Assembly (NCBI GenBank): GCA_016781485.1
Contig: JADDQH010000006.1
Span: 1-60,875 of the forward strand
From: Chloroflexota bacterium
GTDB taxonomy: Bacteria; Chloroflexota; Limnocylindria; Limnocylindrales; CSP1-4
Direction: 5' to 3'
DNA: 60,875 bases
Shown: positions 1 to 60,875 of the stretch, one piece after another
How the letters are laid out: the number at the start of each line of letters is the position of its first letter
Numbering within the stretch: position 1 is the first letter of the stretch
Position numbers and translations under genes: made by a program
The notes under the pieces: generated by a model
Databases searched by the model: none
Seen by the model: only the letters and a program-made list of their open reading frames with translations
Told to the model about the DNA's origin: nothing

Positions 1-1222
1 CGGCCTCGGTCGCTCGGCGCCGCAGGCGATCCAGTTCTGCCTCTTCGGCGGCGAGGGTGCGACGCAGCGTCGCCTCGCGCTCCGTCGACTCGGCGTGTGC
101 GGATCCGGCGGTCACCAGCGCCTCGACCGCTCGCTCGAGCTCCCGCTCCACCTCCCTCAGGACGCTCTCTCCGTCATGGTCGATCTCGGGTAACGGCACC
201 GCCATACTCCGTCGCACCTGCGTAGCGCGTTCCTCGATGCCGGCGCGTTCAGAGGCGGCCCGGCCCCGATCACGACGCGCGGACGCGAGCTCGGCCATCA
301 GCCTCGCCTCCTGGAGGCGCAGCTCCGTCGTGCGGGCACGCAACCGTTCCAGCGCGTCGCGACGGTCGCGTTCCGTCCGGTCTCGCTCCACGAGCGCGAT
401 CGTCTGGTTCCGGACGTACTCCTCGGCGGCTCGAAGCTCGCGGAGTGCGCGATCGACGTCCGCTCGGGCCCCTGCGAGTGACTCTCGCGCTCGCGACGCC
501 GTCTCCTCGGCGGCCATCCACCGAACGCGGGCCGCCGCGACGAGCGCTCCCGCGAGCTCGGCCGCCGCCGTCCGTCGCGCCGACTGCTGCTCGACCTGGG
601 CAGCGAGCCGCCTGGCCTGGGGGCGGAGTTCGCCGATGATGTCGCGGACGCGTCCCAGGTTCGTCTCGGCCTCCGCGAGTCCTGACTCCGCCTGCCGTCG
701 GCGTCGCTCGTGTCGGCGAACGCCCGCTGCTTCCTCGAATAGCGGCCGCCGCTCCTCGGGTCGGAGCGCGAGGGCCTGATCGACCATCCCCTGACCGATG
801 AACAGGAATGCGTTGTCGGCGAGGTTCCCGGCCTCGAGCAGCTCCACGATCTCGCGAAGCCTCACCCGTGCCCGGTTCAGCAGATACTCGTTCTCGCCGG
901 ACCGATACAGCCTCCGGCCGAGCTCCACCTCGGCATACTCCACGGGCAACAGCCCGTCGTTGTTCTCGATCACCAGCGTCACATCTGCCATCCCGATCGC
1001 GCGGCGCTTGGCCGACCCGGCGAAGATCACGTCCTCGGCCTTGCGCGTCCGCAGCGAACGGCCTTGCTCGCCCAGCGCCCATCGGAGGGCGTCGGCAAGG
1101 TTGCTCTTGCCGCTCCCGTTCGGCCCGATCACGGCATTGATCCCCGAGCCGAACTCGACGACCGTCTTCTCCGCGAACGACTTGAACCCCACCACGCGCA
1201 GAGCGCGGAGACGAGGTCCCAC
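1..1222 (-). CDS. smc: Chromosome partition protein SMC, N-terminal part (cut by window edge)
   Basis: SMC is an ATPase that forms a ring with ScpA/ScpB and compacts and segregates the chromosome. Only the N-terminal ~407 residues are here; the gene runs off the left edge. The Walker A motif GPNGSGKSN lies at about residues 32-40, followed by the ADALRWALGEQ segment, and the sequence then turns into a long Arg/Glu/Ala-rich coiled coil. I place the start at GTG 1222: a GAGAGG Shine-Dalgarno lies 6 nt upstream and MGPRLRALRVVGFKSF fits the family. A GTG at 1228 is an in-frame alternative. The start lies 2 nt after the rnc stop, so the two are co-transcribed, as in many Gram-positive-type genomes. 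Confidence 0.95.
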   Translation of the reverse strand, partial: MGPRLRALRVVGFKSFAEKTVVEFGSGINAVIGPNGSGKSNLADALRWALGEQGRSLRTRKAEDVIFAGSAKRRAIGMADVTLVIENNDGLLPVEYAEVELGRRLYRSGENEYLLNRARVRLREIVELLEAGNLADNAFLFIGQGMVDQALALRPEERRPLFEEAAGVRRHERRRRQAESGLAEAETNLGRVRDIIGELRPQARRLAAQVEQQSARRTAAAELAGALVAAARVRWMAAEETASRARESLAGARADVDRALRELRAAEEYVRNQTIALVERDRTERDRRDALERLRARTTELRLQEARLMAELASARRDRGRAASERAGIEERATQVRRSMAVPLPEIDHDGESVLREVERELERAVEALVTAGSAHAESTEREATLRRTLAAEEAELDRLRRRATEA

Positions 1223-1224
1223 GG

Positions 1225-2127
1225 TCACCTCTCGAACGGGGGACCGGAGGCGGCGCCGCGCCACTGGTCGGCGCCCCGGGCCTCGATCCCCGGCGGGTCC
1301 GTCAGCACGAGAGGCGTTCGCTCCGCGTCCACCGACTCCGGGAAGACGTCGGCGGTCTCCAGGGACACGAGCGCAGCCGCAGCAGCCTCGGTCTCGGCCG
1401 CGCGGCGGCTGCTCCCCTCACCGGTCGCGATCACGACGTCGCCGAGCAGCACCTCCACCCGGTACTGCTTTGCATGGTCGGGCCCTTCCGCGCTGATGAT
1501 GCGGTAGGTCGGCGGTCTCCCCGTGTTCGCGTAGCTGAGTTCCTGGAGTCTGCTCTTGGCGGACTTCAGTGCTCCGATCGACCGCTCGGCGTCCAGCTCG
1601 TCTTCCGCGAGTGACAGCAGCCAGGTGCGGGCAGCGTCCAGGCCGAGGTCGAGGTAGACCGCTCCCGCGACGGCCTCGAGCGCGGAGGCAAGGACGGACG
1701 GTCTCCGGCGTTCACCAGCCCGCTCGGCACCCTGGCCGAGCTGCAGGTAGGGACCGAGGTCCACCCGGTTCGCGAGGCGGGCGAGCCCCGGGCGGGAGAC
1801 GATCGCAGCGCGCCGCGTCGTGAGGCACCCCTCGTCATCGGTCTGGTACCGCGAGAAGAGCGCCTCTGAGAAGACCAGGGATACGACGGAGTCACCGAGG
1901 AACTCGAGCCGTTCGTTGCACATGACCCGGCTGCCCGGGTGCTCGTTGACGAAGCTGCTGTGGACCAGGGCCTGTTCCAGGAGCGTCAGGTCCCGGAACG
2001 GCAGCCCGAGTCGAACCGCGAGATCGGCTGCCGCTCTCGCCCTGTCACCCCCCGACGTCGGGTTACTGCCCCATCCGCTCGTCGATGTAGTCGACGGCTT
2101 CCTGTACGGTCCGGATCCGCTCCGCAT
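1225..2127 (-). CDS. rnc: Ribonuclease III
   Basis: RNase III is a cytoplasmic endonuclease that cuts double-stranded RNA, including rRNA precursors. The RNase III signature is clear ([20 protein letters not shown]), and a C-terminal double-stranded-RNA-binding domain begins near [13 protein letters not shown] and ends in an Ala-rich helix. Length without the leader region is normal. The start is a problem: no ATG, GTG or TTG occurs in frame between the acpP stop and the conserved domain, so the nearest canonical start is ATG 2127, 65 nt inside acpP. The ~25 extra N-terminal residues (Ser/Thr/Gly-rich) look like read-through of acpP in another frame. An unusual start or a sequencing indel is possible. 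It sits between acpP and smc, a classic neighbourhood. Confidence 0.93.
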
Positions 2128-2305
2128 CCTCGTCGGAGATCTCCGTACCGAACTCCTCCTCGAGGCTCATGATCAGCTCGACGAGATCGAGGGAGTCCGC
2201 GTTCAGATCGTCCACGAAGGACGCTTCGGGCTTCACGTCCTCCTCGTCGACGCCGAGCTGCTCGACGACGATCTTCTTCAGACGATCGTAGGTCTCGGTG
2301 CTCAC
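2063..2305 (-). CDS. acpP: Acyl carrier protein
   Basis: This 80-residue acidic protein carries growing fatty-acyl chains on a phosphopantetheine arm. The attachment serine is in the [11 protein letters not shown] motif (DSL), about residue 38, and length and charge are typical. The start is GTG 2305, which overlaps the nusB stop as GTGA; a strong GGAGGAGAG Shine-Dalgarno lies just upstream. It shares an operon with plsX (phosphate acyltransferase), a functional partner in fatty-acid and phospholipid synthesis, and with rnc downstream. Confidence 0.97.
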
Positions 2306-2856
2306 CCGCTCTCCTCCCTGTGGCGACGTGACGTCGCCCTTGGCCGCCGCCGACCCCCCACCGGCGAGTCCCGCCCGGTCGATGCCGCCTCCCTCGCGAC
2401 CTGTCCGAGCACACCGTTGAGTAGGCGCCGAGCTGGCTCGCCGCTGTACTCACGCGCCAGTTCCACCCATTCGGAGATGGTCACCCGGGCCGGCGTCGCG
2501 GGCGAGTGTAGCAGTTCGCCAAGCCCGGAACGCAACAACGCGCGGTCGATCCGCGCGAGCTGGCCGACGGGATACGCAGGGGCGACGCGAGCCAGGAGTG
2601 CGTCGATCGAGTCGCGATGACGGACGACTGCGTCGACGATCTCGCGCGCGTATCCGGCGGTTCCCGCGTCTGGTGCCGTCTCGCCGAGGTGGCGCTCGAG
2701 CACGCTGGCCGCCGTCCGCTGACCGAAGTCCGCCTCGAACACGGTCGCGAGGGCGATCCGTCGCCCGAGTCGCCGCGGCTCATTGCCCGCCGAACGCGCC
2801 GCATCCAGGATCCCGCGCCCGAGGGGCAGTGCCGCTGTCTCCTCGACCTCGCTCAT
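2302..2856 (-). CDS. nusB: Transcription antitermination factor NusB
   Basis: NusB binds boxA RNA with S10 (NusE) and prevents premature termination of rRNA transcription. The all-helical NusB fold is recognisable from [14 protein letters not shown] (residues ~32-45) through [16 protein letters not shown] to the final helix [15 protein letters not shown]. The protein is longer than E. coli NusB because of an N-terminal ~25-residue extension and an Arg-rich C-terminal tail. Its stop overlaps the acpP start by 4 nt. It lies 20 nt downstream of plsX. Confidence 0.9.
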
Positions 2857-2876
2857 CGTCGTCGGGCTCTCAAGCG

Positions 2877-3968
2877 CTACCCTTCCGCCGCCGCCACCGC
2901 GCGGACCACGCCGTCCGCGGCGGCCGGCGCGGGGTCGGCCGCCAGAGCCGCGGAGATGCGCTCTGGGATGCGTGCCCGCGCGGCAGCCGCTCCCACCTCT
3001 ACCGCGTACGCGACCATCCGCCGCTTGGCGCGACCATGCGTGATGAGGACGGTCCCCCGCACGCCCAGCAGAGGCGCCCCGCCGAAGCGCTCGTAGTCGA
3101 ACCGCTTCCGGATCCGTTGCAGCCCCGGGCGCATGAAGAGATACCCGAGGGGCCCGAACGGAGGGCGGCGGAACTCGGCCCGCAGCAGCCCGAAGATGTG
3201 ACTCGAGAGTCCCTCGAAGAACTTGATCGTGACGTTGCCGACGGACGCGTCGCAGACGATGACGTCGGCCGGGTGCGCCGGGAGGTCTTTCCCCTCGACG
3301 TTGCCGAGGAACCGAAGGTCCGTCTCCTTGAGGAGCGATGTTGCCTCCTGGACCCGCGCCTCCCCCTTGCCTCCCTCCTCGCCGATGGAGAGCAACGCCA
3401 CCGACGGCTCGACGACGCCCAGCACACGCTGCGCGAAGATCGTGCCCATCCGCGCGTACTGGGCCAGGTTGAGCCCTGTCGAGTCGGTCGTCGCGCCGAT
3501 GTCAAGCAGCACGAACGGACCCTTGTCGGTGACCATCTGGACCGCGAGAGCGGGCCGGTCGACTCCTCGCAGGCGCCCGAGATGGAGGATCGCGGAGGCG
3601 ACTCCGGCGCCTGTGTGGCCCGCGGTCACCACGGCGTCCGCGCGCCGCTCGCGGACCAGTCGCATCGCGACGTTGATGCTCGCCTCGCGCTTGCGTCGCA
3701 CGGCGGCCGCAGGGTGCTCGTGCATCGCCACGGATTCGCTCGCCTGGATCAGCGTCACGTTGCGCGGCAGGTCCCCGACGAGATGCTCACGCATCCGTGG
3801 CTCGTCGCCGACGAGCAGGACGTCCGTCTCGGGATGCTCACCCGCCCACGTCACGGCGCCGACCACGATCTCCGCGGGCGCGTGGTCGCCGCCCATCGCG
3901 TCAACGGCCACCCGGACGCGCCGATGCTCGTCGCCGTCGATCCGCAGGGAGAGTCCGGCCAGGTCCAT
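2877..3968 (-). CDS. plsX: Phosphate acyltransferase PlsX
   Basis: PlsX converts acyl-ACP plus phosphate to acyl-phosphate, the acyl donor for PlsY at the start of phospholipid synthesis. The family hallmark VAVDAMGGDHAP is at residues ~20-31; further conserved blocks are TAGHTGAGVA and VCDASVGNVTIKFFEG. Start ATG 3968 gives an N-terminal extension of ~18 residues relative to most PlsX proteins. A TAGGCT box ends 7 nt before this ATG and there is no clear Shine-Dalgarno, so a leaderless start is possible. Next in the operon come nusB and acpP, so substrate carrier and enzyme are co-expressed. Confidence 0.96.
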   Translation of the reverse strand: MDLAGLSLRIDGDEHRRVRVAVDAMGGDHAPAEIVVGAVTWAGEHPETDVLLVGDEPRMREHLVGDLPRNVTLIQASESVAMHEHPAAAVRRKREASINVAMRLVRERRADAVVTAGHTGAGVASAILHLGRLRGVDRPALAVQMVTDKGPFVLLDIGATTDSTGLNLAQYARMGTIFAQRVLGVVEPSVALLSIGEEGGKGEARVQEATSLLKETDLRFLGNVEGKDLPAHPADVIVCDASVGNVTIKFFEGLSSHIFGLLRAEFRRPPFGPLGYLFMRPGLQRIRKRFDYERFGGAPLLGVRGTVLITHGRAKRRMVAYAVEVGAAAARARIPERISAALAADPAPAAADGVVRAVAAAEG

Positions 3969-4027
3969 CTGCCGCAGCCTATCCTGCCGCGCCGCGCGCG
4001 GCTATCGCGTCTCTGTCCCTGCCCGTG

Positions 4028-4234
4028 TCAGGACGGGTTCGCTTCCTTCGGCGTCCGCTGCTTGATCCGGACCGCCTCGCGCCCCGCGTAGTAGCCGCAG
4101 TTCGGGCAGGCGTGGTGCGTCTGCTTCCGCTCGTGGCAGTGCGGGCACTCCTCGAGCGTCGGGACCGTCAGCGCCTGGTGCGCGCGATGGTCGCCCTGGC
4201 TCGCGTGCGACTTCCGTCGCTTGGGTACACCCAT
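4028..4234 (-). CDS. rpmF: 50S ribosomal protein bL32
   Basis: This 68-residue basic protein begins MGVPKRRKSHASQG, the bL32 signature, and has a zinc ribbon of two CxxC pairs (CPHC and CPNC). An AGGAG Shine-Dalgarno lies about 10 nt before ATG 4234. The position directly after the yceD/DUF177 gene and before plsX is the widely conserved yceD-rpmF-plsX arrangement. Confidence 0.98.
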   Translation of the reverse strand: MGVPKRRKSHASQGDHRAHQALTVPTLEECPHCHERKQTHHACPNCGYYAGREAVRIKQRTPKEANPS

Positions 4235-4242
4235 GGTTGCTG

Positions 4243-4866
4243 TTACTCCTCTTGGTTGTGGGGCTCACCCTGATGCAGGGTGATGTCGGTGGACTTGCGG
4301 CGGGATGGCGGTTCGCCCGCTTCAGGGCGTCCGTCGGAGCGCTCGGAGCTCCACGTGCCGAGTGCCGCGAGTCGGGGGTCGATCTCCTCACCCTCGTGCA
4401 GGTGACCGGGGTCTGCGTTCAGGTCGAAGCCACAGACGGAGCACAGGCCGCGGCAATCGGGGCGGTGAAGGGGCGCGATCGGCTGTGCGAGCGAGATCGC
4501 CTCTCGCGCCGGTTCCGAGAGATCGAGTTCGTGGTGCTCGTCGAGCCGAAGGGCGTCCGGCTCAGCGGAGAAATCGACCGGCACGCCGGTCTCGAAGTCG
4601 ATCGACGGGAGCGCCTCTTCCTGCAGGTTGACCGTGATCGGCGCGACCATCGGCTGCAGACACCTGCTGCACGTCTCCTCGAGGGCGGTGGTCAGCTCGG
4701 CGCCGGCGAGGACGCTCCGCCCCGTCCGAGTGAGCCGCACCTCTCCCTCGATCGGTGCCGCCAGTTGGACGTCCTCTGCGATCTCCAGCTGCTCACCGCG
4801 GACCGGATAGGTCCGAGTGGTGCCGGGAGCGGAACGCAGGAGACCTGCCACGTTGAACGTGAGCAT
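4243..4866 (-). CDS. YceD/DUF177 family protein
   Basis: DUF177 (YceD) proteins are linked to 23S rRNA accumulation and are almost always encoded just upstream of rpmF, as here (8 nt gap). Visible features are a Cys pair (CSRC, about residues 86-89), a second cluster (CRGLCSVCG, about 139-147) that could bind a metal, and the conserved DLSEPAREAISLAQPI block. The ~40 C-terminal residues after WSSERSDG are polar and probably disordered. The start at ATG 4866 lies 6 nt after the stop of the coiled-coil gene. The molecular activity of the family is not established. Confidence 0.9.
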   Translation of the reverse strand: MLTFNVAGLLRSAPGTTRTYPVRGEQLEIAEDVQLAAPIEGEVRLTRTGRSVLAGAELTTALEETCSRCLQPMVAPITVNLQEEALPSIDFETGVPVDFSAEPDALRLDEHHELDLSEPAREAISLAQPIAPLHRPDCRGLCSVCGFDLNADPGHLHEGEEIDPRLAALGTWSSERSDGRPEAGEPPSRRKSTDITLHQGEPHNQEE

Positions 4867-4872
4867 CGGTGG

Positions 4873-5466
4873 TCAGCGAGCATTCCCGCCTGACCGCGCC
4901 GTCTCCACCGCGGCGGCGACCTGGCCGTTGCCGGGCTCACCGTCGGCCTGACCGTCGCCCTCGCCATCGACCTGACCGTCCGCGGATCCCCGCCGATCGT
5001 CCAGCAGGGCGAGTCCGCGTTGGATGCTTTGCAGCGCTTTGGCGCACTCGCCCTCGAGCCGCAGAAGCACGCTCACCGCGTACGCGTCCGCGCCGCGGCG
5101 CACTTCTTCGGCCTGCGCCTCCGCCTCAGCGATGATCTCCTGCGACCGGAGCTCCGCGGCACGAGTCAGCTCGCGCTCCTCGATCAGGAACGCGGCCTGC
5201 TCCTGCGCGCGCGCGATGATGCCGTCGGCTTCTTCCTGTGCATTCGCGATGATCCGCTCGGTCTCCTGGGAGATGCGCTTTGCCTGGCGGACCTCTTCGG
5301 GCACGGACGCGCGCAGCTGGTCGATCAGGTCGAGTGCCCCGGACTGATCGACGACGACGTTGTTCGTCAGCGGCAGCCGCTTCCCGTTCGCGATCAGCGA
5401 CTCGAGCCGCTCGACCAGGAAGATGATGTCGATGGGAGGGCCTCCTTGCGGCAGGTGATGCGCCAT
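4873..5466 (-). CDS. Coiled-coil protein of the ATP-synthase-B-like/DivIVA-like type
   Basis: The protein has a short N-terminal domain (DIIFLVERLESLIANGKRLPL), then an extended Glu/Ala/Arg/Gln coiled coil (about residues 55-150) and a Gly/Asp-rich tail. Proteins of this shape lie between coaD and DUF177 in Actinomycetota and Chloroflexota and are annotated as ATP synthase B-like or cell-division-initiation-like; the function is not known. The coordinates use the only canonical start, ATG 5466. However, a perfect AAGGAGG (5441-5447) sits 7 nt before an ATC codon at 5433-5431, exactly where I would expect homologues to begin (MDII...), and ATG 5466 overlaps a TAGAAT -10-like box. Initiation at ATC 5433 is therefore a serious alternative. 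Confidence 0.8.
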   Translation of the reverse strand: MAHHLPQGGPPIDIIFLVERLESLIANGKRLPLTNNVVVDQSGALDLIDQLRASVPEEVRQAKRISQETERIIANAQEEADGIIARAQEQAAFLIEERELTRAAELRSQEIIAEAEAQAEEVRRGADAYAVSVLLRLEGECAKALQSIQRGLALLDDRRGSADGQVDGEGDGQADGEPGNGQVAAAVETARSGGNAR

Positions 5467-5467
5467 T

Positions 5468-6538
<1,071 letters not shown>

Positions 6539-6546
<8 letters not shown>

Positions 6547-8710
6547 CGCTCGCCGGCTCTCCGGCCGCGATCCGTGCCAGCCAGCCTTGCTGCAGCTCAC
6601 GGCGAAGTGGTGCGTAACGGTCGAGCGGCAGCGTCCCGTCCGCATCCAGAAGCTCCTCCGCCTGCGCCCGCGCCCGGCCGGCCAGTTCGCGGTGGTCGCT
6701 GCGCTGCAGGGACGCCACGCGCAACCGGGGAAGGCCGCTCTGCGTCAGGCCGAGGACATCACCCTCCCGACGCAGCTCGAAATCCGCCTCGGCGAGAGCG
6801 AAGCCGTCACGCGTCCGGACGACGGCCTCGAGCCGCTTCAGGGCGACCTCGTCGGTCGTATCGGTGACGAGCACGCAGTACGACTCCGCGTTCCCGCGGC
6901 CGACGCGCCCCCGCAACTGGTGGAGTTGGGCGAGACCGAACCGGTCGGCGCCCTCGACGATCATCAGCGTCGCCTCGGGGACGTCCACGCCCACCTCCAC
7001 GACGGTCGTCCCGACGAGCACGTCGAGATCACCGTCGCGAAAGTGCGCCATCTCCGCGTCTCGCTCGGCTGGCTTCATCCGACCGTGGACGAGCCCGACG
7101 CGGACCGGCGCCAGCAGCTCTCGGAGCCGAACGGCCTCGGTCTCGGCGGCGATCGCGCCCTCCTCCTCCGACTCCTCGATGAGCGGCACGACGACGAACG
7201 TCCTGTGGCCCCGGCTCGCCTCCTCGCGCACCTTCTCCCACGTGCCCGCGAGCTCATCCGACCGTCGGATCCCCGTCCGGATCGGGATCCGCCCCTCCGG
7301 CGGCGTGCGCAGGTCAGAGACGTCGAGGTCCGCGTACAGCACCTGCCCCAGCGTGCGCGGGATGGGCGTCGCGGTCATCAGCAGGACGTGGGGTGCGGAC
7401 CCACCGGCCTTTTCCTCCAGCTGGCCGCGTTGCTCGACGCCGAACCGGTGCTGTTCGTCGATCACCACGACCGCCAGTCTGGCGAACGAGACCCGCGCCT
7501 GGAGGAGCGCGTGGGTCCCGACGACCACCGCCGCCTGCCCATTCGCGATCGCGTCGAGCGCGGACCGCGTCCCGGCGGCGCTCAGCGAGCCGGTCAATAG
7601 CGTGACCGGCACGCCGACGTGCTCCAGGAGGAGCGAGAGGGTCGCGGCGTGCTGCCGCGCGAGCAGGTCGGTGGGTGCGAGCAGAGCGCCCTGGAACCCG
7701 CATTCGGCGGCGAGCCCCAGTGCGTACGCGGCGACAGCCGTCTTCCCGGAGCCCACGTCGCCCTGAAGGAGACGGAGCATGGGCTGGTCTCGCGACACGT
7801 CCTCCCTGACCGCCTCGATCGCGCGCTTCTGGTCCTCGGTCAGGTCCACTGCGCGCCCCACCCTCGCCGACAGCGCCCCCCTGATGGAGCGCTCGAGCTC
7901 TCCTTCCCGCGTCCGCTTCATCGGGAGAGGGTGGGCCGAGCTCGCCGAGCGCAGCCGCCGTCGCGCGACCATGCCCACCTGGAGCGCGAGGAGCTCGTCG
8001 AACGCGAGCCGCTCGAGTGCCTCGTCCCGGTCGCCGAAGCTCCCGGGGTAGTGGGCGTGCGCCACCGCCTCCCCGATCCCGACCAACCCCTCCCCCTCCC
8101 TGATCGCTTCCGGCAGGTACTCACGATACGGGCCGTATCGCTCCAGCGCGTCCCCGATCGCGGCACGCAACGTCCGGGCGGTGATGCCCGTGGTGAGCCG
8201 GTAGACGGGCACGATCCGGCCGGCATGGAGGATGGTCGAGCCATCGTCACGCTCGAACTCGGGGTCATCGAAGCTGGGGATGAAGCCCCTGTGCCGGATC
8301 TTCCCACTGATCACGACTCGGTCGCCCTCGCGGAGACGACGCTCGATGAAGCGTCGCCCGAACCAGGTCGCCTCTGCCTCGCCCGTCTTGTCGCGCAGGT
8401 ATGCGGTCGTGCGCTGGACCCTCCTCCGGAATGTCTGCTCGACGCGGATCCCGGTCACCTCGACGCGCGCGCTCGCACGCTCGCCTTCATCGAGCGTGCG
8501 CACCTCCGCGAGCGTTCGCAGCTCCCGCAGGTCCTCGTACCGCCGCGGCAGGTGGAACAGGAGGTCGCGAACGGTGTGGATACCGAGCCGCTTTCCAACA
8601 CGCCGGAGTGCGGCCGCTCCCGGGAGGCCCGTCGAGCCGACGGGCGTGTCGAGGGGATCGGCCGGCGAGACGGGCGTCGACCGCTCTCTCACAGCCACGA
8701 CTGCGGCCAC
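6539..8710 (-). CDS. recG: ATP-dependent DNA helicase RecG
   Basis: RecG is a branched-DNA translocase that regresses stalled replication forks. Visible order: N-terminal wedge/OB region (FHLPRRYEDLR, VTGIRVEQTFRRRVQRT), Walker A GDVGSGKTAVA, the RecG-type motif II DEQHRFG, motif III MTATPIPRTL, then the helicase C domain (VVGTTVVEVGVDVPEA, QLRGRVGRG) and the RecG C-terminal TARTFLGLTQSGLP-like region (REGDVLGLTQSGLP). The start is uncertain: GTG 8710 is chosen after a G-rich stretch, with GTG 8698 and 8692 as alternatives. The Arg/Ser-rich frame upstream lies inside the preceding gene. It is 67 nt downstream of the fakA-like gene, a conserved pairing. Confidence 0.96.
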
Positions 8711-8777
8711 CGTCAGTCGCCCCCCGTCCCGCGATGCTCTCCCGACGCCGGCGCCGCCGCGCCTCCTGCCCTCAGGT

Positions 8778-10628
8778 TCATTCGGCCGCGATGACGTATC
8801 GGTGGTGGGGTTGCCCACCCTCGATGACCTCGACGTCGACGCCCTCGATCGCCGTTCGGATCGCGTCGGCGAGCTGCGCGGCCTCTCGTTCACCCACGCC
8901 CTCGCCGTAGTACAGCGTGACGAGCTCGAAGCCTGGGTCAAGTCGGGAGAGCGCCTCGACGCTGGCCACTACCGGATCCTCGCCTGCTGCGACGAGCCCC
9001 TCGTCCGGATCCAATGCCATGACCTGACCCTTCGCCACCCATCGCTCGCCGACGCGCCCATCACGGATCGCCTCGGTCACGTGCAGCGTTCGTACCGCTC
9101 GGGCTGCGTCGGTCATCCTCCGCGCGTTCCCCGCGGCATCGCGGTGGGGGTCGAGCGCGAGCAGCGCCGCGAAGCCCTCGGCGCTGTTCCGGGTGGGGAC
9201 GACGACGACCCGCTTCTCGCGGCTGAGCTCGCCCGCCCGCTCTGCTGCAAGCGTCGCGTTCGGGTTGTTCGGGAGCAGCAGGACCTCGTCGGTCTCCGTG
9301 GCCCGGATCGCGCGGAGCAGCTCTCCGGTGGACGGGTTGTCCCCCTGACCGCCGCGCACGATGTGACGTACCCCGAAGCTCGCGAATACCCGCTCCAGTC
9401 CGTGCCCAGAGGTGACGACGACGATGTCAGGGGCGGACGAGGCCGGGCCGGAACGAGCCGGCTCGGCGGGCGGCGCGGGCGATGCGGGAACGGACCCCGA
9501 TCCCAAGGGGTCCGATCCGAGCGGCGCGGAGATCGATTCCCTCGCACGCGCCTCGCGTAGGTCGTCGACCTGCTCGTCCAGGTTCTCGATCGTGATGCGG
9601 GTCAGGGAGCCGAGTGCGAGCCCGTACGCGACGACCTGGTCGGGTCGGTCGTTGTGGACGTGGACCTTGACGGCGCGGGTGTCGCCGGCGACGAGCACGG
9701 AGTCGCCGATCGACTCCAGGTCCGCGCGGATCGCGGCGACGTCGAGGGGAGTCGAGCGCGCCGTCAGCAGGAAGATCGTCTCGTAGCCGAAGTCCGCACG
9801 CGCTCCATCGGGGTGGCGGTGGTCGCGTGCTCCGGCGCGAGGCGGGACGGCCGTCGGGTTCGGCGCCAGCGGCGGTGCCGCGACCGGGATGGCGTGCAAC
9901 GGAAGCGGGACCCCTGCGAGATGGCTGAGCGCAGCCTGAAGGACGATCTCGAGACCTCTACCGCCGGCGTCGACGACGCCGGCGTCGCGCAGCAGAGGCA
10001 ATAGCGACGGGGTGTTCGCGACCGACCGCCCCGCCGCGGTGACGGTCGCCGCAACGACCGAGGCGAACGTCGGATCGTGCTCCGCCGCCTGCGACGCGCC
10101 CGCCGCCGTCTCTCGGATGACCGTCAGGATGGTGCCGTCGACGGGCCGAGCGACGGCGTGGTGGCTCGCCTCGCTCCCTCGGCGAAGTGCAGCCGCGAGG
10201 GCGACCCCGTCGAACGACCCCCCATCACCGAGCTCTTCCGCGATCCCGCGGATGATCTGCGACAGGATGACGCCGCTGTTTCCCCGAGCCCCCATCAGCG
10301 CGCCGAAGCTGATGGCTCCCGCGATCCGCCCGACGGTCCGTTCCTCCTCGGGCACGAGCTTCGCCTCCTCGAGCGCCGCGCGCATCGTCGCGAGCATGTT
10401 CGAGCCGGTGTCACCGTCCGGCACGGGGAAGACGTTCAGGGCGTTGAGCTCCTCGGCGCTCGCGGCGAGACCCATCACCGACGACTCCAGCGCGCCCAGG
10501 AGCAGCGAGCCGTCGCATGCGCGACCGTGGGAGGCGTCGCCAGCGGCCTCCCGGCGTCGGCGGGCGCCGAAGTCCGATCCCGTCCTGGTGGGCGTCGCCT
10601 TGCGGCGGGCGGACGGGCCAGATGGCAA
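8778..10628 (-). CDS. fakA: FakA-like fatty acid kinase / DAK2-domain protein (YloV family)
   Basis: The protein has a DhaL/DAK2-type ATP-binding domain (LNALNVFPVPDGDTGSNML; the Asp cluster binds Mg-ATP), a middle domain (ETIFLLTARST ... VKVHVHNDRPDQVV) and a C-terminal DegV-interacting domain (VVTSGHGLERVF, LLLPNNPNATLAAERAG, SAEGFAALLALDP). FakA phosphorylates fatty acids presented by a FakB partner; no FakB gene lies in this window. The start is TTG 10628: a GGAGGTGA Shine-Dalgarno (10635-10642) lies 6 nt upstream. This adds ~40 Arg-rich residues before the usual family start. A Pro/Ser/Ala-rich linker separates the middle and C-terminal domains. The symbol is by homology only. Confidence 0.9.
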   Translation of the reverse strand: MPSGPSARRKATPTRTGSDFGARRRREAAGDASHGRACDGSLLLGALESSVMGLAASAEELNALNVFPVPDGDTGSNMLATMRAALEEAKLVPEEERTVGRIAGAISFGALMGARGNSGVILSQIIRGIAEELGDGGSFDGVALAAALRRGSEASHHAVARPVDGTILTVIRETAAGASQAAEHDPTFASVVAATVTAAGRSVANTPSLLPLLRDAGVVDAGGRGLEIVLQAALSHLAGVPLPLHAIPVAAPPLAPNPTAVPPRAGARDHRHPDGARADFGYETIFLLTARSTPLDVAAIRADLESIGDSVLVAGDTRAVKVHVHNDRPDQVVAYGLALGSLTRITIENLDEQVDDLREARARESISAPLGSDPLGSGSVPASPAPPAEPARSGPASSAPDIVVVTSGHGLERVFASFGVRHIVRGGQGDNPSTGELLRAIRATETDEVLLLPNNPNATLAAERAGELSREKRVVVVPTRNSAEGFAALLALDPHRDAAGNARRMTDAARAVRTLHVTEAIRDGRVGERWVAKGQVMALDPDEGLVAAGEDPVVASVEALSRLDPGFELVTLYYGEGVGEREAAQLADAIRTAIEGVDVEVIEGGQPHHRYVIAAE

Positions 10629-10744
10629 CCTCGGTCACCTCCGCTGACTCGGGCTTCGACCGTCCCCGACCGGGCGGCCGAGCCGGCGGCTCTCTCGCCC
10701 GTCCCGATCGCCGGGCTCGCAGCGTCTGAAGCGACACCGCCGCG

Positions 10745-10753
10745 TGCTATAGT
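10745..10753 (+). promoter_or_regulatory. Extended -10 promoter of rpmB (TGcTATAGT)
   Basis: TG-C-TATAGT is a near-consensus extended -10 in an otherwise GC-rich intergenic region. The expected transcript start is near 10760, giving a leader of about 49 nt before rpmB. No good -35 is seen, which fits an extended -10 promoter. The element is part of a near-palindrome that also gives TACTAT on the other strand, facing fakA. Confidence 0.65.
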
Positions 10754-10764
10754 ACCGACCCCGT

Positions 10765-10787
10765 GAGGCCGTCTTCGGCCCTCTTTT
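10765..10787 (+). promoter_or_regulatory. Hairpin plus T-tract in the rpmB leader (possible attenuator)
   Basis: GGCCG (10767-10771), loop TCTT, CGGCC (10776-10780), extended by a G-A/T-C pairing with a bulged C and followed directly by CTCTTTT. It lies between the predicted transcript start and the rpmB ribosome-binding region, so it has the shape of a small intrinsic terminator or attenuator. This is inference from sequence only. Confidence 0.4.
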
Positions 10788-10808
10788 CCCCTGACACCTG
10801 AGGCATCA

Positions 10809-11003
10809 ATGGCACGCTCCTGCGCCGTCTGCGGCAAGGTCTCGATGGGCGGGTTCAACCCGCAGTCGAGCGGCATGAACCGTGTTCGCGCCCACCGCCG
10901 CTACGAGCCGAACCTCCAGCCGCTCACGATCGACAAGGGCGGTGCGCAGGTCAAGGCGCTCGTCTGCACCCGCTGCCGTCGCACCCTCCGCAGGACCGAG
11001 TAG
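10809..11003 (+). CDS. rpmB: 50S ribosomal protein bL28
   Basis: This 64-residue basic protein begins MARSCAVCGKVSMGGF and has the zinc-binding form of bL28 with two Cys pairs (CAVC and CTRC). It contains the conserved RRYEPNLQP block. It is one of the few plus-strand genes here and is transcribed divergently from the fakA-recG operon, the usual arrangement in Gram-positive-type genomes. A TGAGG 5 nt before ATG 10809 may serve as Shine-Dalgarno. Confidence 0.98.
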   Translation: MARSCAVCGKVSMGGFNPQSSGMNRVRAHRRYEPNLQPLTIDKGGAQVKALVCTRCRRTLRRTE

Positions 11004-11064
11004 ATCGGGCCCGCCCCCGTCGACATCGTCGGCCCGCGGCGAGACCCCTGGCGCTCTCGACGCG

Positions 11065-11511
11065 CTAACCGGCTTCGCTGTCGAGCCAGATCGTCATCGG
11101 GCCGTCGTTGACGAGCTCGACCCTCATCTCGGCTCCGAAGACCCCTTGTTCGACGCGCACCCCGCGCGCCCCGGCAGCGGCTGCGAAGAGCTCGTAGAGC
11201 CGCTCCGCGACGCCCGGCGGCGCGGCTCCAAGGAATGACGGTCGCCGCCCCTTCCGCGCATCGGCGAACAGCGTGAACTGGCTGATGGCGAGGAGCTCAC
11301 CGCTGACGTCGAGCAGCGACCGGTTGGTCTTTCCTTCCTCGTCCCGGAAGATCCGTAGCTCCACGACCTTGGTCGCCATCGACTCCGCGACCTCCCCGGT
11401 GTCGTCCGGTCCGACGCCGACCAGCACGACAAGCCCATGTGCGATCCGCCCGACGACCTCTCCCTCGACCTCGACGTGGGCGCGGGTCACCCGCTGGAGC
11501 AGTACGCGCAC
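11065..11511 (-). CDS. dtd: D-aminoacyl-tRNA deacylase
   Basis: DTD removes D-amino acids (and glycine from tRNA-Ala) mischarged onto tRNA. Both active-site signatures are present: [21 protein letters not shown] and the C-terminal [11 protein letters not shown] (NxGPMT). Length (148) is standard. The start is GTG 11511 ([15 protein letters not shown], typical of the family). It converges with rpmB, with 61 nt between them, and follows rpe by 33 nt in the minus-strand operon. Confidence 0.97.
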
Positions 11512-11544
11512 GCTAACCGCGGGTGGTTCGAGCGAGACCTCGCG

Positions 11545-12480
11545 TCAGAGCTCGTCCTCTTCCGCGAACCCGAGCTTGAACGTCTTCCGCGTGTAGACCT
11601 CGACCGTCCCCGGGACCATCACGACCCGCTCTGGCTCGACTCCTTCGATGAGCGGACCGGTCCGCATCACCAGCGACGGGATCCCCTTCTCCTCCATCCG
11701 CCGGCTCAAGTGCTCGGCCTCAGCCTTCGGCAGCTGAGCGACCACCCTCCATTCGTCACGCGGGATCGGCGGTTCCCCCTTGCCAATCTCCTTGCGCCAC
11801 CCTTCGTCGGCGAACATCTTGACCAACCGGACCTCGCGCGCCGTGTCGTGTCCGCGCTCGAACAGGGCGGAGCCGACGACGAGGATATCGGCGCCGAAAC
11901 CGCCCACGATCTCGGCGGTTTCGCGGCTGATGCCACCGTCGACGTGGATCTCCCACCCGTGGGGGCGCGGTTTGAAGTACGCAGCGGCCTCCGCGATCTT
12001 CGGCGCGCACCCGCGAATGAACTTCTGGCCGCCCCATCCCGGCTCGACGGTCATGATCATGATGATGTCGAGATCGGGCACGTAGGGTTCGACGGCGCTC
12101 GTCGGCGTCTTCGGGCTGACGGCGAGGCCCGACGCCCTCCGCGCCGTCCTGATCGTCCGCAGCGTCTCCCGCTTCACCTCGTCGGGCTCCTCGACCTCGA
12201 CGTGGAACGTGATGGAATCCGAACCGGCCTTGATGAAGCGCTCGACGTAGCGCGAGGGCTCGGAGATCATCAGGTGCACATCGAGGGGCAGCTTCGTCAG
12301 GTGGCGGATCGAGGCGACGACGTCGGGCCCGAAGGTGATGTTCGGGACGAAGTGCCCGTCCATCACGTCGAGATGGAGCCGGTCGACCCCTGCCTTCTCG
12401 AGCTTGCGCACGGCCCGGTACAGGTTCCCGAAGTCGGCCGTGAGGATGCTCGCCGCGACCCTCGCTCGACCGGTACCCAA
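11545..12480 (-). CDS. rpe: Ribulose-phosphate 3-epimerase with a C-terminal extension
   Basis: Rpe interconverts ribulose-5-phosphate and xylulose-5-phosphate in the pentose phosphate pathway. The TIM-barrel core covers residues ~7-225 with signature blocks LHLDVMDGHFVPNITFGP, IMTVEPGWGGQKF, and VDGGI...GADILVVGSALF; metal-binding His and Asp residues are in place. Residues ~226-311 are extra: family members are ~220 residues long. The extension (DEWRVVAQLPKAEAEHLSRR ... VVMVPGTVEVYTRKTF) looks like a small alpha/beta domain, loosely like DUF2007-type domains. The start is TTG 12480 with GGGAG ~10 nt upstream. Confidence 0.93.
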   Translation of the reverse strand: MGTGRARVAASILTADFGNLYRAVRKLEKAGVDRLHLDVMDGHFVPNITFGPDVVASIRHLTKLPLDVHLMISEPSRYVERFIKAGSDSITFHVEVEEPDEVKRETLRTIRTARRASGLAVSPKTPTSAVEPYVPDLDIIMIMTVEPGWGGQKFIRGCAPKIAEAAAYFKPRPHGWEIHVDGGISRETAEIVGGFGADILVVGSALFERGHDTAREVRLVKMFADEGWRKEIGKGEPPIPRDEWRVVAQLPKAEAEHLSRRMEEKGIPSLVMRTGPLIEGVEPERVVMVPGTVEVYTRKTFKLGFAEEDEL

Positions 12481-12493
12481 CCGGCTCGCTCCC

Positions 12494-13693
12494 TCAGGAC
12501 GCCGTCAGCGCCGCCGCGCTCTCGCGTTCGAGCCGCTCGCGTCTTCGGGCGACCGCGGCAGGGGCAGGCCGCGCGGCCTGCTCGGCCGCCAGCTGCCCGC
12601 ACGCCGCTCCGATGTCGACGCCGCGGTTCCGCCGGACGGTGGTCGGGATCCCCGACGCCCGGAGCGTCTCGGTGAACGCGGCGAGTCGCGCCGGTGGTGT
12701 CGGCTGCCACGGGGTATGAGCGACCGCATTCATCGGGATGAGGTTCACGTGAGCGAGTCGACCGCGCAGCAGGCGGACCAGCTCGGTCGCATCGTCGGGC
12801 GTGTCGTTGATGCCATCGATCATCACGTACTCGTAGCTCACCCGGCGCCCCGTGGTCCGGGCGTAGGCGGTCGCGACCTCGACGACGTCGGACGCCGGGT
12901 ACCGCCGATTCAGCGGTACCAGGACGTCCCGCAGGGCTGGCCGAGCAGCGTGCAGGGAGACCGCGAGCGTGTACTGGGGTCGGAGCGCCACGAGCCGCTC
13001 CATCCCGGGCAGCACGCCACTCGTGCTGATCGTGATGTGGCGCGTTCCGAGACCGAACCGCGAAGGGTCGCTGAGCGCCGCAGCGGCGCTCAGCACCGGG
13101 CCGACGTTCAGCAGCGGCTCGCCCATCCCCATGAACACCACGTTCGTCACGTGGCCGCCCTCGTCCGACAGTCGACGAGCCCAGAAGCGGACCTGGTCGA
13201 CGATCTCGGCAGCGGTGAGGTCCCGCTCGAAGCCGAGCTCCCCCGTGGCGCAGAACGGACAGCCGACGGCGCACCCCGCCTGGCTCGAGATGCAGACCGT
13301 CGAGCGGTCGCGCGCACCGTCACGGCCCGGGTAGCGCATCAACACCGACTCGATGTTCCGGCCGTCGTCGAGCGTGTGGAGCGCCTTCTCCGTCAGCCCG
13401 CGGTCTGCGAGCGTGACGGCGGTGTCGGCGAGCGTGTCCGCGCGGAAGTCAGCCTCGAGGGCGTCACGAAGCTGCCGCGGAAGGGTTCGCATCTCGTCGA
13501 ACGAGCCCGCGCTCCGGCGCCAGACGTGGTCCGCGATCTGGCGCGCGCGGTACAACGGTTCGCCCCGCTCCTGGAGCCAGGTGGAGACCGCAGGCGCGTC
13601 GAGACCGGCGATGCCGGGGCGCGGGTCGCGCGTGCGATCGCGGGACCCGGTGATGACGGGGAGCGATCGTCGAGGATCGGGGGAAGCAGTCAT
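12494..13693 (-). CDS. rlmN: Dual-specificity RNA methyltransferase RlmN
   Basis: RlmN is a radical-SAM enzyme that makes 2-methyladenosine at 23S rRNA A2503 and in some tRNAs. The radical-SAM cluster motif CAVGCPFC (Cx3Cx2C) is present, followed by NVVFMGMGEPLLN and the VNLIPMNAV block; the N-terminal RQIADHVW and the C-terminal Cys region (IGAACGQL) complete the family pattern. ATG 13693 is used because the frame further upstream lies in fmt. The 399 residues are slightly longer than usual because of polar N- and C-terminal tails. It lies 7 nt after the fmt stop. Confidence 0.96.
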   Translation of the reverse strand: MTASPDPRRSLPVITGSRDRTRDPRPGIAGLDAPAVSTWLQERGEPLYRARQIADHVWRRSAGSFDEMRTLPRQLRDALEADFRADTLADTAVTLADRGLTEKALHTLDDGRNIESVLMRYPGRDGARDRSTVCISSQAGCAVGCPFCATGELGFERDLTAAEIVDQVRFWARRLSDEGGHVTNVVFMGMGEPLLNVGPVLSAAAALSDPSRFGLGTRHITISTSGVLPGMERLVALRPQYTLAVSLHAARPALRDVLVPLNRRYPASDVVEVATAYARTTGRRVSYEYVMIDGINDTPDDATELVRLLRGRLAHVNLIPMNAVAHTPWQPTPPARLAAFTETLRASGIPTTVRRNRGVDIGAACGQLAAEQAARPAPAAVARRRERLERESAAALTAS

Positions 13694-13700
13694 GGCCGCC

Positions 13701-14666
13701 TCATCGTAGCGTCCCCGACTGGACCCGGCTCCCGAGCAGCGTCCGTCGGCCTCGCGCGAACTCCTCGCCCGACATCCGTCGCCCGCCCGCTGGCTGGACA
13801 TCCAGGAGCCGAAGCAGACCGTCTGCAGTGACGAGACCGAGTCCCTGCCCGTCGTGGACGAGGTGCCCCGGGGACGGGCCGTCCGCATCCTGCGGCATCA
13901 CGACGGGCTCCGCCTTCCAAACGACGACCCGCCCGAACGGCGTGTCGAGGAACGAACCCGGCCAGCCCTGATACGCCCGCACCTGGCGACTCAGCTCCTC
14001 GGCGGACCGGTTCGGATCGAGGCGGCCGTCCTCCCGCCGGAGCGGCCGCGTGAGCGTCGCTCCATCCGACGGCTGGGGCGTCGCCGCGAGCGACCCGTCG
14101 AGCCAGTGGGCAAGCGACTCGGACAACAGAGCGGCTCCCTCCCGCGCGAGTCGATCTTCCAGTTCCGCGGCTGTCTCGTCGCCGCGGAGCGGCATCCGTC
14201 GCTGCGCGACGATGGGCCCCGTGTCGAGGCCGGGATCCATCTGGATCAGGGTGACCCCGGTCTCGTGGTCGCCGGCGAGGATCGCCGCCGGGACAGGCGT
14301 CGCCCCACGGTGCCGCGGCAACAGGGACGGGTGCACGTTGAGCGCGCCGTGAGACGGAAGGTCGAGCAGCTCCGAGGGCACGATCTGGCCGTAGTCGGCG
14401 AGCACGAGAAGCTCGGGGTCGAGTCCACGGATCGACGCGACCGACTCGGGCGCCCGGAGCCGCACGGGCGTGAGCGTGAGCATCCCGTGCTGTTCGGCCC
14501 ACGTGGCGACGGGAGACGGCGCCGGCTGCTGGCGCCGTCCGGCCGGTCTCGGAGGGGCGGTGATGACCGCGAGCAGGTCGACCGCCGTGCTCTCCGACAG
14601 CGCCTGAAGCGTAGGAAGCGCGAACCTTCCACTGCCCAGGAAGATGGTCCGGGCGCGGCTCGTCAC
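13701..14666 (-). CDS. fmt: Methionyl-tRNA formyltransferase
   Basis: Fmt formylates initiator Met-tRNA. The formyltransferase motif NVHPSLLPRHRGATP and the downstream ETGVTLIQMDPGLDTGPI block are intact, and a C-terminal OB-like domain follows (RQVRAYQGWPGSF). GTG 14666 overlaps the def stop as GTGA and gives MTSRARTIFLGSGRFALP, the family N-terminus. Pairing with def (removal of the formyl group) is one of the most conserved bacterial gene pairs. Confidence 0.97.
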   Translation of the reverse strand: MTSRARTIFLGSGRFALPTLQALSESTAVDLLAVITAPPRPAGRRQQPAPSPVATWAEQHGMLTLTPVRLRAPESVASIRGLDPELLVLADYGQIVPSELLDLPSHGALNVHPSLLPRHRGATPVPAAILAGDHETGVTLIQMDPGLDTGPIVAQRRMPLRGDETAAELEDRLAREGAALLSESLAHWLDGSLAATPQPSDGATLTRPLRREDGRLDPNRSAEELSRQVRAYQGWPGSFLDTPFGRVVVWKAEPVVMPQDADGPSPGHLVHDGQGLGLVTADGLLRLLDVQPAGGRRMSGEEFARGRRTLLGSRVQSGTLR

Positions 14667-15181
14667 GCGAGCGGGGTCGCCACCTCCCCGGCCCCGGTGC
14701 CACTTGCCTCGCCGGAAGCTGCGACGGGGATGAGCTCCTCCATCGACGCCAGGTAGTCGATATAGAGCTTGCCCTGCAGGTGGTCGAGCTCGTGCTGCAG
14801 CGCGCGCGACAGCACGCCTGCGCCGGCGACCTTGATCCTGCGCCCGTGTCGGTTCTGGGCGACCACCCAGACCTTCTCTCGCCGCGTGACGTAGGCGACG
14901 TAGCCGGGGATCGAAAGGCACCCCTCGAGGTCGCGATCGTCGCCGCTCGAGCGGACGATCGTCGGGTTCACGAGCTCGTGGAGCCGGCCTTCGACCTCGA
15001 CGACGCAAGCCTGGAGCGCGACCCCGAGCTGAGGGGCGGCGAGGCCGACGCCGGGGGCGTGGCGCATGGTATCGGCAAGGTCGTCGAGGAGCTCGTGCAG
15101 ATACTTCCCGAAGCTGTCGACGGGCTCACCCCGCAGGCGAAGACGCGGATCGCCGAGGGTGACGATCGGTTTGATGCTCAC
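14663..15181 (-). CDS. def: Peptide deformylase
   Basis: Def is a metalloenzyme that removes the N-formyl group from new proteins. All three motifs are present: GVGLAAPQLG, EGCLSIPG (Cys ligand) and QHELDHLQG (two His ligands and catalytic Glu). GTG 15181 is the start (MSIKPIVTLGDPRLR); the long open frame upstream is in priA. No Shine-Dalgarno is visible. Instead a TATACT box ends 8 nt before the GTG, so the mRNA may be leaderless. The ~25 C-terminal residues after EELIPV are Gly/Ala/Ser-rich. Confidence 0.97.
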   Translation of the reverse strand: MSIKPIVTLGDPRLRLRGEPVDSFGKYLHELLDDLADTMRHAPGVGLAAPQLGVALQACVVEVEGRLHELVNPTIVRSSGDDRDLEGCLSIPGYVAYVTRREKVWVVAQNRHGRRIKVAGAGVLSRALQHELDHLQGKLYIDYLASMEELIPVAASGEASGTGAGEVATPLA

Positions 15182-15189
15182 GGGCGCGA

Positions 15190-15195
15190 AGTATA
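15190..15195 (-). promoter_or_regulatory. -10 box TATACT directly upstream of def (leaderless-type)
   Basis: TATACT (5 of 6 match to TATAAT) lies 8 nt before the GTG start of def, in the 34-nt gap after priA. A transcript from it would begin at or within 1-2 nt of the start codon. The -35 region is weak. Confidence 0.5.
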
Positions 15196-15215
15196 GCGGC
15201 GCACTCCCTCTCCTC

Positions 15216-17726
15216 TCAGAGCAGGCTTTCGGGGTCGACGTCCACGGACCAGGGCGGTCCGGGGTCGGCACCGACGACCGCGAGCGGGTCATCGCCGCGG
15301 ACGATGACGTTGAAACGCCACCGGCCGGCACGGCGGGCGATGTAGGCAGGAGCGGGACCCAGGACGACGGTCCGCCCGGGCATCTCCCGGGCACGGTCGC
15401 GGAGTCGCTCCGCGAGTCGCCGGCCTTCCTCCTCCGCGGCCTCACGCTCCTCGACCGCGACGGTGAGCTTGACGATCGATCCGAAGGGCGGCGACCCGAA
15501 CCGCCGCCGTCCCTCGAGCTCGGCCTCGTAGAAATGCTCCGCTTCCCCGCGAACGACGGCCTGGATCACGGCGTGCTCCGGCTGGTACGTCTGGACGATC
15601 GCAAGGCCCGGCCGCTCGCCTCGGCCGGCGCGCCCGATCGCCTGGGCGAGGAACTGGAACGTCCGCTCGGCGGCACGCTCGTCCGGGAGGTTCAGGGCGA
15701 CGTCCGCGGAGACGATGCCAACGAGCGTTACCTCCGGCACGTCGAGCCCCTTCGTCACGAGGCTCGTCCCGACGAGGACGTCGAGCTCGCCATGCGTGAA
15801 CGCATCGACCACTCGCATCGCCTCCCCCTTGCGCTCCACGACGTCCCGGTCGAGTCGTCGGACGCGCAGGTGCGGGAACCGGATCGAGACCTCTCGCTCC
15901 ACGCGCTCCGTGCCTCCCCCGAGGTATCGGATCCGCGGCGAACCGCACGCCGGGCAGCGTCGGGCCAGCGGAGCACTGGCGCCGCAGTGGTGGCAACGCA
16001 GAGAGAGCCCAGCGGCGTGGAACACGAGCGGGCGCTGGCACTCGGGGCAGATCTGGACGTAGCCACAGTCGCGGCAGAGAACGACGCTCGCCGACCCGCG
16101 TCTGTTCAGGACGAGGATCGCGCGGTCGCCCGAGCCGAGGTCCAGCATCTCGAGCGCCTCGACGAGCCGACGCGACAGGAGCCCGCGATTCCCTTCGGCC
16201 AGCTCGAGGCGCAGGTCGACGAGCTCGGCCGCCGCCGAGCGGCCGCTCGCACGCTCACTCAGCCGCAGGTGGACGAGCTCTCCGCTTCGCACCCGACCGA
16301 CGCTTACAACGTCCGGCGTCGCGCTGCCGAGGACGACGGGCGCCGACGCGAGCCGCCCGAGCTCGAGGGCGACATCGCGCGCCTGGTATCGCGGCGTCCG
16401 GTCGGACTTGTACGCCGCGTCGTGCTCCTCGTCCACGACCACGAGCCCGATGTGTTCGAGCGGTGCGAGCACCGCCATCCTCGTCCCCACCACGACGCGG
16501 ACCTCCCGCGCCCGGATCCGGCGCCACTCATCGGTCCGTTCGCCCTCGCCCAGCGCGCTGTGGAGGAGCCCGACCTCGAGGTCGAGATCGGCGCGGAGCC
16601 GGTCGAGGAGCGGCACGGCGAGGGCGATCTCAGGCACGAGGATCAGTGCGTCGCGCCCGGTTGCGAGCACTCCCGCGATGGCCGCGGCATACACCGCCGT
16701 CTTGCCGCTCGCGAGGACACCGTCGAGGAGGATCCCCTCGAACCGACGATCGCGGCTCCGGCCGACGATCAGGTCCACGGCCCGCTGCTGCTCGAGCGTG
16801 AGCGCGGCGCCTGCGGGAAGGCTTCGGCGCCCGCCCGCGACCCGGCCCTCCAGCGGCCGCCGTTCCTGCACCCGCGTCTCGAGCTGCACCAACCCCCGTT
16901 CGGCCAGGCTCTTGATCGCGCCGGGGCCGTGCCGCTCCGCCAGTCTCGCCGCCGCGATCCCGCGACCGTCGGAGATCGCCCCGTCCCGCCCGGCGAGCTG
17001 CTCCCGGAGCTCGAGAAGGACGCCTCGCTGCCGTGCTCCGAGCGCCCTGCCCGGCTGCGCGTCCCCGGCCAAGAGCGCGTGCGCGGTCCTCTCGCCCGCC
17101 TCCGAAAGCGTCGCCCACCGCTCGCGACGGCTTCTGGCGGTCGGCGCCTCGATCCGCCACTCCAGCTTCACCCGACCGGCGCGCGCCTCGGAGCGGAGAC
17201 TCCGGAGAAGCATCTCCCGGCTGCTGGTCGTGCGGATCTCGCGAACGGGCAGGCCGGCCGCTCCCGCCGCACGGATCGCCGCGACCGCTTCGACTGCGGG
17301 TGCTCCCGCCCGAGCCTCGGCGATCCCGGCGTCCCCGTCGGCAGCGGTGGTCCGGTCCGAGTCGACCGCCGTCGCGACGAGCTCGAGGCGCTCCAGCATC
17401 CCAGGCGGGAGCATCGCGCGGATCGCGAGCGCCGGAGGCACCAGGTAATGCTCGGCGACATACCGGGCGAGCGCGAGCTGCAGACGGGGGAGGAGCGGCC
17501 CGTCCGTCCGGACCCGTTCGAGGATCGGCTTCGTCTCGATCCCTTCTCCGGGCGCGTCGCCCTCGTCGAGGACGACGGCGAGCGCCTGGCGTCGACCGAA
17601 CTCGACGAGCACCGCTTCGCCCGCCGCGACGTCCGCGAGCAACGGCGGGAGATGGTAGGTATAGGCGCGAGCACCCGGGACACCGGCCGCGTCGATGGCG
17701 ACCTGGACGTATCGGCGGGCCGCCAC
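15216..17726 (-). CDS. priA: Primosomal protein N' (replication restart helicase PriA)
   Basis: PriA recognises forked DNA and reloads the replicative helicase. Order: N-terminal DNA-binding domain (YVQVAIDAAG ... YTYHLPP), winged-helix region, Walker A GVLASGKTAVY (one residue off the usual GVTGSGKTEVY), DEEHDAAYKSD motif II, the zinc-binding Cys array (CRDC, CPEC, CHHC, CPAC), and helicase C (LVGTSLVTKGLDVP, QAIGRAGRG). The size of 836 residues is typical. It starts at GTG 17726, 4 nt after the gmk stop. It sits in the gmk-priA-def-fmt order common in Gram-positive-type genomes; rpoZ is not seen between them. Confidence 0.96.
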   Translation of the reverse strand: MAARRYVQVAIDAAGVPGARAYTYHLPPLLADVAAGEAVLVEFGRRQALAVVLDEGDAPGEGIETKPILERVRTDGPLLPRLQLALARYVAEHYLVPPALAIRAMLPPGMLERLELVATAVDSDRTTAADGDAGIAEARAGAPAVEAVAAIRAAGAAGLPVREIRTTSSREMLLRSLRSEARAGRVKLEWRIEAPTARSRRERWATLSEAGERTAHALLAGDAQPGRALGARQRGVLLELREQLAGRDGAISDGRGIAAARLAERHGPGAIKSLAERGLVQLETRVQERRPLEGRVAGGRRSLPAGAALTLEQQRAVDLIVGRSRDRRFEGILLDGVLASGKTAVYAAAIAGVLATGRDALILVPEIALAVPLLDRLRADLDLEVGLLHSALGEGERTDEWRRIRAREVRVVVGTRMAVLAPLEHIGLVVVDEEHDAAYKSDRTPRYQARDVALELGRLASAPVVLGSATPDVVSVGRVRSGELVHLRLSERASGRSAAAELVDLRLELAEGNRGLLSRRLVEALEMLDLGSGDRAILVLNRRGSASVVLCRDCGYVQICPECQRPLVFHAAGLSLRCHHCGASAPLARRCPACGSPRIRYLGGGTERVEREVSIRFPHLRVRRLDRDVVERKGEAMRVVDAFTHGELDVLVGTSLVTKGLDVPEVTLVGIVSADVALNLPDERAAERTFQFLAQAIGRAGRGERPGLAIVQTYQPEHAVIQAVVRGEAEHFYEAELEGRRRFGSPPFGSIVKLTVAVEEREAAEEEGRRLAERLRDRAREMPGRTVVLGPAPAYIARRAGRWRFNVIVRGDDPLAVVGADPGPPWSVDVDPESLL

Positions 17727-17730
17727 GCTA

Positions 17731-18318
17731 CTAGAAGGTGATCGTTCGGTCCGGGTGCGACCTGTGCTCGGCTTCGATGATCTCGTTGATCTCGCGGGCC
17801 GTCCGGTCGGGTCTGCCCGTCTCGTTCACCACCACGTAGTCGTAGTCGGCCTGGTGCCCGAGCTCTTCGGCAGCGTCCCGCCGGCGCCGTTCCACCTGTT
17901 CGGGTGTCTCCGTGCCGCGGCCCACGAGCCTCCCCACGAGCTCCTCCAGCGACGGGGGTGCGACGAAGATCAGGAGCGCCTGAGGTACCTGCGCGCGGAC
18001 CTTCTCGGCGCCGTGGACGTCGATCTTGAGGATCGCGTCACGGCCGCTCTCGAGCGCCTCCACGACCTGGTCCGCGGGCGTACCGGCCCAGTGATCGTGG
18101 ACCGGCGTCGCCTCGAGGAACGCGCCCTGCTCGCGCAGGCGCTGGAAGCGCTCCTCGCTCACGAAGTGGTAGTCGATACCGTCGAGCTCCTGCGGCCTCC
18201 GCTCACGCGTCTTGTACGTCACCACGAAGTGGCGCTTGCCGTCGGGGTGGCTCTCCTTCAACGCCCGGAGGATCGTGTCCTTACCGACGCCGGAGGGCCC
18301 GGAGATGATGACGAGCAT
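17731..18318 (-). CDS. gmk: Guanylate kinase
   Basis: Gmk phosphorylates GMP to GDP. The P-loop GPSGVGKDT is at residues ~8-16, and the GMP-binding region (TYKTRERRPQELDGIDYHFV) and the lid (VGRGTETPEQVERR) are clear. ATG 18318 gives the usual start (MLVIISGPSG). GTG 18345 or ATG 18369 would add 9 or 17 residues, the latter overlapping rluD. It is encoded between rluD and priA. Confidence 0.96.
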   Translation of the reverse strand: MLVIISGPSGVGKDTILRALKESHPDGKRHFVVTYKTRERRPQELDGIDYHFVSEERFQRLREQGAFLEATPVHDHWAGTPADQVVEALESGRDAILKIDVHGAEKVRAQVPQALLIFVAPPSLEELVGRLVGRGTETPEQVERRRRDAAEELGHQADYDYVVVNETGRPDRTAREINEIIEAEHRSHPDRTITF

Positions 18319-18346
18319 CGCCCCCGGCGCTCCGACGCACCGCACG

Positions 18347-19318
18347 TCAGGAGAGCGCGCGAGCGTCATCGTGGCGCAGCCGCTCGAGGACTGCCTCGAG
18401 CTCTTGGGGGAGCGGCGCGGTGACCTGGATCAGTCGGTCCCCGGAGGGCGCGGCGAGTTCGAGCCGGGACGCGTGGAGGAAGAGGCGGGACAGGCCCTCC
18501 GGACCTCTGCGTGCACTCCCCATCGCATAGACGGGATCACCGGCGACGGGATGACGGATCGACGCGAGGTGGACCCGGATCTGGTGCGTCCGGCCCGTCA
18601 CCAGGTCGAGCTCGAGGAGCGTCCAGCCGCGCAGCCGCTCCTTGACCTGGTATCCCGTCGTCGCAGGTCTGCCGTCGGGCACGACCGCCATCCTCAGGCG
18701 GTTCCGCGGGTCCCGCCCGATCGGCGCCTCGATCCGGCCGGCGGCAGCCGCGACGTCGCCCCACACGAGCGCCAGATACCGCTTCTTGATCCGGCGCGCC
18801 TTGAGCTGCGCCATCAGCGACGCCTGCGCCGCGTCGTGCTTGGCGACCATGATCAACCCGCTCGTATCCCGGTCGAGCCGGTGAACGATGCCCGGCCGGG
18901 CGACGCCCGCGATGCCGCCGAACGACCGTCCGATCAGGTCGCCGTCGTCGTCCCGTTGCCGCTCGAGGCCGAGCAGCGCGTTGACGAGCGTCCCGCTGCG
19001 ATGACCGGGGGCGGGATGGGTCACCAGCCCGGCCGGCTTGTCGACGATCAGCAGGTCGTCGTCCTCGTAGACGATGGCGAGCGGGATCCGCTCGGGTGTC
19101 AGCTCCAGCGACGCGACCTCGGGTACATCGAGCTCGACTGTCGTGCCTGGTTGGAGCACCGCGTTCGCCTTGAGCGGCTTCCCGTCCAGCGTCAGGCGGC
19201 CCTCGGCGATGAGTCGCTGGACGTACGCGCGAGAGAGACCGGACGCGTCAGCGACGAATCGATCCACGCGGCCTCCGGCGGCTCCAGCGGGGACGCCGAC
19301 GGTGATCCGCCCCGGCAC
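18347..19318 (-). CDS. RluD-family 23S rRNA pseudouridine synthase
   Basis: The protein has an S4 RNA-binding domain (VDRFVADASGLSRAYVQRLI, residues ~17-60) followed by a pseudouridine synthase domain with the catalytic HRLDRDTSGLIMVAK motif. The conserved GRTHQIRVHL block is also present. RluD-type enzymes modify helix 69 of 23S rRNA, but RluA/C/D paralogues cannot be told apart here, so no symbol is given. The start is GTG 19318. The start region is inside a 19-bp tandem duplication: the first copy holds an identical GTG that would stop after five codons. The lspA-rluD order is a classic pairing. Confidence 0.94.
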   Translation of the reverse strand: MPGRITVGVPAGAAGGRVDRFVADASGLSRAYVQRLIAEGRLTLDGKPLKANAVLQPGTTVELDVPEVASLELTPERIPLAIVYEDDDLLIVDKPAGLVTHPAPGHRSGTLVNALLGLERQRDDDGDLIGRSFGGIAGVARPGIVHRLDRDTSGLIMVAKHDAAQASLMAQLKARRIKKRYLALVWGDVAAAAGRIEAPIGRDPRNRLRMAVVPDGRPATTGYQVKERLRGWTLLELDLVTGRTHQIRVHLASIRHPVAGDPVYAMGSARRGPEGLSRLFLHASRLELAAPSGDRLIQVTAPLPQELEAVLERLRHDDARALS

Positions 19319-19341
19319 GTCAGATCCGCCCCGGCACGTCA
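19304..19341. repeat. Perfect 19-bp tandem duplication at the lspA/rluD junction
   Basis: The unit GATCCGCCCCGGCACGTCA occurs at 19304-19322 and again at 19323-19341 with no differences. Read on the minus strand, each copy holds TGA-C-GTG-CCG-GGG-CGG-ATC, that is the lspA stop followed by the rluD start. The inner copy now provides the real rluD start. Confidence 0.97.
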
Positions 19342-19959
19342 GCGGCTCACCCGGCCGCCGGGCTCCGGCGTCGGCGTCGCGGCGGTGACCCCGCCTCGGT
19401 CCTCTTCGGGCGACTCCGAGGAGCGTCTCCCCGACCGATCGCCCAGCAGTCCGATCGTGACGAGCGCGACGATGGCGGTGCTGATCGACGCGTCAGCGAC
19501 GTTGAACGTGTACCAGCGAAGATCGCCGACGCCCATGTCGACGAAGTCGATGACGTAGCCGAACCGTACGCGATCGATGAAGTTGCCGAGGGCACCCCCG
19601 AGCAGCAAACCGAGCGCGACCGTCAGGAGCCGGGACCTCCATCCGTGGCGCGCCTGGTAGTAGACGATGAACGCGATGACGGCGAGGCTCGCGATCGCGA
19701 GGATCGGCGCCGCCTCGCCGAAGAGCCCGAAGATCCCGCCCTCGTTGTAGGACTTCGCGATCCGGACGTTGTCACCGAGGACCGGCGTTGGTGCGTCGTA
19801 CCCAGGAGTCGGCCCACGGGTCCAGGCTGGCCGGAAATCCGCATCGACGAACGCTTTGGAGAGCTGGTCGGTGATGACGACCGCCAGTGCAAGACCCGCG
19901 AAGAGCACCCAGCGCCGGGTTCGGACGCTCCCCCCGGACTCCGCGTGCGTCTCCGTCAT
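19339..19959 (-). CDS. lspA: Lipoprotein signal peptidase (signal peptidase II)
   Basis: LspA is an inner-membrane aspartyl protease that cuts the signal peptide of lipoproteins. Motifs: TDQLSKAFV near TM1, SYNEGGIFGLF, and the two catalytic Asp regions GNFIDRVRFGYVIDF and FNVADASI. Four membrane segments are visible. The C-terminal ~35 residues (Ser/Glu/Pro/Thr-rich) are an extra cytoplasmic tail. ATG 19959 follows the ileS stop by 9 nt, in the ileS-lspA-rluD order. A substrate candidate in this window is the lipoprotein at 32362. Confidence 0.96.
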   Translation of the reverse strand: MTETHAESGGSVRTRRWVLFAGLALAVVITDQLSKAFVDADFRPAWTRGPTPGYDAPTPVLGDNVRIAKSYNEGGIFGLFGEAAPILAIASLAVIAFIVYYQARHGWRSRLLTVALGLLLGGALGNFIDRVRFGYVIDFVDMGVGDLRWYTFNVADASISTAIVALVTIGLLGDRSGRRSSESPEEDRGGVTAATPTPEPGGRVSR

Positions 19960-19968
19960 CTGCCCATG

Positions 19969-22900
19969 CTAGCCGAGCGTTTCCCGGCGCCGCAACGCGA
20001 CCCGAGCCTGCCCTGACTCGAGTACGACCTCGCCGTGGTAGATGCCGTCGCCGAGGCCATCCTGATGGTCTGGCAACTCGCCCACGCGGACCTGATCGGC
20101 CAGCGTCTCGCTGGCGATGGCCGGGATGAACCGCTCGAGCCGTGCTGCGATCTCGAGGCCGGTGTCCAGCCACAGCTCGATCCGGTCGTCCAGCTCCAGC
20201 TCAGCCTCCTTGCGGAGGTCCTGTACCGCCCGCGTCAGCTCCCGTGCGTCGCCCTCGGCGCGGAGCTCATCGGTCAGGGTGGTGTCGAGAACGACGACGA
20301 TCCCCTCGTCGTGGGCAACCGCCGTCCCCGGCCGTGGTGTCGCGAGGATCTCGACCTCGTCGGGTCCGAGCGTCACCCCCGCCAGCCTCACGCTGCCGCC
20401 GGGAAGGAACTCCACCTCGTTCCCGCGAGCGGCAGCCATGACTGCAGGGACCCGGGCGCCGAGCTTCTTCCCGATCACCGGTAGCAGCGGCTTGACGCGC
20501 CGCTCGACCAGCTCGGACTCGTCGCCGATGAGCTCGACCGACTTGACGTTCAGCTCTTCCGCCAGCAGCGCCAGCAGCTCCCGTTGACCCGCGTCAGGAC
20601 CGGCGTCGGCGAGGCCGCGGGGTAGGGCGAGCCAGATCCGTGCCAGCGGCTGACGGACCCTGATGCCGGCCTGGTTGCGCAGTGTCCGACCGAGCTCGAC
20701 CGCCCGGAGCAGCATCGCCATCTGCTCCTCGAGTCGAACGTCCCGGTCGCCGGCGAGCTCCTCGTCCGGCCACCGCGTCAGATGGACCGAGTCCGGCGCG
20801 TCGGCGCCCACGCCCACCACCAGCACCTGGTGGATCTGCTCTGCGATGAACGGCAGCAGCGGCGCGACGATCCGGGCGAACCCGGACAGGGCGGCGTAAA
20901 GTGTCGCGAAGGCGGCATCGCGGTCCGCGCGGTCTTCGCTCCGCGAGAAACGCCGACGCGTACGGCGGAGGTACCACGTCGAGAGCTCCTCGATGTGGTG
21001 CCCGATCTTCTCCGCCGCGGCTCGTGCGTCGTAGTCCTCGAGGTCGCGCCGGACCTCGACGGCGAGACGAGCAGTGCGCGAGGCGATCCAGCGGTCGAGT
21101 ACGGGGCGCTTTCCGCTCGTCCCACGGGCGTGTTGCAGACCGCCGTCGCCGCGGTCGTCGACACGACCGCCACCGCCGTCGGCGACGCCCGAGTCGACGG
21201 GCCGCCACGCCGATAGCCGCGCGTAGGTGACGAAGAACGCGAACACGTTCCACAGGACGAGCAGTTCCCGCCGCGCCTCGTCCGCGGCGCGATACCCGAA
21301 CAGCATGTTGTCCTCGGGCCGCTGCTTCACGTACATCCAGCGCATGACGTCGACGCCGATCCGGTCCGCCGCCTCGTTGAACTCGATCGCGTTCCCCCAG
21401 CTCTTGTGCATCGGGCGGCCGTCTTCGGCAAGGAGCGTCGCGTATCCCAGGATCGTCCGGAACGGAGCGTCTCGGCGGAGGACCGTGCTCATGGCCAGGA
21501 GCGAGTAGAACCAGTTCCGGAACTGACCCGGGAAGCTCTCGGTGATGAAATCCGCCGGGAACCAGCGCTGCCAGTACTGGGGGTCGCTCCGGTAGAACAT
21601 CGTGCTGAACGGCACGATGCCCGCATCGAGCCAGGGGTTGCCGACGTCCCTGATCCGCTCGACCGACTCGCCGCAACCGCCGCAGCGGATCTTCACGGCG
21701 TCGACGAACGGCCGGTGAGGCGTGTGTCCCTCGAACGCCTCCCAGCCTTCGACCGCTCGTTCCTCCAGCTCCTCCCGGGAGCCGACGACGTCGACGCGTC
21801 CGCAGTTCGCGCAGTCGTAGATGGGCAGCGCGAGACCCCAATAGCGTTTCTTGCTGATCATCCAGTCGTGCATCGTGCGCAGCCAGTCGAGCTCGCGCTC
21901 GTACCCGAACCCGGGGATCCATCGGATCTGGTCGACGACGTCCATGATCTGGTAGCGCAGGCTCCGGTCGACCTGCTCCGGCGTCAGCTGCTCCCGCGGC
22001 ACGTCGTAGACCTCGCCCATCGAGATGTACCACTCGTCGACGAGGCGGAAGACGAGTGGCGTCCCGCATCTCCAGCAGTGCGGGTAGCGGTGGACGTACG
22101 CCTCCAGCCGGTAGAACCTCTTGTGCCACTTGAGGTGCTCCACGATGGGGTCCGTCACATCGCGCACGTCGCGGCCGGTCAACCACCCGAACCCCTCCAC
22201 GAACACGCCGTTGTCGTCGAGCGGGGCGACCGCGGGTAGCCCGAGCGTCTTGCCCAGCTGGTAGTCCTCGGCCCCGCACCCCGGTGCGATGTGGACGATC
22301 CCGGTCCCCTCCTCTTCCCCGACCTCGTCCCAGCCGACGACCCGGTGGACGTACGCGTCTGCCGGGCCCGTCCCCCGCCGCCTTCCCGCGCGCTCGCCGC
22401 CGGGTCCGAACGCCTGCTGCACCGCGGGGAGCTCGTCGAACGGTCCTTCGTACCTCCACCCCACCAGGTCGGTCCCCGGACGCTCCTCCAGCACCTCGAA
22501 CGGACCGTCGAGCGCCGACTTGAGGGTCCCCCTCCCGAGCCAGAACGTCTCGTCTCCCTGGTGGACCTTCACGTACCGGAGGTCCTCGCCGACGGCCGCG
22601 GCGACGTTGGAGGTCAAGGTCCAGGGGGTCGTCGTCCAGACGAGGAGCGACTCGCCTGGCCGATCGGTGAGGGGGAGCTTCACCGTGAGCCCAGGGTCCT
22701 CGCGGTCCTGGTAGCCCTCGTTCATCTCCATCTGCGACAGCCCGGTCCCGCAGCGTGCGCACCAGGGCATGGAGTCGTGTCCCTTGTAGAGCCAGCCCCG
22801 CCTGTGACACTCCGCGAGGAAGCCCCAGATGAGGTAGTTGTTCTCGTTCGAGAAGGTGAAGTACGAGCCGCCGAGGTCGGGCATGCCGAGCCGCCCGACG

Positions 22901-23454
22901 ATCATCTCCACGGTGTCGGTCACCGGCCCGTTCCTGCCCGCGACGGTGATGACGCGTCCGGGGTCTTCCGCGATCAGGTCGCGCAGCCTGCGCAGCTCGT
23001 TCGGGTCGTCCCAGTCCATCCACATCCCGAGTCTGATGGACTGCTCCGTCTGGAGCGCCGCGTAGTTCAGGACGCGCTGCTTGCACAGGTTCACGAACTC
23101 GGCGATGCCGTACCGCTCGATGTCGCGCTTGCTCGTGAACCCGAGCTCTCGCTCGACGTTCACCTCGACCCACAGTCCCTGGCAGTCGAAGCCGTTCTGC
23201 CAGCGCTGCTCGTGTCCGAGCATCGCGTTGAAGCGCTGGAACAGGTCCTTGTACGTCCGACCCCACCCGTGGTGGACGCCCATCGGCGCGTTGGCCGTGA
23301 TCGGCCCGTCGAGGAACGACCATCGCGGTCCGCCCACCGTTTGCCGCCGCAGCCGCGCGAACGCCTGCCGCTCACGCCAGAGCTGCAGGATCGCGTGCTC
23401 CTGACGGGCGAAGTCAGGCGGGTTCGGGACGGTCGTGAAGGGTGAGTCAGGCAC
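19969..23454 (-). CDS. ileS: Isoleucyl-tRNA synthetase with variant HIGH and KMSKS motifs
   Basis: This is a class I synthetase of 1161 residues. The HIGH region reads PMGVHHGWGRT (residues 58-67) and the KMSKS region reads MHKSWGN (682-688), so both signatures differ from consensus but keep key His, Lys and Ser residues. The editing domain is present (WTTTPWTLTSN). Zinc-type Cys pairs occur at CARC, CWRC, CANC and CGGC. The anticodon-binding helical domain and a C-terminal domain (GVTLGPDEVEI) follow. Start GTG 23454 gives MPDSPFTTVPNPPDF. The position upstream of lspA supports IleRS; ValRS or LeuRS is less likely. Confidence 0.9.
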   Translation of the reverse strand: MPDSPFTTVPNPPDFARQEHAILQLWRERQAFARLRRQTVGGPRWSFLDGPITANAPMGVHHGWGRTYKDLFQRFNAMLGHEQRWQNGFDCQGLWVEVNVERELGFTSKRDIERYGIAEFVNLCKQRVLNYAALQTEQSIRLGMWMDWDDPNELRRLRDLIAEDPGRVITVAGRNGPVTDTVEMIVGRLGMPDLGGSYFTFSNENNYLIWGFLAECHRRGWLYKGHDSMPWCARCGTGLSQMEMNEGYQDREDPGLTVKLPLTDRPGESLLVWTTTPWTLTSNVAAAVGEDLRYVKVHQGDETFWLGRGTLKSALDGPFEVLEERPGTDLVGWRYEGPFDELPAVQQAFGPGGERAGRRRGTGPADAYVHRVVGWDEVGEEEGTGIVHIAPGCGAEDYQLGKTLGLPAVAPLDDNGVFVEGFGWLTGRDVRDVTDPIVEHLKWHKRFYRLEAYVHRYPHCWRCGTPLVFRLVDEWYISMGEVYDVPREQLTPEQVDRSLRYQIMDVVDQIRWIPGFGYERELDWLRTMHDWMISKKRYWGLALPIYDCANCGRVDVVGSREELEERAVEGWEAFEGHTPHRPFVDAVKIRCGGCGESVERIRDVGNPWLDAGIVPFSTMFYRSDPQYWQRWFPADFITESFPGQFRNWFYSLLAMSTVLRRDAPFRTILGYATLLAEDGRPMHKSWGNAIEFNEAADRIGVDVMRWMYVKQRPEDNMLFGYRAADEARRELLVLWNVFAFFVTYARLSAWRPVDSGVADGGGGRVDDRGDGGLQHARGTSGKRPVLDRWIASRTARLAVEVRRDLEDYDARAAAEKIGHHIEELSTWYLRRTRRRFSRSEDRADRDAAFATLYAALSGFARIVAPLLPFIAEQIHQVLVVGVGADAPDSVHLTRWPDEELAGDRDVRLEEQMAMLLRAVELGRTLRNQAGIRVRQPLARIWLALPRGLADAGPDAGQRELLALLAEELNVKSVELIGDESELVERRVKPLLPVIGKKLGARVPAVMAAARGNEVEFLPGGSVRLAGVTLGPDEVEILATPRPGTAVAHDEGIVVVLDTTLTDELRAEGDARELTRAVQDLRKEAELELDDRIELWLDTGLEIAARLERFIPAIASETLADQVRVGELPDHQDGLGDGIYHGEVVLESGQARVALRRRETLG

Positions 23455-23562
23455 GGACGGTCACAGGGGGGCTACGAGGGATGACGGTCCGAACAGGATA
23501 CCGAACGCCGGTGTCGCGACGGTGACTGCGTCGGTCGCAGGCGAGAAGCCGCCGGCGACCCG

Positions 23563-25323
23563 CTATGCCTTTTCGGTGACGCGGTACTCGAGGTAGCGGC
23601 CGGTCATCAGGCGGGTCTGCGCGTCGAGCGCGGGGAGGTTGGTGAACAGGATGCCGACCACGGGGACGGCCGCCCACTGCAGGTACTTGATGAGCCCCCC
23701 GAGACGCCCCCACGTGCGCGGCACGGGTGGTGCCAGCTGGTCCTCGATGTAGGCCAGGACGATGAGTGCGGTGAGCGCCGCGGTGAGCATGATCGACGAG
23801 TAGAAAGGCAGGTTCTGCCCGAGGGTCGTGCTCCTGAACGCGGGGTTCAGGAGGAGCGGCAGGTTCGAGCCGAAGATGAGCACGAACGGGGCGATCGCCC
23901 AGTTGATGTGGTCCGACCACAGGAAGGCGAGTCTCCGCACTCGCAGACGAAGCGGGATCTCTCGGTGCGACAGCGCCTGGCGAACGTAGAAGGGGATGTC
24001 GGTCACGCCATATGCCCACCGCCGGATCTGCGTGTACTGCTGCGCAAGGGTCCGGGGATACGACTTCGCCCGCACGGCGTCACCGTAGATCGGGATGAAC
24101 AGGGGCTCCGCGCGGAACGAGCCGGCGTACGTGAAGAAGCTGCGCCAGTAGAACCTGGAGTCCTCGGGGATGGCGTCGGTCGCCCAGTAGCCGACGTCAT
24201 GGACGGTCTGCAACGCGACGGAGTACGAGCTGAAGCTGATCAGCCGCTCGCGGTTCAACGATCGCCACATATGGACGTGACTGGAACCGATCGCGACAAG
24301 GCGGACCGGCAGCGGGACTTCCCACAGATTGTTGTGGAACAACGGGACCGGTTGATAGAGCCGCCGTTCTCGATCCGGGTCAACGGCGAACTGGTAGGCG
24401 AGGTGGGCCAGGTACTGCCGATGGACGCGGTAGTCGGAGTCGAGGTCGGTGACGAGGACGCGCGTCGCGTCGTAGCCACGCTCGACGAGCTCCCGGTAGA
24501 GCCAGCGTCCTCCGTAGGCCATCGCGCTCGACTTGCCGACCACGATGCCCGGGTCGAGCGGGTCGAGGATGTGGAAGAAATGAGCGAACCGGTCCCCGAA
24601 GATCTCCCGCAGCCGCGCGACGTTCTCGCGTCCGCCGTGGTCGGTCTCGCGCGTGATGATCGCGACGATCTTCCGCTCACTCGGCCACTCTGCCGCGACG
24701 AGGGCGACCAACGTCTCGTAGAGCTTCTCGAAGGGTTCCGTGTACGTCGGGATCAGGGCGACCTGGACGATCGATTCGGGGTCGACGACGTCGACCCGTG
24801 TCGCCTGGAGCCGGCGTACCTCGTTGAGCTCGGTCTCGATCAGGTGGGCTACCCGCTTCCCCCCTCTTGCCGCCAGGCGCTCGCCGCGCCGCTGCAGCTC
24901 GGCCACCCGCTGCAGCACGGCGTCGAGACGCGCGACGAGGACCCGCTCACGGGCCGGGAGATCCCGCAGTCCCCTCAACCGATCCGTCCAATCGAAGGCC
25001 AGCACCGTGCGCATCCGGAGATAGGCGACGCCCACGCTCGCGGCAAGCACCGTCCCTCGCGCGAGCCAGTAGAAGTCGAACGAGAGCACGAACCAGGCGA
25101 CCAGCTCCGGGTAGCCCACGCTCGACACGATCAGCGACACGATGAGGAGCCACGTGATGAGGCCGGGGAGGATCTCGAGGATCCGGACGACGTGCGGCGA
25201 CAGTTCGGTGCGCGTGCCCGGGAAGGTGGCCGCAGCCGGGGCGCTCCGGCTCGCCTCGACCGCCTGCGGGGCGCCCGCAGGAGTGGTCGCCGGAGATGTG
25301 GGGCCGGAAGGCGGCGGCGTCAT
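23563..25323 (-). CDS. Membrane-bound family-2-like glycosyltransferase
   Basis: The N-terminus is Pro/Ala/Ser-rich and cytosolic, followed by two or three membrane segments (about residues 48-110). A GT-A domain then starts at VALIPTYTEPFEKLYETL. A DxD-type metal site (TDLDSDYR), HHH-like acceptor region and the processive-type QIRRWAYG motif are visible, and further membrane segments follow (APFVLIFGSNLPLLL; TAALTALIVLAYI). This layout is that of cellulose-synthase-like or membrane-associated glycosyltransferases acting on a sugar nucleotide at the inner face. The sugar and acceptor are unknown, and no partner export gene is adjacent. It is 48 nt downstream of ilvE. Confidence 0.8.
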   Translation of the reverse strand: MTPPPSGPTSPATTPAGAPQAVEASRSAPAAATFPGTRTELSPHVVRILEILPGLITWLLIVSLIVSSVGYPELVAWFVLSFDFYWLARGTVLAASVGVAYLRMRTVLAFDWTDRLRGLRDLPARERVLVARLDAVLQRVAELQRRGERLAARGGKRVAHLIETELNEVRRLQATRVDVVDPESIVQVALIPTYTEPFEKLYETLVALVAAEWPSERKIVAIITRETDHGGRENVARLREIFGDRFAHFFHILDPLDPGIVVGKSSAMAYGGRWLYRELVERGYDATRVLVTDLDSDYRVHRQYLAHLAYQFAVDPDRERRLYQPVPLFHNNLWEVPLPVRLVAIGSSHVHMWRSLNRERLISFSSYSVALQTVHDVGYWATDAIPEDSRFYWRSFFTYAGSFRAEPLFIPIYGDAVRAKSYPRTLAQQYTQIRRWAYGVTDIPFYVRQALSHREIPLRLRVRRLAFLWSDHINWAIAPFVLIFGSNLPLLLNPAFRSTTLGQNLPFYSSIMLTAALTALIVLAYIEDQLAPPVPRTWGRLGGLIKYLQWAAVPVVGILFTNLPALDAQTRLMTGRYLEYRVTEKA

Positions 25324-25371
25324 CTGGCCTGGCTCAGCGACCGCGGATGTCGTCGGCCGCGGGTCGGCGTT

Positions 25372-26412
25372 TCAGAAGATCGGGGTCAGCCAGTGCGAGT
25401 AGGCAGGAAGCCGACCACGCACCGCGTCGAAGTAGAGGTCCTTGACGCTCTGGGTGACCGGGCCGATGCGGCCCGTCCCGATCGCCCGATGGTCGATCGA
25501 GATCACAGGCGAGATCTGCGCGCCCGTCCCACACAGCAGGACCTCGTCGGCGACGTACAGCTCCGATCGATCGATCGAGCGCTCGACCGTCTCGATGCCC
25601 AGCTCGTTGCGCGCGATCTCCATCAGCCCCGTCCGGGTGATGCCCTCCAGGATGTCGTCCGTCACGGCCGGGGTGATCAGCTTGCCGTCGCGGACGATGA
25701 ACAGGTTCTCGGCACTGCCTTCGGACGCATGGCCGTCGAGCGTCAGCACGATCGCCTCGTCGTACCCGTTCAGTTGCGCTTCCGTCTTCGCGAACGCGCT
25801 GTTGACGTACGCGCCCACGATCTTCGACCGAGCGGGGATGGAGACGTCGCTGTTCCGGCGCCACGAGACGGTCTGTGCGCTGATGCCGCCGGTGGTGTCG
25901 ATGTACTCGCCGAACGGGATCGAGAAGATCACGAGGTTGCTATCGAGGTTGTGGAGCCGGACGCCGATCAGCTCGCTCGACTTGTACGCGGTGGGCCGGA
26001 TGTACACGTCCTCGCGCAGCCCGTTCCGGCGCAGCAGCTCGACCGTGATCTCCACCAGCTCCTCGGCGGTGTGGCCGAGATCGATGAGCATGATCTTGGC
26101 GGAGTTCTGAAAGCGGCGGAAGTGCTCCAGGAGCTTGAGCCCGTAGAGCTGGCCCTGCTCCTGGTTCCAGTAGGCGCGGATCCCCTCGAAAGTCGCGGTC
26201 CCATACAGGAACCCGTGGGTCATGACGCCGATCTTGGCGTCGACGAGGGGGACGAACTCGCGGCCGAAGTAACACTCGAGATCCACGGCGCCGGGGAGAC
26301 GACCGGTCGCTTCAAGCGACGCGACGGCCGGTACCGGAGTGGCCTCCTCTGTCGCGTCGCTCGGGTCGAGTGGCGCGTGGGCAGGCCTCTCGGCCGTCTG
26401 TCTAGTGAGCAT
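25372..26412 (-). CDS. ilvE: Branched-chain amino acid aminotransferase
   Basis: IlvE is a PLP enzyme (fold type IV) making Val, Leu and Ile from their 2-oxo acids. Features: GFLYGTATFEGIRAY near the N-terminus, the PLP lysine in VNSAFAKTEA, and the ENLFIVRDGKLITP and VDEVLLCGTGA-type blocks (VADEVLLCGTGAQ). ATG 26412 is chosen (MLTRQTAERPAH). It overlaps the upstream CaCA gene by 11 nt, has no visible Shine-Dalgarno and is preceded by TATACT, so it may have its own leaderless transcript. About 40 residues precede the conserved core. Confidence 0.93.
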   Translation of the reverse strand: MLTRQTAERPAHAPLDPSDATEEATPVPAVASLEATGRLPGAVDLECYFGREFVPLVDAKIGVMTHGFLYGTATFEGIRAYWNQEQGQLYGLKLLEHFRRFQNSAKIMLIDLGHTAEELVEITVELLRRNGLREDVYIRPTAYKSSELIGVRLHNLDSNLVIFSIPFGEYIDTTGGISAQTVSWRRNSDVSIPARSKIVGAYVNSAFAKTEAQLNGYDEAIVLTLDGHASEGSAENLFIVRDGKLITPAVTDDILEGITRTGLMEIARNELGIETVERSIDRSELYVADEVLLCGTGAQISPVISIDHRAIGTGRIGPVTQSVKDLYFDAVRGRLPAYSHWLTPIF

Positions 26413-27514
26413 CCGGGCCGAGTATACCGGAGAGCCACCCGGCGACCGACGCGCCCACGAGGGCGAGATACAGGGCGTAGAACACACCCCCGAGCAGCAG
26501 CGAGCGTCCGGTGAGGATGCCCCTCGTCATCATCGGGACGAAGATCACCGCGGTCGACACGAAGGCGATCCCGGCCGACGCGAACGTCACGATCGACGCG
26601 GACGAGATGGCCCAGCTCTCGGCCGCGAACAGCAGCGCGACGACGACGGGGATGCAGGACTGGAACACCATGGCGCCGGTGATGTTCCCGAGCGCGAGCG
26701 TGTCCTTCCCCTGCCTGATCCAGATGATGCTGTTGAACTTCTCGGGGAGCTCGGTCGCGATGGGCGCCACGACCAAAGCGAGGATCGCGGGCGCGACCCT
26801 GAGCTGCGTCGCCAGGTGCTCGACGGCGTCCACGAACACGACCGCGCCGATGAGGATCAGGCCGAGTGAGACGAGCACCTGACCGACGACGACGCGCAAC
26901 CGCGGCGCGTGAGGGTCCTGACGGTAGCCGGTCACGTCGACGCGATGGAAGCGGAGTGGCGCGAGGTCGACCTCGACGTCTTCCGTGCTCTCGACCCCTG
27001 CCTCGCCGACGAAATGCGCACGCACGTAGAGGGCGTAGAGCACGACGAGCAGGACGGCGGCTCCGACGCGGACCGGGCCGGACCAGGCCGCGTCCGCGGG
27101 CAGGAACGCGGCCGCCACAGCGATCCCGTACGTCATCAGGAAGTAGCGGATGTCCTTGCCCAGGACCCCGGTGTCGACGGGCATGCGGTCGCCCCGGGGG
27201 CGCCGACGTGCCTGGGCCAGGACGGCGGCACCCGTGACGAACATCGCGAGCGTCGACAGCATGAAGGGTGCTCCCAGGATGGCTCCGACACCGATCTCGT
27301 GCGAGTCCTGCACGGCAGCACCTGCCGTCGGCACGAGGATCGCGACCATCGGGATCATCGTTTCGGGAAGAGCAGTCCCAACGGCGGCGAGGACGCTTCC
27401 CACGGCCCCCTCGGCCAGCTTCAGTTTGTGCCCGAACCACTCGATCCCGTTGGTGAACAGCTCGGCGCCGAACAGGATCACCACGAGTGCGACGAGGAGA
27501 AAGAGAACGTCCAC
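26402..27514 (-). CDS. Calcium/cation antiporter (CaCA) family membrane protein
   Basis: The two inverted CaCA repeats are clear: alpha-1 AAVGTALPETMIPMVAIL and alpha-2 APIATELPEKFNSIIW, each carrying the acidic residue that binds Ca2+ or Na+. About ten membrane segments are seen, with a cytoplasmic loop (GEAGVESTEDVEVDL) between the halves. GTG 27514 (MDVLFLLVALVVILFG) is preferred because the upstream Arg-rich frame is unlike membrane protein. Transported ions (Ca2+, Na+, K+ or H+) cannot be read from sequence. It is in an operon with TSUP and DUF1634 genes upstream and ilvE downstream. Confidence 0.85.
   Translation of the reverse strand: MDVLFLLVALVVILFGAELFTNGIEWFGHKLKLAEGAVGSVLAAVGTALPETMIPMVAILVPTAGAAVQDSHEIGVGAILGAPFMLSTLAMFVTGAAVLAQARRRPRGDRMPVDTGVLGKDIRYFLMTYGIAVAAAFLPADAAWSGPVRVGAAVLLVVLYALYVRAHFVGEAGVESTEDVEVDLAPLRFHRVDVTGYRQDPHAPRLRVVVGQVLVSLGLILIGAVVFVDAVEHLATQLRVAPAILALVVAPIATELPEKFNSIIWIRQGKDTLALGNITGAMVFQSCIPVVVALLFAAESWAISSASIVTFASAGIAFVSTAVIFVPMMTRGILTGRSLLLGGVFYALYLALVGASVAGWLSGILGPDAH
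26421..26426 (-). promoter_or_regulatory. -10 box TATACT upstream of ilvE (leaderless-type)
   Basis: TATACT ends 8 nt before ATG 26412, the same hexamer and spacing as at def. It lies within the last codons of the upstream transporter gene. No good -35 is seen. Confidence 0.45.
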
Positions 27515-27528
27515 GCTCGGCGCCGCCC

Positions 27529-27891
27529 TTACCCGAGCGTCAGTGCGACTGCGACGGACAAGGCAAGGACGGCAAGCACGCTCGCCGCGACCGCCGTCGC
27601 GTATCGGTCCCCTGCCCGCGCGTAGCCGGCGAGCGCGAGCGTGACGCGCGCCGACGGGAGGGCGAGGATCAGCAGGAGCCCGAGCCACAGGAACCCCTCG
27701 GGTCGCAGCGCGAGCAGATCCGACACCATCCGACCCAGCTCCACGGGCGGAGCCGCCGTCTCGAACGGCGCGCGCCCGGCCGCTAGGCTGAGCAACGACG
27801 CAGCGGCGACGACGAGGACGCTCGACAACGTCCCCGCACTCAGGAGGCGCGCGATCCTGTCGATCGTCGCGTCGGCACGTGTCTCAGTCAC
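27529..27891 (-). CDS. DUF1634 family membrane protein
   Basis: A 120-residue protein with three membrane segments (about 15-37, 62-82, 95-118) and the pattern of DUF1634 proteins (IDRIARLLSAGTLSSVLVV ... LGRMVSDLLALRPEGFLWLGLLLIL ... YARAGDRYATAVA). GTG 27891 overlaps the TSUP gene by 8 nt, so the two are translationally coupled. DUF1634 genes are often found next to TauE/SafE-type (TSUP) transporters, as far as I know, which suggests an accessory subunit. The function is not established. Confidence 0.75.
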   Translation of the reverse strand: MTETRADATIDRIARLLSAGTLSSVLVVAAASLLSLAAGRAPFETAAPPVELGRMVSDLLALRPEGFLWLGLLLILALPSARVTLALAGYARAGDRYATAVAASVLAVLALSVAVALTLG

Positions 27892-28864
27892 GAGGCACCG
27901 CCAGGAGTGAGAAGCCGAGCGCGCGTGCGGCCATCTCGATCGAGACATACATGAGCACCGCCACGAAGAGCAGCCGCAGGATCGGCACCGGGACCCGGTG
28001 CGACATGCGCGAAGCCGCCGAGGCTCCGACGAACACGCCGGCGACCACGGGGGCCGCGACGTACGGGTCGACTGCTCCGCGAAGGAGATAGAAGACCGCG
28101 CTCGCCGACGCCGTGACGCCGATCATCAGGTTGCTCGTCGCGGTGGCGACGCGCAACGGCACACCCATCACCAGGTGCATGACGGGGACCTTCACGAGTC
28201 CTCCCCCGACACCCATGAGGGCGGCCACGATCCCGGCGAATGCGCTCAACGAGAAGCCGAGGGGCAGCCGGCGGACGACGTACGACTCCCCGCGGCCCGC
28301 GCCCGCCGGAGCATCTGCGGTTCTCCGCGTCTCCGCGTCGTCCGCCTCGCCACCCGTCCCGGTAGCACGATCGACGCCAGTGGCGTCGGAAGAACCAGCC
28401 ACCGCCGCGTCACCGAGACCGGTGGCAAGCGTCGCACGCGGGGAGGGCGTCGACGACAGTTCGGTGTCGACCCCCGGCGGGGTCATCGCGGCTGTTCGGT
28501 CCCGCCGTCCCGCGCGAAGCATCGTGAAGCTGGTGTAGGCAAGCATCATGGCGAACCCGGCGGCGAGCAAGCGTTCCGATAGCGCGAAGGCGATCAGACC
28601 GCCCACGAGCCCGCCGACGGCCGTTGCGAGCTCGAGCGTCATACCGAGTCGCAGATCCGCGACCCGCCGCTCCAGGTAGACCGCGGCGCCGGCGGACGAG
28701 GTCGTGATCACGGCGAGCAGGCTGACCGCGACGGCCTCGCGGAAGGACACGCCGAACACGAGCGTCAGGAACGGCACGATCAGGATCCCGCCGCCGAGAC
28801 CGAGGAGCGCACCGAACGCCCCGGCGACGGCACCGCCGCCGGCCAGCAGGAGCGTCAGCGCCAC
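27884..28864 (-). CDS. TauE/SafE (TSUP) family anion permease
   Basis: Two TSUP repeats, each with a glycine motif (GLGGGILIVPFL near the N-terminus and GVGGGLVKVPVM in the second half), give eight membrane segments in all. A low-complexity polar loop (residues ~125-195, Thr/Ala/Gly/Asp-rich) joins the halves. TSUP proteins move sulfite, sulfoacetate, taurine-related or other small anions; the substrate cannot be deduced and no sulfur genes are nearby. GTG 28864 is the start. It overlaps the DUF1634 gene and lies 48 nt downstream of rpsR. Confidence 0.85.
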   Translation of the reverse strand: MALTLLLAGGGAVAGAFGALLGLGGGILIVPFLTLVFGVSFREAVAVSLLAVITTSSAGAAVYLERRVADLRLGMTLELATAVGGLVGGLIAFALSERLLAAGFAMMLAYTSFTMLRAGRRDRTAAMTPPGVDTELSSTPSPRATLATGLGDAAVAGSSDATGVDRATGTGGEADDAETRRTADAPAGAGRGESYVVRRLPLGFSLSAFAGIVAALMGVGGGLVKVPVMHLVMGVPLRVATATSNLMIGVTASASAVFYLLRGAVDPYVAAPVVAGVFVGASAASRMSHRVPVPILRLLFVAVLMYVSIEMAARALGFSLLAVPRD

Positions 28865-28912
28865 GGAACCGGTCCCGTCAGCGCGGCCACTCCGCGCTCG
28901 AGGGCGGCGGCG

Positions 28913-29179
28913 CTAGGGCCGGAGGTGTTGAGGCGCGTACGGGAGCAGCGCCACATGCCGCGCGCGTTTGAGGGCGATCGAAAGCTCACGCTGGTGCTCG
29001 GCGCACGTGCCGGTCTTCCGGCGCGGCTCGATCTTCGCGCGCTCGGACAGGTAGCGGCGAAGCCGATTGATCTCCTTGTAGTCGATCTGCACGCTGTTGT
29101 CCGCGCAGAACGAGCAGACCTTGCGGCGGCGGCGATCTCGATAGAAGTCGTCACGTCGGCGGGAGCGCGTCGGGGGCAT
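28913..29179 (-). CDS. rpsR: 30S ribosomal protein bS18
   Basis: An 88-residue Arg/Lys-rich protein with the bS18 core [21 protein letters not shown] and [13 protein letters not shown]. It retains a Cys cluster (CSFC near residue 22 plus a Cys near 59), the zinc-binding form. A GAGAGG Shine-Dalgarno lies 6 nt before ATG 29179. It is the third gene of the rpsF-ssb-rpsR operon; S6 and S18 form a dimer in the ribosome platform. Confidence 0.98.
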
Positions 29180-29227
29180 CTGGTTCCTCTCGCTTGTGGG
29201 TGATCGGAAAGGCTGGTCGTGAAGTCG

Positions 29228-29674
29228 TCAGAACGGTAGATCGTCGTAGTCGTTGGGGCCCTCGGGCGATCCGCCGTCCGGAGTCCCACGCGATGGTCGA
29301 CTCGCGCGGGCGGGCTCCCCTCCCGCGAAGTCGCCCTCGTCGCGAGGTCGAGGGTCGAGCGCGGTCACGGTGTTCGCGATGACCTCGGTCGTGTACCGCT
29401 TCTGCCCGTCCTGCCCTTCCCACTGCCGGGTCTGGAGACGACCCTCGACGTAGACCTTGCGGCCCTTCCGGAGGTTCTCGGCGGTGCGTTCGGCGAGAGC
29501 CGCCCACGCCACCACCCGGAACCACTCGGTCTCCTCGCGCCACTCGCCCTGCGGATCCTTGAAGTTCCGATTGACCGCGACCGTGAACTGCGTGACCGCC
29601 TGGCCGCTCGGCGTGTAGCGCATCTCGGGGTCCCGCCCCAGGTTGCCGATGATCATCACCTTGTTCAGCGACAC
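29228..29674 (-). CDS. ssb: Single-stranded DNA-binding protein
   Basis: SSB has an N-terminal OB fold (NKVMIIGNLGRDPEMRYTPSG; VAWAALAERTAENLRKGRKV), a Gly/Pro/Ser-rich linker from about residue 108, and the acidic C-terminal tip DYDDLPF that docks partner proteins such as PriA and RecG, both encoded in this window. It starts at GTG 29674 with an AGGAG sequence ~10 nt upstream. It sits between rpsF and rpsR in the standard operon. Confidence 0.98.
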   Translation of the reverse strand: MSLNKVMIIGNLGRDPEMRYTPSGQAVTQFTVAVNRNFKDPQGEWREETEWFRVVAWAALAERTAENLRKGRKVYVEGRLQTRQWEGQDGQKRYTTEVIANTVTALDPRPRDEGDFAGGEPARASRPSRGTPDGGSPEGPNDYDDLPF

Positions 29675-29729
29675 GGCTTCCGGCTCCTGCTACACGGCGG
29701 ACGTGTGGATCGATGCGAGCCCGGCGTCA

Positions 29730-30149
29730 TCACTCGATCGCCGCCGGCGCGGCTTCGCTCTCCGACTCGTCGATCAGCTCCGCGTCCGCCTCCGGCTCCT
29801 CTTCCTGAGGCGGCGCGACGTCGGCCTCAGCCTCGGGGGCGGCCGCACGCCGGACTGCAGCGGGGCGCTCGACGCGGGTGACGAGGTGCCGCATCACTTC
29901 CTCGGTGATGTTCAGGCCGCGCTCCAGCTCCGCGACGACTTCAGCCGGCGCGTCGAATACCAGGATGTAGTAGGAGCCGTCACGGTAGCTCGCGATGGGG
30001 TATGCGAGGCGACGCCTGCCCCAGGGGCTGACCTTGATGATCTGCCCGCCGCCCGTCGTGATGGTACGGGTCGAGCGATCGAGCGTGGCCTGGACGCGAT
30101 CATCAGGGACGTCCGGGCGCAGCACGAGCATGAGCTCATAGCGACGCAT
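29730..30149 (-). CDS. rpsF: 30S ribosomal protein bS6
   Basis: The bS6 fold begins MRRYELMLVLRPDVPDD and includes WGRRRLAYPI and the DGSYYILVFDAP strand. After about residue 100 there is an extra acidic tail (Glu/Ala/Pro-rich, ending EAAPAAIE), long for bS6 but seen in high-GC genomes. AAGGAG lies 9-10 nt before ATG 30149. It leads the rpsF-ssb-rpsR operon. A promoter with TATACT ~78 nt upstream leaves a leader of about 70 nt, a place where S6:S18 autoregulatory RNA structures are known in other bacteria. Confidence 0.97.
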   Translation of the reverse strand: MRRYELMLVLRPDVPDDRVQATLDRSTRTITTGGGQIIKVSPWGRRRLAYPIASYRDGSYYILVFDAPAEVVAELERGLNITEEVMRHLVTRVERPAAVRRAAAPEAEADVAPPQEEEPEADAELIDESESEAAPAAIE

Positions 30150-30226
30150 GATGAGAAGACTCCTTCCCTTGGGATGTGTCCCGCTCGGGCGCGAAGCCGG
30201 CCGTCGGAACTGAAAGGAACGCGGCG

Positions 30227-30254
30227 AGTATAGCGGGGCGCGTTCTGCTGTTAC
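30227..30254 (-). promoter_or_regulatory. Promoter of the rpsF-ssb-rpsR operon
   Basis: Minus-strand -10 TATACT (30232-30227) and a -35-like GTAACA (30254-30249; 4 of 6 match to TTGACA) are separated by 16 nt. The -35 overlaps the stop codon of the subtilase gene. The predicted transcript start is near 30220. Confidence 0.55.
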
Positions 30255-31858
30255 TGCTGCGTCTGCGTCTCCGGGCAGGGCTCGGTGACGAAGGCCTCGT
30301 ACGACGTCTCGTGCAGCACCGCGCGTACGGCGTCGATTCGGCCGTTGCCGAAACAGTAGTCGTAGCCCTTCGTCTCGGTCTGCTCCGCACCGATCAGGTC
30401 GATCGTCGTCGACTGCAGGTAGTCCTCCACCTGCTGCGGCCGCATGACGACGTCAGTTTCGCCCGCATCCGTTCCGATACGCCCGTACTGGCTGACGATC
30501 AGGGCGGCCACGCCCGCGGCATGTGGCGATGCCATCGAGGTGCCCTGGATGCAGCCCCAGACGTTGCCCGGGATCGTCGAGAGGACCTGGTTGCCGCAGG
30601 GGCCCGGCGTCTCGCCCCGGCGGTTCCGCGAGTTCCCGCCGGGTGCCGCGACGTCCGTCATCCCGAAGCCGTAATTGGAGTAGTACGCCTTCTCGCTGCT
30701 CGGCCCGAGCGACATCGTCCCGATGACGCCCTCGGTCTCCGCCGGCACCACCTCGCACTCGTTCTCGTACGGCTCCGGCGGGTGGGCCAGGTCGTAGTCC
30801 GAGTTCCCCAGCGCGGCGACAGGGACGACCCCCTGGTTCCGCGCGTACTGGATCGCGCGCTCGTTCGCCTTCCGGAACGCCCGTTGGACCGGGTCGGTCA
30901 TGCACTTGAGCTCCGTGGACGAAAGGAACGTGTCATCGTCCACGAAATAGCTCATGTTGATGACTTCGAACTTCGCATCGCCGGCGTAGGTGATCCCTGC
31001 GACCGAGGCACTCGAGTAGCAGTAGCCGATGGTGTCGCAGACCTTGACGGGGATGAGCGTGACGTTCGGCGCCACTCCGACGACCCCGTGGTGGTTGGCG
31101 CGCGCCGCCACGATCCCTGCGACATGGGTCCCGTGGAACCCGTTGTCGGTGCACGGATCCGGGTTCCCCACGCCGGGGCCGGCGGGGACGAAGTCGCGTC
31201 CGTTCGCGCAGTCGACGTTCGTTCCGTCGGTGTCGAAGACGAAGTCGAGATGCCTACCGTCGATACCCGTGTCGAGGATCCCGACCTGCACCGCACGAGA
31301 TCCCGCCTGCGTCGTGTGCGCCTGGGGTGCCCTGATCAGCTCCATGCTCCACTGCAGCCCTTCGAGCGGGTCTGCATGCGGCTCGGGTCCACCCGGAGGA
31401 CAGTCGGGGTCATCCGCATCGCACGGCGGGTGATCCTCGGCGATCACGGTCAGCTCCCCGCTGTCGATCGCCTCCTGGTAGCTCGGCAGGGCCTTCCAGA
31501 CGAAGTCCTCCGCGACCTCCTCCACCAGCCCGTACGTACGCAGGACTTCGGCGAACGTCGCGACATTCGAGTCGACGATCATCACGCCGATCTGCTTCGA
31601 TAGGTCGAGGCTGACCTCGCCGCCCGCGACCTTGACGATCGAGACCGCGTATTCGTGGTTCAGCGCGTAGTCGCCGCCCAGGGCGTAGCTCCCGTCCACG
31701 GCGTATGTACCCTCGAACACCACGATGTACCGCTTCGTTTCGCCTGTCTCGGCGCTGACGACGGTGGGCAGGACGAGGGCGCTCGCCAGGAGGGCTCCAG
31801 CGAAGGTGGCAAGGACACGCCGCGCGCGCCTCCGAGGTGATGTCGCAGAAGTGGACAA
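30251..31858 (-). CDS. Secreted subtilisin-like serine peptidase (S8)
   Basis: A 535-residue exported protease. A signal peptide (Arg-rich start, hydrophobic to about residue 34, cleavage near VSAET) is followed by an inhibitor-I9-like propeptide (YIVVFEG ... VMIVDSN). The catalytic domain has Asp196 (GILDTGID), His242 (NGFHGTHVAG), oxyanion Asn352 (ALGN) and Ser441 (GTSMASPHAAG). Many Cys residues suggest disulfides outside the cell. Four tandem hexapeptides of the type xYA[VL]xx occur at residues 51-74 in the propeptide. The start is TTG 31858 with AGGAGG 5 nt upstream. A TTGACA promoter is visible upstream. Confidence 0.92.
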   Translation of the reverse strand: MSTSATSPRRRARRVLATFAGALLASALVLPTVVSAETGETKRYIVVFEGTYAVDGSYALGGDYALNHEYAVSIVKVAGGEVSLDLSKQIGVMIVDSNVATFAEVLRTYGLVEEVAEDFVWKALPSYQEAIDSGELTVIAEDHPPCDADDPDCPPGGPEPHADPLEGLQWSMELIRAPQAHTTQAGSRAVQVGILDTGIDGRHLDFVFDTDGTNVDCANGRDFVPAGPGVGNPDPCTDNGFHGTHVAGIVAARANHHGVVGVAPNVTLIPVKVCDTIGYCYSSASVAGITYAGDAKFEVINMSYFVDDDTFLSSTELKCMTDPVQRAFRKANERAIQYARNQGVVPVAALGNSDYDLAHPPEPYENECEVVPAETEGVIGTMSLGPSSEKAYYSNYGFGMTDVAAPGGNSRNRRGETPGPCGNQVLSTIPGNVWGCIQGTSMASPHAAGVAALIVSQYGRIGTDAGETDVVMRPQQVEDYLQSTTIDLIGAEQTETKGYDYCFGNGRIDAVRAVLHETSYEAFVTEPCPETQTQQ

Positions 31859-31903
31859 CTCGGCCTCCTAAGACGTCTAGGTCCGACAGCGGGTGCCGGT
31901 GCG

Positions 31904-31933
31904 ACGCTAGGGCACCACTCCACCGGGTGTCAA
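31904..31933 (-). promoter_or_regulatory. Promoter of the subtilase gene
   Basis: A perfect -35 TTGACA (31933-31928), an 18-nt spacer and a weak -10 TAGCGT (31909-31904) on the minus strand. The region upstream is locally AT-rich (ACTAGTACTTTTTCATGAGG). The predicted leader is ~40 nt with the AGGAGG at its end. Confidence 0.5.
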
Positions 31934-32114
31934 TCCCTCATGAAAAAGTACTAGTGCAGTCTGGCGTAGCGCGGAGGCCAGATGACGAAGGTGCGGAACC
32001 ATCAGGGCACGTGATCGTTCGGCGCGAGCGCTCTCCGTCGGAGGTGTGGGAGGCGCGGACGTGTCACCGTGGTCGGCGTCCACCGCGCCGGCTGCACAGG
32101 GCCGGACAGGGCGT

Positions 32115-32201
32115 TGGTGCCGAAGCAGGGGTTCGAACCCTGACGCCCTTGCGGGCAGCGGAGTTTAAGTCCGCCGCGTCTGCCAGTTCCGCCACTTCGG
32201 C
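32115..32201 (-). tRNA. tRNA-Leu (anticodon TAA)
   Basis: Acceptor GCCGAAG pairs with CTTCGGC; the anticodon loop is CTTAAAC on a GCGGA/TCCGC stem, giving TAA. A long variable arm (class II) and T-loop GGTTCGAACCC are present. CCA is encoded. A TAGACT box at 32241-32236 on the minus strand could be its -10. Confidence 0.97.
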
Positions 32202-32283
32202 CGCGGGCGTCGCACACGCGGGCGCCCCCGTGGTCAGTCTACGGCGCTCCACTCTGCGCGCGACGCGCCCTCACGGGCGGCGT

Positions 32284-32292
32284 TGGTACCAT
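32284..32292 (+). promoter_or_regulatory. Extended -10 (TGgTACCAT) for the lipoprotein gene
   Basis: TG-G-TACCAT in a GC-rich stretch, ~70 nt before the start codon. The same TGnTACCAT form occurs upstream of the tRNA-Leu(CAG) gene on the other strand. No -35 is apparent. Confidence 0.4.
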
Positions 32293-32361
32293 GCCCGCGG
32301 CGCGAGCATCCGCGCGCGGCATCCCGCGTCTCTCGGACGCCCTTCTATCCGAGGTGATCCT

Positions 32362-33054
32362 GTGAACCATCGCACCCTTCTCATCGCCATCGCAGCGTCT
32401 GGTGCGTTGCTCCTGAGCGCGTGTGCCGCTACGCCTACGGGCACGACCGGCGGCAGTCCGGCTGGCGGCGCCACGACGTCACCTGCAGCCGCGACCGCCG
32501 CCGACACTCCGGTCACGAGCCCGACCGAGGCCGCGACGGCGGCTGACACTGCGGCCCCGACCGCTGCGGATACCGGCGCGGCCCCCTCCGGCACGGCGGC
32601 CCTCCCCTCGTTGAACCCTCACGGGGCCCCCGAGCTCGAAGCGCAGTTGCCCGACCAGATCGGCGGTTCGCCCTTGACGAAGGAAAGCTATGCGGGCGCG
32701 GAGCTGGCTGCGCAGCCCAGCGCGGCCTCCTTCCTCGCGGTCCTCACCGAGGTCGGTGCCGAGCCCACCGCGGCGAGTTTCGCGTACGGGACTACCCAGA
32801 ACCGGGACGCGGTCGGCGCCCTCCGAGTCATCGGCGCGGATCCCGAGCAGCTCGTCCAGTCGTTCGTGAGGAACACCCAGCAGCAGGGTGCGGCGGTCGG
32901 CCAGGCGACCATCAACGGCAAGCAGGTGACGACCGTCAGCGACGTCCTGGGCTTCGAGGGTCAGGAATACGTCTACACGACCGGCGACACCCTGTTCTTC
33001 GTCATCGCCGCTGATCGAGCGCTGGCCGCCGAGGCACTCAACGCGTTGCCGTAA
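32362..33054 (+). CDS. Putative lipoprotein of unknown function
   Basis: Start GTG 32362 with GAGGTGATC just upstream. The N-terminus is a lipoprotein signal peptide ending in the lipobox LLSAC (Cys about residue 20), so it should be lipidated and cut by LspA. Residues ~25-85 are a Thr/Ala/Pro/Ser-rich disordered linker. A C-terminal domain of ~140 residues follows (SFLAVLTEVGAEPTAASFAYG ... VYTTGDTLFFVIAADRALAAEAL) with mixed alpha/beta character; I do not recognise it. It is a lone plus-strand gene inside the tRNA region and has its own promoter candidate. Confidence 0.85.
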   Translation: MNHRTLLIAIAASGALLLSACAATPTGTTGGSPAGGATTSPAAATAADTPVTSPTEAATAADTAAPTAADTGAAPSGTAALPSLNPHGAPELEAQLPDQIGGSPLTKESYAGAELAAQPSAASFLAVLTEVGAEPTAASFAYGTTQNRDAVGALRVIGADPEQLVQSFVRNTQQQGAAVGQATINGKQVTTVSDVLGFEGQEYVYTTGDTLFFVIAADRALAAEALNALP

Positions 33055-33079
33055 GGCCGCGCGCGAAACCGGACCGGGA

Positions 33080-33112
33080 GTGTCGGGGGCACATCAGCGT
33101 CAACCCCGACAC
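33080..33112. terminator. Inverted repeat between convergent lipoprotein and tRNA genes
   Basis: GTGTCGGGG (33080-33088) and its perfect complement CCCCGACAC (33104-33112) flank a 15-nt loop, 26 nt after the lipoprotein stop and 84 nt after the tRNA-Cys 3' end (on the other strand). There is no U-tract. It may act as a bidirectional terminator or 3' end stabiliser. The rest of 33055-33196 shows nothing else. Confidence 0.4.
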
Positions 33113-33196
33113 GTACGAACTCGTCTGGGTCGGCGGGCGCGGATCCGCCTGGAGTGGCGGCGCGAGCGGGGATCCGAGTGATCCGTGCGGGGAAAG

Positions 33197-33272
33197 TGGA
33201 GGCGACGACCGGATTCGAACCGGTGAATAGAGGTTTTGCAGACCTCCCCCTTAACCACTTGGGTACGTCGCC
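33197..33272 (-). tRNA. tRNA-Cys (anticodon GCA)
   Basis: Acceptor GGCGACG pairs with CGTCGCC; the anticodon loop reads TCTGCAA with GCA; T-loop GGTTCGAATCC. Discriminator T and encoded CCA. It is the last of four tRNAs that appear to follow the promoter at 33656-33684. Confidence 0.98.
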
Positions 33273-33309
33273 TCGACGCGAGCCGGCAGGGGTCCGGCTC
33301 AACAGAGCT

Positions 33310-33383
33310 TGGCTGGCCCTCGAGGATTCGAACCTCGGTTCACGGATCCAAAGTCCGCTGTCCTACCACTAGACGAAGGGCCA
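33310..33383 (-). tRNA. tRNA-Gln (anticodon TTG)
   Basis: Acceptor TGGCCCT pairs with AGGGCCA, discriminator G, anticodon loop CTTTGGA (TTG), T-loop GGTTCGAATCC, encoded CCA. Confidence 0.98.
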
Positions 33384-33450
33384 GCGGGGGGGTCGACTCG
33401 GACGTGCTCCGCCGGTTCGCGGCGACCGGCGGCGGGCCGGATGGGAGAAG

Positions 33451-33526
33451 TGGAGCGGAAGACGGGACTCGAACCCGCGACCCTCACCTTGGCAAGGTGA
33501 TGCTCTACCAACTGAGCCACTTCCGC
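33451..33526 (-). tRNA. tRNA-Gly (anticodon GCC)
   Basis: Acceptor GCGGAAG pairs with CTTCCGC, discriminator T, anticodon GCC in loop TTGCCAA, T-loop GGTTCGAGTCC, encoded CCA. Confidence 0.98.
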
Positions 33527-33560
33527 TCGTCATGCCTGCCGTCCCGGTCAGCCTCGAGGC

Positions 33561-33636
33561 TGGTGCCGAGAGCCAGATTCGAACTGGCGACACCGTGATT
33601 TTCAGTCACGTGCTCTACCAACTGAGCTATCTCGGC
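33561..33636 (-). tRNA. tRNA-Phe (anticodon GAA)
   Basis: Acceptor GCCGAGA pairs with TCTCGGC, discriminator A, anticodon GAA in loop CTGAAAA, T-loop AGTTCGAATCT, encoded CCA. First tRNA after the promoter at 33656-33684. Confidence 0.98.
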
Positions 33637-33655
33637 GTCGGATCGGCCGACGACT

Positions 33656-33684
33656 ATTGAACCGCACGCGTGTCGGGGCGTCAA
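33656..33684 (-). promoter_or_regulatory. Promoter of the Phe-Gly-Gln-Cys tRNA operon
   Basis: -35 TTGACG (33684-33679, 5 of 6 match) and -10 TTCAAT (33661-33656, 4 of 6) on the minus strand with the optimal 17-nt spacer. The -10 ends 19 nt before the tRNA-Phe 5' end. Confidence 0.6.
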
Positions 33685-33747
33685 ACTCCCTCGCGTCGGC
33701 CTCGATCGCGCCCCCGTGTCATCGCCGCCGATCATGCTTAGCGCCCT

Positions 33748-34044
33748 TCACCCGTCCCGGCGATGGTGGTCGAGGATGAAGGCGACCGGATCGGGTGCGT
33801 CGCGAGGGATGTCACGCCACCGCCCGAGGTTTTCACCTGCCTCGAAGGCCGCCTGACCCTTGGCTTCCTCGACGCTCGCGTGTGACGTCTCGCCGCCGAA
33901 CTCCCCGTCGCGGGTGTACCGCGTGAGCCGCACGCGCGACGACTCCTCGGCCGTCTCCTCGATGAGCATCAGGTCCGGCCATGGGATGCCCTTGTGTGGC
34001 TTCGCGGACGATCCCGTCACTCTCGCCCAGACCCGGACGCCCAC
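33748..34044 (-). CDS. Small conserved-looking protein of unknown function in the tRNA island
   Basis: About 98 residues with no membrane segment or signal peptide. Readable pieces are GVRVWARVTGSSAKPHKGIPWPDLMLIE, a beta-rich part (SSRVRLTRYTRDGEFGGET) and an acidic helical part (ASVEEAKGQAAFEAGENLG) ending FILDHHRRDG; I recognise no family. Start: GGAGG (34055-34051) is directly adjacent to ATG 34050 but 6 nt before GTG 34044, so GTG is preferred; ATG 34080 would add 12 residues. It lies between tRNA-Val and tRNA-Phe, on the same strand as both. Composition resembles real genes here, not a shadow frame. Confidence 0.65.
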   Translation of the reverse strand: MGVRVWARVTGSSAKPHKGIPWPDLMLIEETAEESSRVRLTRYTRDGEFGGETSHASVEEAKGQAAFEAGENLGRWRDIPRDAPDPVAFILDHHRRDG

Positions 34045-34147
34045 GCTCATCCTCCATCGAGACCGAACCACCACTCCCACCGGATCGGAGTCGGACGAGG
34101 ATACGGGACCACACGGCCCTCCCAGGAGTCGCTCCGCGCTCGAAGCG

Positions 34148-34224
34148 TGGTGGGCGGTAGAGGACTCGAACCTCTGACTTCCTCGGTGTAAACGAGGCGC
34201 TCTAACCGACTGAGCTAACCGCCC
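34148..34224 (-). tRNA. tRNA-Val (anticodon TAC)
   Basis: Acceptor GGGCGGT pairs with ACCGCCC, discriminator A, anticodon TAC in loop TTTACAC on a CCTCG/CGAGG stem, T-loop GGTTCGAGTCC, encoded CCA. Confidence 0.98.
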
Positions 34225-34280
34225 TGGGAACGCGTCGCTCGCAGCTCGAGCGGCCGCGGCCGGTGGTCAGAGGGAGGGAG

Positions 34281-34365
34281 TGGTGCCCAGGCCGGGACTT
34301 GAACCCGGATGACTTGCGTCATACGCCCCTCAAACGTACGCGTATACCAATTCCGCCACCTGGGC
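34281..34365 (-). tRNA. tRNA-Leu (anticodon GAG)
   Basis: Class II tRNA. Acceptor GCCCAGG pairs with CCTGGGC, anticodon loop TTGAGGG on a TACGT/GCGTA stem, variable arm TGACGCAAGTCA, T-loop GGTTCAAGTCC, encoded CCA. Confidence 0.97.
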
Positions 34366-34390
34366 AGGGGCCGTGGCCGTCCAGCTGTGC

Positions 34391-34477
34391 TGGTACCGAG
34401 GGAGGGACTTGAACCCACACGACCTTGCGGTCACTAGGTCCTGAACCTAGCGCGTCTGCCTATTCCGCCACCTCGGC
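34391..34477 (-). tRNA. tRNA-Leu (anticodon CAG)
   Basis: Class II tRNA. Anticodon loop TTCAGGA on a CTAGG/CCTAG stem gives CAG; variable arm TGACCGCAAGGTCG; encoded CCA. Two oddities: the first acceptor pair is G-U, and the T-stem GTGGG/CCCTC has a U-U mismatch at the second pair. Confidence 0.95.
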
Positions 34478-34527
34478 GCGGCGTCCGACGGTCCGAGCGA
34501 CCATGTCCCGTCCGCCGGCGGCCGGAA

Positions 34528-34536
34528 ATGGTAGCA
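34528..34536 (-). promoter_or_regulatory. Extended -10 (TGcTACCAT) upstream of the Leu-Leu-Val tRNAs
   Basis: TG-C-TACCAT on the minus strand, ending ~50 nt before the tRNA-Leu(CAG) 5' end, in the 93-nt gap after secG. No convincing -35. Confidence 0.45.
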
Positions 34537-34570
34537 CAGCGACCCCCGGTCCCGGCCGACGGGGCTTGCT

Positions 34571-34804
34571 CTAGCCCGCTCGGTCGAGGCTCAGGAGATA
34601 GGCCGCGAGGGAGAAGATGACGAACAGGATCGCGAGCAGGATCGTGAACTGGAAGAGGCGCTTCTCGACGCCGCGTCGGCTGCGATAGACGGAGGAGTCA
34701 CCACCGAACGTCGACCCGAGACCAGCGCCGCGCGCCTGCAGGAGGATGGCCGCGACGAGTCCGATGCTGACGAGGACGTGGCCGAAGGCGAGGAGAGGAT
34801 CCAC
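34571..34804 (-). CDS. secG: Preprotein translocase subunit SecG
   Basis: A 77-residue protein with two membrane helices (about 3-22 and 50-72) and the SecG signature ILLQARGAGLGSTFGGDSSVYRSRRGVEK in its cytosolic loop. SecG assists SecYEG channel cycling; secD and secF lie 10 kb away on the same strand. Start GTG 34804 has no Shine-Dalgarno; an extended -10 TGgTATCCT ends 7 nt upstream. It follows gpmI by 21 nt. Confidence 0.95.
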   Translation of the reverse strand: MDPLLAFGHVLVSIGLVAAILLQARGAGLGSTFGGDSSVYRSRRGVEKRLFQFTILLAILFVIFSLAAYLLSLDRAG

Positions 34805-34811
34805 GGCGGGC

Positions 34812-34820
34812 AGGATACCA
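34812..34820 (-). promoter_or_regulatory. Extended -10 (TGgTATCCT) upstream of secG (leaderless-type)
   Basis: Minus-strand TG-G-TATCCT ends 7 nt before GTG 34804, within the 21-nt gpmI-secG gap. A transcript from it would start at or next to the start codon. Confidence 0.5.
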
Positions 34821-34825
34821 GCGGC

Positions 34826-36412
34826 TCAGGGATGGAGCAGCGAGCTCCCCGTCATCCCGGGGAGCGGCTCGTGACCCAGGAGCTCCAGGAGCGTCGGCGC
34901 AACGTCCGCAAGCACGCCGTCTCGAAGCGAGCGGCCCGCCACGCCTGCGCCCGCCAGGACGACGGGCACGGGATTCAGCGAGTGAGCGGTGACCGGCGCG
35001 CCATCGGCGTCACGCATCTCATCGGCATTCCCGTGGTCCGCGGTGACGCACAGCACGGCGCCCCGCCCGTCGACCACCCCGACCTCACGGTCACGCTCGA
35101 AGAACGCCTCCATCACGTCGCCGAGGCACGAATCGACGTGCTCGAGGGCGCTCACGGTCGCGTCCCAGTTCCCGGTATGCCCGACCATGTCGGGATTGGC
35201 GTAGTTCGCGACGATGAACTCGTACTCGCCGGACCTGATCGCCTGGACCAGCGCCCGCGTCACCGCGCGCGCGCTCATCTCGGGTCGTAGGTCGTAGGTC
35301 GCGACCTGAGGGCTCGGGACCAGGAGCCTCGCCTCGCCCGGCCACGCCTCCTCGACGCCGCCGTTCAGGAAGTAGGTCACGTGGGCGTACTTTTCCGTCT
35401 CGGCGACGTGGAACTGGCGCCACCCGAGACTGGAGAAGTGCTCCGCGAGGCTCAGGACCCTCAGCGGCGGGAATGCGACGGCGACCGGCAGCCCCGCCTC
35501 GTACTCGGTCAGCGTAACGACCGCGAGATCTCGGGGTCTCTCGCCCCGCTCGAAGCCCACGAAATCGTCGCCGTCCACGAGCGCGTGGACCAGCTGCCGC
35601 GCGCGATCCGCTCGGAAGTTGAAGTGGATGACGACGTCACGTTCGCGGACCCGCCCGTCGACACCGGCGACGAGGGTCGGCTGGACGAACTCGTCGTTCT
35701 CGCCTCGCTCGTACCCGAGCAGCACCGCCGCAAGCGGGTCGGGGGCGGTGACCGCGGCCGTCGCGTGGACGATGGCGTCGTAGGCCGCCTTGGTCCGCTC
35801 CCACCGGCGATCGCGATCCATCCCGTAGTACCGACCGCCGACCGTCGCGACGCGTGCATCGGGATGCGCGGCTGCAAGGCGAGCGACGAAGTCCGGTAGG
35901 AAGGCATCTACGGACCGAGGCGGGGTGTCGCGCCCGTCGAGGAACGCGTGGACGACAAGGTCGAGCGCGCCGTGCCGGGCGGCGAGCTCGGCGATGGCCA
36001 CGGCGTGGCGGTCGACGGAGTGAACGCCTCCTGGCCCGACCAGTCCGATGAGGTGGACCCGCCGGCCGTCCACGGCCGCCCTATGGAGGGCGGCGATGAG
36101 CGGCGCATTCTCGGCGAACGACCCGTCGGCGATCGCGGCGTCGATCCGTGGCAGATCCTGGAGGACCGGCCGGCCCGCACCGAGGTTGAGGTGACCGACC
36201 TCGCTATTGCCCATCTGACCCGGTGGAAGCCCCACGGCCTCCTCGGATGCCCCGACCCGTGATGCCGGCCACGACTCGACCAGGCGGCGCCAGTTGGGCA
36301 TCCGTGCCGCCGCGATGGCATCCGGGTGGGGGTCGCGCCCGATCCCGAACCCGTCGAGCACCACGAGCACGAGCGGTCGCGCAGGCGGGATCGCCACGAG
36401 GGACGGCTCCAC
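34826..36412 (-). CDS. gpmI: 2,3-bisphosphoglycerate-independent phosphoglycerate mutase
   Basis: GpmI interconverts 3- and 2-phosphoglycerate in glycolysis using two Mn ions and a phospho-serine. The N-terminal metal site LVVLDGFG, the catalytic serine motif GQMGNSEVGHLNLGAGR, FLDGRDTPPRS, IHFNFRADRARQL, FIVANYANPDMVGHTG and TADHGNAD are all present. Length is 528. GTG 36412 is used; GTG 36397 is an alternative with GGAG 9 nt upstream. It is encoded directly after tpiA. Confidence 0.97.
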   Translation of the reverse strand: MEPSLVAIPPARPLVLVVLDGFGIGRDPHPDAIAAARMPNWRRLVESWPASRVGASEEAVGLPPGQMGNSEVGHLNLGAGRPVLQDLPRIDAAIADGSFAENAPLIAALHRAAVDGRRVHLIGLVGPGGVHSVDRHAVAIAELAARHGALDLVVHAFLDGRDTPPRSVDAFLPDFVARLAAAHPDARVATVGGRYYGMDRDRRWERTKAAYDAIVHATAAVTAPDPLAAVLLGYERGENDEFVQPTLVAGVDGRVRERDVVIHFNFRADRARQLVHALVDGDDFVGFERGERPRDLAVVTLTEYEAGLPVAVAFPPLRVLSLAEHFSSLGWRQFHVAETEKYAHVTYFLNGGVEEAWPGEARLLVPSPQVATYDLRPEMSARAVTRALVQAIRSGEYEFIVANYANPDMVGHTGNWDATVSALEHVDSCLGDVMEAFFERDREVGVVDGRGAVLCVTADHGNADEMRDADGAPVTAHSLNPVPVVLAGAGVAGRSLRDGVLADVAPTLLELLGHEPLPGMTGSSLLHP

Positions 36413-36444
36413 CTGCGCTTGGGGATCGTCCAGCGCGCGGGTCG

Positions 36445-37332
36445 TCAGGAGAGCGTTCCAGCGCCTCGGCGTGCGCGCGCCGTCATCCCCGCCCGGGCCA
36501 CGATCCCCGCCATCTCGTCGACCCGGAGGCTTGCGCCACCGACGAGCGCTCCGTCGATCCCCGGTTCGACGAGGAACTCTCCGATCGTGGCGCTGGTCAC
36601 GCTTCCGCCGTAGAGCACGGCCACTTCGTCGGGGGAGCGGCTCCAGCCATGCTCCCCGACGACCCGCCTGATCGCGTCCGCCATCGCTGCCGCGTCACTA
36701 CCACGCGCCGTCCGGCCGGTGCCGATCGCCCAGACCGGCTCGTACGCCACGACGAGCCAGGCGCCTCTGCGGGTGCTCTCGTCGACCGGTCGCTCGCTCG
36801 GGCGCGGGACGGGCGGGTCGAGGGCGGCTGACCCGCGGCGGCCCTCGCCAGGCGCAAGGGGGTCGATCCCGGAGAGGACCGCGAACGCGCCCTCCAGTTG
36901 AGCACGGACCGTCTCCTCGGCCCTGCCGGCCTCTCGATCCGCGAGTTGCTCGCCGACGCACAGGATCGGCCGCAGCGCGTGCTCCCGGCAGCGGAGCAGC
37001 TTCCGTCCGATCAGCTCGTCGGACTCACACTGGTCTCGTCGGCGCTCCGAGTGCCCCACGATGCACCAACTCGCGAGCCCCTCGAGCATCTCGCCCGACA
37101 CTTCCCCGGTGAAGGCGCCGCGGCGCTCCGAGTGGACGTTCTGCGCTCCCACCGCTACTCCCGTCCCCGCGAGCGCGTCGGCGACGGATCGCAGTGCGAC
37201 GAATGGCGGACAAACGACGCGGACGACCTGTGACTCCTCGCGTGTCGCCTCGGCCGTCTGGGCGGCGAGAAGCGGTGCGTCGGAGGGCCTCGTGTTCATC
37301 TTCCAGTTCCCGGCGACGATGACGGGGCGCAC
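36445..37332 (-). CDS. tpiA: Triose-phosphate isomerase with a Pro-rich insert
   Basis: TIM interconverts dihydroxyacetone phosphate and glyceraldehyde-3-phosphate. Catalytic residues are Lys11 (GNWKMN), His94 (IVGHSERR) and Glu198 (VAYEPVWAIGTG); the phosphate loop VLYGGSVT is intact. At 295 residues it is ~45 longer than usual. The main difference is a Gly/Pro/Arg-rich insert at residues ~157-190, between ILCVGE...AVLSGI and WLVVAYEPVW. Start GTG 37332 lies 8 nt after the whiA stop, with GATAAT ending 7 nt upstream and no Shine-Dalgarno. Confidence 0.96.
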   Translation of the reverse strand: MRPVIVAGNWKMNTRPSDAPLLAAQTAEATREESQVVRVVCPPFVALRSVADALAGTGVAVGAQNVHSERRGAFTGEVSGEMLEGLASWCIVGHSERRRDQCESDELIGRKLLRCREHALRPILCVGEQLADREAGRAEETVRAQLEGAFAVLSGIDPLAPGEGRRGSAALDPPVPRPSERPVDESTRRGAWLVVAYEPVWAIGTGRTARGSDAAAMADAIRRVVGEHGWSRSPDEVAVLYGGSVTSATIGEFLVEPGIDGALVGGASLRVDEMAGIVARAGMTARARRGAGTLS

Positions 37333-37339
37333 GGGCGTG

Positions 37340-37345
37340 ATTATC
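37340..37345 (-). promoter_or_regulatory. -10 box GATAAT upstream of tpiA (leaderless-type)
   Basis: GATAAT (5 of 6 match) overlaps the whiA stop codon and ends 7 nt before GTG 37332 of tpiA. It could start a leaderless mRNA for tpiA-gpmI inside the larger operon. Confidence 0.45.
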
Positions 37346-38147
37346 GGGCGGCGACCTCTGGCACGTCGGGACGGCGAGCGCGCTGCTGCTCCTCGTCAGC
37401 GTAGGCGGCGGGGCGCACGGCGAGCGATCCCAGGCGCTGGAACGCCCGCTGGACGAACGAACGGCTCAGTCCGAGCGTCGCCGCGAGCTCGCCCAACGTC
37501 GCCTCGGGCGCCTCCCTCCTCGCCTCGGCGACCCTGCGGACCGTCGGCGGCACCCGCTGCAGCGCGCCCGTTCGCTCGAGGGCGGCGATCGACGCGAGCT
37601 GGCGCCTCGAAGCCGCGACCGATCTCGCCACGTTCGCACCCTCGGCGTTCAGGGCACGGTTCAGGTCGCCTCGCAGCGCGCGCGTCACCAGGCGCGCCTC
37701 GAGCTCCAGGACCGCGGCAGAGCCCCCCGCCCTGCGCAGGAACGTCATGAGCGTCTCCGAGCCCTTCCAGGTGACGACCCCGCGACCCCTTCGAATGCGC
37801 CACGTGGCAGGGAGTCGGATGTCGGCCAGCCGGACGGCAAGGGATCCCGCCTCGGAGACCGGGACCGTGAACTCGAGATGCGTGTGGCCGCGGGCGAGGC
37901 TGAGGGAGCCTCGCGCGAGGAACAGAGCTCGCACGTAGGCGAGCCGGCAGTGCTCCGGGGCGGTCGCCCACGCGAACGTCGGCGCGGATCCCGGTGTATC
38001 CGTCCGTGCGAGCCGCCGGGCGAGCCGGGCGACGGCGGGGGCGAGCTGCCGGTCCTGTGCTGACACACCGAGGCCCGCTCGCTCGGCGGCGCGGCAACAG
38101 GCGCGTGCCGGCTCGACGGCCGCGAGTTCGGCTCGCAGCGCCGCCAC
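37341..38147 (-). CDS. whiA: WhiA-like DNA-binding protein
   Basis: WhiA proteins combine a degenerate LAGLIDADG homing-endonuclease fold with a C-terminal helix-turn-helix; they control sporulation in Streptomyces and affect division in Bacillus. Here the N-terminal half has CRLAYVRALFLARGSLSL, and the C-terminal half has NAEGANVARSVAASRRQ, VPPTVRRVAEARREAPEATL and the HTH LGLSRSFVQRAFQRLG. At 268 residues it is shorter than typical (~310-330). The start is GTG 38147. The rapZ-yvcK-whiA order is strongly conserved and supports the call. Confidence 0.9.
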   Translation of the reverse strand: MAALRAELAAVEPARACCRAAERAGLGVSAQDRQLAPAVARLARRLARTDTPGSAPTFAWATAPEHCRLAYVRALFLARGSLSLARGHTHLEFTVPVSEAGSLAVRLADIRLPATWRIRRGRGVVTWKGSETLMTFLRRAGGSAAVLELEARLVTRALRGDLNRALNAEGANVARSVAASRRQLASIAALERTGALQRVPPTVRRVAEARREAPEATLGELAATLGLSRSFVQRAFQRLGSLAVRPAAYADEEQQRARRPDVPEVAAR

Positions 38148-38196
38148 GAGATCGCGGTCGGGGCGATCCGGGAAGCGCTTCAGCTGCCTCGCCCCT

Positions 38197-39582
38197 TCAC
38201 GCGGTGTGGGCGACCGTCGTCTGGCGACCCGCCGCGATCCTGTCCTCGGACAGCTCGACGACGGCCCGCGCGAGCTTTACGGGGTCGTGATGATGCGCGT
38301 TCGCGTCGTCGACCAGGTCGCGCAGCACGAGCCTCGGTCCGCCTGACCGCCCCTCAGGGAGGTCGATGCGGACGGGGGCGGCGGGATAGTTCGCAGGAGC
38401 GCGGGCGGCGAAGTTGTCGTTGGCGAGGACGACGTCGATGAGGTCACCGGCGCCATGATCGGCAAGGGCGCGGAGGTGGTCGCCGAGCGTATACCCCTCG
38501 GTCTCACCGATCTGCGTCGCCACATTCGAGACGTAGACGCGCGGGGCCGTGGTCGCGCGCAGGCACGCGCGCAAGTCGGGGATCAGCAGGCTCGGCAGCA
38601 GACTGGTGTAGAGACTGCCGGGACCCAGGAGCACCAGATCGGCCTGCCCGATCGCTTCGAGGGCCTCAGCAGACGCGCGCGGGTTCGCGGGTGTCACCCA
38701 CACTCTCCGGATCCCCCGTGTCGCCCCGACCAGCGACTGACCCTCGAGCATCCGTCCGTCTTCCAGCTCCGCGTGGAGCGTCAGCGGCACGGGTGCGGCA
38801 GGAACGACGCGGCCACGGACGGCGAGGACACGGTTCGACTGGCGGACGCCTTCCTCGAAGTCGCCTTCGACCGCGCTGAGAGCCGCGATCAGCAGGTTCC
38901 CGAATGCATGCCCGCTGAGGCTCGCGTCGTTCTTCCGCTCGCCCGGGAAGCGGTACTGGAGCAGGCGCGTCATGAGCGGCTCAGCGTCAGCGAGTGCCGC
39001 GATGCAGTTTCGGATGTCCCCGACCGGGGCGATCCCGAGCTCCGCGCGCAGCTTTCCCGACGACCCCCCGTCGTCCGCGACGGTGACCACCGCGGTGATG
39101 TTGCTCGTGAACTCCTTCAGGCCGCGCAGGAGCGTCGAGAGCCCGGTCCCTCCCCCGATCGCGACGATCCGGGGCCCGCGAGCGAGCGAGCGCTTCTGAT
39201 AGATGAGCTCGACGAGGGGCTCGTCACGGCGCTCGAACGGCTCGAGGAGCACGGTCAAGAGCCGCCGCATCCCGAACACCACGATCGCGAGCCCTGTGGC
39301 GAGCAGGACGAGTGCGCGCACCGGAAGGGGGAGGAACTGAAGCGTGACGATCCCGACCAGCGACGCGCCCGGACCCTCCTGCCCTACCGCGCGGTAGAGC
39401 TGCCGGACCACCAGCGAGCCGGCGAACGCCATCAACAGCTCCCCCAGGAACACCGCGGCGAGCCAGCGCTTGATCCCCATACCCGGGCGCAACCAGTTGC
39501 GGAGCCGCGCCGCGCGGCCGTCACGCCGCGGTTCCGTCAACGGGCCGACCCGCCACGGCCGGTGTCCGTTCAGCCCGTTCAA
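38197..39582 (-). CDS. yvcK: YvcK/CofD-like gluconeogenesis factor with N-terminal membrane anchor
   Basis: YvcK binds UDP-sugars and affects carbon metabolism and cell shape in Bacillus and Mycobacterium. The CofD-like domain starts at about residue 137: VAIGGGTGLSTLLRGLKEFT, VTVADDGGSSGKLR, PVGDIRNCIAALAD, and LLGPGSLYTSLLPSLL. Before it, residues ~37-57 and ~84-106 are two membrane helices, absent from the Bacillus protein. Start TTG 39582 overlaps the rapZ stop as TTGA. It is translationally coupled to rapZ and followed by whiA. Confidence 0.94.
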   Translation of the reverse strand: MNGLNGHRPWRVGPLTEPRRDGRAARLRNWLRPGMGIKRWLAAVFLGELLMAFAGSLVVRQLYRAVGQEGPGASLVGIVTLQFLPLPVRALVLLATGLAIVVFGMRRLLTVLLEPFERRDEPLVELIYQKRSLARGPRIVAIGGGTGLSTLLRGLKEFTSNITAVVTVADDGGSSGKLRAELGIAPVGDIRNCIAALADAEPLMTRLLQYRFPGERKNDASLSGHAFGNLLIAALSAVEGDFEEGVRQSNRVLAVRGRVVPAAPVPLTLHAELEDGRMLEGQSLVGATRGIRRVWVTPANPRASAEALEAIGQADLVLLGPGSLYTSLLPSLLIPDLRACLRATTAPRVYVSNVATQIGETEGYTLGDHLRALADHGAGDLIDVVLANDNFAARAPANYPAAPVRIDLPEGRSGGPRLVLRDLVDDANAHHHDPVKLARAVVELSEDRIAAGRQTTVAHTA

Positions 39583-40445
39583 TTCCGCTCGAGCTCTCGG
39601 TGCCAGACGCTCACGGGACCCCTACCCTGCTTGCGCCACGTCTCAGCGAGCTCCTCCGCGATCGTGACGGACCGGTGGTACCCGCCTGTGCACCCGATCG
39701 CGACGGTCAGCCGCGTCTTTCCCTCGTCGGCGTACGCGGGGATCGCGAAGTCGAAGAACCGGTGCGCGATCTCGAGGAAGCGCTGCGCCGCCGGCTGGCC
39801 GAGCACGAACCGTCGCACCGGGTCGGTCAAGCCCGAGAGGGGACGCAGGTCTTCGTGGTAGAAGGGGTTTTCCATGAAGCGGACGTCGAACACGAGGTCG
39901 GCCTCGAGCGGGACGCCGTACTTGTACCCGAACGTGATCAGCTGGATCGGGAGCCCGCTCGATCCGCCTTCGGGCGCGAGCGCGTCGTAGATCCGCTCGC
40001 GCAACTGGCGCGTCGAGAGCTCCGAGGTGTCGATCACCACGTCTGCGTGCGCCCGCACCTCGTCCAGCAGGGCCCGCTCCTTCTGGATCGAGGCGGCGAT
40101 GCCCTGATCGGTCTGCAGCGGGTGACGGTGGCGCGTCTCACTGAACCGCCGGATCAGCACGTCGTCCCTGGCCTCCAGGAAGAAGACCTGCGGCTCGATC
40201 CCTCGGCCGTGGAGCGCGTCGGCGACGGCGGCGACCGCGACCGGAGCGTCGCCGGAACGGACATCGAGCACGACGGCTACCCGCCCGTAGCGTTCGGCGT
40301 CTCCTGCCACCAGCGCTGCGAACCCGGCGAGTAGCTCGGACGGCAGGTTGTCGACGACCTGGTAGCCGAGGTCCTCGAAGAGCTTGCTGGCCGCGGTCTT
40401 GCCGGCTCCCGAGAGCCCGGTGATGATCGCGACATGCTGTCCCAC
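39579..40445 (-). CDS. rapZ: RapZ/YvcJ-family RNase adapter, nucleotide-binding protein
   Basis: RapZ in E. coli binds GlcNAc-6-phosphate and guides an sRNA to RNase E; in Gram-positives the homologue YvcJ is a GTPase/ATPase. The Walker A is GLSGAGKTAASK near residue 10, followed by EDLGYQVVDNLP, FLEARDDVLIRRF and the C-terminal IGCTGGYHRSVTIAEELA. The 288 residues are standard. GTG 40445 has GGAGG 4 nt upstream; the longer frame upstream lies in tatC. It is the first gene of the rapZ-yvcK-whiA unit. Confidence 0.95.
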   Translation of the reverse strand: MGQHVAIITGLSGAGKTAASKLFEDLGYQVVDNLPSELLAGFAALVAGDAERYGRVAVVLDVRSGDAPVAVAAVADALHGRGIEPQVFFLEARDDVLIRRFSETRHRHPLQTDQGIAASIQKERALLDEVRAHADVVIDTSELSTRQLRERIYDALAPEGGSSGLPIQLITFGYKYGVPLEADLVFDVRFMENPFYHEDLRPLSGLTDPVRRFVLGQPAAQRFLEIAHRFFDFAIPAYADEGKTRLTVAIGCTGGYHRSVTIAEELAETWRKQGRGPVSVWHRELERN

Positions 40446-40483
40446 GGGTCCTCCGTCTCGCGTCGGCAGCGGCGTGGCCGCGG

Positions 40484-41272
40484 TCACCGGCGGCGGGCGT
40501 GCCCGGCTGGCCGGGCGAGCAGCAGGATGGTCAGCTCGTACAGCGTATACATCACGGCGGACATGATCAGAGGGGCTACGGGGTCTCCACCCGGGGTGAT
40601 GACGACCGTGAAGACGACGATCCCGAGCAGCACGTATCGGCGCGAGCCACGCAGCCGCTCGACGCCCAGGACACCCATCTTCGAGAGCAGGATGAGCACG
40701 ACCGGGAACTGCATGACGACACCGAACACCAGGAACGTGGTCGTCGCGAATCCGATATATCGCTCGGCCTCCGGCCTCGACTCGATCACGCCCGCGATCT
40801 GGAAGCTCTGCAGGAACGCGACCGTGTACGGGAGGACCAGGTACGCCACGCCGATCCCCAGCGCGAAGAACACGATCGCGAGCGGGATCCAGGGGCGCGC
40901 GACCGCGCGCTCGCGCCGCGTGAGTCCCGGGGACACGAACGCCCACAGCTGGTAGAGCACGATCGGGAACGCGAGGGCGATCCCCATCATCAGCGCGAGG
41001 CGGAGCTGGATGAAGAACGCGCCGCCGGGATCGAAGTAGACGAGCGGCCCTGACACCTGCATCTGCTGTTTCAGGAGCGTAAGCGCCCGGGGGGCCGCAA
41101 GGAACGCGACGACCGTCCCGAGCACGACGGAGAGGATGCTGATCGCGAGGCGCCGTCGGAGCTCCGCGAGGTGGTCGACAAGGCTCATCACCCTGTCCTC
41201 GGGCTCGGCGTCGGAAACGGGGCCGGCGACCCTCGTCACGTCTTCGGCGCGCCGCGCCTCGATCTCAGTCAT
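40484..41272 (-). CDS. tatC: Sec-independent protein translocase TatC
   Basis: TatC is the twin-arginine signal receptor in the inner membrane. Six membrane helices are visible, with the signature SLVDHLAELRRRLAIS at the start of helix 1 and FVSPGLTRRERAVARPWIP before helix 3; TPGGDPVAPLIMS lies before the last helices. A polar N-terminal extension of ~30 residues precedes this. It is encoded 72 nt after tatA. The Tat system exports folded proteins. Confidence 0.97.
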   Translation of the reverse strand: MTEIEARRAEDVTRVAGPVSDAEPEDRVMSLVDHLAELRRRLAISILSVVLGTVVAFLAAPRALTLLKQQMQVSGPLVYFDPGGAFFIQLRLALMMGIALAFPIVLYQLWAFVSPGLTRRERAVARPWIPLAIVFFALGIGVAYLVLPYTVAFLQSFQIAGVIESRPEAERYIGFATTTFLVFGVVMQFPVVLILLSKMGVLGVERLRGSRRYVLLGIVVFTVVITPGGDPVAPLIMSAVMYTLYELTILLLARPAGHARRR

Positions 41273-41344
41273 GCGTCGACGACCGATGCGTTCGGCGGGA
41301 CGCGCCCCCGGTCGAGCCGGGAACCGAGCCCGCCCCGTCCCCCG

Positions 41345-41701
41345 TCAGGACGCCGTTTCGTCCGCGGCGCGGGGCGTCTGTGTCGTCCGTGTCGATGGTG
41401 TCGGCCCCAGCTCGTCCATCTCCGGAGCCGGCGGCTGGCCCTCGCGCGGATACCGGTCGCTCCCCTCGGGAACGACCTCCTCGGAACGAGGGGGGGCTGC
41501 CCCATAGGTCGGCGAGGGTTCCGGCTGCGCCGGGGTCCGGTTCGCGCTCGGCGTGTCGTCCATGTCCGAGGATGCCTTCCTGAACTCGCGGATCGTCCGA
41601 CCGAACGCATTCCCCACCTCGGGGAGCTTGCCGGGACCGAGAATCAGAAGCGCGATCGCGAGGACGACGATCAGCTCGACCGGGCCGATGTTAAAGGGCA
41701 T
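41345..41701 (-). CDS. tatA: Sec-independent protein translocase TatA
   Basis: TatA forms the Tat pore with one N-terminal membrane helix (ELIVVLAIALLILGPGKLP) and an amphipathic helix (GNAFGRTIREFRKA). After about residue 50 the tail is long and Pro/Ser/Thr-rich, typical in high-GC genomes. ATG 41701 overlaps the pyrF stop by 11 nt. It is paired with tatC downstream; no separate tatB is seen. Confidence 0.94.
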   Translation of the reverse strand: MPFNIGPVELIVVLAIALLILGPGKLPEVGNAFGRTIREFRKASSDMDDTPSANRTPAQPEPSPTYGAAPPRSEEVVPEGSDRYPREGQPPAPEMDELGPTPSTRTTQTPRAADETAS

Positions 41702-42608
41702 CTGGACTGCCCTCCGGTGAGTGTTGCCTGTCGCTCCATCCTAGCACCCCCAGTCGTTCCCTCCAGGAACGCGCGGCTTCGCTCACAGCGGCCGCCGGGT
41801 CCGGGGTGTCGAGTGCCGCGCGGGCGATCGCGCGCGACACGTTGACGAGGAGCCCGCCACCGGGGAGGTCGCCCGCGGCACCCGCCACGGCGGGACCATG
41901 CTCCAGCGCCGCCTCCCACTCGCCGCCCTGGACGCCGACGCCGGGGACAAGGAACGGGAGCTCGGGGGCGACCCTGAGGACGACGGCCATCTCGACCGCT
42001 CTGGTCGCGCCCACGACGAGCCCGACGGCGCCGAACTGCCGCTTCCAGTCCGCCGCTCGGCGCGCCACCCGCAGGTATAGCGGCTCCGCGGGCGCCTCCA
42101 CCTCGCTGTCAGCGGTGACGGCGAGGTCCTGGAACTCCCGAGCGCCGGGATTCGATGTCCGGCAGAGCACGTATACGAAGCGATCCTGGCGCGCGAGGAG
42201 CGGCTCGAGCGCCTCCGCGCCGAGGTAGGGGTTCGCGGTGACCGCGTCCGCGCCGAGCACGTCGAAGAGCGCAGCGGCGTGCCGTCCCGCGGTCGAGCCG
42301 ATGTCCGCGCGTTTTGCGTCGAGGATGACCGGGATCCCGGGCGGGACCGCCGCCCGAAGCCGCTCCAGCGCGGCAAGCCCCTGGCTGCCGAACGCCTCGA
42401 AGAACGCGACGTTCGGCTTCACCGCTGCCGCGTGTTCGACGCCCGCGTCCAACAGCAGCCGAGCGAAGCGCTCTGCGCCCGTGACGTCCCTCGCGAACGC
42501 ACGTGGAAGCTCGTCGGGGTGAGGATCGATGCCGAGGCACAGGACGGTGTGAACGGCGCGCACGCGCTCCTCGATGAGCCCGAGATACCGGCCGCGGTCG
42601 CTCGTCAC
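41691..42608 (-). CDS. pyrF: Orotidine-5'-phosphate decarboxylase (type 2)
   Basis: PyrF makes UMP from orotidine monophosphate. The catalytic motif DAKRADIGSTA (Lys and Asp residues) and LCLGIDPHPDELP at the N-terminus are those of the longer type-2 subfamily; VGATRAVEMA and FLVPGVGVQGG belong to the phosphate site. The 305 residues fit that subfamily. GTG 42608 overlaps the recJ stop as GTGA, so the large open frame upstream is a shadow of recJ. No other pyr gene is adjacent. Confidence 0.95.
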   Translation of the reverse strand: MTSDRGRYLGLIEERVRAVHTVLCLGIDPHPDELPRAFARDVTGAERFARLLLDAGVEHAAAVKPNVAFFEAFGSQGLAALERLRAAVPPGIPVILDAKRADIGSTAGRHAAALFDVLGADAVTANPYLGAEALEPLLARQDRFVYVLCRTSNPGAREFQDLAVTADSEVEAPAEPLYLRVARRAADWKRQFGAVGLVVGATRAVEMAVVLRVAPELPFLVPGVGVQGGEWEAALEHGPAVAGAAGDLPGGGLLVNVSRAIARAALDTPDPAAAVSEAARSWRERLGVLGWSDRQHSPEGSPDAL

Positions 42609-44374
42609 GGGACGGTGGCGCCGGCGAGGACGGCAGCGTCGCGACGCGACGCTGCGAGCACTCGCCCAAGGGCGCCGGGGGAGGCCGCATCGCGGACCTC
42701 GAGCTGGAGCGACTCGAAACCCCCGAACATCCGGCTCCCGACGCGCGCGACCACCTCGAGCTCGTCGCCTTCGCGGACCCCATCCCCGAGGTCCGGCCTG
42801 TCGAAGCAGATCGCGTCGAGCACCTCCCTCCCCTTGCGGAGCGTGAGCTGGGTGTGGCCCCCGGACGCCTGGCGGACTCGCGTGACCACGAGCCCGGTGA
42901 CGCCGACCATCGGCGCCGGATTGCCGGGGCCGGTCGGCGCCAGCAGCGCGAGCTCGCGATGGAGCGCGTACCCCAGATCGTTCGCATGCACGACGATGTC
43001 CACGGCGAGCTCGGGACGGGGGTCGGGAGGTCCGGCTGCGGCCGCGAGTGCGAGGAACCGCTGCCGGAAGGCCTCGAAGCGGTCGCCGGGAAGGCTGCAG
43101 CCGGCAGCTGCCGGGTGGCCCCCGAACCGCTCGAACAGATCCCGGCAGTCCGCGAACGCGGCTGCAAGGTCGAACCCGTTGGCCGTCCGCGCCGATCCGC
43201 GCCACGGCGAGACGGCCGTCGACAGGACGACGACGGGGCGGTTGTGCGTCTCGGCGAGCCGGCCCGCGACGACTCCGATGATGCCCACGGGCCACGCGCC
43301 GGCGACGACGACCGCGGGTCCGTCGATCATCTGCTCCGCGTCGCGGCGTGCCTCGTCCAGGACCTCGGCCGTCAGCTCGCGGCGGCGGAGGTTCGCCTCG
43401 TTGAGCTCGCTCCCCAGCCGCTCCGCCTCCTGCTCGCTCTCCTCCAGGAGCAGGCGCAGGGCTGCGCCGGCGTCACCCAGCCGCCCGACGGCGTTCAGGC
43501 GAGGCGCGACGGCGAAGGCGACGGTGTCGAGGTCCACCCGAGCGGGCTCGACCCCGGCGGACCGGAGAAGCGCCGCCAGACCGGGTCGACACGCCGATCG
43601 GAGCGAGTCGAGACCGAGGCGCGCGATCGCGCGGTTCTCGCCCAGCACCGGAGCGACGTCCGCGACGGTGCCGATCGCCGCCAGGTCGGCCAGGCCGAGG
43701 GCGAACTCGGGTCCCCCGACTTGGGCCGCCAGGACGAGCTGTGCGAGCTTGAGTGCGACGCCGCTTCCCGCCAGCCTCGGCTCGGGATAACGGCTCGCCG
43801 CGAGGTGTGGATTGACGATCGCTGCGGCCGGCGGCAGGACCGAAGGCGGGTGGTGGTGGTCGGTGACGAGGACGTCGATCCCGATCTCGCGAGCAGCCTC
43901 CACCTCGGCGACGCTCGAAGTCCCGCAATCCACGGTGACGATCACCGTGCGGCCGTCCGAGTGTGCTCGCTCGACGGCGCGCAGCGAGAGTCCGTGCCCC
44001 TCCTCGAGGCGGCTCGGGACGTAGGGCGATGCGTCCAGACCGAGCCGCCGAAGGGCGAGGGTCATGATGGCCAGCCCGGTCAGCCCATCCGCATCGAAAT
44101 CCCCGAACACGAGGACGCGCTCACTGCGCGAGGCTGCGACCGAGAGTCGGGCGCGGAAGGCGTCGGCGTGAGGCAGCAGCCGCGGATCGTGCAGCGCCGA
44201 CAGGGGCGGGCCGAAGAATGCGGTCAGATCCGTGGGGGTGTGGACGCCGCGGGCGGAGAGGATCCCGAGTAGTCGCTCGGGGACCGCGAGCTCGCGCGCG
44301 GCGGAGGCAAGCTCGGGATCGACCGGACCGGGGGGCGGCAGGCGCCAGCGGTAGGCGGGCTCCAGCTCGCTCAT
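42605..44374 (-). CDS. recJ: Single-stranded-DNA-specific exonuclease RecJ
   Basis: RecJ is a 5'-3' single-strand exonuclease for recombination and mismatch repair. DHH motifs are in order: FGDFDADGLTG, VTVDCGTSS, VTDHHHPP, and IGTVADVAPVLGENR; the DHHA1 motif is FERFGGHPAAAGC. A C-terminal OB domain (LRKGREVLDAICFDRPDLG) follows. The start is ATG 44374. It lies between secF and pyrF; a secDF-recJ neighbourhood is common in Chloroflexota and Actinomycetota. Confidence 0.95.
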   Translation of the reverse strand: MSELEPAYRWRLPPPGPVDPELASAARELAVPERLLGILSARGVHTPTDLTAFFGPPLSALHDPRLLPHADAFRARLSVAASRSERVLVFGDFDADGLTGLAIMTLALRRLGLDASPYVPSRLEEGHGLSLRAVERAHSDGRTVIVTVDCGTSSVAEVEAAREIGIDVLVTDHHHPPSVLPPAAAIVNPHLAASRYPEPRLAGSGVALKLAQLVLAAQVGGPEFALGLADLAAIGTVADVAPVLGENRAIARLGLDSLRSACRPGLAALLRSAGVEPARVDLDTVAFAVAPRLNAVGRLGDAGAALRLLLEESEQEAERLGSELNEANLRRRELTAEVLDEARRDAEQMIDGPAVVVAGAWPVGIIGVVAGRLAETHNRPVVVLSTAVSPWRGSARTANGFDLAAAFADCRDLFERFGGHPAAAGCSLPGDRFEAFRQRFLALAAAAGPPDPRPELAVDIVVHANDLGYALHRELALLAPTGPGNPAPMVGVTGLVVTRVRQASGGHTQLTLRKGREVLDAICFDRPDLGDGVREGDELEVVARVGSRMFGGFESLQLEVRDAASPGALGRVLAASRRDAAVLAGATVP

Positions 44375-44440
44375 CTAGACGAGGATGAGGCCCCCGTCTT
44401 CACGCCTGCTTATCGCCCACTCGTCACCGATGCCACGCCG

Positions 44441-45679
44441 TCATCGCGCGGCACGCGCCGTCACCAGTTCTCGCTGCCGTCGCCTGTCGGCCCATTCGTG
44501 CCACGAGACGAGGAGGGCGCTGGCGTTGAAGATCGAGGAATAGGTACCCGAAACGATCCCGATGAGCAGCGCCAGGACGAACGTCCGGATCGCCTCGCCG
44601 CCGAAGAGGAGCATCGCCGTGAGCGTGATCACGACGGTCAGCGACGTGTTGAGCGAGCGACCCAGCGTCTGCAGGAGGCTGTGGTTCACGATCGCGCTGA
44701 ACGGCTCGCCCGCGTGACGCACCCGGTTCTCACGGATCCGGTCGAACACCACGATCGTGTCGTGGACGCTGAAACCGATGACCGTGAGCATCGCCGTGAC
44801 GAACAGCGCGTCGATCTGAACGTCGAAGAACGTGCCGAGGATCGCGAACGTGCCGACGACCACGACGACGTCGTGGACGAGCGCCGCGATCGCCGTCGCG
44901 CCCATCCGGAAATCGCCGAAGCGGAACGTCATCCAGCCCAGGATCCCGACCGACCCGAGGGCGATCAGCAGCAGCGCCTGCTGGGTCAGCTCCTCGCTGA
45001 TGACGGGGCCGACCGTCGTCCGTTGCCGTTCCTCATCGATGGGTCCGAACCGGGCTTGGAGGGCCGTCGCGAGATCCGCGAGCGGTCCCTCGGTGGGGAC
45101 GATGTCGTCGTCGCGGGCGCCCGTGATGGGCGGCGACGAGACGGGGGAAGCGCCCGGGGACGCGCCGGGGGACCCCGAGGGACTCGGCGACGCGTCGGCG
45201 GTCGCAGACGCTGCCGGGCTGGCGGCAGGGGAAGGGCTGGCGGCGGTCGACGGGCTGGCGGCAGGAGATCCCGCGACGTCGGCTGCAGGCGATGGGGACG
45301 CACCGGGTGATCGTGACGTGCCGGGAGAGGCGCCCGGAGACCCTGACGCGCCAGGCGAAGGTGAGGCGGCCGGCTCCGGCCGTTCGTGGAGGTCGATCGG
45401 CTCCGTCCGGATGAGGACGAAGTCTCCGCTGGTCGTCGCCACCGTCGCCTCCCCGTAGCCGTGCTCGGCAAGGACGGCCCTGACCGCATCCGGTGCCGGC
45501 GCGCCATCGCGGAAGTGGATCTCCCAGACCGTGCCGCCGGTGTAGTCGATCGAGAACTTGAGCCCCGCGGCGCCCTGGGTGATCGGTGTCAGGAAGATGA
45601 AGATGAGCCCGGGGATGGTGAGAAGGGCGCTGATGATGTAGTACCAGCGGCGCTTGCCGATCAGGTCAAACACGCGCAC
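44441..45679 (-). CDS. secF: Protein translocase subunit SecF with a low-complexity periplasmic insert
   Basis: SecF works with SecD to pull exported proteins across the membrane using proton force. TM1 (residues ~13-31), the P1 start FSIDYTGGTVWEIHF, and the C-terminal five-helix domain (VGILGWMTFRF; ALVHDVVVVVGTFAILG; GFSVHDTIVVFDRIREN; FVLALLIGIVSGTYSSIF) are all clear. Residues ~102-185 are an almost pure Pro/Ala/Ser/Gly insert within the extracytoplasmic P1 domain, not expected in SecF. ATG 45679 overlaps the secD stop by 14 nt. Confidence 0.95.
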   Translation of the reverse strand: MRVFDLIGKRRWYYIISALLTIPGLIFIFLTPITQGAAGLKFSIDYTGGTVWEIHFRDGAPAPDAVRAVLAEHGYGEATVATTSGDFVLIRTEPIDLHERPEPAASPSPGASGSPGASPGTSRSPGASPSPAADVAGSPAASPSTAASPSPAASPAASATADASPSPSGSPGASPGASPVSSPPITGARDDDIVPTEGPLADLATALQARFGPIDEERQRTTVGPVISEELTQQALLLIALGSVGILGWMTFRFGDFRMGATAIAALVHDVVVVVGTFAILGTFFDVQIDALFVTAMLTVIGFSVHDTIVVFDRIRENRVRHAGEPFSAIVNHSLLQTLGRSLNTSLTVVITLTAMLLFGGEAIRTFVLALLIGIVSGTYSSIFNASALLVSWHEWADRRRQRELVTARAAR

Positions 45680-47030
45680 CTGCTTGGCGCGAGCGCCCCC
45701 TCGCCGCCGCGATGGTGAACTCCTCCTCCTGCACGCCGTACAGCCGGGCCTGACGCGCCCAGGGCTGTCGGACGATCACACGCAGCAGCATCCGGCTGAG
45801 CGTGATCGCGGTGAACATCGAGACCAGTACGCCGATGATCAGCACGAGCGCGAAGCCGCGGATCACGGACGACCCGAAATAGAACAGGATCGCGGCAGTG
45901 ATCAGGCTCGACACATTCGAGTCGAAGATCGAGTTCCACGCTCGGCTGAAGCCCGCCTCGATCGCCGCCTGGATGGTCTTGCCGGCACGAAGCTCCTCCT
46001 TCGTGCGCTCGAAGATGAGGATGTTCGCGTCGACCGCCATGCCCACGGAAAGGACGAACGCGGCGATGCCGGCGAGCGTGAGCGTCACGGGGATGAGCCG
46101 GAACAGCGCCAATACGACGAGTGCGTAGTAGATCAGCGCGAGGCAGGCGACGGCCCCCGGCAGCCGGTAGTGGATGAGCATGAACACGAACACGAGCCCG
46201 ATCCCGATGATCCCGGCCAGGATGCTCTGGCGCAGGAACGACTCGCCGAGCGTCGCGCTGATGGAACTCGCCTGGACCTCCTCGACGGCGAGCGGCAGGG
46301 CGCCGAACCGGAGCGTCGTCACGAGCGCGTTCATCTCCGCTGCGCTGAAGTCCCCGCTGATCTGCCCTCGGCCACCCGGGATGGCGCTGTTGATGCTCGG
46401 CGCCGACTGGACGATGTCGTCGAGCACGATCGCGAAGAACTCACCGATGTGCTCGGTCGTGTACTGCTCGAAGAGACGGGCGCCTTCCGGCTTCAGCACG
46501 AAGTCGACTGCTCGCTGGCCTCTCTCGTCGCGGCCGGCCGTGGCCTCCTGGACCTGGTCCCCGCTGAACAGCGGCGTGAGTCCGGCTGGTAGCTGCATCC
46601 CCTGTTGCGGCACCGGCTCCGACCCGCCGCCCGTCCGCGCGGATCCGAATCGCTCCACGGGGAGCGGCACGAAGTCCAGGCGTCCGGTGGAGCCGATCAG
46701 CGCGCGGATCTCGTCCGCGTTCTGTACGCCCGGCATCTCGACCACGATCCGGTCCGTCCCCTGGACGAGGACGAGCGGCTCCGCGACTCCGCTCGCGTTG
46801 ACGCGGTTCTCCATGATCGTCCGGATCGTCTCCATCTGATCGCCCTCGGGCGTGGAGCCGTCCGGCGTTCTGGCCTGGTACTCGATCCGGATCCCGCCGC
46901 TCAGGTCGAGACCCAGCCTGGTCTCGATCGGCTCCTGGGTGACCGGGTTCCGGACGCCCGCGGGCGCGAACGCCACCGCGAGCGCGACGAGGCCGACCGC
47001 CACGATGATGAAGGGGAGAAAGCGCCGCAT
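45666..47030 (-). CDS. secD: Protein translocase subunit SecD
   Basis: SecD carries TM1 (residues 4-23), P1 domain with RLGLDLSGGIRIEYQ, base and head regions (ENRVNASGVAEPLV, VEMPGVQNADEIRALIGSTGRLDF, NSAIPGGRGQISGDFS), and a C-terminal transmembrane domain with VGMAVDANILIFERTKEELR. The size of 454 is compact but normal for separate SecD/SecF. ATG 47030 is preceded by an extended -10 (TGTTACAGT) 10 nt upstream, and an AGGG could serve as a weak Shine-Dalgarno. It is coupled to secF. Confidence 0.97.
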   Translation of the reverse strand: MRRFLPFIIVAVGLVALAVAFAPAGVRNPVTQEPIETRLGLDLSGGIRIEYQARTPDGSTPEGDQMETIRTIMENRVNASGVAEPLVLVQGTDRIVVEMPGVQNADEIRALIGSTGRLDFVPLPVERFGSARTGGGSEPVPQQGMQLPAGLTPLFSGDQVQEATAGRDERGQRAVDFVLKPEGARLFEQYTTEHIGEFFAIVLDDIVQSAPSINSAIPGGRGQISGDFSAAEMNALVTTLRFGALPLAVEEVQASSISATLGESFLRQSILAGIIGIGLVFVFMLIHYRLPGAVACLALIYYALVVLALFRLIPVTLTLAGIAAFVLSVGMAVDANILIFERTKEELRAGKTIQAAIEAGFSRAWNSIFDSNVSSLITAAILFYFGSSVIRGFALVLIIGVLVSMFTAITLSRMLLRVIVRQPWARQARLYGVQEEEFTIAAARGRSRQAGARV

Positions 47031-47040
47031 CTGTAGCCCT

Positions 47041-47049
47041 ACTGTAACA
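47041..47049 (-). promoter_or_regulatory. Extended -10 (TGtTACAGT) of secD-secF
   Basis: TG-T-TACAGT ends 10 nt before the secD ATG, so the leader would be only a few nucleotides. It stands in the 142-nt gap between uvrC and secD, where I see nothing else. Confidence 0.5.
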
Positions 47050-47172
47050 AGGCACCGCGGCCGCTGCCGCGGAGACCGCCATCGCGCCGGGCATCGGACG
47101 ACTCGGGCAGCAGGGGAGGCACCCGTCGGATCCCGTCGCCGGACTCGCTGTCCGTGATCGCCGAAGGGCGCC

Positions 47173-49020
47173 TCAGACGTCGAGCGCGGTCCGGATGCGC
47201 TCGGCGAGCGGACGGCTGATCCCGGGCACCGACGCGATCTGCTCGACCGACGCGTCCCTCATCTGCTTCGCCGAGCCGAACACCCGCAGCAACGCCCGCT
47301 TCTTCGCCGGCCCGACGCCCGGGACGTCGTCGAGGACCGATCGCACCGCGGACTTCGCTCGCAACTGCCGGTGGTACGTGATCGCGAACCGGTGCGCCTC
47401 GTCACGCAGCCGCTGGACCAGGTAGAGCGCCTGCGAGTCGGCGGGAAGGACGACCGGGTCCGACCGGCCCCGGAGGAACAGCTCCTCGCGCTCCTTCGCG
47501 ATCCCCACCAGCGGCATGTCGACGAGCCCGAGCTCATCGAGCACCTCGCGCGCGGCCGAGACCTGCCCCTTCCCGCCGTCGATCACGACGAGGTCGGGGA
47601 GCCGCCAGCGCAGCTCCTCCGCGCTCCCCTCCTCGCCGGACAGCGCACGATGGAAGCGCCGGCGAAGCACCTCCTGGTGGCTCGCGTAGTCGTTCGCGCC
47701 CTGGACCGATCTGATCCGGAACCGCCGGTACTCCCCGCTCCGCGGCCGCCCCTCCTCGAACACCACCATGCTCCCGACCGAGTTCGTCCCCTGGATGTTG
47801 CTGATGTCGTAGCACTCGATGCGCATCGGGGGGCCTGCGAGACCCAGCGCGTCCGCCAGCTCCTCCAGCGCGCCGAGCGTCTTCCCCTGGTCCGCGAGCC
47901 AGCGCGCCTGCTCCCGGGCGAGGGCGTCCGCCGCATTCCGCGCCGCAAGCTCGCTCAGCTCCCGGTTCCGGCCGCGCTGCGCGACGGCGATCCTCACCTG
48001 CCTGCCGCGCCGGACGGACATCAGCGCCTCGAGCTCCACCGAGTCCGGTAGCGGCCGCGGCACCAAGACCCGCGGCGGGATCGAGCCGGCCGTCGCGTAG
48101 TACTGCATCAGGAACGCGCTCAGCGCCTCCTCGTCCGGCCCGTCGCCCAGGTTCTCCAGCATGAACACGTCCTGCCCCACGAGCTTCCCGTCGCGGACCT
48201 GGAACAACTGGACCGCCGCCTCCCCGCCGGACCGCGCGTACCCGAGTACGTCCTGTTCGGTGCGCGCGAACGCGGCCATCTTCTGGCTCTCCATCGTCCG
48301 CTCGATCGCCCGGACCTTGTCCCTGAGGGCGGCCGCCCGTTCGAAGTCGAGCCCCTCCGACGCTCGCTCCATCTCCTCCCGGAGCCGTTTCGCGACCGCT
48401 TCCTGCCGCCCCTCGAGGAACAGCATCACCTGCTCGACGTCGCGTCGATAGGCGTCCCTGTCGATCGCCTGGATGCACGGCGCCTGGCAGCGTTTGATGT
48501 GGTACAGCAGGCACGGTCGCTGCAGCGCCCGCTCCCCTTCCCGGATGTCGAGCGTGCAGGTGCGGAACGGGAAGAGACGGCGGATGAGGTTCATCGCCTC
48601 GTCGACGCTGCTCGCGGACGCGTACGGACCGAAGTACCGGCTCCCGTCCTGCACGAGCTTCCGTGTCCGCTCGATGCGGGGGAAGTCGTCAGCGAGCGTG
48701 ACCTTGATGAACGGGTAACTCTTGTCGTCCTTGAGCCGGACGTTGAAGCGCGGCTGGAAGCGCTTGACGAGGTTGGCTTCGAGAAGGAGCGCCTCACTCA
48801 CCGTGTCCGTCAGCGTGTACTCGACGTCCGCGACCCGGTCGAGCCCGGACTCGATCCGCAGCGGGTCGCCGCTCGAGCGCTTCTGCCAGTAGCTTCGGAC
48901 ACGGTTGCGGAGACTCTGCGCCTTGCCCACGTAGAGCACGCGGCCCCGCGCGTCGCGCATCAGGTAGACGCCGGGGCGATCGGGCAGGTTGGCGAGTGTC
49001 GTCTCGAGCTGCGGGTTCAC
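47173..49020 (-). CDS. uvrC: Excinuclease ABC subunit C
   Basis: UvrC makes both incisions in nucleotide excision repair. Order: GIY-YIG nuclease (PGVYLMRDARGRVLYVGKAQ, residues ~17-36), the Cys region (CLLYHIKRCQAPC), UVR helix (GLDFERAAALRDKVRAIER), RNase-H-like second nuclease (CYDISNIQGTNSVGSMVVF; VIDGGKGQ), and a C-terminal helix-hairpin-helix pair (DDVPGVGPAKKRALL; VPGISRPLAERI). The 615 residues are typical. Start GTG 49020 has TAGAAT ending 6 nt upstream and no separated Shine-Dalgarno. Confidence 0.98.
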   Translation of the reverse strand: MNPQLETTLANLPDRPGVYLMRDARGRVLYVGKAQSLRNRVRSYWQKRSSGDPLRIESGLDRVADVEYTLTDTVSEALLLEANLVKRFQPRFNVRLKDDKSYPFIKVTLADDFPRIERTRKLVQDGSRYFGPYASASSVDEAMNLIRRLFPFRTCTLDIREGERALQRPCLLYHIKRCQAPCIQAIDRDAYRRDVEQVMLFLEGRQEAVAKRLREEMERASEGLDFERAAALRDKVRAIERTMESQKMAAFARTEQDVLGYARSGGEAAVQLFQVRDGKLVGQDVFMLENLGDGPDEEALSAFLMQYYATAGSIPPRVLVPRPLPDSVELEALMSVRRGRQVRIAVAQRGRNRELSELAARNAADALAREQARWLADQGKTLGALEELADALGLAGPPMRIECYDISNIQGTNSVGSMVVFEEGRPRSGEYRRFRIRSVQGANDYASHQEVLRRRFHRALSGEEGSAEELRWRLPDLVVIDGGKGQVSAAREVLDELGLVDMPLVGIAKEREELFLRGRSDPVVLPADSQALYLVQRLRDEAHRFAITYHRQLRAKSAVRSVLDDVPGVGPAKKRALLRVFGSAKQMRDASVEQIASVPGISRPLAERIRTALDV

Positions 49021-49026
49021 TCCTCG

Positions 49027-49032
49027 ATTCTA
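49027..49032 (-). promoter_or_regulatory. -10 box TAGAAT upstream of uvrC (leaderless-type)
   Basis: TAGAAT (5 of 6 match) ends 6 nt before GTG 49020 in the 133-nt divergent gap between uvrC and the helicase gene. A transcript would begin at the start codon. No SOS-type palindrome is seen in the gap. Confidence 0.5.
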
Positions 49033-49153
49033 GGGTCGACCTGACGCCGGTCCGTCGCCGAGGGGTGATGGGCCAGCGACGCGAGGGCCCGGTCCCGGGG
49101 CGGGGTGGACCCAGAGTGGAGCGTGCGATAAGAGGCGCGCGGCAAGGTAGGAG

Positions 49154-50881
49154 GTGTCGCTCCATCCGTGCGTCGCCGCTCGCCTCGCCCGCCTCGCGCC
49201 CGACCAGCGCGCCGCGGCCACCGCACCTCCCGGACCGGTGCTGTGCATCGCCACGGCCGGGAGTGGCAAGACGACGACGCTCGTCGCACGGGTCGCCTGG
49301 CTCGTCGCGAACGGGATCGCCCCGAGGACGATCACTGCCGTCACCTTCAACCGCCGCGCGGCAGAGGAGCTGATGCAGCGCGTCCACGATGCGGTCGAGC
49401 CTCTCGCCGTCGAGCCACGGGCGGTCCGCGTCAGCACGTTCCACGCGCTCGGGCGGGAGATCCTGGCGGAAGCGGGCGTCGACGTGACCCGACTCCTCGA
49501 CCGCGAGTCCGTGCTGCGCGACACGGAGGGGGACAGCCTTTCGGGGGCATGGCTCCGGGTCCTCGACGATGCCTTCTCGCGGCTCAAGCTCGACCTCGGG
49601 ATGGAGCCGGACGCCCTACGGGAGGAGGTCCGGCTCGAGGAGGAGGCGGGGCGACCTGCGGGACCGATCGTCCGCGCATTCCTGCGTTACGAGGCGGCCC
49701 TGGAGGAGCGAAAGGCGCTCGACTTCGACGATCTGGTCCGGAGAGCGCTCGTCGAGCTCCATCGAGACCCGGAGCTGCTGGATCGCTGGCGCGGGCGGTG
49801 TGCGCATCTGCTCGTTGACGAGGTCCAGGATCTCGACCGGAGCCAGCTCCGCCTTGCCGTCCTCCTGTCCGCCCCGGCCAACGACATCTTCCTCGTGGGC
49901 GACGACGACCAGACGATCTACGCCTGGCGGCTCGCGGACGTGCGACGCGTACTCGGTCTCGCCCGCGACCTGCCGGGGCTACGGCGCGTCGATCTCGTCA
50001 CGAATCACCGGTGTCCGGCGCCGGTCGTGCGCCGGGCGGTCCGACTCGTCGAGCACAACGTCGAGCGATTCGAAAAACGGATAGAACCAGCCCCGGGAGC
50101 CACCGGAACGCTCTATCTCGCGCCGGACGGCGGAGACGACGTGGCGCGCGCGCGGCGCATCCTCCGTAGGTGTCCGGAGGGCGGCATAGCGACCCATGCC
50201 GTCCTCGCCAGGACGAACCTCGAGCTCGCGCCGTATGCCGCCGTCGCCCTGGAGGCCGGCGTCCCCTACGAAGCCGCCGACGATGGACTCGTGCTGGACG
50301 ACCCGATGCTCGACCCGCTTCTCGATGCCGCGGCGGCGACCGAGGCGGCGCACCCGCAGGTGCCACTGCTAGCGATAGTCGAGCAGGTGCGCCGGGGCGT
50401 CGATGCCGGCACGAAGCCGCTCGCTGCCGCGATGTTGTCGTGGGCCGCGCCGTTCCGCCGCGTCGCCGAGCTGAGGGCTATGGTCGAGGCCGCGCGACGC
50501 CGCCGGGCGGAGCTCGGATCGGACGGGCGGGAGGGAACGTCTACCGACCCTTCGGCCACTGGTCGTTCCGATGCTCGGCCTCGGGGTGCTGAGCCTCTCG
50601 CTGCCGATCCTCTCCCGGCGCGGCTTGTCCTCGCGACCGCACACGCCACCAAGGGGCTCGAGTTCGACCACGTCGTCTGCGTCGGCCTGGACGAAGGCCG
50701 GTTCCCGAGCGTGCGCGCCCTTGCCGAGGCCGACGATCCGGTACGCGCGCTGGAAGAGGAGCGGCGCCTCGCATACGTCGCGTGGACCCGCGCGCGCCGT
50801 TCGCTCGCCCTCGTGTACGACCCCGCGGCCCCCTCCCCGTTCCTGCGCGAGGCGTTCGACCCGGACGAGCTGACGGTCTAG
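49154..50881 (+). CDS. Compact UvrD/PcrA/Rep-like superfamily I DNA helicase
   Basis: SF1A motifs in order: LAPDQRAAATAP (Q motif), Walker A ATAGSGKTTTL, Ia VTFNRRAAEEL, Walker B LLVDEVQDLDRSQ, III GDDDQTIYAWR, IV TNHRCPAPVVRRA, V ATAHATKGLEFDHVVC and VI EEERRLAYVAWTRAR. At 575 residues it is ~100-150 shorter than UvrD/PcrA, mainly in the 2B region, so it may be a distinct repair or recombination helicase. GTG 49154 overlaps an AGGAGG sequence, leaving its ribosome binding unclear. It is divergent from uvrC, so a DNA repair role is plausible. Confidence 0.85.
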   Translation: MSLHPCVAARLARLAPDQRAAATAPPGPVLCIATAGSGKTTTLVARVAWLVANGIAPRTITAVTFNRRAAEELMQRVHDAVEPLAVEPRAVRVSTFHALGREILAEAGVDVTRLLDRESVLRDTEGDSLSGAWLRVLDDAFSRLKLDLGMEPDALREEVRLEEEAGRPAGPIVRAFLRYEAALEERKALDFDDLVRRALVELHRDPELLDRWRGRCAHLLVDEVQDLDRSQLRLAVLLSAPANDIFLVGDDDQTIYAWRLADVRRVLGLARDLPGLRRVDLVTNHRCPAPVVRRAVRLVEHNVERFEKRIEPAPGATGTLYLAPDGGDDVARARRILRRCPEGGIATHAVLARTNLELAPYAAVALEAGVPYEAADDGLVLDDPMLDPLLDAAAATEAAHPQVPLLAIVEQVRRGVDAGTKPLAAAMLSWAAPFRRVAELRAMVEAARRRRAELGSDGREGTSTDPSATGRSDARPRGAEPLAADPLPARLVLATAHATKGLEFDHVVCVGLDEGRFPSVRALAEADDPVRALEEERRLAYVAWTRARRSLALVYDPAAPSPFLREAFDPDELTV

Positions 50882-50961
50882 CGGACGCTCGAGCGTGTCG
50901 ATCGCGACCTCGTCCTGCCGGACGGTCACCGCGAGCAGCACTCGCAGGCGAGGGACCCTGC

Positions 50962-51450
50962 CTACGTCCTCGTGCGCAGGTCGACCGAGAAGTCGAGTCG
51001 AGCCCGGAGGAGCGTGAGTGCCTCGCCCCAGCCCTCGAGGCACTCGGCGTACGCGTCGAGGGCGCCCGGCAGCGAGAGATCGAACGGGCCGTCGACGAGC
51101 CGGACGAGGCTCCCGTAGCCACGCGGAGCGATGTCGACGGTCACCTGCGTGACGAGCGACTCGTCAGGGAGCCACGGCCAACGGAACTGGAACCGACGGT
51201 CGGGGTCGGCGAAGACGACGTCCCACCAGATCCGCTGGTCCGGCCAGACGAGGATGGAGCGCGCGCCAGGCATCAGCGATCCCTCGACGGCGTGTGGGAA
51301 CCAGGTGGCGAGCTCGCCCGGGTCGGACCAGGCGCGGTAGACGCGCGCGGGTGGGGCGTCGAGGCGGCGCTCGGCGCGGACCACGCGCGGGTCGAGGTTG
51401 ACGTCGAGAACGGTCTGCCCCGAGCGACGCGGGCCACGCGGGGCCGTCAC
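50962..51450 (-). CDS. SRPBCC/AHSA1-like ligand-binding protein
   Basis: The pattern RAERRLDAPPARVYRAWSDPGELATWFP is typical of the AHSA1/START-like (SRPBCC) fold, with a later GYGSLVRLVDGPFD strand and a C-terminal helix (ALDAYAECLEGWGEALTLLRARL). Such proteins bind hydrophobic ligands or have unknown roles; none can be assigned here. The start is GTG 51450. It converges with the helicase gene (80-nt gap, containing the palindrome ACGCTCGAGCGT at 50885-50896). The next gene upstream is a DedA-family protein, 65 nt away. Confidence 0.75.
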   Translation of the reverse strand: MTAPRGPRRSGQTVLDVNLDPRVVRAERRLDAPPARVYRAWSDPGELATWFPHAVEGSLMPGARSILVWPDQRIWWDVVFADPDRRFQFRWPWLPDESLVTQVTVDIAPRGYGSLVRLVDGPFDLSLPGALDAYAECLEGWGEALTLLRARLDFSVDLRTRT

Positions 51451-51515
51451 GACGGGGGCTCGGCGCGAGCGGTCTTCAAAGGTGGAACGTCGCGGCTCGG
51501 CACGTCGAGCGGCTG

Positions 51516-52193
51516 CTAGTCCTCTGACGGCTCGGGGCGCGGTGTCACGCGTCCCTGCCTGCCCCGGGTGCGGACGCGCGCCGTGACCTCCTCGCGGTTG
51601 TGCCGGATGACGTGGATCGCGGTCGGCAGCACGGACAGAGCAACGACGACCGCGAGGATGAGCAGGAGGTACTTGTCCAGTTCCTCACCGACGGCCTCGC
51701 CGAGCGCGTACCCGGCGACGGGAAGGCCGATCGCCCACAGGATCGCGCCGGTGAAGTTGAACATCGCAAACCTGCGGTACTGCATCCGCGCCGTCCCCGC
51801 AACGATGGGAGCGAAGGTGCGAACGAAGGGCATGAAGCGCGCGATCACGATCGTCTTGCCGCCGTGCCGCTCATAGAACTGCTCGGCCGCGAGCAGGTGA
51901 CTCTTCCTGAAGAACCGCGAGTCGGGCCGCTGATAGAGTCGGCGGCCGACCCGGTAGCCGAAGGTGTATCCGACCGCGTCCCCCGTCACGGCAGCGATGA
52001 AGCAGACGGCGACCACGAACAGGATCGGCAGCTGCTGCGGATAGGCCGAGGCGAGGACTCCCGCGGTGATGAGCAGGCTGTCGCCGGGCAGGAAGAAGCC
52101 GAAGAAGAGCCCGGATTCGGCGAAGATGATCACGAACAGGCCCAGCAGCCCGATCGTCAGGATGAGGCCTTCGAGGTCGACTCCGGGAAGCAC
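51516..52193 (-). CDS. DedA/SNARE-associated family membrane protein
   Basis: DedA proteins are integral membrane proteins; recent work links family members to recycling of undecaprenyl phosphate or phospholipid flipping. Here: ESGLFFGFFLPGDSLLITAG (residues ~25-44), GYTFGYRVGRRLYQRPDSRFF, the Arg motif IARFMPFVRTFAPIVAGTARM and a final helix pair. GTG 52193 gives MLPGVDLEGLILTIG and lies 4 nt after the upstream stop; ATG 52253 would overlap that gene. A basic cytosolic tail closes the protein. Confidence 0.88.
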   Translation of the reverse strand: MLPGVDLEGLILTIGLLGLFVIIFAESGLFFGFFLPGDSLLITAGVLASAYPQQLPILFVVAVCFIAAVTGDAVGYTFGYRVGRRLYQRPDSRFFRKSHLLAAEQFYERHGGKTIVIARFMPFVRTFAPIVAGTARMQYRRFAMFNFTGAILWAIGLPVAGYALGEAVGEELDKYLLLILAVVVALSVLPTAIHVIRHNREEVTARVRTRGRQGRVTPRPEPSED

Positions 52194-52197
52194 GTGC

Positions 52198-52674
52198 TCA
52201 GGCCTGCCCGGTCGGAGGCGGGAACGGCGGGCTGAACGAAGCGTCGTCGCCACCGACGATCTCGCTCTCCTCGATCCCGCGCTGCTCGACGACGAGCGGA
52301 AGTCGCTTGCGCTCCGACCCGTCCACGAGGATCCGGATCGAGTAATCGCCGGGCTCGGGGAACATCATGTTCCATAGATCGAGGCTGAACGTCAGGACCG
52401 TGTCCCGGCCGTCGGACGCGCCGTTCGTGACGATCTTCGCCTCCGCGCTCGACAGCTCCGCCCCGCGCGGCGTGAGGATGAGGAACCGCAGGTCGTGCTC
52501 GTGCCCGAGCTCCGGGCTGGTGACGAGCAGCCCGACGACGAGCGCGAGGTGAGGATGCCGGATCGGGAACTGCGGACCCCCGATCCGGGATACCCCGCCA
52601 CCGAGGACGGCGAACTTCTGGCCGGGCCGCGCATCCGCGGCATCCGCGAGGAACGCGTACTCGATGTCGGGCAT
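52198..52674 (-). CDS. DUF6941-like conserved protein
   Basis: A 158-residue soluble protein: MPDIEYAFLADAADARPGQKFAVLGGGV at the N-terminus, a beta-sandwich-like middle (HPHLALVVGLLVT; HEHDLRFLILTPRG; FSLDLWNMMFPEPGDYSIRILVDG), and a Pro-rich tail (SPPFPPPTGQA). This resembles the DUF6941 family; the function is unknown. It is coupled to the DedA gene downstream (stop and start 4 nt apart). ATG 52674. Confidence 0.65.
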   Translation of the reverse strand: MPDIEYAFLADAADARPGQKFAVLGGGVSRIGGPQFPIRHPHLALVVGLLVTSPELGHEHDLRFLILTPRGAELSSAEAKIVTNGASDGRDTVLTFSLDLWNMMFPEPGDYSIRILVDGSERKRLPLVVEQRGIEESEIVGGDDASFSPPFPPPTGQA

Positions 52675-52766
52675 GCCCCTCAGTCTACCGGCCGCGGGTC
52701 AGCCGCCGGTCGGGAGGGAGGCGACGCCGATGAGTGACACGGCGGACGGTCCCGCCCGTTCTGTCC

Positions 52767-55700
52767 TCACCGGACGGCGCGCGCAGCGACCCGGATCGGA
52801 TCGACGGCGCGAGCGTCCCGGTCGCGCTGGTCACCGAACACGCCGGACGCCTCGAGCAGGGGCCGGACATCTGCGGTATCTCGGAACGAGTCGTCCGTCA
52901 GCGGGATGAGCGGCTCGCCGCGGAGGACTCGCGCAAGGTACTGCCCGGTGAACGACCCCCGCGTCTCCGCGACCTGCTCGGGCGTGCCGGCCGCGACGAG
53001 CTTGCCCCCCCGGGCGCCACCCTCCGGTCCGAGGTCGATGACCCAGTCCGCAGTCTTGATCACGTCCAGGTTGTGCTCGATCACGATGACGGTATTGCCG
53101 TGGTCGACGAGCCGGTGGAGGACCTGGAGCAGCTTCTCGACGTCGGCGAAGTGGAGCCCGGTGGTGGGCTCGTCCAGGAGGTAGACCGTCCGCCCCGTCG
53201 CTCGACGCGACAGTTCGGTCGCGAGCTTGATCCGCTGGGCTTCCCCGCCCGAGAGCGTCGTCGCGGGCTGGCCGAGCCGGATGTAGCCGAGCCCGACGTC
53301 CACGAGCGTCTGGAGCTTCGTTCGGACGACGGGCACGGCCGCGAAGACCTCGAGCGCCTCTTCTGCGGTCATCTCCAGCACGTCCGCGATCGAGCGGCCG
53401 CGGTAGTGGATCTCCAGCGCCTCACGGTTGTACCGCTTGCCGCCACAGACCTCGCACGGCACGTAGACGTCCGGGAGGAACTGCATCTCGATCTTGATGA
53501 TCCCGTCGCCCTTGCAGTTCTCGCAACGGCCGCCCTTGACATTGAAGCTGAACCGACCGGCCTTGTACCCACGGACGCGCGCCTCGGGAACGCCCGCGAA
53601 CAGCTCTCTGATCGGTGCGAACAGCCCCGTATACGTCGCGGGGTTCGACCGCGGCGTCCTGCCGATCGGGCTCTGGTCGATCTCGATGATCTTGTCGACG
53701 GCCTCCATCCCCTCGACGAGATCGTGCGCGCCGGGCTCCTCGCGCGAGCCATTGATCGCCCTGGCGAGCGCCCGATACAGGATCTCGGTGACGAGAGTGC
53801 TCTTGCCGGAGCCTGAGACACCGGTCACGGCGGTGAAGGTCGCGAGCGGGAAGGCTACGTCCACCTCCTTGAGGTTGTGCTCCCGGGCGCCCCTCACGAG
53901 GAGAGTCTTTCCGTTCCCGGATCGGCGCTGCTTCGGGATCGGGACCGCGCGGTCGCCGCGCAGATACGCTCCGGTGATCGACCTCGGCTCGGAGACGATC
54001 GACTCGAGCGGGCCGGACGCGACGATCTCCCCACCGTGCTCGCCCGCCCCCGGCCCGATGTCAACGACCCAATCGGCGATCCGGATCGTCTCCTCGTCGT
54101 GCTCGACCACGATCAGCGTGTTGCCGAGGTCGCGCAGCCGGGTGAGGGTCGCGATGAGCTTGGCGTTGTCGCGCTGATGCAGACCTATCGTGGGCTCGTC
54201 GAGGATGTAGAGGACGCCCATCAGGCTGGAGCCGATCTGCGTCGCCAGACGGATCCGCTGTGCCTCACCGCCGGACAGCGTCGAGCTCCTCCGGTCGATC
54301 GTCAGGTAGTCCAACCCGACATCCACGAGGAACCCGAGTCGGGCGGCGATCTCCTTGAGGATCTGGCGCGCGATCGTCCGCTCTCGCTCGCTGAGTAGCG
54401 CGGGCAGATGCGCTCCCCACGCGAGGGCCTCGGTCACCGACAGCGCGGCGATGTCGGCGATGTTGTGGCCGTCGACGGTCACCGCGAGCACGGCGGGCTT
54501 GAGACGTTTCCCCTGGCAGGTCGGGCAGGGCCGCTCGATCATGAACTTCTCCAGCTCGCCCTTCACCCATTCCGATTCGGTCTCGCGGTAGCGGCGCTCC
54601 AGGTTCGGCACCACTCCTTCGAAGGTCGTCTCGTACGATCGCTGGCGCCCGTCGTTCCGGTAGCTGATGCTGACCTTGTCGGTGTTGGCGGCGTAGAGCA
54701 GGTAGTCGAGGTGCTCTGGCGGGAGGTCGCGGACCGGGACGTCGGTGCTGAACCCTCGCGCCCGCGCCACGGCCTCGATGACCTTCAGCTGCCACGAGTC
54801 GGCCATCGGCATCCGCGCCCAGGGCACGAGCGCGCCGTCGGCGAGGGAAAGGTCGCGGTTGGGGATGATCCGGGCGGGATCGATCTCGAGACGGACGCCG
54901 AGGCCGGTGCACGCGGGACAGGCGCCGTGCGGTGAGTTGAAGCTGAAGCTCCTGGGCTCCAGTTCCTCGATCGTCGTCCCGTCGTAGGGGCACGTGTACC
55001 GCTCGCTGTAGAGCTGGTCCTCGAATCCTCCCGGGTCCGCTGCGGCCACGACCATGAACCCCTCGCCGAGGCGAAGCGCCGTCTCGACGGAGTCGGCGAG
55101 CCTCGAGGCATCGGGGTTCGGGTAGTCGGGCGCGTACGGCCTCCCGTCGACGTCCGCGTGACGCACGACGAGCCGGTCCACGACGACCTCGATCGTGTGG
55201 CGCTTGTACTTGTCGAGTGTCTTGACGTCGTCGAGGTCAAGCAGCTCGCCATCGACCCGGACGCGCACGAACCCCTGCCGCCTGGCGGCCTCGAACACGC
55301 GGTCGCCCTCGGTCTTGCGGTCCTTGACGAGTGGTCCAAGGACCAGCAGGCGCGTCCCGTCCTGCAGCGACTGGATCTTGTCCACGATCTGCTGCACGCT
55401 CTGGCGCGTGATCTCGCGGCCGCACACGGGGCAATGCGGATGGCCGACGCGTGCGAACAGGAGCCGCAGGTAGTCGTACACCTCCGTCACCGTCCCGACC
55501 GTCGAGCGGGGGTTCCGGCTGCCCCCCTTCTGGTCGATGGAGATCGCAGGGCTCAACCCATCGATCTGGTCGACATCCGGCTTCTCCAGCTGGCCCAGGA
55601 ATTGGCGGGCGTATGCAGAGAGGCTCTCGACGTAGCGCCGCTGGCCCTCGGCATAGATCGTGTCGAAGGCGAGGCTGGACTTGCCGCTGCCGGAAAGGCC

Positions 55701-55811
55701 GGTGATGACGACGAGCCGGTCACGCGGCAGCTCGACCGTGACGTTCTTCAGGTTGTGCTCGCGGGCACCGCGGACGACGAGGCGGTCCTGGTTCATAGGG
55801 GAGGAAGGCAC
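52767..55811 (-). CDS. uvrA: Excinuclease ABC subunit A
   Basis: UvrA recognises damaged DNA as a dimer with UvrB. Two ABC modules: Walker [15 protein letters not shown] with signature [14 protein letters not shown], and [14 protein letters not shown] with [14 protein letters not shown]. The C-terminal zinc finger (CENC ... CEVC) is intact. The first zinc finger reads CPYD ... CPAC, lacking one Cys, as in actinobacterial UvrA. GTG 55811 fits a TAGGCT box 6 nt upstream (leaderless); ATG 55796, five residues later, is the alternative. The 1014 residues include a ~20-residue C-terminal tail. Confidence 0.97.
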
Positions 55812-55817
55812 GCTACC

Positions 55818-55847
55818 AGCCTAGAACGAATGAGCTATTTGTGTCGC
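55818..55847 (-). promoter_or_regulatory. Promoter of uvrA
   Basis: -35-like GCGACA (55847-55842; last four bases match TTGACA), an 18-nt AT-rich spacer (AAATAGCTCATTCG region), and -10 TAGGCT (55823-55818) ending 6 nt before GTG 55811. No SOS-type palindrome seen. The rest of 55824-56023 holds nothing I can name. Confidence 0.45.
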
Positions 55848-56023
55848 GGAGGGGCGCAGCTGAATGGTAGGCGACCGAGGACCGCCTGCCCGGCGGAGAG
55901 CACCGAGCGACCCGCGTCTCGCGCAACGAGGCCCAGCAAGAAGCAGCGCGCCCGATCACCATCGAGCAGCCTGGCCCGGCGCGGTCGTACCGGGGCTCGA
56001 GCCGGACGCGGATGGTTTCGACG

Positions 56024-57523
56024 TCACGTGTCGGCCATGGCGGCACCCTTGGTGTCATCGGGCGGCGCGATCCGTTCCACCTGCAACACGTTCGGTGGGG
56101 ATCCGGTCTCCCCCGTCGACCCGACGAACACGCAGCTCGACCCCGCGGGAACGAGCCGGGACGCGAGCAGACGAGCCTTCATCCAGGCGATCGGCGCCGC
56201 CGGATCGAGCGGCGACTCGATGGCGAGCGGAACCACGCCGCGCCGAAGCGCGAGGCTGCGAAGCACGGCGGCGTCGGACGAGAAAGCCAGGACGGGCACC
56301 GGCGGGCGCAGGACGGCGAGTGTCTCCGCGGTGCGGCCGCTCCTCGTCGAGCAGCAGATGGCAGTGACGGATGCGTCCTGGCGGGCCAGCGCGACGGCGG
56401 CGTATGCGACTGCATCCGGCACCGAGTCGGTGCGCGCGACGGATCCGACGGACGGCGGTCGCGCCTCCACGCGATCGCCCTCGAGCGCCTCGGCGATGAC
56501 GCAGATCCGTGCCGCGGCTCCGGCCGCTTCCACGGGGTACGCACCCACCGCGGTCTCGGCGGAGAGGAGGATCCCGTCGACGCCGTCGAGCACGGCGTTC
56601 GCGACGTCGCTCGCCTCCGCGCGCGTCGGACGCGGGGCCGTCGTCATCGACTCGAGCATCTGAGTGGCGACGACGACCGGCACCCGCGCGGCGACAGCGC
56701 GGCGGACGAGGTCCTTCTGGACGATCGGGACCTCCTCGTAGGGGATCTCGACGCCCAGGTCTCCGCGCGCGACCATGATCGCGTCGACTGCGCCGAGGAT
56801 CCGGTCGAAGTCATCGATGGCACGCCGCGTTTCGATCTTCGCCATCACGCGGACGCGTCGGTCGCTCGGGAGGAGCCGCCGCAGGTCCTCCACGTCTTCC
56901 GCTCTGCGGACGAACGACTGCGCGACCAGATCGGCGCCCAGCTCGAGAGCCGCAGGCAGGTCTCGGCGGTCCTTGTCCGTGACCGCCGCACCCGAGAATC
57001 GCTCCGAGGGCACGTTCACGCCCGCACGCGAGCGGATCGTCCCGCCCCTCGCGACCTCCGTCACGACCTGCCCCGTCGCCTCGTCGGCGTGTTCGACGCG
57101 CAGCTCGGCGGCGCCATCGGCGAGCAGGACGCGATCACCGGGTCGCAGGTCTGCCGCGAGCCCTGGATATGTCGTCCAAGCTGCGGTCGCGTCACTGTGG
57201 CCCCGGTTTCCGGGGTCGTTCGTCCCGCCGGCGTCCCGCGTCGCGGCGCGGAGCACGAACGGCCGGCCCGCCTCGAGCGTGACGGCTCCGTCGGCGAGTG
57301 GCCCGAGCCGGATCTTGGGTCCCGAGAGGTCGGCGAGGATGGCGACAGCTCGCCCCGCCTCGAGCGCTGCCCGCGCGACCGCCTGGAAGGCACGGGCGTG
57401 GTCCGATCGGCTCCCGTGTGAGAAGTTCACGCGGGCCACGTCCATCCCGGCTGCCACGAGTTCCGCTGCCCTCCCCACGCTTGCAGGACCGATCGTGCAT
57501 ACCAGCTTCGTGCGTCGCGTCAT
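56024..57523 (-). CDS. pyk: Pyruvate kinase
   Basis: Pyk makes pyruvate and ATP from phosphoenolpyruvate. Features: MTRRTKLVCTIGPAS, RVNFSHGS, ILADLSGPKIRLG, the B domain, catalytic AKIETRRAIDDFD, the Mg site IMVARGDLGVEI, TQMLESM, and SAETAVGAYPVEA. The C-terminal domain is present (CCSTRSGRTAETLAVLRP). Within the B domain a ~15-residue Gly/Asn/Asp-rich loop (GGTNDPGNRGH) looks extra. The 499 residues are otherwise standard. ATG 57523 is only 12 nt from the annotated start of the divergent VanZ-like gene. Confidence 0.97.
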   Translation of the reverse strand: MTRRTKLVCTIGPASVGRAAELVAAGMDVARVNFSHGSRSDHARAFQAVARAALEAGRAVAILADLSGPKIRLGPLADGAVTLEAGRPFVLRAATRDAGGTNDPGNRGHSDATAAWTTYPGLAADLRPGDRVLLADGAAELRVEHADEATGQVVTEVARGGTIRSRAGVNVPSERFSGAAVTDKDRRDLPAALELGADLVAQSFVRRAEDVEDLRRLLPSDRRVRVMAKIETRRAIDDFDRILGAVDAIMVARGDLGVEIPYEEVPIVQKDLVRRAVAARVPVVVATQMLESMTTAPRPTRAEASDVANAVLDGVDGILLSAETAVGAYPVEAAGAAARICVIAEALEGDRVEARPPSVGSVARTDSVPDAVAYAAVALARQDASVTAICCSTRSGRTAETLAVLRPPVPVLAFSSDAAVLRSLALRRGVVPLAIESPLDPAAPIAWMKARLLASRLVPAGSSCVFVGSTGETGSPPNVLQVERIAPPDDTKGAAMADT

Positions 57524-57535
57524 CGCCTGATATTG

Positions 57536-57988
57536 ATGGGTCTTCGCGAGGTCCTTCGCCTCGCCGCAGCACGCCGTGGAGCCGTCCGGGTGGTGCTGGT
57601 GCTGGCGATCGCGGTCCCACTGATCGTGACGCTGTGGCCGCTTCCCGGTTCGGGCGCGCTGCGCCTCAACCTCGTCCCGTTCGCCACGCTCGCGGCGTAC
57701 CTCGCCTCGCCTGACGACGGGATCGGCGAGCTGGTGAACGTTCCCGTGAACGTCCTGCTGTTCGTCCCACTCGCGTTCTTCGCGCCGCTTGCGAGCGCCT
57801 CCCTGCGACGGTGGTGGAAGGTGGCACTGCTCGGCCTCGCCCTCTCGTTCGCGATCGAGGCGGCGCAGTTCCTGTTCGTACCCGGGCGCACCGCGGACAC
57901 GACCGATCTGATCCTCAACACGGTCGGGGCGGTCATCGGGTACGCGACGGTAGCCGCGCTCGGACCTTGGACGCGAGCAGGGTCATGA
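57536..57988 (+). CDS. VanZ-like family membrane protein
   Basis: Four membrane helices and the VanZ pattern: NLVPF after TM1, NVPVNVLLFVPLAFF, the helix ending FAIEAAQFLFVPGRTADTTDLILNTVGAVIGY (Asp/Asn-rich turn). VanZ confers teicoplanin resistance in enterococci; most relatives have unknown roles in the envelope. ATG 57536 is used (TTG 57533 also possible). GTG 57590 has a GGAG 8 nt upstream and would start right at TM1, leaving space for a promoter; the true start may be there. The hydrolase gene follows after 24 nt, so the two may be co-transcribed. Confidence 0.85.
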   Translation: MGLREVLRLAAARRGAVRVVLVLAIAVPLIVTLWPLPGSGALRLNLVPFATLAAYLASPDDGIGELVNVPVNVLLFVPLAFFAPLASASLRRWWKVALLGLALSFAIEAAQFLFVPGRTADTTDLILNTVGAVIGYATVAALGPWTRAGS

Positions 57989-58012
57989 CGGGAGGTATGC
58001 TGGGATCGTCCT

Positions 58013-60520
58013 GTGGCGAAGCTCGTCACCGGGGGGAGCGACGAGTGGAGGCGGCAGGTGCACGAAGGATCCCCGAAGACCTTCGAGGGAAGGTACTTCG
58101 GGAAGGGCCTCGAGGAGGCGCTGCGGCGCGCCCAGGCCGACTCCGCGTTCCTTGCGGCGCGCGGCCTTGAGGCCGTCGCTCAGGTCTGGGACGAACAGCG
58201 CGGACTCCTGACGGTCCGCTACGAGGGGTCCCCGACTCCCGTCTCCCCTCCCGCCGCCTGGGAGCCCCCCGCCTTGCAGCCAGGCGCCACGGGGCATCCC
58301 GTCTCCCCTCCTCCGCCGGCGACCGCTCGAGAGCCGATCACCTCTCCGCCTCCACCTGTCGGTGCGCAGACGCGGAAACCGCTCCGACTGCTCGGCGCGC
58401 TCACCGCCGCCGGCACCGTCGTCGCGGCGCTCGTCCTCGCCTTCGGGCTCGACGCTCTCGCGCCCCGTCCGCACCTCGCTCCGCGGGAACCCACCGGCGC
58501 TGCGGAAGGCGGCAGGGACTCGCGCGGAGCGGCCGGCGCCGCGTCCTCGAAAGCGGTTCCCGTCGAGTGCCGGTTCGAGGTGCCGATCGGCGTCGTCGCG
58601 GAATGCGGGGACCTGATCGTGCCGGAGGACCGACGACGCCCGGAGGGACGGCTGATCCGGCTGCACTACGCCGTCTTCCCGAGCGAGGCCGAGACGCCCG
58701 CGCCAGACCCCGTCGTCTACCTCCACGGAGGGCCGGGCGGCGGAGCGTTGGAACAGGTGGCGTGGGAGCTCGACGCCTATCCCTTCCTCGCCGATCGGGA
58801 CCTGATCGTGTTCGATCAGCGTGGAAGCGGCTTCTCCACGCCATCCCTCGATTGCCCCGAGATCACGGAGGCCGAGACGGAGTTGCTCGACGAGGATCGA
58901 GACGTGGGCTGGACGACGTGGGCCAACGCGCTCGAGGGCTGCCGGGACCGACTGCGCGACGAGGGTATCGACCTCGACGCGTACGACACGGACGCGAGCG
59001 CAGCCGACGTGGAGGACCTCCGTCGGGCACTGGGGATCGAGCGGTGGAACCTGTACGGGATCTCGTATGGGACAAGGCTCGCGCTCACGGTGATGCGCGA
59101 TCACCCGGAAGCGGTCCGGAGCGTGATCCTGGATTCCGTCGCCCTCCCGCAGGCGGACCTCCTCGCGGACCTGGCGCGGAACGCGCAGGGGGCGTTCAAC
59201 CGCTTCTTCACGGCCTGTCGGCGCGACTCGGACTGTGACCGTGACTTCCCGGAGCTCAAGGCGACGTTCACGGAGGCGATCTCGCGCCTGGACGAGGAGA
59301 CACCGGATGTCGAGGTGCTGGATCCCGACGGCGCGCGACACGACGCGAACATCTACGGGGAGGACCTCGTCGGCTTCCTGTTCCACCGGCTGTATGAGAC
59401 GGCGTCGATCCCGCGGCTTCCCGGCGCGATCGCCCAGATCGACGACGGGGAGCACCAGCTCCTCGCGGCCTTCCTCGCCGAGCAACTCGAGTACGGGTCG
59501 GGGCGTCCGACGGACAGACCGAGCTGGATCAGTGAAGGAGTCTGGCTCTCCGTCACCTGCGCTGAGGAGGCGCCGTTCACGAATGAGTTCGCGATCGCCG
59601 ACGCCGGGATCGGCGTCCCTGGGCCGATCTACGACTATTTCGACGAGCCGATCCTCGACATCTGCGACCTGTGGGGGGTCGAGCGGGCCGCTGACGACAT
59701 GAACGAGGCCACCCGAAGCGAGCTCCCTTCGCTGCTGCTCGCCGGTGAGTTCGATCCGATCACACCGCCGGAGTGGACGATGACGGCAGCAAAGACGCTG
59801 CCGAGATCGCACGCCTTCCTGTTCCCCGGGGTCGGCCACGGCGTCCTTCCTTCCACCTCGTGCGCACACCGCGTTGCTCGTACCTTCCTGGCGGCCCCCG
59901 AAGGCGAGCGACCAGACGCCTCCTGCACCGGCGCGGCGGCCGGCGTTCGCTTCCTCCCGCGTGACCTGGTGATGCGAGACGACTTCTCCGAGCCGCTGAG
60001 CGGGTGGGGCAAGTACGAGGAACCGGGCCTGCGCGCCGGCTATCGCGACGGCGCGTACCGCGCCGAGGTCACCACGATCGACTACCCCTGGTACGGGTTC
60101 CCCTATCCCCCGGTGGTCGAGTCGAACGCGCGCGTGGAGGTCGACGTGACGTGGGTGAAGGCGCAGGCTGGGCACGTGGGCGTCGTCTGTGGCTGGAAGG
60201 AGCCGTTCGACCACTTCGTCCTCGCGATCGGAAGCGATGGCCGGTACAAGGTCGAGAGGTGGAAGGACGACGTCGTGAAGAAGATCGACGCCGGCCGCGC
60301 ACCGCGACAGCGATCGGGGGACAGGTGGAGGATGTCGGCGGTATGCGAGACGCCGGCAGAGGGTCCGGGGCGAGCCCGGCTGTGGCTCGACGGCACGCTC
60401 GTCGCGGACGTCGACATCGACGCCGGCTGGGGTCCAGGCGAAGTCGGATTGATCCTGGAGGCCGGCGGCCAGGGATCGGTGGACGTCCTGCTCGACGACT
60501 TCGTCGTCCGGCGCCGCTGA
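58013..60520 (+). CDS. Membrane-anchored S33-type alpha/beta hydrolase with a C-terminal beta-sandwich domain
   Basis: 835 residues in four parts. (1) N-terminal ~72 residues (WRRQVHEGSPKTFEGRYFG ... VAQVWDEQRGLLTVRYEG), unrecognised. (2) Pro-rich linker and one membrane helix (~125-148). (3) An alpha/beta hydrolase of the tripeptidyl aminopeptidase/TAP-like S33 group: oxyanion HGGPGGG (238-244), nucleophile Ser351 (GISYGTR), Asp581 (GEFDPITPP) and His609 (GVGHGVL). (4) Residues ~653-835, a beta-rich domain (DDFSEPLSGWGKYE ... VDVLLDDFVVRR) like laminin-G/DUF1080-type sandwiches. The topology suggests the catalytic part is outside the cell. Substrate unknown. GTG 58013. Confidence 0.85.
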   Translation: MAKLVTGGSDEWRRQVHEGSPKTFEGRYFGKGLEEALRRAQADSAFLAARGLEAVAQVWDEQRGLLTVRYEGSPTPVSPPAAWEPPALQPGATGHPVSPPPPATAREPITSPPPPVGAQTRKPLRLLGALTAAGTVVAALVLAFGLDALAPRPHLAPREPTGAAEGGRDSRGAAGAASSKAVPVECRFEVPIGVVAECGDLIVPEDRRRPEGRLIRLHYAVFPSEAETPAPDPVVYLHGGPGGGALEQVAWELDAYPFLADRDLIVFDQRGSGFSTPSLDCPEITEAETELLDEDRDVGWTTWANALEGCRDRLRDEGIDLDAYDTDASAADVEDLRRALGIERWNLYGISYGTRLALTVMRDHPEAVRSVILDSVALPQADLLADLARNAQGAFNRFFTACRRDSDCDRDFPELKATFTEAISRLDEETPDVEVLDPDGARHDANIYGEDLVGFLFHRLYETASIPRLPGAIAQIDDGEHQLLAAFLAEQLEYGSGRPTDRPSWISEGVWLSVTCAEEAPFTNEFAIADAGIGVPGPIYDYFDEPILDICDLWGVERAADDMNEATRSELPSLLLAGEFDPITPPEWTMTAAKTLPRSHAFLFPGVGHGVLPSTSCAHRVARTFLAAPEGERPDASCTGAAAGVRFLPRDLVMRDDFSEPLSGWGKYEEPGLRAGYRDGAYRAEVTTIDYPWYGFPYPPVVESNARVEVDVTWVKAQAGHVGVVCGWKEPFDHFVLAIGSDGRYKVERWKDDVVKKIDAGRAPRQRSGDRWRMSAVCETPAEGPGRARLWLDGTLVADVDIDAGWGPGEVGLILEAGGQGSVDVLLDDFVVRRR

Positions 60521-60534
60521 CCGAGAGGGAACGA

Positions 60535-60561
60535 AAGGAGGCGCAGGACGTGCGCCTCCTT
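60535..60561. terminator. Bidirectional hairpin terminator
   Basis: A perfect 11-bp stem AAGGAGGCGCA / TGCGCCTCCTT with loop GGACG, 14 nt after the hydrolase stop and 9 nt beyond the stop of the convergent gene. The minus side is followed by a short T-rich run (TCGTTCCC). Placed exactly between convergent genes. Confidence 0.8.
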
Positions 60562-60570
60562 GAACCCCTG

Positions 60571-60875
60571 TCAGCGCCTGCGCCGCGGCCTCGTGCCGGT
60601 GCGCTTGATCACGTTCGGAGTCACGCGGCGGTCCCAGGTCGGCTTGTCCAGCCAGCGCGCCATCCAGCCATCGTCGTCGCCCTCGTGCTCGTCACGGATC
60701 CCCGGGAGCCAGTCCGCCGCCGTCCCCTCGTCAACGTCACCGCGTCCGACGCTGTCGGCACGGCCGTGGTCGTGCGCGTCCGGACCTCCGTCATCGACCA
60801 CGCCCAGGTCGGCCGCGTCCTTCGTGCGCCCGTCGAACGGCGCGCCCTCCGCCGGAAGCACCGTGACCGAGGTCA
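60571..60875 (-). CDS. C-terminal end of an unknown gene (cut by window edge)
   Basis: The reading frame is open to the right edge; about 101 codons are visible, with GTG 60861 as an internal possible start. The product is rich in Asp and Gly (DDGGPDAHDHGRADSVGRGD), then has WLPGIRDEHEGDDDGWMARWL and a basic end (VIKRTGTRPRRRR). This looks like a disordered acidic region and a basic tail. I cannot name a family. The terminator at 60535-60561 lies just downstream, which supports a real gene end. Confidence 0.55.
   Translation of the reverse strand, partial: TSVTVLPAEGAPFDGRTKDAADLGVVDDGGPDAHDHGRADSVGRGDVDEGTAADWLPGIRDEHEGDDDGWMARWLDKPTWDRRVTPNVIKRTGTRPRRRR

Follow-up and report, generated by a model that had tools for sequence, protein, structure and literature searches.

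The window, i.e. the whole stretch of 60,875 nucleotides that was analysed, is one complete contig (G000:C59) from an uncultured Chloroflexota bacterium, whose genome has a completeness of 87.6% and a contamination of 2.8%. Close to its end, one uninterrupted open reading frame on the forward strand runs from a GTG start to a TGA stop and encodes 835 amino acids, as listed in Table 1; the end of the gene is 355 bases from the end of the contig. A TGA at 57986-57988, which is also the stop of the neighbouring VanZ-like gene, precedes the opening of the frame. A second GTG at 58058 (residue 16) is another good start with a GGAGG six bases before it, and all domains are intact from there. Codon use was trained on two neighbouring genes, and the frame of the 835-codon gene was compared with the five others. 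Its own frame scored best in the N-terminal domain (0.27 versus 0.12 for the best other frame), in the S33 part (0.30 versus 0.09) and in the C-terminal part (0.31 versus 0.02). Codon use did not favour the own frame in the Pro-rich linker (-0.39 versus -0.03) and in the helix and stalk (0.07 versus 0.10), which are both of odd composition. The 835-codon gene with its four-part layout was confirmed as real, and the order proposed by the sequence-only reading (N-terminal domain, membrane helix, S33 hydrolase, C-terminal domain) is the order found.

Table 1. Features of the hydrolase gene and its upstream neighbour (positions in the window).
Feature	Positions	Strand	Basis or remark
Whole gene, 835 codons and stop	58013..60520	+	Alternative start GTG 58058
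N-terminal beta-alpha-beta-beta domain, probably cytosolic, residues 22-72	58076..58228	+	Model, orthologs, profile
Pro-rich linker, predicted disordered, 18 Pro in residues 73-125	58229..58378	+	Sequence, model
Single membrane helix, residues 126-144, N-in by the positive-inside rule	58388..58444	+	Sequence; weak helix 127-139 in model
Ala/Gly/Pro-rich stalk, residues 150-185	58460..58567	+	Sequence, model
S33 (TAP/Hip1-like) alpha/beta hydrolase core with internal cap, residues 186-650	58568..59962	+	Pfam, PDB, fold
Nucleophile Ser351 (GISYGT)	59063..59065	+	Aligned with GYSYGT of Hip1 chains
Asp581 (DPITPP)	59753..59755	+	Aligned with DPATP of Hip1
His609 (GVGHG)	59837..59839	+	Aligned with GTQH of Hip1
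C-terminal concanavalin/CBM66-like module, residues 651-835	59963..60517	+	Profiles; all-beta in model
VanZ-like gene, neighbour, 24 bases upstream	57533..57988	+	Pfam VanZ 4.1e-22

The VanZ-like gene lies on the same strand as the hydrolase gene and may be co-transcribed with it in the window. The idea that the two form a unit was not upheld elsewhere. In a single-sequence search of 253 loci, many with flanks of about 1.5 kb, no VanZ counterpart was found near the other copies, and the best match outside the window locus had an E value of 0.13. The region 36445-57523 contains ordinary housekeeping genes by Pfam, including triosephosphate isomerase, CofD, a RapZ-like protein, RecJ, SecD/SecF, UvrC, a UvrD-type helicase, a VTT-domain protein and pyruvate kinase; a frame of 1014 amino acids among them reads as UvrA by eye.

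The central part of the protein matched Pfam Abhydrolase_1 (2.3e-24, 86.8 bits at a cut-off of 25.8) and Abhydrolase_4/TAP (2.5e-14, 53.7 bits at a cut-off of 21). Among the phmmer matches in the PDB were 5bkm, named 'Carboxylesterase A' (2.3e-21), and Hip1 7sfm (2.4e-21). In the model, residues 181-650 formed an alpha/beta hydrolase with pLDDT mostly above 90 and one block at 66. Foldseek matched this model to Hip1 (9.5e-20, TMt 0.73), and in the VIA fold comparison Hip1 5ugq scored Z 29.0 with 425 aligned at 3.4 Å. TnmK1 (8e19) tied with it at the same Z, and both TnmK1 and TnmK2 were among the closest folds. Ser351, Asp581 and His609 were invariant in 43 of 43 rows of alignment A7, in which 42 others, selected out of 80 usable rows, stand beside the window row; the title of PDB entry 9md8 names Ser228 of Hip1. 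The S33/TAP assignment is supported alike by Pfam, the PDB sequence search and the fold comparison, and by sequence and model the core is an S33 hydrolase of the Hip1/tripeptidyl-aminopeptidase-type fold with an intact triad. The match to Hip1 5ugq spans model residues 181-639, so the cap is internal to the core, and the C-terminal 185 residues do not form a known S33 lid.

One hydrophobic segment was found at residues 123-151, with its peak at 126-144 (Kyte-Doolittle 2.26) and the basic stretch RKPLR directly before it. Ten cysteines of the core were kept in 41 to 43 of the 43 alignment rows, a conservation that fits an exported core in oxidising surroundings beyond the cytosol. With basic residues ahead of the helix and a cysteine-rich core behind it, a cytosolic side for the N-terminal domain is likely, as had been suggested, and the hydrolase is probably on the outside.

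Residues 22-72 were predicted to fold as beta-alpha-beta-beta, with block pLDDT of 80-92 in the full-length model and 81-90 when modelled alone. No Pfam family covers this domain, and the PDB and fold searches gave no clear match: the best Foldseek E value was 0.095, and in a comparison with Dodecin and YdgH-like folds dodecin scored Z 4.6, within the common range. In the ortholog L077 this domain also comes first, ahead of a Pro-rich linker and one transmembrane helix, and L078 begins with a diverged form of it; in L003 only the linker and helix are present. Since the domain precedes linker, helix and hydrolase in L077 and L078, it is part of this gene and not of another one.

At E 0.01, a three-row profile of the N-terminal domain (window, L002 and L073) had matches in 20 of the family's 107 genomes, among them the three from which its rows came. 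In a separate search with the domain, most matches (E 0.05 to 0.8) were dropped as Arg- or Gly-rich frames that looked non-coding by eye; L175, one of the profile matches, does not resemble the domain. Of the 20 loci read, most fit the pattern Y.G...EA...DA...GY.P.SQ.W...LTV.Y, and 14 of the 20 contain, by eye, a hydrophobic hairpin before the last strand. The loci of the wider family are L073/L157 and L160-L178, and a SHOCT domain was matched in 3 of its 13 aligned rows. Against the profile of the wider family the window domain scored 1.5e-5 with the ortholog L002 included and 0.001 without it (Z 100000). L073, which was kept by its motif, scored 4.1e-9 against the family profile without the window and L002. 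We hold with moderate confidence that the N-terminal domain is related, by its sequence, to a domain of small Chloroflexota membrane proteins, some of them with SHOCT. SHOCT-like domains were proposed as anchors of domains to the inner membrane face in PMC11237479; for the present family the association is only a hint toward inner-face anchoring.

Residues 661-835 were all-beta in the model at low confidence (pLDDT 26-76), because no row other than that of the window covers this part of the alignment. Against Pfam, the C-terminal module of the window matched 0 families at E values up to 10. A single-sequence search of its own genome found L043 (2.7e-4) and L044 (0.57), and in 61 genomes such a search gave matches in only two at 0.01. 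A profile that included both own-genome rows reached L046 in another genome (5.4e-14), and a four-row profile matched 82 of 400 sampled Chloroflexota genomes at 1e-4. The profiles used to collect the family contained the window; once the window had been taken out of the family profile, its module still scored 2.9e-31 against it (Z 100000). Against an 81-row profile lacking the window, L043, L044 and L046, whose rows had been gathered with the four-row profile, the scores were 3.2e-30 for the window, 1.8e-31 for L043, 1.7e-14 for L044, and 5.4e-12 and 8.1e-22 for the two copies of L046 (Z 100000). The identity of the window module to its relatives was 16-29%. L043 (G000:C72) and L044 (G000:C125) are, by eye, proteins with lipoprotein-like starts.

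The 86-row profile of the family matched the levanase-named PDB entries 4b1l, 4azz and 4b1m at 2.2e-13 to 3.2e-13, which we take to be the CBM66 of SacC. The next entries were 4jqt (9.6e-4) and 3imm (3.3e-3), both named glycosyl hydrolases. Matches of this profile to VDAC (E 0.02) and of the four-row profile to PDB 8k20 (E 0.0093, an alignment to a kinase) were taken as chance. At E 0.01, 3keto-disac_hyd (PF06439) was matched in 26 of the 86 members and Laminin_G_3 in 9. A search of viral contigs with a close subset of the module found no relative. By these profile matches the module is a sandwich of the concanavalin/CBM66 kind, which agrees with the lectin-like domain outside the S33 fold that had been read from the sequence. 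Elsewhere the sandwich is attached to kinases, trypsin-like proteases and lipoproteins; of 48 longer module proteins, 8 had a kinase domain by Pfam at 0.001, 7 a DnaJ, 4 a trypsin-like and 1 a TIR domain. The kinase-like Chloroflexota protein L190 carries, by eye, the same kind of sandwich after a membrane segment.

Among the loci read, the window gene was the only one with S33 and the sandwich in one frame. The module was present in 80 open frames (78 distinct, some being copies of one place), and S33 was found in only the two that are the window gene; these frames came from loci that included 40 stretches picked mostly for long frames, and the rest of the profile matches, some of them long-frame, lay outside the set. 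The whole protein was matched at 1e-20 in 10 of the 107 family genomes, and the loci from those 10 contained no frame with both domains except that of the window. In the genome contigs, a single-protein search found no relative, whereas alignment A1 as the query gave 285 relatives; the analysis used the 80 best of these. A narrow literature search of open-licence papers gave no title on this architecture.

The window protein is 46% identical to L077 (Chloroflexi bacterium MGR_bin285), 43% to L078 (Chloroflexota bacterium YX2bin14) and 45% to L003 (G026). L002, from genome G010 of the same family, is the same protein as L077. L077 and L078 share the N-terminal domain, linker, transmembrane helix and S33 core with it and lack a C-terminal module, and L003 lacks both the module and the N-terminal domain. 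In a quick tree of 84 rows, made without bootstrap and of moderate support, the window grouped with L077 (SH-aLRT 85), then with L003 and L078 (85) and then with L031 (91), which was flagged as a long branch; none of these four carries the sandwich. The simplest reading of the tree would be that the sandwich was gained once in the lineage of the window. On the sequences compared, a small ortholog clade shares the anchor, and the sandwich is an addition seen in this genome only. L031 (G000:C106:35268-36767) is a second S33 protein of the same genome, with 46% identity; by eye it starts like a lipoprotein, and its tail weakly resembles PsbP (0.0034, below the Pfam cut-off).

S33 hydrolases had been expected to end after the catalytic domain. 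This does not hold in the branch studied, where 47 of the 84 tree rows, window included, carry a C-terminal module and 37 have no tail. Tails of at least 80 residues were counted in complete frames of at least 280 bits, with the more distant proteins L004, L007, L023 and L027 added, giving 50 in all. One unrelated family of about 145 residues accounts for 42 of them; the others are the window sandwich, a GSDH domain (L004), three members of one further family (L007, L023 and L027), two multi-helix tails (L131 and L139) and the tail of L031. The ~145-residue tail occurs in 42 of the 84 rows, from Chloroflexota and Actinomycetota (for example L085:6564-6992; tails of L081-L156). It has no clear Pfam family, the best being DUF6281 (0.01), DUF4245 (0.034) and PsbP (0.081). 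Armadillo-repeat profile matches to it, down to 1.4e-8, were dismissed, as no stretch matched on its own. In L004 (G036:C3:124737-126116 and the frame beyond) a single open frame encodes both S33 and a domain of the glucose/sorbosone dehydrogenase type (Pfam GSDH 7.5e-37), and L134 and L137 show, by eye, two repeat copies of the type 'FWEQNGG...VFGLP' before the S33 core. A tail was present in 38 of the 51 rows classed as anchored and in 6 of the 29 classed as secreted (Fisher p 4.9e-6; the classes were assigned by eye and from patterns, and 4 of the 84 rows were left out). On starred branches the tree offers no more than 2 independent pairs, and nothing is claimed about a link between anchoring and tails. 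Hip1-type hydrolases of Chloroflexota and some Actinomycetota are modular, with one core and several interchangeable tails at the same junction. Such module swapping is useful, if not startling to a specialist, and three domain families without a clear Pfam entry (the N-terminal domain, the ~145-residue tail and most of the sandwich family) could be named.

On balance, we lean towards a single-pass membrane enzyme, a surface-tethered exo-peptidase or esterase whose tail would keep it close to a glycan. The cytosolic part would consist of the small beta-alpha-beta-beta domain and the flexible Pro-rich linker, one helix would cross the membrane, and the stalk would hold the Hip1/TAP-type serine hydrolase outside, where it would most likely trim peptides or hydrolyse small esters at the cell surface. 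The sandwich, joined directly to the end of the hydrolase, may hold it against a glycan of the envelope, a biofilm or a food particle. The parts, their order, the intact triad and the family links on which this account is built were read from the sequence and the model. The account that the sequence-only reading had given is partly supported, because two parts of its reasoning fail: tails are common in the relatives, and no VanZ counterpart was found near them in the loci searched. Against the account we favour stands that the whole combination comes from a single contig of one incomplete genome, close to the contig end. The position near the contig end and the occurrence of the fusion in one genome would also suit an assembly or binning artefact, which we consider very improbable, since the frame is single and uninterrupted with like codon use on both sides of the junction, the module starts directly behind the last conserved part of the S33 core, the point at which relatives end or continue into other tails, and the same genome has two further copies of the module on other proteins, L043 and L044, both recovered by a profile free of own-genome rows.

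The function of either half could differ from the one we favour. The C-terminal module may be a structural or protein-binding cap and not a glycan binder, the enzyme then being just an anchored hydrolase; this is possible, and we give it real but lesser weight. A concanavalin-like sandwich can also simply bind a protein or stabilise its host. The different tails of the relatives at the same junction (the ~145-residue family, multi-helix, GSDH and weakly PsbP-like) suggest a generic accessory role, and a sugar ligand is not obvious for sandwiches on kinase, DnaJ, trypsin-like or TIR proteins. However, among solved structures the profile comes closest to levanase modules and entries of the glycosyl-hydrolase type. 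The CBM66 of the B. subtilis exo-levanase binds levan, according to PMC8715580. The polymer binding proposed by the sequence-only reading stays putative, and a glycan would be the candidate ligand. In a similar way, the hydrolase could tentatively be seen as an esterase, lactonase or tailoring enzyme in place of a peptidase, a choice that seems to us somewhat doubtful. Fold and family do not settle the reaction, since Hip1 and TnmK1 score equally. According to PMC11878206, S33 contains other enzymes besides peptidases, and genuine peptidases, with the tripeptidyl-peptidases and Hip1 as one of their three clusters, are a minority of S33-type sequences. On the other side, Hip1/TAP is the closest group by sequence, and Glu518 and Glu519, both in the cap region, were kept in 41 and 40 of the 43 rows, respectively. 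By analogy with prolyl aminopeptidases, these glutamates could hold the amino end of a peptide. We infer a peptidase rather than an esterase. A role of the N-terminal domain beyond anchoring or oligomerisation would enter with a transmembrane sensor-enzyme, in which the helix would relay glycan binding by the outer sandwich, or turnover by the hydrolase, to the cytosolic side. There the N-terminal domain would act in signalling or assembly, as one of a Chloroflexota domain type that has no name yet and in other proteins can be accompanied by SHOCT. We regard such a sensor as unlikely.

Compared with known systems, the surface-tethered hydrolase proposed here is a new arrangement of known or recurring kinds of parts. 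With Hip1 (Rv2224c) and the tripeptidyl-peptidases of MEROPS S33 (Pfam Abhydrolase_1 and Abhydrolase_4), the window protein shares the core fold, the internal cap and the triad positions. Hip1 is 22-23% identical to the window core, and its solved chains, of 463-473 residues, are covered by the core alone, whereas the window protein has an added membrane helix, N-terminal domain and C-terminal module. The levanase module (4azz, 4b1l and 4b1m) and PF06439 are matched by the profile of the C-module family, whereas the module of the window itself has no direct Pfam match. The small Chloroflexota membrane proteins share the motif of the N-terminal domain with the window protein, but 14 of the 20 loci read have, by eye, a hairpin inside the domain and 3 of 13 aligned rows a SHOCT domain, and the window protein has neither.
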